Below, one piece after another: positions 1 to 20,051 of a DNA stretch of 20,051 nt. The stretch covers positions 1-20,051 of the IMG/VR virus record IMGVR_UViG_3300044994_000370, one strand, 5' to 3'. The notes under the pieces were generated by a model. That model ran no database searches. It was given only the letters and a program-made list of their open reading frames with translations, and had not been told where the DNA came from. Made by a program: the position numbers and the translations under genes. How positions within the stretch are numbered: position 1 is the stretch's first letter; each line of letters opens with the position of its first letter. Source of the stretch: a virus.

Positions 1-955
1 TAAGGGTTGTGATGGAGTTAAAGAATACGAAGGTGATAGGATCTGTACCCAAAGTAGCTGGGTCAGAGTTACAAACAAACACCTTACCTGCATGGGTGTT
101 ACCGCTGGTAACCGCAACGTAAGCCCCTTTGATCTCGTTGATAGGAGTGATCTGATCAAAATCTGTAGCTCTTGACCAAGCACCAGCAGCTACTACGTAG
201 ATACCGTTATCGGCAGCAGAGGTTTGATCCTTAACAAGTACTCTATCGCCAGCAACCAAGTTTACACCGTCGATGGTTTGGGTACCAGATAGTGTAATGT
301 TTGCGGTTGTAGCAACACGAACAGCTTCCTTAGGTTTTACACCTTCGACAGCGTTATCGACATAAGTTTTGGTTGCAGCGTCGGAACCAACAGTAGGAGC
401 GGCAAGGTTTGTAAGCTTGAAACCGCCCATTGACTGGTTGGCTGTAAAAGCTCGCGAACCGTTTTGGAGGATAGCAGTGTTAACCTCGCCAAGGTTTACG
501 TTGGCATCAGGCATCGTGATCGTTCTGGTAGTACCTGTAGTGATACCAGAAGCTTGGAACGCTATCTTTTTTGTGTTATCGACATCGTCAGAGATCCTAA
601 AAACGTTATCTTGGAAATCTGGAGTGATACTTACGTTCTCGACCGCAGTTTCTAATGATTGGAGAGCTTGCTTAATTGTTGAGTTTGCAGGAATAGTGCT
701 TCCTGTAAAAGTTCCAAGATCGTTGGCAGCAGGAGCCACACCAGAAAGGGTTTGAAGATTTGTGATATGGCCTAAGTTGATGTTTGAGTCGGGCACTGTA
801 ATTGTGCGGTTAGCAGTTAGTGTACCTGCAAAAGTTACATTGTTTGAACCGCCAAGATTTAACTTGATGTTTTGCAAAACAAGCGTATTAGCTGTAAGGT
901 CTACTTCTCTGTGAACCCCAGAAACTAAACGCGAAAGTTTTGAAATATCTGCCAT
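1..955 (-). CDS. Phage tail fibre protein, N-terminal part (C-terminus beyond the left edge)
   Basis: An open frame runs from an ATG at 953-955 to the window edge without a stop (about 318 codons visible). AGGAG lies 9 nt upstream of the start. Beta-rich tail-fibre modules are visible: a repeat with 'NRTITVPDSNINLG' near residues 45-60, echoed later by 'TRTITMPDANVNLG'. Around residues 173-203 is the common fibre signature 'MGGFKLTNLAAPTVGSDAATK' read up to 'ATKTYVDNA'. Residues about 208-266 hold a module with 'GVNLVAGDRVLVKDQT' and 'DNGIYVVAAGAW', widespread in phage fibres and adhesins. It is expected to be a trimeric appendage outside the virion that contacts the host. It is the last gene visible in the minus-strand tail operon, 12 nt after the preceding small gene. 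The receptor-binding tip is not visible. The fibre assignment is by recognised modules, not by a whole-protein match. Confidence 0.85.
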   Translation of the reverse strand, partial: MADISKLSRLVSGVHREVDLTANTLVLQNIKLNLGGSNNVTFAGTLTANRTITVPDSNINLGHITNLQTLSGVAPAANDLGTFTGSTIPANSTIKQALQSLETAVENVSITPDFQDNVFRISDDVDNTKKIAFQASGITTGTTRTITMPDANVNLGEVNTAILQNGSRAFTANQSMGGFKLTNLAAPTVGSDAATKTYVDNAVEGVKPKEAVRVATTANITLSGTQTIDGVNLVAGDRVLVKDQTSAADNGIYVVAAGAWSRATDFDQITPINEIKGAYVAVTSGNTHAGKVFVCNSDPATLGTDPITFVFFNSITTL

Positions 956-967
956 TTTTTTTCTCTC

Positions 968-1207
968 CTACCATTCTTTTTCGTTAAAAGATTGATCTTT
1001 AATCGTCTCTTTTATAAGATTGGCTTCCCCTTGCTTTACTATTTGAACCGCCAAAAGAACCTCAAGTCCATAAACATTTAGGTATTTGTTCATATCCGAA
1101 ACAGTCTTTTCGACTATCTCCTTCATTTTCCTTCTTAGCATGGCTTCAATTTCTTGAAATTGCTCTTCAGAAACCGAATCTATATTAATTTTTCTAATTC
1201 TTTCCAT
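968..1207 (-). CDS. Small helical protein of the tail-fibre operon, function unknown
   Basis: This encodes 79 residues from an ATG at 1205-1207. It is highly charged and predicted to be mostly alpha-helical: residues about 12-45 are rich in E, K, M and R, and a second amphipathic helix contains 'LEVLLAVQIVKQ'. I see no signal peptide, membrane segment or Cys. It begins 3 nt after the stop of the upstream 149-residue gene and ends 12 nt before the fibre gene, so it is probably translationally coupled to both; its own ribosome site is weak. Its position next to a fibre could suit a fibre-assembly factor or a small baseplate component, but that is positional inference only. I do not recognise the family. 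Confidence 0.7.
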   Translation of the reverse strand: MERIRKINIDSVSEEQFQEIEAMLRRKMKEIVEKTVSDMNKYLNVYGLEVLLAVQIVKQGEANLIKETIKDQSFNEKEW

Positions 1208-1210
1208 AAC

Positions 1211-1660
1211 TTATAGCTTTCCGACTAGCTGCATCTTAACCAACAAGTCCTTGTTTGAAGGCGTGTTTGTATTTCTTACAATAACCCCTACCCTAATAAC
1301 AGCATCCCCAGCTACAAAACCGTTAACTCCTATAGCCGGATGTTGGTTGGTAAGACCTCCAGTTTTAGATACGTAAACATAATCCCCATGGGCAAAAGAT
1401 ACGGATACGTTTTCGATTCTTCCCGCTAACGAAACATCGCCAGAGGCGTTATTTGCGATAGACACCTTAGTCACTCCTGCAATAGAAAAAACCGTATCTT
1501 CGTCTGAAACATCAATCGTTGTGATATAGCCGTTATTATCTATCGCTACGGGTGTCAAAGCAGGAATTAAAGAGCCAGATTGATTTTTCATCTGTGTTAT
1601 CAGGTTTGAATTTGCAGCCTGAGCTTCAGCTATAATTGCAGCAAATGGTCTGTAGGTCAT
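1211..1660 (-). CDS. Small beta-rich virion-associated protein, unknown
   Basis: This encodes 149 residues from an ATG at 1658-1660. The N-terminus ('YRPFAAIIAEAQAANSNLI') is a helix of about 25 residues. The rest is rich in beta-forming and small residues, with 'FAHGDYVYVSKTGGLT' and 'GDAVIRVGVIVRNTNTP' near residues 90-130, a style seen in phage capsid-decoration and tail-appendage proteins. It lies between the 926-residue appendage gene (22-nt gap) and a small helical gene (3-nt gap), firmly within the tail operon. A structural or accessory role in the virion is inferred from composition and context; I cannot name a family. The helix plus beta domain could allow docking on a larger protein. 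Confidence 0.7.
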   Translation of the reverse strand: MTYRPFAAIIAEAQAANSNLITQMKNQSGSLIPALTPVAIDNNGYITTIDVSDEDTVFSIAGVTKVSIANNASGDVSLAGRIENVSVSFAHGDYVYVSKTGGLTNQHPAIGVNGFVAGDAVIRVGVIVRNTNTPSNKDLLVKMQLVGKL

Positions 1661-1683
1661 ATCCCAATCTCTTTACTTAGCTA

Positions 1684-4464
1684 TTAAACAATCCACCAAT
1701 TCGCCCCATCACTTACAATCGATATCGTTTCATACTGAGTTGTAATCGAATAAGGAGTGGATGTACGGTCAACGCCATCGACTGTTTGGTTTAACACGGT
1801 TGCTACGAACAAGGTATTACCTGCGTCGATCTTTTTTACCGTAATATGTTTACCGCTATTTCCAACAGCAGTTGGAAGAGTTACGGTTCTGTTTCCGCCT
1901 GAGTTGCTGACTAATATGTAATCATTTGCAGCGGTCGCGGTGTAGTTAGTACCAGTAACTGTGGTTACGTTATAAGTTGGGGCTGACGGAGCAGAAGTGA
2001 TCGTGATATCGTTAGCGTTTTCTGTTACGGTTACGCCAGAACCAGCCTGAATTCTTCTGAAATTAAGAGTTACACCTGTTTTGTTCTTAAATACAGCAGC
2101 TCCAGTACCAAGGTTAGCACCTGTGTTAGCTTCTCCAGAACCTCCGCCACCTGCTCCTTGAGCTTTACCGGGATCAATCCTAAAAAGAAGCTCATCACCA
2201 ACTACAAGGTTTTGTTGTATCTGAATCGTTACAGATTCGGTGTTGTTAGCACCAACTTCCGTATAATCAGCACCTAGACGAAGCCTTTGACCATTTAAGT
2301 AAACTTCAAGGTCAGCCTTACCGACTATGTATCCATTAACCGCATTAAAATAATGCGAATCATAAGGCAAAGTAAGGTTGGTACCTGAGTTAATAGGACC
2401 TGTAACCTCATTATCGTTAGCAGGGGAACCAGCAACAACGGTCAAAACCTCTTCGTAAATTGTAATCGGATTGCCTGCAAGCTCTTTAAGTTTTTTGTCA
2501 AGTTTTTTGATCGCTAAGGTGAGGTTATCACCATCACTGATATAGTTATTCGAAGCACCAGTACCTTGTGTTGTAACGGTAACGGTAGCACCGTTTACGT
2601 TAACGTTAGAAGCGTTTGTTGTGGTACCTGCATCTACGTTTGTAACCGTAACCGTAGCACCAGAAACGGTCGCGTTAAAATCGACCACACCGTTTATCGC
2701 GGTTTGTAAGGCAGCGGCTACTTGGTTAGCCGTATCACCAGTAGAAATTGCAACTTCAATAGGTATTTTTCCAACGATGTTTGGGTTACCACCTAAGTTG
2801 TCTCTGTTAAACCAGATATAATACTCGTTTAAATCAAGAGCACTATAAATTAGCATGTGCTGACCAGAAGTAATAGCAGTTGCTGCTGGCACAGTAATGC
2901 TTGTAACTTCTGAAACTAAAGCACCTAACTTATTAGAATATTCTGGAGAGTTATCTACTTCACTAACAGCGCCAATATAAGTTACGATATCTTTTGACGT
3001 ATTATCAGAGATATCTCTGTCTTCACCTTGCTCAAGTTCTGAGCCAAGGAAACGAACGTAAACTCTGGGTGTTGATCCACCGTTGTCTGATCTTAATAAG
3101 AACCAGAAAGTATCTTCTGTAAACGGAACATCTTTTCTAGCCGCAACACGAATGTGACGATCAGTTGAAGGAGATGGGTTAGTTTCGTAAACACCAAAGG
3201 CATACTGAGCTTTGGCTCCAGAAAGTCCTGTTGACGTGTAAGGATACGCAACAGAAAGGGTCACCTGAGAAAGTGAGTCAACGGATTGGATTTTTAGATA
3301 TTTCGTATCATCGTCAGTAGCTAGCTTAACCCAGTCGCCAGCTTGAAGCAGAGATGTCCAAGAAACGTTACCAACAGAAGTTACGATAGCACTACCGTTT
3401 GTAAATACGAGGTTAGGTACGATGTTAACACCACGCTTTAAATTTATATAAGCAACCTGTTCATCTGCAAGCGTGATATCACTGCTTGATGGGTTAGCAT
3501 TTAACTGAAAAGAAAGTCTTGAACCAACAAGGGCAATCTGTATTGCCTGATCCCAGTTGATTCGACCCGCGATGGTACCGCTATGAGAAATCTGACCTCG
3601 ACCAGTGACCACCGTATTTCCAAGGTCTTGTCTTAGTTTAACTAAAGAACCACCAACGTTTTGAGAATACCAAAAAGTCGTTCCTTTAATCTCCTTAAAG
3701 GAAGACATAACAGCATCCATCCACTCTTTCAGGTTGTAGAGTTGCTTATCTCCACCTCTGAAGGGGTTTACCGCGTTAGAAGACGATGTTACAGGGTTTT
3801 CTAAGCGACCTTCTGTGTGGTTTGTCCACGGATAAACATATGCTGGATTTGGAGTTGTACTACCTGCGGTACCCAACCTAAAAAGCATAGGTCTTTGATC
3901 TGTGATGTCAACTACGTTTCCGGCTACGTCAACGGTGATCTTGGCTATAGGTACAACATTTGAAGCCCATAACGAAGTCGTGATTATGATGTTGTAACGC
4001 AATATTTGGGCTAGAGGTACGTTTGAAGAAAATTCGTTTTTGTTTGTAGGGTTCCAGAAATATACCGTATCTGAGGTTGCCGTATCGGCAAAACGTTCAT
4101 ATTCAATACCAACATAGTTTACGGCATTAGCTGTAAACGCACCACGAACTTTTGTGTTGATCGTAGAGTTTAAAACTTCAGGAGCTGCGTTAGAAGGTAC
4201 CGTGTAAAAAGTTCCAGATTGTCTGGAAGTTCCGTGAAATAACGTACTAGAAGCTACAAGCATCTGAAGACCAGATGCAGCAGCCCCGATAGCTCCCGTC
4301 ATGTTTATCTCGAATCCACGAATCACATAAACATTGTTTTCGCCTGTAACAAAACCTTTGAGTAACTCGTCAAAATCCGCAGAAACAGCAGACTCGATAG
4401 AACGTAAATGAGGAACGTCTATACGCTGTGAACCTAACCATCTTTGTCTACGCCTAACTGACAT
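1684..4464 (-). CDS. Large modular tail appendage / fibre-like protein (926 aa)
   Basis: The start ATG at 4462-4464 has AGAGG 6 nt upstream. The N-terminal ~190 residues ('RIDVPHLRSIESAVSADFDE', then 'PIAKITVDVAGNVVDITDQRP') resemble the attachment regions of large phage appendage proteins that sit on the baseplate. Residues about 515-638 carry a ~120-residue module ('NEYYIWFNRDNLGGNPNIVG') that also occurs in the 680- and 2187-residue proteins of this operon. The C-terminal third has fibre modules: 'GANLGTGAAVFKNKTGVTLN' near residues 777-797, and a terminal domain with 'GGNRTVTLPTAVGNSGKHIT' ending in 'VSDGANWWIV'. Expected role: a virion surface or baseplate-proximal fibre. Its leader abuts the right end of the mini-transposon, which may have displaced or replaced the original upstream sequence. 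The fibre-like call is well supported; the exact virion position is not known. Confidence 0.75.
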   Translation of the reverse strand: MSVRRRQRWLGSQRIDVPHLRSIESAVSADFDELLKGFVTGENNVYVIRGFEINMTGAIGAAASGLQMLVASSTLFHGTSRQSGTFYTVPSNAAPEVLNSTINTKVRGAFTANAVNYVGIEYERFADTATSDTVYFWNPTNKNEFSSNVPLAQILRYNIIITTSLWASNVVPIAKITVDVAGNVVDITDQRPMLFRLGTAGSTTPNPAYVYPWTNHTEGRLENPVTSSSNAVNPFRGGDKQLYNLKEWMDAVMSSFKEIKGTTFWYSQNVGGSLVKLRQDLGNTVVTGRGQISHSGTIAGRINWDQAIQIALVGSRLSFQLNANPSSSDITLADEQVAYINLKRGVNIVPNLVFTNGSAIVTSVGNVSWTSLLQAGDWVKLATDDDTKYLKIQSVDSLSQVTLSVAYPYTSTGLSGAKAQYAFGVYETNPSPSTDRHIRVAARKDVPFTEDTFWFLLRSDNGGSTPRVYVRFLGSELEQGEDRDISDNTSKDIVTYIGAVSEVDNSPEYSNKLGALVSEVTSITVPAATAITSGQHMLIYSALDLNEYYIWFNRDNLGGNPNIVGKIPIEVAISTGDTANQVAAALQTAINGVVDFNATVSGATVTVTNVDAGTTTNASNVNVNGATVTVTTQGTGASNNYISDGDNLTLAIKKLDKKLKELAGNPITIYEEVLTVVAGSPANDNEVTGPINSGTNLTLPYDSHYFNAVNGYIVGKADLEVYLNGQRLRLGADYTEVGANNTESVTIQIQQNLVVGDELLFRIDPGKAQGAGGGGSGEANTGANLGTGAAVFKNKTGVTLNFRRIQAGSGVTVTENANDITITSAPSAPTYNVTTVTGTNYTATAANDYILVSNSGGNRTVTLPTAVGNSGKHITVKKIDAGNTLFVATVLNQTVDGVDRTSTPYSITTQYETISIVSDGANWWIV

Positions 4465-4494
4465 CTAATACCTCTTATATTGGTGCTTACTTAT

Positions 4495-4623
4495 CTGACA
4501 GCTCCCACGATTAAATCGTGGGGTTCCTGCTTCATCGCTCTAGCTAACGCTAATCGCTCCACAGGCTTTGTTTATACTTGGAGGGCTGACCTCTCCTCCA
4601 AGTTAATACCTTAGTAAGGTACC
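4495..4623 (-). ncRNA. Predicted omega-RNA-like scaffold of the mini-element
   Basis: Read on the minus strand, this segment folds into a series of hairpins in the same order as the right end of the full TnpB element. They are GG(TACCTT)ACT(AAGGTA) at about 4605-4623, CTTGGAGG/CCTCCAAG at 4577-4602, and CCCACGAT/ATCGTGGG at 4504-4522. The intervening 62 nt are identical to the full element. Stems differ from it by compensatory changes (see findings), while the linker does not. TnpB proteins are known to use RNAs made from the element's right end, with the guide taken from flanking DNA directly 3' of that end. The predicted guide here is the minus-strand complement of about 4475-4494 (ataagtaagcaccaatataa), the leader of the 926-residue gene. 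Expression is not shown by the sequence; no promoter is identified. Confidence 0.5.
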
Positions 4624-4756
4624 GTTATTTTTATAAATCAGTGATTTGGTTCTTTGTCACTAATTTATACTTCACAATACTTATTAAAACCACTATTATA
4701 TTATCATTTTATTTTTCAAAATTCATCACACGACTTTAGGCGTGGGATTTCTTTTG
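4495..4756 (-). mobile_element. Mini IS200/IS605-type element, internally deleted relative of the TnpB element at 5422-6725
   Basis: Both ends match the full element. The segment 4520-4581 is identical to 5448-5509 over 62 nt, and 4673-4756 aligns without gaps to 6642-6725. The tnpB reading frame is gone except for a 36-nt hairpin (4633-4668) that corresponds to 5827-5862 inside tnpB. Subterminal hairpins are at 4504-4522 (perfect, 8 bp) and 4727-4746 (two mismatches). There is no target duplication, as expected for this family. Boundaries are taken from where the two copies stop matching (CTGACAG at one end, TTCTTTTG at the other) and are uncertain by a few bases. It has no protein gene, so it must be moved by a TnpA acting in trans, which is not in the window. 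It sits between the appendage gene and the zinc-ribbon gene. Confidence 0.85.
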
Positions 4757-4811
4757 ATCTTATCATTAAGATTGTCTATCACGCGAAAATACTAGATTTA
4801 ATCTTAAAGGT

Positions 4812-4829
4812 ATAAGATAATATTTATAG
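4812..4829 (+). promoter_or_regulatory. Candidate promoter motif upstream of the zinc-ribbon gene
   Basis: ATAAGATAATATTTATAG matches ATAAGATTGTTTTTATAG at 18458-18475 in 15 of 18 positions. Both copies precede the only plus-strand genes inserted in an otherwise minus-strand operon. It ends 23 nt before the TTG start chosen for the zinc-ribbon gene. It lies just outside the mini-element. A role as a phage promoter is inferred; AT-richness makes chance similarity possible. Confidence 0.4.
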
Positions 4830-4840
4830 TGGAAGGCTCG

Positions 4841-4847
4841 AAAGGAG
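4841..4847 (+). promoter_or_regulatory. Shine-Dalgarno site that selects a TTG start
   Basis: AAAGGAG is followed by 5 nt (accac) and then TTG at 4853-4855. This is the only good ribosome site in the region. It lies inside the frame if the upstream GTG at 4829 is used, and that GTG has no purine-rich site before it. The TTG start is therefore preferred. Confidence 0.65.
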
Positions 4848-4852
4848 ACCAC

Positions 4853-5194
4853 TTGAGAAAGGGAAAGCATTTTAAGACCGATAAAGAACATAGCAGGATA
4901 CAAGAATTATCCCATAAAAACAAGGAGTTACAACGCGAGATAGCACGGCTTAGAAGAGAAAACGAAAGACTTAGAAATCAATGGATACCGCCCGAAGAAT
5001 CAAAAATAAAAGAAGATAATATGGCTCAGGAAGCTAAGCCCAAGAAAAAAGACAGGATATGCTACGGATGCGGAAAAGGCAAACTGGTACTGATCAGATA
5101 CGGAAAACCCGATGGAGAATGGTATTATCGTAGCTGTGACGTTTGCGGATACAGAACCAGATCTAAAAAACTAACACCAGAGGTAGAGGAATAG
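4853..5194 (+). CDS. Coiled-coil zinc-ribbon protein, function unknown
   Basis: The preferred TTG start gives 113 residues; an in-frame GTG at 4829 would add eight. The N-terminus is basic (RKGKHFKTDKEH). A heptad-like segment rich in L, E, R and K follows ('IQELSHKNKELQREIARLRR', about residues 16-45 of the short form), predicted to be a dimerising coiled coil. The C-terminus has a zinc ribbon with two CxxC knuckles, CYGC and CDVC, 21 residues apart, ending in a basic 'YRTRSKK' patch. This architecture suits a nucleic-acid- or polymerase-binding regulator, but I recognise no named family. It is encoded against the direction of the tail operon, between two related transposable elements, and has its own candidate promoter motif, so it looks like an accessory (moron) gene. 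Confidence 0.8.
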   Translation: MRKGKHFKTDKEHSRIQELSHKNKELQREIARLRRENERLRNQWIPPEESKIKEDNMAQEAKPKKKDRICYGCGKGKLVLIRYGKPDGEWYYRSCDVCGYRTRSKKLTPEVEE

Positions 5195-5196
5195 AG

Positions 5197-5213
5197 TTTG
5201 TAAAAATTACAAA
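5197..5213 (+). repeat. AT-rich inverted repeat just after the zinc-ribbon stop codon
   Basis: TTTGTAA and TTACAAA form a perfect 7-bp stem with an AAA loop, starting 2 nt after the TAG stop. It is followed by A residues, not T, on the plus strand, so it is a poor intrinsic terminator for the gene. It could be a weak 3' stability hairpin or chance in AT-rich DNA. Confidence 0.3.
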
Positions 5214-5286
5214 AAAATAACAAAAGCGTTTCTTTTAAACCTATCTCCTGTGAGCCTAAAAAAGGCATATCCTGACAAATAAAAAG

Positions 5287-5304
5287 CTATTTCTAAAGAA
5301 ATAG
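5287..5304 (-). terminator. Possible weak terminator for minus-strand transcripts leaving the TnpB element
   Basis: CTATTTC-TAAA-GAAATAG is a perfect 7-bp inverted repeat. On the minus strand it is followed by cTTTTTaTTT, so it could end read-through from tnpB and its guide RNA. The stem is AT-rich and the strength is doubtful. On the plus strand it lies 17 nt upstream of the exonuclease fragment. Confidence 0.3.
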
Positions 5305-5321
5305 AGAAAGCGAAAAAAACA

Positions 5322-5441
5322 ATGAAACTCCTAGCTTTAGATCTCGAAATGAATCAGCCTAGCGGGAAAATTATCCAGATAGGAGCTTGTGTTTTTAGAA
5401 AAAAAGATAAAGCCATAATTGCTGACAGCTCCCACGCCTAA
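5322..5441 (+). pseudogene. DnaQ-like (DEDD) 3'-5' exonuclease, N-terminal fragment truncated by the TnpB element
   Basis: From ATG at 5322-5324 the frame reads MKLLALDLEMNQPSGKIIQI and on to about residue 33, with native sequence up to about 5421. It then enters the element and stops at 5439-5441. 'ALDLEMNQPSGKIIQIGA' is the Exo I motif region of phage RNase T / DnaQ-type exonucleases, with the metal-binding pair D7 and E9. The Exo II and Exo III motifs of a normal ~170-220-residue domain are absent. On the far side of the element only about 50 nt remain before the stop of the next gene. Joining the two flanks keeps the frame open for just 17-18 more codons, which do not look like exonuclease. 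So the 3' part was deleted, or the gene was already broken. The fragment cannot be catalytic. Confidence 0.75.
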
Positions 5442-5549
5442 AGACATGGGGTTCCTGCTTCATCGCTCTAGCTAACGCTAATCGCTCCACAGGCTTTGTT
5501 TATACTTGGTAGGCTGTCCTCTCCACCAAGTGTTCGCATTAATGCAAAC
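5422..5549 (-). ncRNA. Predicted omega-RNA scaffold of the TnpB element (3' end of tnpB plus right end)
   Basis: On the minus strand, in order: GTTTGCA/TGCGAAC (5532-5549), CTTGGTGG/CTACCAAG with one G-T wobble (5505-5530), a 62-nt linker (5448-5509, overlapping the stem edges) and CCCATGTC/GGCGTGGG with two wobbles (5431-5450). The first part overlaps the last codons of tnpB, as known for omega-RNAs. The guide would be the minus-strand sequence directly beyond the right end, the complement of about 5402-5421 (caattatggctttatctttt), derived from the exonuclease gene. Structure is supported by comparison with the mini-element copy. Its true 5' end and processing cannot be read from the sequence. 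Confidence 0.6.
5431..5450 (-). repeat. Right-end subterminal hairpin of the TnpB element
   Basis: Minus strand CCCATGTC-TTTA-GGCGTGGG pairs along 8 positions using two G-T wobbles. On the plus strand the same positions would be A-C mismatches, so the minus strand is the structured one. It is almost the same as the left-end hairpin at 6696-6715. In this family such hairpins are bound by TnpA as single-stranded DNA and also form the 3' stem of the guide RNA. Confidence 0.7.
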
Positions 5550-6634
5550 TTTTTAATGTTTTTTGCTGCTAGTATATCCCTGTCATGAGCAGTCCCACAT
5601 GACGAACATGTCCAAAATCTGTCACTAAGGGTTAATTGTTCATTTTTAACCCCGCAAGTACAGGTTTTGGAACTAGCATCAAATCTATCAATTTGTATGG
5701 CATTTTTGCCATACCAATCAGATTTATATTTAACCATACTGATGAATTTTGACCAACTAGCCGAGCCAATTGATTTGGCCAAACGGCTATTCTTCATCAT
5801 ACCAGAGACGTTCAGATCTTCAAAGCATAAAGTGGTGATTTGGTTCTCTGTCACCAATTTATGCGACAATTTGTGAAGAAAATCGTCTCTATGGTTGGTT
5901 ATTTTTTCATATGTTTTTGCTAAATTAATTCTTGCTTTTTCTCTGTTCTTGGAACCTTTTTGTTTTCTGGATAGTTCTCTATGTCTTTTGGCAAGTTTAT
6001 TTTCTGCTTTTTCTAAGAATTTAGGATTAGGAATTTTTGTACCATCGGATAAAACAATAAAATCTTTAATACCTAAATCAATACCTAAAGTATTGTTTTC
6101 ATTAATTTTTTTCTTTTTAGGTAACTCTACCCCATCTTCAACTAAGATTGAAATATAGTATTTATTAGTTTTTGTTTTAGAGACAGTACAGGTTTTAATT
6201 AAACCGTTAAATTTTCTATCCTTTGCAAACTTGATATACTTTAACTTTGGTATAAATACTTGGTATTCTTCAAAATTTACTTTAACATGTTGTGGAAATT
6301 GACAAGACGCTCTACTTCTTCTTTTTGCCTTAAATTTTGGAAAATCTGAATTTTTTCTAAAAAAGCTAATAAATGCTTTGTCTAGATTTTTCAAAGATGC
6401 TTGCAAACTTTGTGAATAAATACTTTTTAACCACTTAAATTCTTTTTGTTTTTTAAGTCTTGTTAATTTATTTGTTAAATCAAAATAAGACAAATTTGTT
6501 TTATCTTGTCGATATTGTTTGGTTTTTTGTTCTAGTCCCCAATTATAAACAAATCTTGTAGCACCAAAAAACTGTTCTAGCTTTTGGGCTTGTTCTTTAT
6601 TTGGGTATATTCTATACTTATATGATCTAATCAT
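5468..6634 (-). CDS. tnpB: TnpB RNA-guided endonuclease of an IS200/IS605-family element
   Basis: From the ATG at 6632-6634 the protein is 388 residues ('MIRSYKYRIYPNKEQ', the usual N-terminus); a TTG at 6644-6646 would add four. The family cuts DNA next to a short target-adjacent motif, guided by an omega-RNA from the element's right end. Residue numbers here follow the 392-residue form. The split RuvC core is intact: 'LGIDLGIKDF' with D190, 'CFEDLNVSGM' with E276, and 'HDRDILAAKNI' with the third acidic residue at D357. A zinc-finger insertion lies between the last two, with C329, C331, C347 and C350; the first knuckle is CxC instead of the common CxxC. No frameshift or stop is seen. Length fits active TnpB (about 370-420), and the intact catalytic residues argue against a nuclease-dead TldR-type regulator. 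The 3' end overlaps the predicted guide RNA. Confidence 0.95.
   Translation of the reverse strand: MIRSYKYRIYPNKEQAQKLEQFFGATRFVYNWGLEQKTKQYRQDKTNLSYFDLTNKLTRLKKQKEFKWLKSIYSQSLQASLKNLDKAFISFFRKNSDFPKFKAKRRSRASCQFPQHVKVNFEEYQVFIPKLKYIKFAKDRKFNGLIKTCTVSKTKTNKYYISILVEDGVELPKKKKINENNTLGIDLGIKDFIVLSDGTKIPNPKFLEKAENKLAKRHRELSRKQKGSKNREKARINLAKTYEKITNHRDDFLHKLSHKLVTENQITTLCFEDLNVSGMMKNSRLAKSIGSASWSKFISMVKYKSDWYGKNAIQIDRFDASSKTCTCGVKNEQLTLSDRFWTCSSCGTAHDRDILAAKNIKKFALMRTLGGEDSLPSINKACGAISVS
5827..5862 (-). repeat. Hairpin inside tnpB that is also kept in the mini-element (4633-4668)
   Basis: This 36-nt segment has 12-nt arms (11 of 12 pair) around the loop CAGAGAACCAAA. Almost the same sequence is the only interior part of tnpB retained by the mini-element, with a compensatory G-C to A-T change in the stem there. 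It encodes 'KLVTENQI' of TnpB. Its role is unknown; it could be a structural RNA or DNA element, or a deletion hotspot. Confidence 0.6.
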
Positions 6635-6695
6635 ACTACTACACAATACTTATTAACACCACTATTATATTATCATTTTATTTTTCAAAATTCAT

Positions 6696-6715
6696 CCCAC
6701 GCCTAAAGGCATGGG
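6696..6715 (-). repeat. Left-end subterminal hairpin of the TnpB element
   Basis: Minus strand CCCATGCC-TTTA-GGCGTGGG pairs over 8 positions with one G-T wobble, 10 nt inside the inferred left end. The mini-element equivalent (4727-4746) has two mismatches in its stem. TnpA enzymes of this family recognise such imperfect end hairpins. Confidence 0.7.
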
Positions 6716-6774
6716 CTTTCTTTTGGTTCTATCGTAAAAATTTATAATTTTTTAACTTCTAAACTAGAAAACCC

Positions 6775-7209
6775 CTAAAAAGATGCCCTATCGCCAACCT
6801 CAAAACCAACCAACCCTCTAAAATCAAAACTTAAACGAGCTACCCCTTTTGCTTGTACCTGAAAACTTTGTTTGGTAATCTTAGCATTTGGAATAAAAAG
6901 GATATCTTCACCTGTACTCCTATCTTGAATTCTGATATTGACATATTCAGATCTTACGATATCCGAGATGATAGGGACAGCATTAAAAGAATGAAGACCT
7001 CCAGATTTTTTTACACGAATCCCAGAAATAGATCCAGCAACCATAGCCCTAGTAGAATGAATTTCTTGTGGGAAAGGGGTATCTATTCCGTAAATTTCTG
7101 TTTCGCCATAATCGATGGTATACGAAACAGACTGAGCTTCGTTATAAACCCGACCGTTAATGCATATCTTTACCAAAGCTCCAGAAAGGGTTACTGAAGG
7201 CTTAGACAT
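6775..7209 (-). CDS. Tail-tube-like small structural protein
   Basis: This encodes 144 residues from an ATG at 7207-7209, preceded by a strong GGAGGAGA ribosome site 5 nt upstream. The sequence is beta-rich: 'YGETEIYGIDTPFPQEIHST', then 'VAGSISGIRVKKSGGL' near residues 57-72, 'VNIRIQDRSTGEDILFIPNA' near 90-109, and a terminal 'ARLSFDFRGLVGF'. Size, beta pattern and position beside the baseplate genes match proteins of the tail-tube or tube-cap fold in large contractile phages. It could instead be a hub or adaptor with the same fold. Its start overlaps the last codons of the 680-residue gene by 8 nt, indicating translational coupling. It ends about 50 nt from the TnpB element. The structural role is likely; the exact tail position is uncertain. 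Confidence 0.6.
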   Translation of the reverse strand: MSKPSVTLSGALVKICINGRVYNEAQSVSYTIDYGETEIYGIDTPFPQEIHSTRAMVAGSISGIRVKKSGGLHSFNAVPIISDIVRSEYVNIRIQDRSTGEDILFIPNAKITKQSFQVQAKGVARLSFDFRGLVGFEVGDRASF

Positions 7210-9244
7210 CTGAATCTCCTCCCCAAATTACTACCTTCTCATCGTAAACTTCTGACCATTTACCTAATCCCTCTGATCCCGGATACAAAATCGTAATGAC
7301 AACGTTAATTCCTGTAGCAGAAACTTCTTTTATAAGATTTTCTGCGTAGTTTCTTCCAGAAACTACGTCTGTAAGATACGCAGGAAAATCTCTTCCAGAT
7401 TTGTCGATAGAAACAGGACCTATTTGAGAGATAAGTCTAACCTCCGTACCCGACGGATGGGTATTTACGATCCGATAAGAAGGGCTTAAAAGCAAGGTGT
7501 TGTTGCTAGGTCTAGATAAGTAAGGGATAGGTCCTTCTTGTTTATCTGTTCCATAACCGATCATCAAGAAACCTTGATTATCTGGAAAACTGGACGAGTT
7601 GGATACTTGGATAACCCTACCAGAGTCTGGAGAGATAACAGCAGTTGAAGATGTTCCTATGTTAGAAAGAACAAATGATTGAGAAGGATCGTAAGTGTAA
7701 GGTCCTTCCTGATCAGGTAAAAGCTCGTCAGGATTTGGGTTAGAGGTTGTGGTTGAAACAACGTTAGTACCTTGTTGAAAAACGCTTATAGAAAGACCTG
7801 CCACGTTTCCGTTCGTAACATCGTTACAAACTCCAACCGCAGCGTTGCATATCCTAAATGTTGAGCCTGAAGGCTGAGAACAATTAAAATGAACAATATT
7901 ATTAATTGCTGTTGCGGCTTTAACAGCCACATCTGTAGCTGTAGTTGCCGTAGAGATATCGACTCTAATACCAGTCCTTGAAGGAATAGCAGGGTCTACA
8001 AGATTTCCACCCGTAGTATCAAAGTAAACATAATAAAGATGCGTGTTATTTGCAGAGTTTAAAAGAAAATAAGAGCCGTCCGTAATAGACGTAGGAACTG
8101 GAACCGTCACATCTGTTATTTCGTTTTTTCCTGCGTCATAGGTTTCTGTGGTGATAACAGGCTCATGGATGTGAGCAGCTCCTTTTCTATCCCTACGAAC
8201 AACCTTTGTGGTTGCTGGTATAAAAATTTCAAGAAGTCTTGACTCTTCTTGAAAGAGAGCTGCATATCTTGATTTTGTTATGATGGTATTTTTAAAAGGC
8301 TGAAAAAACAAAACCCCATCAACAGTTCCTTGCGCTACGATCTCAGGAACTCCCGAAGGATTTTCGATTTCAAAATAAGCATTGTTTACGGTTCCGCCTT
8401 TTATATTTTGAATGGTAAACGTACCTTTATTTGCAGCACTAAAACCAGAAGCAAAAATATTTACATAATCACCAACTCTAACTTTTCCAATCGAAGGATT
8501 TGCCCCACCTGACCAAGTAAAACGAACAGTACCACCAGAAACAAGCGAAACAGTCCATTGCGTAGAAGCGCCACCAGTTGTAGGGCGTATTTTATCAAAT
8601 AGTAATTTGTTTTGCGCTCTTCCGCCAAGTACAACAACGGAAGATTGAGGTCCTTCAGTGTCAGAAATAAGAACAACATAAGCGCCAGAGCCATCATCTT
8701 TTGAAAAAGCTCTTCCTGTTTTTCCTTGCTCTCTTAAAGATTTTGTTATCGCATCAGCAACTTCTTGGGCTGTTGCGGAGCTGATATTGACAAACTGAGA
8801 AGATTCAAATTTTATATCGACAACTTCTCCACCATCAAACTTAACCTTAAGAAGATCGCCATTACTAAGACTGTATGGCTCTACAGTACTACTTTTTGCT
8901 GTAGCTTGGGTAAGTTCTTCGCCAAACACAATACTTAAAATAGACATTAAAAGTTCGCGAACTTGTTTTTTATTGATTACCGAGATACCGATCTGTCGAA
9001 AGATATCGTCACTTAAACCGACCTCAGGAGGTCTAACCAAATTGTAGTCGGCAAGTCTTTGATCTAGATAACGGTCAACAGCGGTCGCTATGTAAACGTT
9101 ATCGTGAATAGCTTCGATGTTATTGATTAGATTTACAGCAGGATTTGCCAAAGCCCAAAGCATAGCGTCTATGTTCGGACCTCTAATAGCACTGTTAAAT
9201 AGCTTTCTAAGTCTTTCGTACTGTTCCTGTTTAGTAGTAGCCAT
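7202..9244 (-). CDS. Baseplate protein related to the J-like wedge protein (680 aa)
   Basis: ATG at 9242-9244 with GGAAG 6 nt upstream, starting 2 nt after the stop of the giant baseplate gene. The N-terminal ~110 residues are helical ('VDRYLDQRLADYNLVRPPEV' and following), in the style of baseplate wedge N-termini. Residues about 242-302 contain one 'NKGTF' repeat. Residues about 373-496 hold the shared 120-residue module ('THLYYVYFDTTGGNLVDPAI'). Residues about 541-610 hold an 'FPDNQGFLMIGYGTDKQEGP' module that also occurs near the N-terminus of the 2187-residue protein. The C-terminal ~70 residues ('NVVITILYPGSEGLGKWSEV') are unique here. It probably forms part of the wedge with its neighbour. 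This is inferred from shared modules and gene order. Confidence 0.7.
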   Translation of the reverse strand: MATTKQEQYERLRKLFNSAIRGPNIDAMLWALANPAVNLINNIEAIHDNVYIATAVDRYLDQRLADYNLVRPPEVGLSDDIFRQIGISVINKKQVRELLMSILSIVFGEELTQATAKSSTVEPYSLSNGDLLKVKFDGGEVVDIKFESSQFVNISSATAQEVADAITKSLREQGKTGRAFSKDDGSGAYVVLISDTEGPQSSVVVLGGRAQNKLLFDKIRPTTGGASTQWTVSLVSGGTVRFTWSGGANPSIGKVRVGDYVNIFASGFSAANKGTFTIQNIKGGTVNNAYFEIENPSGVPEIVAQGTVDGVLFFQPFKNTIITKSRYAALFQEESRLLEIFIPATTKVVRRDRKGAAHIHEPVITTETYDAGKNEITDVTVPVPTSITDGSYFLLNSANNTHLYYVYFDTTGGNLVDPAIPSRTGIRVDISTATTATDVAVKAATAINNIVHFNCSQPSGSTFRICNAAVGVCNDVTNGNVAGLSISVFQQGTNVVSTTTSNPNPDELLPDQEGPYTYDPSQSFVLSNIGTSSTAVISPDSGRVIQVSNSSSFPDNQGFLMIGYGTDKQEGPIPYLSRPSNNTLLLSPSYRIVNTHPSGTEVRLISQIGPVSIDKSGRDFPAYLTDVVSGRNYAENLIKEVSATGINVVITILYPGSEGLGKWSEVYDEKVVIWGGDSDV

Positions 9245-9246
9245 CT

Positions 9247-12200
9247 TTAACTTCCAATTTGTCTAACAGAAATATCTGCCGTCGGATCGATAATTCTAGC
9301 CTTTTCAGAAGGCGAGATACGGATAGTGTCGTTTGATGCGTTATAAAGAGGAGAACTGATAGCGACAGCTTTAACTCCCGGTATAACGTTAACGGACTCG
9401 ACAATATCACTGATTGCGATAGACTGTCCGATTGGATTACCTTCTATAAGAGCTGTAAGGTTTGTTCTTACTTGCTCTGTAATTTGAGCAAAAGGTATAC
9501 CCGTTTCGATACGAACATCGATCGCAACCTGAACACGTCTAAATAAAGGTTCGCGAATGAAGATTTCAGCCCCTGCGGCAGCTACACCGGGATAAGCTAC
9601 AGGATCTCTTGGATCTCCGTAAACGATACGGTTTGCCTCTCCGATCATTCCTGTATGGTACCGATAGCTGTCTAATCCTTTTCTGATCGTAGTGTTAAAG
9701 TTGAGCTTTGACATAGCAGAAATTTGAACCTGACCTACGTCGTTAATCTTATTGTACTGCTCAGCCGTTGAAAACACCATGATACCACGATCCGTAGAAG
9801 CAGGATCGTTAACTACCATCCTGATTTTTTTGTACCCAACATAAGGTTTTTCTTCCTGAACAAGGATAGCTTCTTGGTTTCCTGATAAAGAAGTAGACTC
9901 TTTATCTGTCATGGTTCCAACAACCAACAAGGTATCTTGATCTATAACACGATCAACAACCCAAGTACCCTTATTAGTAGAACCTAAAAAGTTACTGGTT
10001 ATTATGAAAGAGTCACCCTGAACAGTAGCTTCGTACTCATAGAACAACATCTGAGGACGATGCAGTTCAAGAACATCCGTAATTGAGATGTTAGTCTCAG
10101 CAGAAACAGCAGGGTTTATACACTCTATAAACGTTCTTCTTCCTTGCTGCAAAATTTCAATATCAAATTGTGAAGGCATGTTTCCTTCGGTTGCGTCTGT
10201 AGTTTCGGCAAAGCCAGTTGTGGTGATTGTAACTTTATTGCCAGAAACAACAGCCGTAAACGGGTTTCCGCTCACAGCGTTAAGAGCAGCAGCCGTAGCG
10301 TTTGCAACCTGCAAATTAGTATCTGTACCACTGATAGCAACCTGAATTCCAGTTTTACCGGGTAAGTTGGGATTTCCACCTCCACCGTTTACGTTATACC
10401 ATACGTAGTATTCAGTGGTGTTGCCAGCAGCGTTTATTAACCAATACTTACCAGTAGTAATCAAGCTTCCCGCTACACAGGTTGCTCTTGTAATCTCTGG
10501 AAGTTTAGCCCCAGATCTAGTGACCATGAAAGTACCTTGGTTATTTGAAGCAAAATCAGTACCAAAAGTAATCTCGTCTCCGGGACGAGCAACCCCAAGA
10601 AGTGGCTCTGTTCCAGTTCCGTTCCAGATAAGCTTCATCTTGTTGTTTGTAGCCTGAATGTTAAACTGAGTAGTACCTGTATAGCTGAGAGAAATTAAAT
10701 TTGCAGGTAAGGTTATAGATTCTTCTACCGAATTTGGATTATCGATATAGATCGAGTTCTCAAAACGTCTAATAACTCTAAATTTTCCTCTGTTTAAGAT
10801 GGCAAAAGGAGCTGAAAATACCACGGTATCTCCCTCAGAAACAGAAGATGTACAAGAGAAGCTAGAAGGTGTGAATGTTTTACCAACAAGGTTAGGTCCA
10901 GACACGGCACCTCCACCAGAACCACCAAGGTCGTTGTAAACCAACGAGATGTTAGCGTTAGGAGTTGTAGCCTCGATCGTTACAACACCACCTGAAGAAG
11001 TAGCCGTAACACCGGGAAGTGCACCGATAGCAGAAGCAAGGTTTGCAGCGGTAGCAGCGGCGTTAGGGCCAACAACAAAATCCACACCAGCAATCAAAGA
11101 GTTACCTCCGACGATGAACTGGTCGCCTATAATGTTTGCGTTGTTCAAGATAGAAGCGGTTCCTGTTGAAAACTCATTTACACCTAAAGGATTTAAAACA
11201 CGCAAAGTTTTACCATTTTCAGAAACACCAGTAACAAGGAAAGTGCCGTTGTTTTCAGGCTTACTCATGCCAGATACGGTGATCAGATCGCCTATGGACA
11301 CTTCTGTAAAATTTAGGGTACCAGTTAAGATATAGATATTTACCTCACTGGTATTTGTGATCTTTTCTATGTTTAGGGTTCCGTTTCCAGTCGCGTTAAG
11401 GTTTAAAGTTTTAGAAAAGAAAGGCTGAGTACCTGATCCGTTCCAACTAATGCACGTAAAATCACCCTGTTTTTCAACCTTAAAAGTTCTGTTTCTAGAA
11501 CGGATATGATGTCTTGGTTTTCCAAAGTGTCTATCGGTAAGTGTTCTTCCTGTTAACTCGATCTTTGATTTACCAACAACCTGATAGTCCCCATCGATAG
11601 AAATAGATGCCGTACCCTTAAAAAGGGTAGCTTTAGGCTGTTTAAAATCCGCTGAAAGTTTTACCCACTGATCGCTATGGAACCCAGTAAGACCAGAACG
11701 GTTGACGCTTGTAAGAGTGTATTGGTTTTTTACAAGGGAAGAGTTTCCTAAAACAGGCGTTTCAACCGTATTTGCCGTACCACCAACTACTTGGATAGAT
11801 CCTTCTCCACCTAAAAGGTTAGTAGAGATCTCCATGCGGCTTTCTCTTTTTGAAAGATTTATAGATCCAAGTGTTGTAAATCCAGAAACAGCAAGGACTT
11901 TAGCAAACCTTACAGCCTGATCAATACTTGTAGGAACAAGCCTAACTTCTTCGGATTGGTTAAACGCGTAACCAGTACCTGAAGGATAGTTTAAAGGAGT
12001 TTTAAAGGTAAACTGAGGAGAACCGCCAAGGTTAGTACTCGCAATCCAGTTGATACCATCTAACAGATAATAGGAATCGAAAGCAAAGTCATTTTGTTCA
12101 GCAGTACTTCTATTTATAACACCTGAACCAGAAATACCACCATCGTTTACAAGGGTAGCTGTCAATATATCCGAAAGAGTTGAGGTTGTAACGTAGTTTT

Positions 12201-15200
12201 GTATTTGTGCGGCAGTTGTCGCCGAAGATTGATAAAAACTAAACACGCCCGCAACAAGTGTTGCCTTGTCTTGCTCTGCAACCGCTTCACCGTTTTTTCT
12301 AACGATCGTAAAGCTGTTAGCGGTAGGAGCAAAACCGGGTTGCGTACTAACACGGAAAACTCCAGTGTTTTTTACGTTTAACTCGGAACCTTTAGAAATA
12401 TTTACATACTCACCGCCAGACAGACCTCCTAAACCGGGAGCTGTACCAGTACCTGTCCAAGTATAGGTTACCTGATCAACGCCTGCAACAGGAGTGTTTG
12501 CGGTTATCGTGACGTCCCACTCTGTAGTTCCGTCTATGTTAGTAGGGATAGCGGCACCAGATTTAAGTGAGATCTTAACCTTGATGTTATCGTCAACGGT
12601 AACTGTATGTAAGATAGGGCTGTTAGGTACGGTAGGATAGGTATATCCCACACTAATTCTTTCGCCTGATCTTCCCCATTTTTTAGCACGATAAAGAATC
12701 GCATCTTGAGACGCAGGAGGGTCTATAACCCTTTTGGCCTGCATCAAAACCTTAAAATTATCAAACTTAAAAGATGATGTAAAAAATTGAGTAAAAGGAG
12801 TTGTAGGACCTGCATCGAAGTCGTACGCGTTAAAGCTGTTAGGGTTAACAGCTAAGGTTGTATTTGTTTTTGCTTTTCTAAAAAACGGTATAGAAAAAGT
12901 TTTATCTGATGCGTTACCATCAAGAACAACTACGGCCTCATCTTCGTGACCAAAATCAAGTGGTTGAGCAAAGTAGAAACGATCGTTAAGTCTTAACCTC
13001 TTTATAAGGGGGTCTTGATGAAGGGTTAGTGTTGTACCAGAATAGTTGTCGAGTTCTGTGGTTTCAGAGGTGCTCAAAGCATCCAATATAGACCCGTATG
13101 GGTGTAGATACCCGATAATCAAATTGGGGTCTAAACCTATAGTAGAAGGGTTAACAGAACTTGTAACGGTAGAGATGTAGTTAGAAGGAGGAACAGCAGA
13201 AGCCTCAGAAGCAAAAGCAGCATGAGCAAAGAGAGGGAAAGCTCCTTCTTTGTAACCGCTTTCGTAAAAAGCTAAAAGGGATTCTTTGCTTTTGTCAGAA
13301 TCTCCAGCAGTAAAGTTTAAAAGTTTTCCAGAGACGTCAAAGGTGACAACCAAAACAGCACCACCGTCGGCTACTTTCGTTTTAGACTTACAAACCAATA
13401 TCTCATCATCGATAGTGGTAAACTCAGCAGCCTTAACCTGAAGATTGAGCTCATCAGCAATTTCGGTAACGAACTTGGTTCCTGAATTTACTTTAAGTTT
13501 TTGAGGAACCTTATTAGTTCTAACTACAACAAAACCTTCTTGGTAAACAATTCCAGACTCAGCAACAGCGGCAGCATATTCGGTAGCGGTTACCTTGATA
13601 TCTAAGGTGTTTGCTGTGACCGCGTTAACTCTACCTTCAAGTCTGTTTGCAGCAGAAAGCTGAGGAGACCAAACAATAACATAATCTCCAACTTGAACCG
13701 ATGAAAACGCAGTAGCTACGGACGAAGAATATCTAACTATGTTTGCGGTGGGCTTTTGAACCTGAATCAAAGAAGTTGCAGCCACACCTGTATTAACGAT
13801 AGAAGCGTCCTTATCATCAAACAAAAACCAAATGTACGCGGTAGATGAGAATGTGGTTGTGCCGCCAAGAACTCTTGCAGCTTCAACTCTCGCTTCTGTA
13901 TCCCTACTACCAGCAGTAAGCTCATCGCCTTGAGCAAGAGGTTTTTTTAGTTTGATCTGAGCGGTATTTCTAGAAAATTCAAAATCAGAAGTCTTTCCAG
14001 AGGCCGAAAGCCCAATGGCAGACGAAAACATGTTTTTAGTTACAAGAGTAGAGCTTTGGGAAATTTCTACCTTAGCTCTATCTGAAGCTCCGAGGTTTGA
14101 AGTGAGATAGATTTGCTCACCCACGATCGAAGCTGTAACTCCAGTAAGTTTTTTATTGAAAACGTTTACCCAGCTTTCAAGAGAGTTTGTAGAGGAAACG
14201 GTATTGTGAGAACCTTCAGCGACAAAATCAGCGTCAGTTATAGTGTACGTAACGCTTGCAGTTCCGTCAACAGACAAAATTAAAGTATCGCCTGTAGCGA
14301 TAGTATTAGACCAATCTGCTTGTTTGCGGGATTTTACCGTAGCGGTATTTCCATCTTTTGAAAGAGGTGTTTTATTCTTAAACAAACGAAGAGTCTCAAC
14401 CTTATTTGAAGGAAAACCCATCAAAACAGATGCGTCTCTTCCCGTTGATACGCCAACAACCTGAATATCTTCGTTGTCGTTTGCTCGAGCTTGTAAAAGA
14501 ACTTTGGTTCCGCCTTCAGAAGTAGTAGCCTCAAAAAGCAGATTGCTATTAGCATTGATAGAAGCTACAATTTCATAAGCCGTAGCACCACCCGGACTGA
14601 TAAAATCATCATCTTGAAATGTGTGCTCCGTAGTAACTCCCCCTATTGAGACAGCAAGGCGATCTGTACCACGAACATCGAAAGGGGCTTTAAAATTTGA
14701 AACTATGAAAGCTTTCGCAACACTTGTTTGTTTTCCGCCTGTTTCTAACTGAAAATTAGTCTCTCCACCAAGAGCAGAATCGACCAGATACTCAACACCA
14801 ACACCTGCTGTTTTTTGCTCGTATCCTGTACCGTCATCGATATAAAGAGTAGTTTCTCCCGAACTTGTAATGATTTCAGAAGATACGATGGTAGCGTTCT
14901 CATCTGATGGAGTAGCGCCGATAACTGAATTTTTAACAGCTAAAGCAGTACCTAGTCCACGAGAAATTCTCGCTCTTTTAATTCTAATACGAAGTTCTTG
15001 ATCGGTTTCGACATCACGACCTGTTTTAAACGGAAAAACGTTCGTAACTCGTGCACCAGAAAAAGGTGGAGAAGCAAATTCCTTAATTGCTCCGATCGGG
15101 ACGTTTCCTTTAGTTCCCGGCTCCTGAGCAGAAACAGAAACGCCGTCCACTTCAGTTTCACCGTCAAGTATTATGGCAGGTTGAGTAACGGTAAAATTAA

Positions 15201-15810
15201 CATCAGGGAGAGCTCCTGAAGAAGGTGCTCTAACTACCGTACCTGTTGGTATCGTTCTGGTACCTCCTTGAGCTAGGATAACCGTTTCGTTTATGTTATG
15301 AAATTTAGTTGTTGGGGTAGCAAGAGTTAGTTTCCAGTAGCTACCAACAGGTGTTTTAGTTGTATAGGAAATAGGTCCTTCTACGTTAGGGGTGCCTCGT
15401 CCAATATAAATTTGTCCAGAGTTTGGAAAATTAGAAGCGTCTGAAACAAAAATTTCCACAGAGCCGATGTTGGGTGCTTTTGTACCTGTGTAAATCTTGG
15501 TTGATTTTTTTGTGAAACTGGAATCTGTAATTTTTACAGTACCAGAAGCAACCCTAGCAGGAAGTTCGCGAAGCCCCTCATCTTTGGCAAGACGTCTTAA
15601 AGACTCACCCTCTGCACGGTCAACAGAAAGATCTCTAAGGATCTGTATCGAATCACCCGATACACGAGCCGCCATCAAAGCTACAACTTCGAAAAGTTGG
15701 GTTGTTAAAGAACCTACGTTGATATCGTTTACGCCCGTTCTGGAAATCCAGTCGGTTAACATTTCTCCTAAAAACTGTTCTTGCGATTTTGGATTCGGTG
15801 TCTGTGCCAT
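9247..15810 (-). CDS. Giant baseplate J-like protein with a very large central insertion (2187 aa)
   Basis: ATG at 15808-15810 follows GAGG. The N-terminal part has the layout of a J-family (gp6/gp47-like) wedge protein: helical start ('LSVDRAEGESLRRLAKDEGL'), an 'EGPI' module near residues 118-185, then 'GTKGNVPIGAIKEFASPPFS' and 'ETDQELRIRIKRAR' near 230-285. The family's C-terminal region appears only at residues about 2085-2187 ('AQITEQVRTNLTALIEGNPI', 'ISDIVESVNVIPGVKAVAIS'). Family members are usually about 350-500 residues, so about 1,700 residues are inserted between the two halves. The insert is beta-rich and repetitive: several 'GDxv...NxGtF' units near residues 700, 1113, 1500, 1647, 1725 and 1927, and the shared 120-residue module at about 1773-1893. 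Expected role: the wedge ring of a contractile tail, with the insert as a peripheral appendage. Confidence 0.85.
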   Translation of the reverse strand: MAQTPNPKSQEQFLGEMLTDWISRTGVNDINVGSLTTQLFEVVALMAARVSGDSIQILRDLSVDRAEGESLRRLAKDEGLRELPARVASGTVKITDSSFTKKSTKIYTGTKAPNIGSVEIFVSDASNFPNSGQIYIGRGTPNVEGPISYTTKTPVGSYWKLTLATPTTKFHNINETVILAQGGTRTIPTGTVVRAPSSGALPDVNFTVTQPAIILDGETEVDGVSVSAQEPGTKGNVPIGAIKEFASPPFSGARVTNVFPFKTGRDVETDQELRIRIKRARISRGLGTALAVKNSVIGATPSDENATIVSSEIITSSGETTLYIDDGTGYEQKTAGVGVEYLVDSALGGETNFQLETGGKQTSVAKAFIVSNFKAPFDVRGTDRLAVSIGGVTTEHTFQDDDFISPGGATAYEIVASINANSNLLFEATTSEGGTKVLLQARANDNEDIQVVGVSTGRDASVLMGFPSNKVETLRLFKNKTPLSKDGNTATVKSRKQADWSNTIATGDTLILSVDGTASVTYTITDADFVAEGSHNTVSSTNSLESWVNVFNKKLTGVTASIVGEQIYLTSNLGASDRAKVEISQSSTLVTKNMFSSAIGLSASGKTSDFEFSRNTAQIKLKKPLAQGDELTAGSRDTEARVEAARVLGGTTTFSSTAYIWFLFDDKDASIVNTGVAATSLIQVQKPTANIVRYSSSVATAFSSVQVGDYVIVWSPQLSAANRLEGRVNAVTANTLDIKVTATEYAAAVAESGIVYQEGFVVVRTNKVPQKLKVNSGTKFVTEIADELNLQVKAAEFTTIDDEILVCKSKTKVADGGAVLVVTFDVSGKLLNFTAGDSDKSKESLLAFYESGYKEGAFPLFAHAAFASEASAVPPSNYISTVTSSVNPSTIGLDPNLIIGYLHPYGSILDALSTSETTELDNYSGTTLTLHQDPLIKRLRLNDRFYFAQPLDFGHEDEAVVVLDGNASDKTFSIPFFRKAKTNTTLAVNPNSFNAYDFDAGPTTPFTQFFTSSFKFDNFKVLMQAKRVIDPPASQDAILYRAKKWGRSGERISVGYTYPTVPNSPILHTVTVDDNIKVKISLKSGAAIPTNIDGTTEWDVTITANTPVAGVDQVTYTWTGTGTAPGLGGLSGGEYVNISKGSELNVKNTGVFRVSTQPGFAPTANSFTIVRKNGEAVAEQDKATLVAGVFSFYQSSATTAAQIQNYVTTSTLSDILTATLVNDGGISGSGVINRSTAEQNDFAFDSYYLLDGINWIASTNLGGSPQFTFKTPLNYPSGTGYAFNQSEEVRLVPTSIDQAVRFAKVLAVSGFTTLGSINLSKRESRMEISTNLLGGEGSIQVVGGTANTVETPVLGNSSLVKNQYTLTSVNRSGLTGFHSDQWVKLSADFKQPKATLFKGTASISIDGDYQVVGKSKIELTGRTLTDRHFGKPRHHIRSRNRTFKVEKQGDFTCISWNGSGTQPFFSKTLNLNATGNGTLNIEKITNTSEVNIYILTGTLNFTEVSIGDLITVSGMSKPENNGTFLVTGVSENGKTLRVLNPLGVNEFSTGTASILNNANIIGDQFIVGGNSLIAGVDFVVGPNAAATAANLASAIGALPGVTATSSGGVVTIEATTPNANISLVYNDLGGSGGGAVSGPNLVGKTFTPSSFSCTSSVSEGDTVVFSAPFAILNRGKFRVIRRFENSIYIDNPNSVEESITLPANLISLSYTGTTQFNIQATNNKMKLIWNGTGTEPLLGVARPGDEITFGTDFASNNQGTFMVTRSGAKLPEITRATCVAGSLITTGKYWLINAAGNTTEYYVWYNVNGGGGNPNLPGKTGIQVAISGTDTNLQVANATAAALNAVSGNPFTAVVSGNKVTITTTGFAETTDATEGNMPSQFDIEILQQGRRTFIECINPAVSAETNISITDVLELHRPQMLFYEYEATVQGDSFIITSNFLGSTNKGTWVVDRVIDQDTLLVVGTMTDKESTSLSGNQEAILVQEEKPYVGYKKIRMVVNDPASTDRGIMVFSTAEQYNKINDVGQVQISAMSKLNFNTTIRKGLDSYRYHTGMIGEANRIVYGDPRDPVAYPGVAAAGAEIFIREPLFRRVQVAIDVRIETGIPFAQITEQVRTNLTALIEGNPIGQSIAISDIVESVNVIPGVKAVAISSPLYNASNDTIRISPSEKARIIDPTADISVRQIGS

Positions 15811-15838
15811 TTAATTCCTCTTTTTATCCTATATCATA

Positions 15839-18436
15839 TCATCCCGCAAGCTTAAAACTAATCGGATAAACTCCCAAACCATTTGCAATAAATACAGATA
15901 GGTTTACCGTAAAGATTGCTCCTTCTTTGGTTATCTGGAGTTTTTCTATACCTGCAAATCTAGGGTCTTGGGCAAGAAGAGCTGAGATTATGTTATAAAC
16001 GCTTTTTGCGTCTAAATCGGCGGTTGAAACACCCGATCTTAAACCAGAGCCGAAATTAGGGAACCTTAAAATCTGACCGGGTTCTGTTATAAACTTAAGC
16101 TTTAAAGCTTGGAAAATATTGGTTAATCCATAAGACAAACGCAAATCACCAAAAGCGTCAACGGCCAAGTCTCCGTTATCGGCTAAAAGAAGGTCAATCT
16201 TTGAAAGACCAGTAAGCTCATCATCTTTTGTCGCAGGTACAGGTCTAGTAGCTAGATCATCTGGGATAGGAAGATTTGATGGTATAAAGATCTGATCTTG
16301 GCTGTTGACGGTTCCCGGTAAATAAGCTTTCATCTTAGCCGAATTCGACAACGTAAAAATATCAAGGTTGTCGAAACCGTCGACAGTGATTAAAAAGTTT
16401 GTATCGTCAATTTTTTCGATATTTATGATAGTTCTTTTTTCTTTAGGCTGAGTATTGCTAAATAAATATATTTTTTGGCCAACATATAAATTTTCGTCTG
16501 AACTTACGTTAAATTGTCGACCGTCACCATTTGAAAGGAATGGTCTTTCGAATCCAACCTCATCGATGTATGGGGATTTTAAGTTGTTTAAGGCTACGAT
16601 TTCGATCCAGCGTTCCGAATTGCCCAAATACCTAGCGGCAATTTGCTCTATTGTCAAGCCAAAAGGGACAGGCGCTCTAACTTTAGATTGAGAATTTTCA
16701 AAAACAAGACCGTTTTCTTGAGCCTCAGCTTTAACGAATTCGTAAGCATTTTTTTGGTTCTGTTGAGCTTCCTCGCTCAATATTAAAGAACCCATTAGTT
16801 GAATGACATCGTAAAGTTTCTTTAAAAGATCATATTCGTCAATAGTAATAGGCTGAAGCCTACTTTTAGGTGCGGCACGACCATAAATGTTAGAAAAAGT
16901 TTGGTCTCCTGTTCCTAAAGCGTTTGAAATTTGATAGGCCAACTCTTGCATCATGTTTCTATAATTTTGTAAATCCTGAGGAGTCAAAAGACTTACCCTA
17001 TCTATTTCTTGATCTATAGCCCTTCTAACTTCTGATGAGAATGGGGTAGAATCAACACCAAACTGATCAAAGAATTTATAATTTTTTTGAACGTCTCCAA
17101 ATAAATTTGTTGCGGGGTTTGTCTTAAGAGACATCGCAAAACTTGATAGTAAGTTTGGATTGTTCTTTAACTGAGCAGTAAGATTTGAAAGGTCACCTTC
17201 TCTTTGTTTGATATAATCCCTTAATGCACCAGAAATTCTTTTAAAACTTTCATCGGTATTTTCTAAAACCCTTTCAGCTATTTCTAAATTTTCTCTAGAA
17301 TCGTAAAAAGCAGAGATAGAATCAATACCTATGTTCAGAAACAGATCGGCAACAGTAGGTACTATACCTGATAAATTTTTGACAAAAAGCGTTGTTTCGC
17401 GAAACACGTTAAACACCGCATAAAAATCAGAACGAACCGATCTTACAAGATTATAGGCAGAGGCTAATGCACCCCTAGCCTCTCTAAGGCCACGAAGAAT
17501 ATCTCGGTATAAATTGGTAGGTAAAGATACCGATGCCGAACTACTTCCTCCGCCCAATTTTATACGACGATAAGCTTTTAATTGGAGATTAAATTTATAT
17601 TCATTGGGAGAGTCGGCAGATTGGCTGTAAGTAAAAACTAAAGGAGTAACCAAAAAAGTTTGGTTTTGTTTAGGAATATCTAATGCTAATCTGTAATTTG
17701 CCCAATCTGGGCGTTTTTTTCTTTCCGAATATTGTTCTAAAAACTGATCTAAAAGCAAAGCTTGAGCATAGCCAGTACCAGAAAATCCGCTTGACGTGTT
17801 AGAAACTTGACCCTTAAAAGCGCTAACCGTTCTTGATATTTTATCAGAAAGTGAAGAAAAAGCACTAATCGTGCCAGCAAAAATACTTTGAAAGCTGTTT
17901 GGGGCTTCGGGAGCTCTGCTTGCCCCGTTTCTAAATGGCCAAACTCCAAAAGTACCTGTCATAGAAATCAACTTAAATTTTGTTCCGTTATGCTCTTCGA
18001 CTATACCTCTTAAAGTAGCCGAAGTATTGATAGCAAATTGGTTTGAAATAGATAGTTGCTGTGGGGTAATTGGTAAATGATAAACCCATGAATTTTCTAA
18101 CGGATAGAAATTTAGCCTAAATAAATCGCCACTACCTTCTTTAAGAATTTCGACGTTTGATCCAGAGTTACCAGAAGTAGCGATCCTGTACGTTCCATCG
18201 GGTTGAAGCTCAACAACAACCAGTCTATAGGGATACAATTTGTCCCATTTAGAACCCTGTATATTGATAGAAGGGAAAAAAGAGTCTCTTTCAAGAGATT
18301 CGGCGTTAGCTTTCCAAGGACCTGAAACGGAATCGTTGGCGTTAGAATCGTTCAGGGGAGGTTTCTGCTTAGTATTTTGGGGCAAAATACTATCGATAGA
18401 TGGTGCTTTTGCTGAATTTTGTGGCAATTTAATCAT
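15839..18436 (-). CDS. Baseplate fusion protein: tail N-domain, LysM and gp25-like wedge domain (865 aa)
   Basis: ATG at 18434-18436; the ribosome site (AGAGAGG, 11 nt away) is weak. After a low-complexity N-terminus (to about 45) comes a region with 'NSWVYHLPITPQQLSISNQF' that resembles tail proteins of the XkdP/gp53 kind. A long helical stretch follows (about 310-560). A LysM-like segment ('GLTIEQIAARYLGNSERWIE') lies near residues 590-625. The last ~120 residues ('DLAVDAFGDLRLSYGLTNIF', then 'FITEPGQILRFPNFGSGL') match the gp25/XkdS-like wedge domain. In many phages these are separate genes. The product probably bridges tail tube/hub and wedge. It is the first gene of the visible minus-strand run downstream of the divergent region at 18437-18507, and is followed by the J-like gene after 28 nt. 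Confidence 0.8.
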   Translation of the reverse strand: MIKLPQNSAKAPSIDSILPQNTKQKPPLNDSNANDSVSGPWKANAESLERDSFFPSINIQGSKWDKLYPYRLVVVELQPDGTYRIATSGNSGSNVEILKEGSGDLFRLNFYPLENSWVYHLPITPQQLSISNQFAINTSATLRGIVEEHNGTKFKLISMTGTFGVWPFRNGASRAPEAPNSFQSIFAGTISAFSSLSDKISRTVSAFKGQVSNTSSGFSGTGYAQALLLDQFLEQYSERKKRPDWANYRLALDIPKQNQTFLVTPLVFTYSQSADSPNEYKFNLQLKAYRRIKLGGGSSSASVSLPTNLYRDILRGLREARGALASAYNLVRSVRSDFYAVFNVFRETTLFVKNLSGIVPTVADLFLNIGIDSISAFYDSRENLEIAERVLENTDESFKRISGALRDYIKQREGDLSNLTAQLKNNPNLLSSFAMSLKTNPATNLFGDVQKNYKFFDQFGVDSTPFSSEVRRAIDQEIDRVSLLTPQDLQNYRNMMQELAYQISNALGTGDQTFSNIYGRAAPKSRLQPITIDEYDLLKKLYDVIQLMGSLILSEEAQQNQKNAYEFVKAEAQENGLVFENSQSKVRAPVPFGLTIEQIAARYLGNSERWIEIVALNNLKSPYIDEVGFERPFLSNGDGRQFNVSSDENLYVGQKIYLFSNTQPKEKRTIINIEKIDDTNFLITVDGFDNLDIFTLSNSAKMKAYLPGTVNSQDQIFIPSNLPIPDDLATRPVPATKDDELTGLSKIDLLLADNGDLAVDAFGDLRLSYGLTNIFQALKLKFITEPGQILRFPNFGSGLRSGVSTADLDAKSVYNIISALLAQDPRFAGIEKLQITKEGAIFTVNLSVFIANGLGVYPISFKLAG

Positions 18437-18457
18437 AGACTTCTTAACCTCTCTATG

Positions 18458-18475
18458 ATAAGATTGTTTTTATAG
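18458..18475 (+). promoter_or_regulatory. Candidate promoter motif upstream of the metallopeptidase gene
   Basis: ATAAGATTGTTTTTATAG matches the motif at 4812-4829 in 15 of 18 positions. It lies in the 71-nt divergent gap between the LysM/gp25 gene and the metallopeptidase gene, 32 nt before the latter's ATG. The plus-strand orientation is assigned from the shared position relative to both plus-strand genes. Confidence 0.4.
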
Positions 18476-18496
18476 GGATATCTATATATTATCCCT
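18474..18496 (+). promoter_or_regulatory. Inverted repeat next to the metallopeptidase ribosome site
   Basis: AGGGATA and TATCCCT form a perfect 7-bp inverted repeat with a 9-nt spacer (tctatatat). It ends directly before the Shine-Dalgarno GAAAGAGG (18497-18504). As DNA it could be an operator; as RNA, a leader hairpin that affects access to the ribosome site. Function is inferred. Confidence 0.4.
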
Positions 18497-18507
18497 GAAA
18501 GAGGCAC

Positions 18508-19065
18508 ATGAAAAAAAATATCGTGTTATTCTTAATTTTAGCTGTTGTTTTAATCCAAAAAAACATCATTTTTTCTAAAAATACAGGCCAAGAAGAGGAT
18601 AAAAGGGAGATAAAAGAATTTGTTGAGGACTATAAAAATCTGATGAAAGGCATCGTAGATGAAAAGGCTATAGACAGTGTAAAAATTACAATAACAGATC
18701 TGGAACACCCTATCGTTGGCTTATGCTGGTATAACGAAAATCCAAGAAGGATACAGCTAGACGCCAAAAGCTGGAAATCATACGATTACGCTAAAAAAGA
18801 AGCCTTAATTCTTCACGAGCTTGGACATTGCGTGTGCAATCTTGGCCATGTGCATTTTATGGGGATATATGATACCAAATCTAAGGCTCCTGAAAGATCG
18901 GAAGATAGGCTAAACTCTGGCTTTCTTGAAGATGGGTGCCCCACATCCTTGATGCACCCGATAGTTTTAAATAGCGAATGCTATACAAAACACAGAGCTC
19001 ATTATAGGTATGAGCTGCACTTAAGATGTTATTCAGCTTCCATAAGAAAAAATAATAGCAATTAA
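18508..19065 (+). CDS. Secreted or membrane-anchored zinc metallopeptidase-like protein
   Basis: This encodes 185 residues; the ATG is 3 nt after GAAAGAGG. A short basic N-terminus and hydrophobic core (residues 5-22) form a signal peptide or anchor without a lipobox Cys. The zinc motif is H103-E-L-G-H107, followed by G113-H114 and H116. The pattern HExxHx5GH is one residue longer than the metzincin HExxHxxGxxH, so the third ligand is uncertain. 'CPTSLMHP' at 144-151 could act as a Met-turn-like segment. Six Cys after the signal (73, 108, 110, 144, 158, 174) suit disulfides outside the cytoplasm. Proteins with a similar 'HELGHC...SLMHP' layout occur as small predicted metallopeptidases in bacteria and phages. 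It is encoded against the tail operon and overlaps the convergent gene by 4 nt. Possible roles are lysis, envelope modification or host fitness, none proven. Confidence 0.8.
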   Translation: MKKNIVLFLILAVVLIQKNIIFSKNTGQEEDKREIKEFVEDYKNLMKGIVDEKAIDSVKITITDLEHPIVGLCWYNENPRRIQLDAKSWKSYDYAKKEALILHELGHCVCNLGHVHFMGIYDTKSKAPERSEDRLNSGFLEDGCPTSLMHPIVLNSECYTKHRAHYRYELHLRCYSASIRKNNSN

Positions 19066-20051
19066 GTTTTATCCTTATAGACCCTAGCCCATTCGTCAGG
19101 TCGGTACTTGGCAGGCACTTCACGATCTACCGTTATCTTGTTACCCTGAACAGAAGCGATCGTAAGCCCCATCTCTTCTTGGGTATCTGAGACAAGGAAA
19201 ATCTTGTCGTTTGCTACTAAATCACCTATATCTTTAAGGTGCAATACCTTTGTACCGTTCGAGGGCGCAGAAAGGATAGAGGCCGTCAAAAGAGTGTTGT
19301 AGGTATTCTTGGCTAGATCAATCTGTGCTTGGAGATCATTTTGTGCACTGATTGCCCTATCAAAGCTTTTATAGGAAAGTAAAGACCCCCCAAAAAAGCT
19401 AAGTCTTAACAAGAGATAGTCCCATCTTTCAAGGTAAAGACCAGACCCTGTAACGTTACCGTTTGAAAGGTTTTGCGTAAGAGAGCCTAAATTGGTGTCT
19501 ATCTGGTTAACTCTTGTTGAAACGAAGGTTTGTCTTGCCAAGATAGCGTTTTTTAAGGTTGTAAGGTTTCCAGATTGGAGACGAGTAGCTCCCAAAAGAG
19601 CAGGGTTATAGGAGTTAAACCCTGAACAGGTTGTTTGTCCGTGACCAGTATTGAAAGGGGTTAAAGCCAACCAAGCGTTGATCGCGGCTACGATCGTGTT
19701 GATGTTTGCTGATGCCGTGTTGTTTTGTGTTTGTCTAGAGTTTACTGGGTCGTTTGTTAGTATAAGACCTTGAGTAGCAAGGACGTAGGTGTTAAGATCG
19801 TTTATCTGGGTTACCAAGGTGTTGTAGTGGTTTTGAAGAGCTGTGTTCGTAATTATATTGTCAGGACCCGGAGTCCAAGTTCCACCATTTGAGGTACAAT
19901 CCGTTTGGTTAGTATAGTTAGGTATGCTACAAGTTCCGTTAACGCATATCTGGCCTGTTACCCTTTGAATAAGCGGATAAGTCTCGATCGTGTTAATAGT
20001 GTTAAGGATGTTGGTTATCTTACTTTGTTCGGCAGCGACTGCTGCGGGATA
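19062..20051 (-). CDS. Phage structural protein, C-terminal part (N-terminus beyond the right edge)
   Basis: The frame is open from the window edge to a TAA at 19062-19064, giving 329 visible residues. An internal TTG at 19815-19817 should not be taken as the start, because coding sequence continues upstream of it in frame. A Cys-rich stretch near the visible N-terminus, 'GTCSIPNYTNQTDC' followed by 'GGTWTPG', resembles a small motif seen in large-phage virion proteins. The middle is helical with many N, Q, T and L residues and probable coiled-coil character. The last ~75 residues are a beta domain: 'VLHLKDIGDLVANDKIFLVS', then 'KITVDREVPAKYRPDEWARV'. Context suggests a tail component upstream of the baseplate genes. 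No named family is recognised. Confidence 0.7.
   Translation of the reverse strand, partial: YPAAVAAEQSKITNILNTINTIETYPLIQRVTGQICVNGTCSIPNYTNQTDCTSNGGTWTPGPDNIITNTALQNHYNTLVTQINDLNTYVLATQGLILTNDPVNSRQTQNNTASANINTIVAAINAWLALTPFNTGHGQTTCSGFNSYNPALLGATRLQSGNLTTLKNAILARQTFVSTRVNQIDTNLGSLTQNLSNGNVTGSGLYLERWDYLLLRLSFFGGSLLSYKSFDRAISAQNDLQAQIDLAKNTYNTLLTASILSAPSNGTKVLHLKDIGDLVANDKIFLVSDTQEEMGLTIASVQGNKITVDREVPAKYRPDEWARVYKDKT

Follow-up and report, generated by a model that had tools for sequence, protein, structure and literature searches.

A TnpB-less IS200/IS605-type element in a phage retains a whole omega-RNA scaffold and may arm TnpB in trans

A virus fragment of 20,051 bases (the window), whose genes encode mainly tail and baseplate proteins, carries a non-autonomous IS200/IS605-type element, M1, that arose by deletion of the body of tnpB with retention of both ends and of the omega-RNA. 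Elements of this kind are known as palindrome-associated transposable elements (PATEs), a term used for elements of Haloquadratum (PMC3119063). The overall explanation that we propose, and to which we assign a probability of about 0.55, is that M1 is a TnpB-less PATE whose RNA would arm TnpB in trans, thereby helping the element to persist. The window also contains a full TnpB-encoding element, F1; further TnpB-less copies (M2–M7) and TnpB-encoding copies (F2–F4) are located in the related records G001, G002, G003 and G010. The features concerned are as follows.

4475-4494, minus: putative guide of M1, ATAAGTAAGCACCAATATAA, within the 5' UTR of a 926-aa tail gene
4495-4764, minus: M1, TnpB-less IS200/IS605-type derivative (PATE), defined by its end matches and by an empty site in L066, L067, L068 and L071
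4495-4604, minus: M1 omega-RNA scaffold, 110 nt, comprising a 9-bp stem, core stems, terminal hairpin and loop-tail pseudoknot
4504-4523, minus: M1 right-end terminal hairpin, both the omega-RNA 3' hairpin and the expected TnpA site
4605-4623, minus: hairpin 5' of the M1 scaffold, with no pair-by-pair homology to that of the full element
4632-4669, minus: M1 internal hairpin, 13 bp with one wobble, originating from the tnpB codons that immediately precede RuvC-II
4727-4746, minus: M1 left-end imperfect palindrome
4765-4769, minus: target/TAM-position TTAAT, 5' of the M1 left end
5322-5441, plus: exonuclease-like gene cut short by F1, 179 aa long in sibling L066 and with about 33 native codons remaining in the window
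5402-5421, minus: putative guide of F1, CAATTATGGCTTTATCTTTT
5422-5531, minus: F1 omega-RNA scaffold, overlapping the tnpB 3' end
5422-6733, minus: F1, full TnpB-encoding element, with TAM-position TTTAC at 6734-6738
5468-6634, minus: TnpB, 388 aa from the ATG at 6634, with an upstream TTG at 6646

The preliminary description of this DNA had recognized a transposon derivative that lacks TnpB yet retains its guide-RNA scaffold in full, and this is borne out, both ends matching those of F1 and the scaffold being whole. The extent given there, 262 bp (4495-4756), requires correction, as the left end (GATAAGATCAAAAGAAA) and right end (...GAGCTGTCAG) delimit an element of 270 nt at 4495-4764 on the minus strand. 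The right ends of M1 (4495-4604) and F1 (5422-5531) are 92% identical over 110 nt (E about 1e-40) and the left ends (4668-4773 and 6637-6742) are 87% identical over 106 nt; the stretch of perfect identity, previously put at 62 nt, measures 63 nt (4519-4581). M1 positions 4633-4668 are homologous to the interior of the F1 tnpB gene (5827-5862), such that three parts remain in M1: the left end, a 36-nt hairpin from within tnpB and the 110-nt omega-RNA scaffold with its loop-tail pseudoknot. No protein is encoded, the longest internal M-ORF being 13 codons. The left-end palindrome (4727-4746) is presumably the TnpA-type recognition hairpin expected of the IS200/IS605 family. The TAM-position sequence of M1, TTAAT, is deviant, with NTTAT or TTTAC found in nearly all other copies. 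M1 lies between the tail gene and a conserved intergenic block (TAAGATT...GATAGACAATCTT, window 4770-4810), which may be the promoter of the tail gene.

A survey of 77 loci, identified by searching with the adjacent 926-aa tail protein, revealed that the intergenic sequence at the M1 site is uninterrupted in four siblings at 91-94% identity (L066, L067, L068 and L071), and M1 is therefore a true insertion. Target duplication is absent; the joined flanks align to the four empty sites to within a length difference of 1-2 nt at the junction. In all copies of the family a guide position is found directly 3' of the right end. TAM plus guide are present at the empty sites for F1 and F2. L066 and L067 have an unbroken version of the exonuclease-like gene into which F1 inserted, and the site there is CTTAT followed by CAATTATAGC, the TAM and then the guide of F1. 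Likewise, F2 is found in G001 but missing from its near-identical counterpart G003, where the site is ATTAT followed by GATTTCTATTGCAATC, compared with a guide of GATTTCTATTGCGATC. The M1 empty sites in the siblings mismatch the M1 guide at several positions, seed included, and a search for further sites matching this guide found none. Relative to the empty sites, flank has been lost on the left-end side of both TnpB-encoding copies, roughly 400 nt for F1 (window 5322-5441, 6734-6770) and 121 nt for F2 (G001 46688 versus G003 115204-115324), and both left ends now adjoin another TTTAC or TTTAT; these losses suggest transposase-like adjacent deletions. Beside F4, at L046 6820-6890, an inverted right-end palindrome is followed by a flank close to the guide of M4 (TAAATAATACC / TAAATAGTACC), a likeness that suggests a duplicated flank.

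At least seven TnpB-less elements, M1 among them, make up a family. The search of related phages for standalone copies that had been proposed in the preliminary description recovered at least six others, each at a distinct site and with its own guide: five in G001, G002 and G003, two of which are common to more than one record, and another in G010. A single 119.5-kb record harbours five TnpB-less cassettes, whose guides are all distinct. The copies differ in the portion of tnpB removed. Type A (M3, M5, M6 and M7) has a longer piece of the tnpB interior, type B (M2 and M4) has more of the 3' end of tnpB and lacks the internal segment, and M1 itself constitutes type C. Types A and C both contain the internal hairpin and might share an origin, so that at least two deletion types can be distinguished and there are probably three. 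The DNA of M7, the copy in G010, has 88% identity to copies in G002 while the proteins of the phages are only about 45% identical; this, together with the distinct sites, indicates that the mini-elements are mobile between phages. A Y1 transposase gene (tnpA) was not found in 10 related records, all of which are fragments. Neither an Rfam scan at gathering thresholds nor a distant DNA search of the phage collection gave a match, and the exact 33-nt core pattern had no match in viral contigs outside the left-out near-identical set.

Several further elements were encountered alongside this family. Hairpin-only elements of about 46 bp, without a scaffold, occur in the same and sibling phages (G002/L046 14507-14552; G003 about 67669-67706; and the record of L073, at L156 about 1502-1557); in these, which lie at TTTAT or ATTAT, the start of the left end is joined to the tail of the right end via one palindrome. 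Two near-identical records (L047 2556-2841 and L049 477-762; M6a/M6b) carry different scaffold alleles at one and the same mini-element locus, the allele of G003 resembling M2; either copies have undergone gene conversion or the assembly is chimeric. Finally, a 392-kb phage record (L154 1501-1615) contains a right-end copy with a partial scaffold and no TnpB within the 3 kb examined, a possible second TnpB-less case in an unrelated phage.

In the enzyme encoded by F1, the catalytic D/E/D motifs (GIDLG, EDLN and HDRD) are all intact, the OrfB_IS605 and Cas12f1-like TNB domains (both Pfam) are present with the RuvC D/E/D, and the protein matches the ISDra2 TnpB (8bf8) with an E value of 2.8e-67. 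The scaffold core of M1 is exactly that of F1 (53/53) but 85-89% identical to the copies of other phages, so M1 matches the resident TnpB; its core would thus be expected to fit the resident enzyme, through common descent or conversion.

The M1 RNA is predicted to fold far better than chance (z is -4.4 when the 130-nt right end is considered and -6.4 for the whole element), and all 12 copies share one fold. A covariance model built from the family only locates this RNA directly 3' of distant tnpB genes, at about 50% protein identity, and so identifies it independently as an omega-RNA. Covariation had been expected in a larger alignment, and it is detected both in the 12 copies and in the TnpB-less copies alone. 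Across the whole set, which amounts to 7 distinct rows that are related and recombining, 95.5% of cells are paired and nine pairs are changed on both sides; the covariation score is reached by 0/500 shuffles, which ignore kinship, and the signal is lost when partners are slid. The TnpB-less copies on their own give 96.1% paired, eight both-side-changed pairs and 0/500 shuffles, well above both controls, and omission of the terminal hairpin and the 5' hairpin leaves 97.4% paired, three such pairs and again 0/500. In the loop-tail pseudoknot, five of the six pairs are invariant. As the M1 stem variant is also present in TnpB-encoding copies and sequence exchange is apparent at M6a/M6b, these pairs are not independent events. 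The family-wide pair counts, those of the TnpB-less copies included, nevertheless support a maintained RNA structure.

The preliminary description had argued for selection on RNA structure from M1 and F1 only. This conclusion retains support from the family-wide counts and from a C-G at the sixth stem pair, seen only in the TnpB-less M7 and in no TnpB-encoding copy here, although the two-copy argument on which it was built carries less weight than claimed. The flip of the sixth pair from A-T to T-A between M1 and F1 is real. However, GGAGG/CCTCC is also carried by the TnpB-encoding F2, F3 and F4, so the variant need not have arisen in the absence of tnpB, and a swap private to the protein-less copy is ruled out; with GGTGG/CTACC in F1 and M2, the two forms are standing variation. 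The hairpins at 4605-4623 and 5532-5549, described as still pairing, lie in different registers, with three of six homologous pairs broken in M1, and this candidate was rejected as covariation of homologous pairs. A transposase-recognition DNA hairpin, the TnpA site, is also expected at the terminal hairpin, whose covariation is therefore no evidence for RNA. Outside the scaffold, the internal hairpin is stronger in the TnpB-less types A and C (z -6 to -8) than in the tnpB genes (z -2.5 to -4.4; F4 -1.8). As a general feature of tnpB it was unsupported in distant tnpB genes, and base pairing between the internal segment and the scaffold, which does not exceed chance, was likewise discarded.

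How far these observations require a functional RNA depends on the alternatives. The scaffold could be a legacy of recent tnpB parents, renewed by recombination with them, leaving an inert PATE with an idle RNA, a scenario that we regard as rather unlikely. It accommodates the occurrence of the M1 stem variant in F2-F4 and the exchange among copies suggested by the M6a/M6b alleles, and known PATEs are described core-deletion products (PMC3119063). It is less readily reconciled with at least two deletion types that end outside the scaffold and leave it whole, or with M7, in which the two ends have diverged far more than the core (22/66 versus 4/62 changes, p 0.00014, where the outermost left end may be degenerate). 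The compensatory change private to M7 also argues against it, although an unsampled TnpB copy could be the donor of this C-G.

Retention of the long right end as DNA for the transposase, rather than as RNA, would explain why the terminal hairpin and tail, the expected TnpA substrates, are conserved in every copy. Nevertheless, the 46-bp hairpin-only elements with TAM-like flanks imply that the scaffold is not needed for element presence at such sites, and the pseudoknot, together with the stems on the 5' side of the terminal hairpin, has also been kept, which makes this explanation quite improbable. The joining of a RuvC-II-adjacent tnpB segment to the scaffold raises a further alternative, namely that the M1 RNA is a decoy or regulator that dampens TnpB rather than arming it. 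Types A and C do keep this segment, its hairpin is near perfect in TnpB-less copies and weaker in tnpB genes, and an mRNA region next to RuvC-II acts as an inhibitor of AmaTnpB in vitro (PMC10278001). However, the segment corresponds to tnpB nt 773-808 (about 754-846 in type A), a partial positional overlap with the published 825-875; its complementarity to the scaffold is at chance level (z -0.8 and 0.3); type B is without it; and quasi-palindrome correction can yield perfected hairpins neutrally. We consider such a role very improbable.

In common with the Haloquadratum PATEs, M1 is short and protein-free, with near-terminal palindromes and no terminal inverted repeats, and both are multi-copy and related to IS605-type elements by core deletion; unlike those elements, which have been described as fusions of the terminal sequences, the M1 family keeps an omega-RNA scaffold and a guide of its own for each copy (PMC3119063). 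The closest anatomy is that of a 271-nt PATE-like element of Halanaerobium hydrogeniformans, composed of 28 nt of LE, the last 58 nt of tnpB and the entire 160-nt RE (PMC7290912), and presumably including an omega-RNA. That element is single-copy and chromosomal in a bacterium, and a guide RNA was not considered, whereas the M1 family is multi-copy, resides in phages and exhibits covariation and a tnpB-internal hairpin. The scaffold itself resembles the omega-RNA of ISDra2, with an RE scaffold of about 110 nt, stems, a pseudoknot between 5' loop and 3' tail in the corresponding position, a guide outside the element and the TAM at LE, although ISDra2 encodes its omega-RNA together with a TnpB of its own and M1 has none (PMC10097598). 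The outcome proposed here, in which element-free copies are cut and the element is favoured, parallels the gene drive shown for TnpB-encoding IS200/IS605 elements in plasmids (PMC11870625), except that the guide would come from a TnpB-less phage copy. PATE anatomy is already known, and a PATE with the whole right end was published in 2020; what is new is the multi-copy phage family with distinct guides and structural constraint. In the open literature searched, no report of standalone or trans TnpB omega-RNAs was found. Work on OMEGA systems and on Geobacillus TnpB is said to mention standalone omega-RNAs and PATEs.

Loading of TnpB in trans by mini-element RNA is plausible from the sequences. 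The M1 copy would be transcribed from its left end or by read-through; promoter-like sites in M1 are no commoner than in shuffles. A TnpB encoded elsewhere in the phage would then bind and trim the M1 RNA, and the resulting RNP would cleave copies of the site (TAM plus guide) that lack the insertion, whether in co-infecting genomes or in excised ones. Such cleavage would help to keep the mini-element in place, as is known for TnpB elements, and its movement would rely on TnpA supplied in trans. More tentatively, and in our judgement doubtfully, the few TnpB genes and many scattered TnpB-less cassettes might together form a dispersed, array-like guide system acting in trans against relatives that lack the insertions, in which each cassette would take its guide from the place where it inserted and a single nuclease would carry many guides. 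If TnpB-less copies do supply working guides, the picture of one TnpB, one guide and one site would have to be broadened. It would then be open to deletion derivatives to parasitise or extend a resident nuclease, with the phage gaining guides at a cost of less than 300 bases each, and some of the PATEs in public genomes would be guide-RNA genes rather than dead ends.
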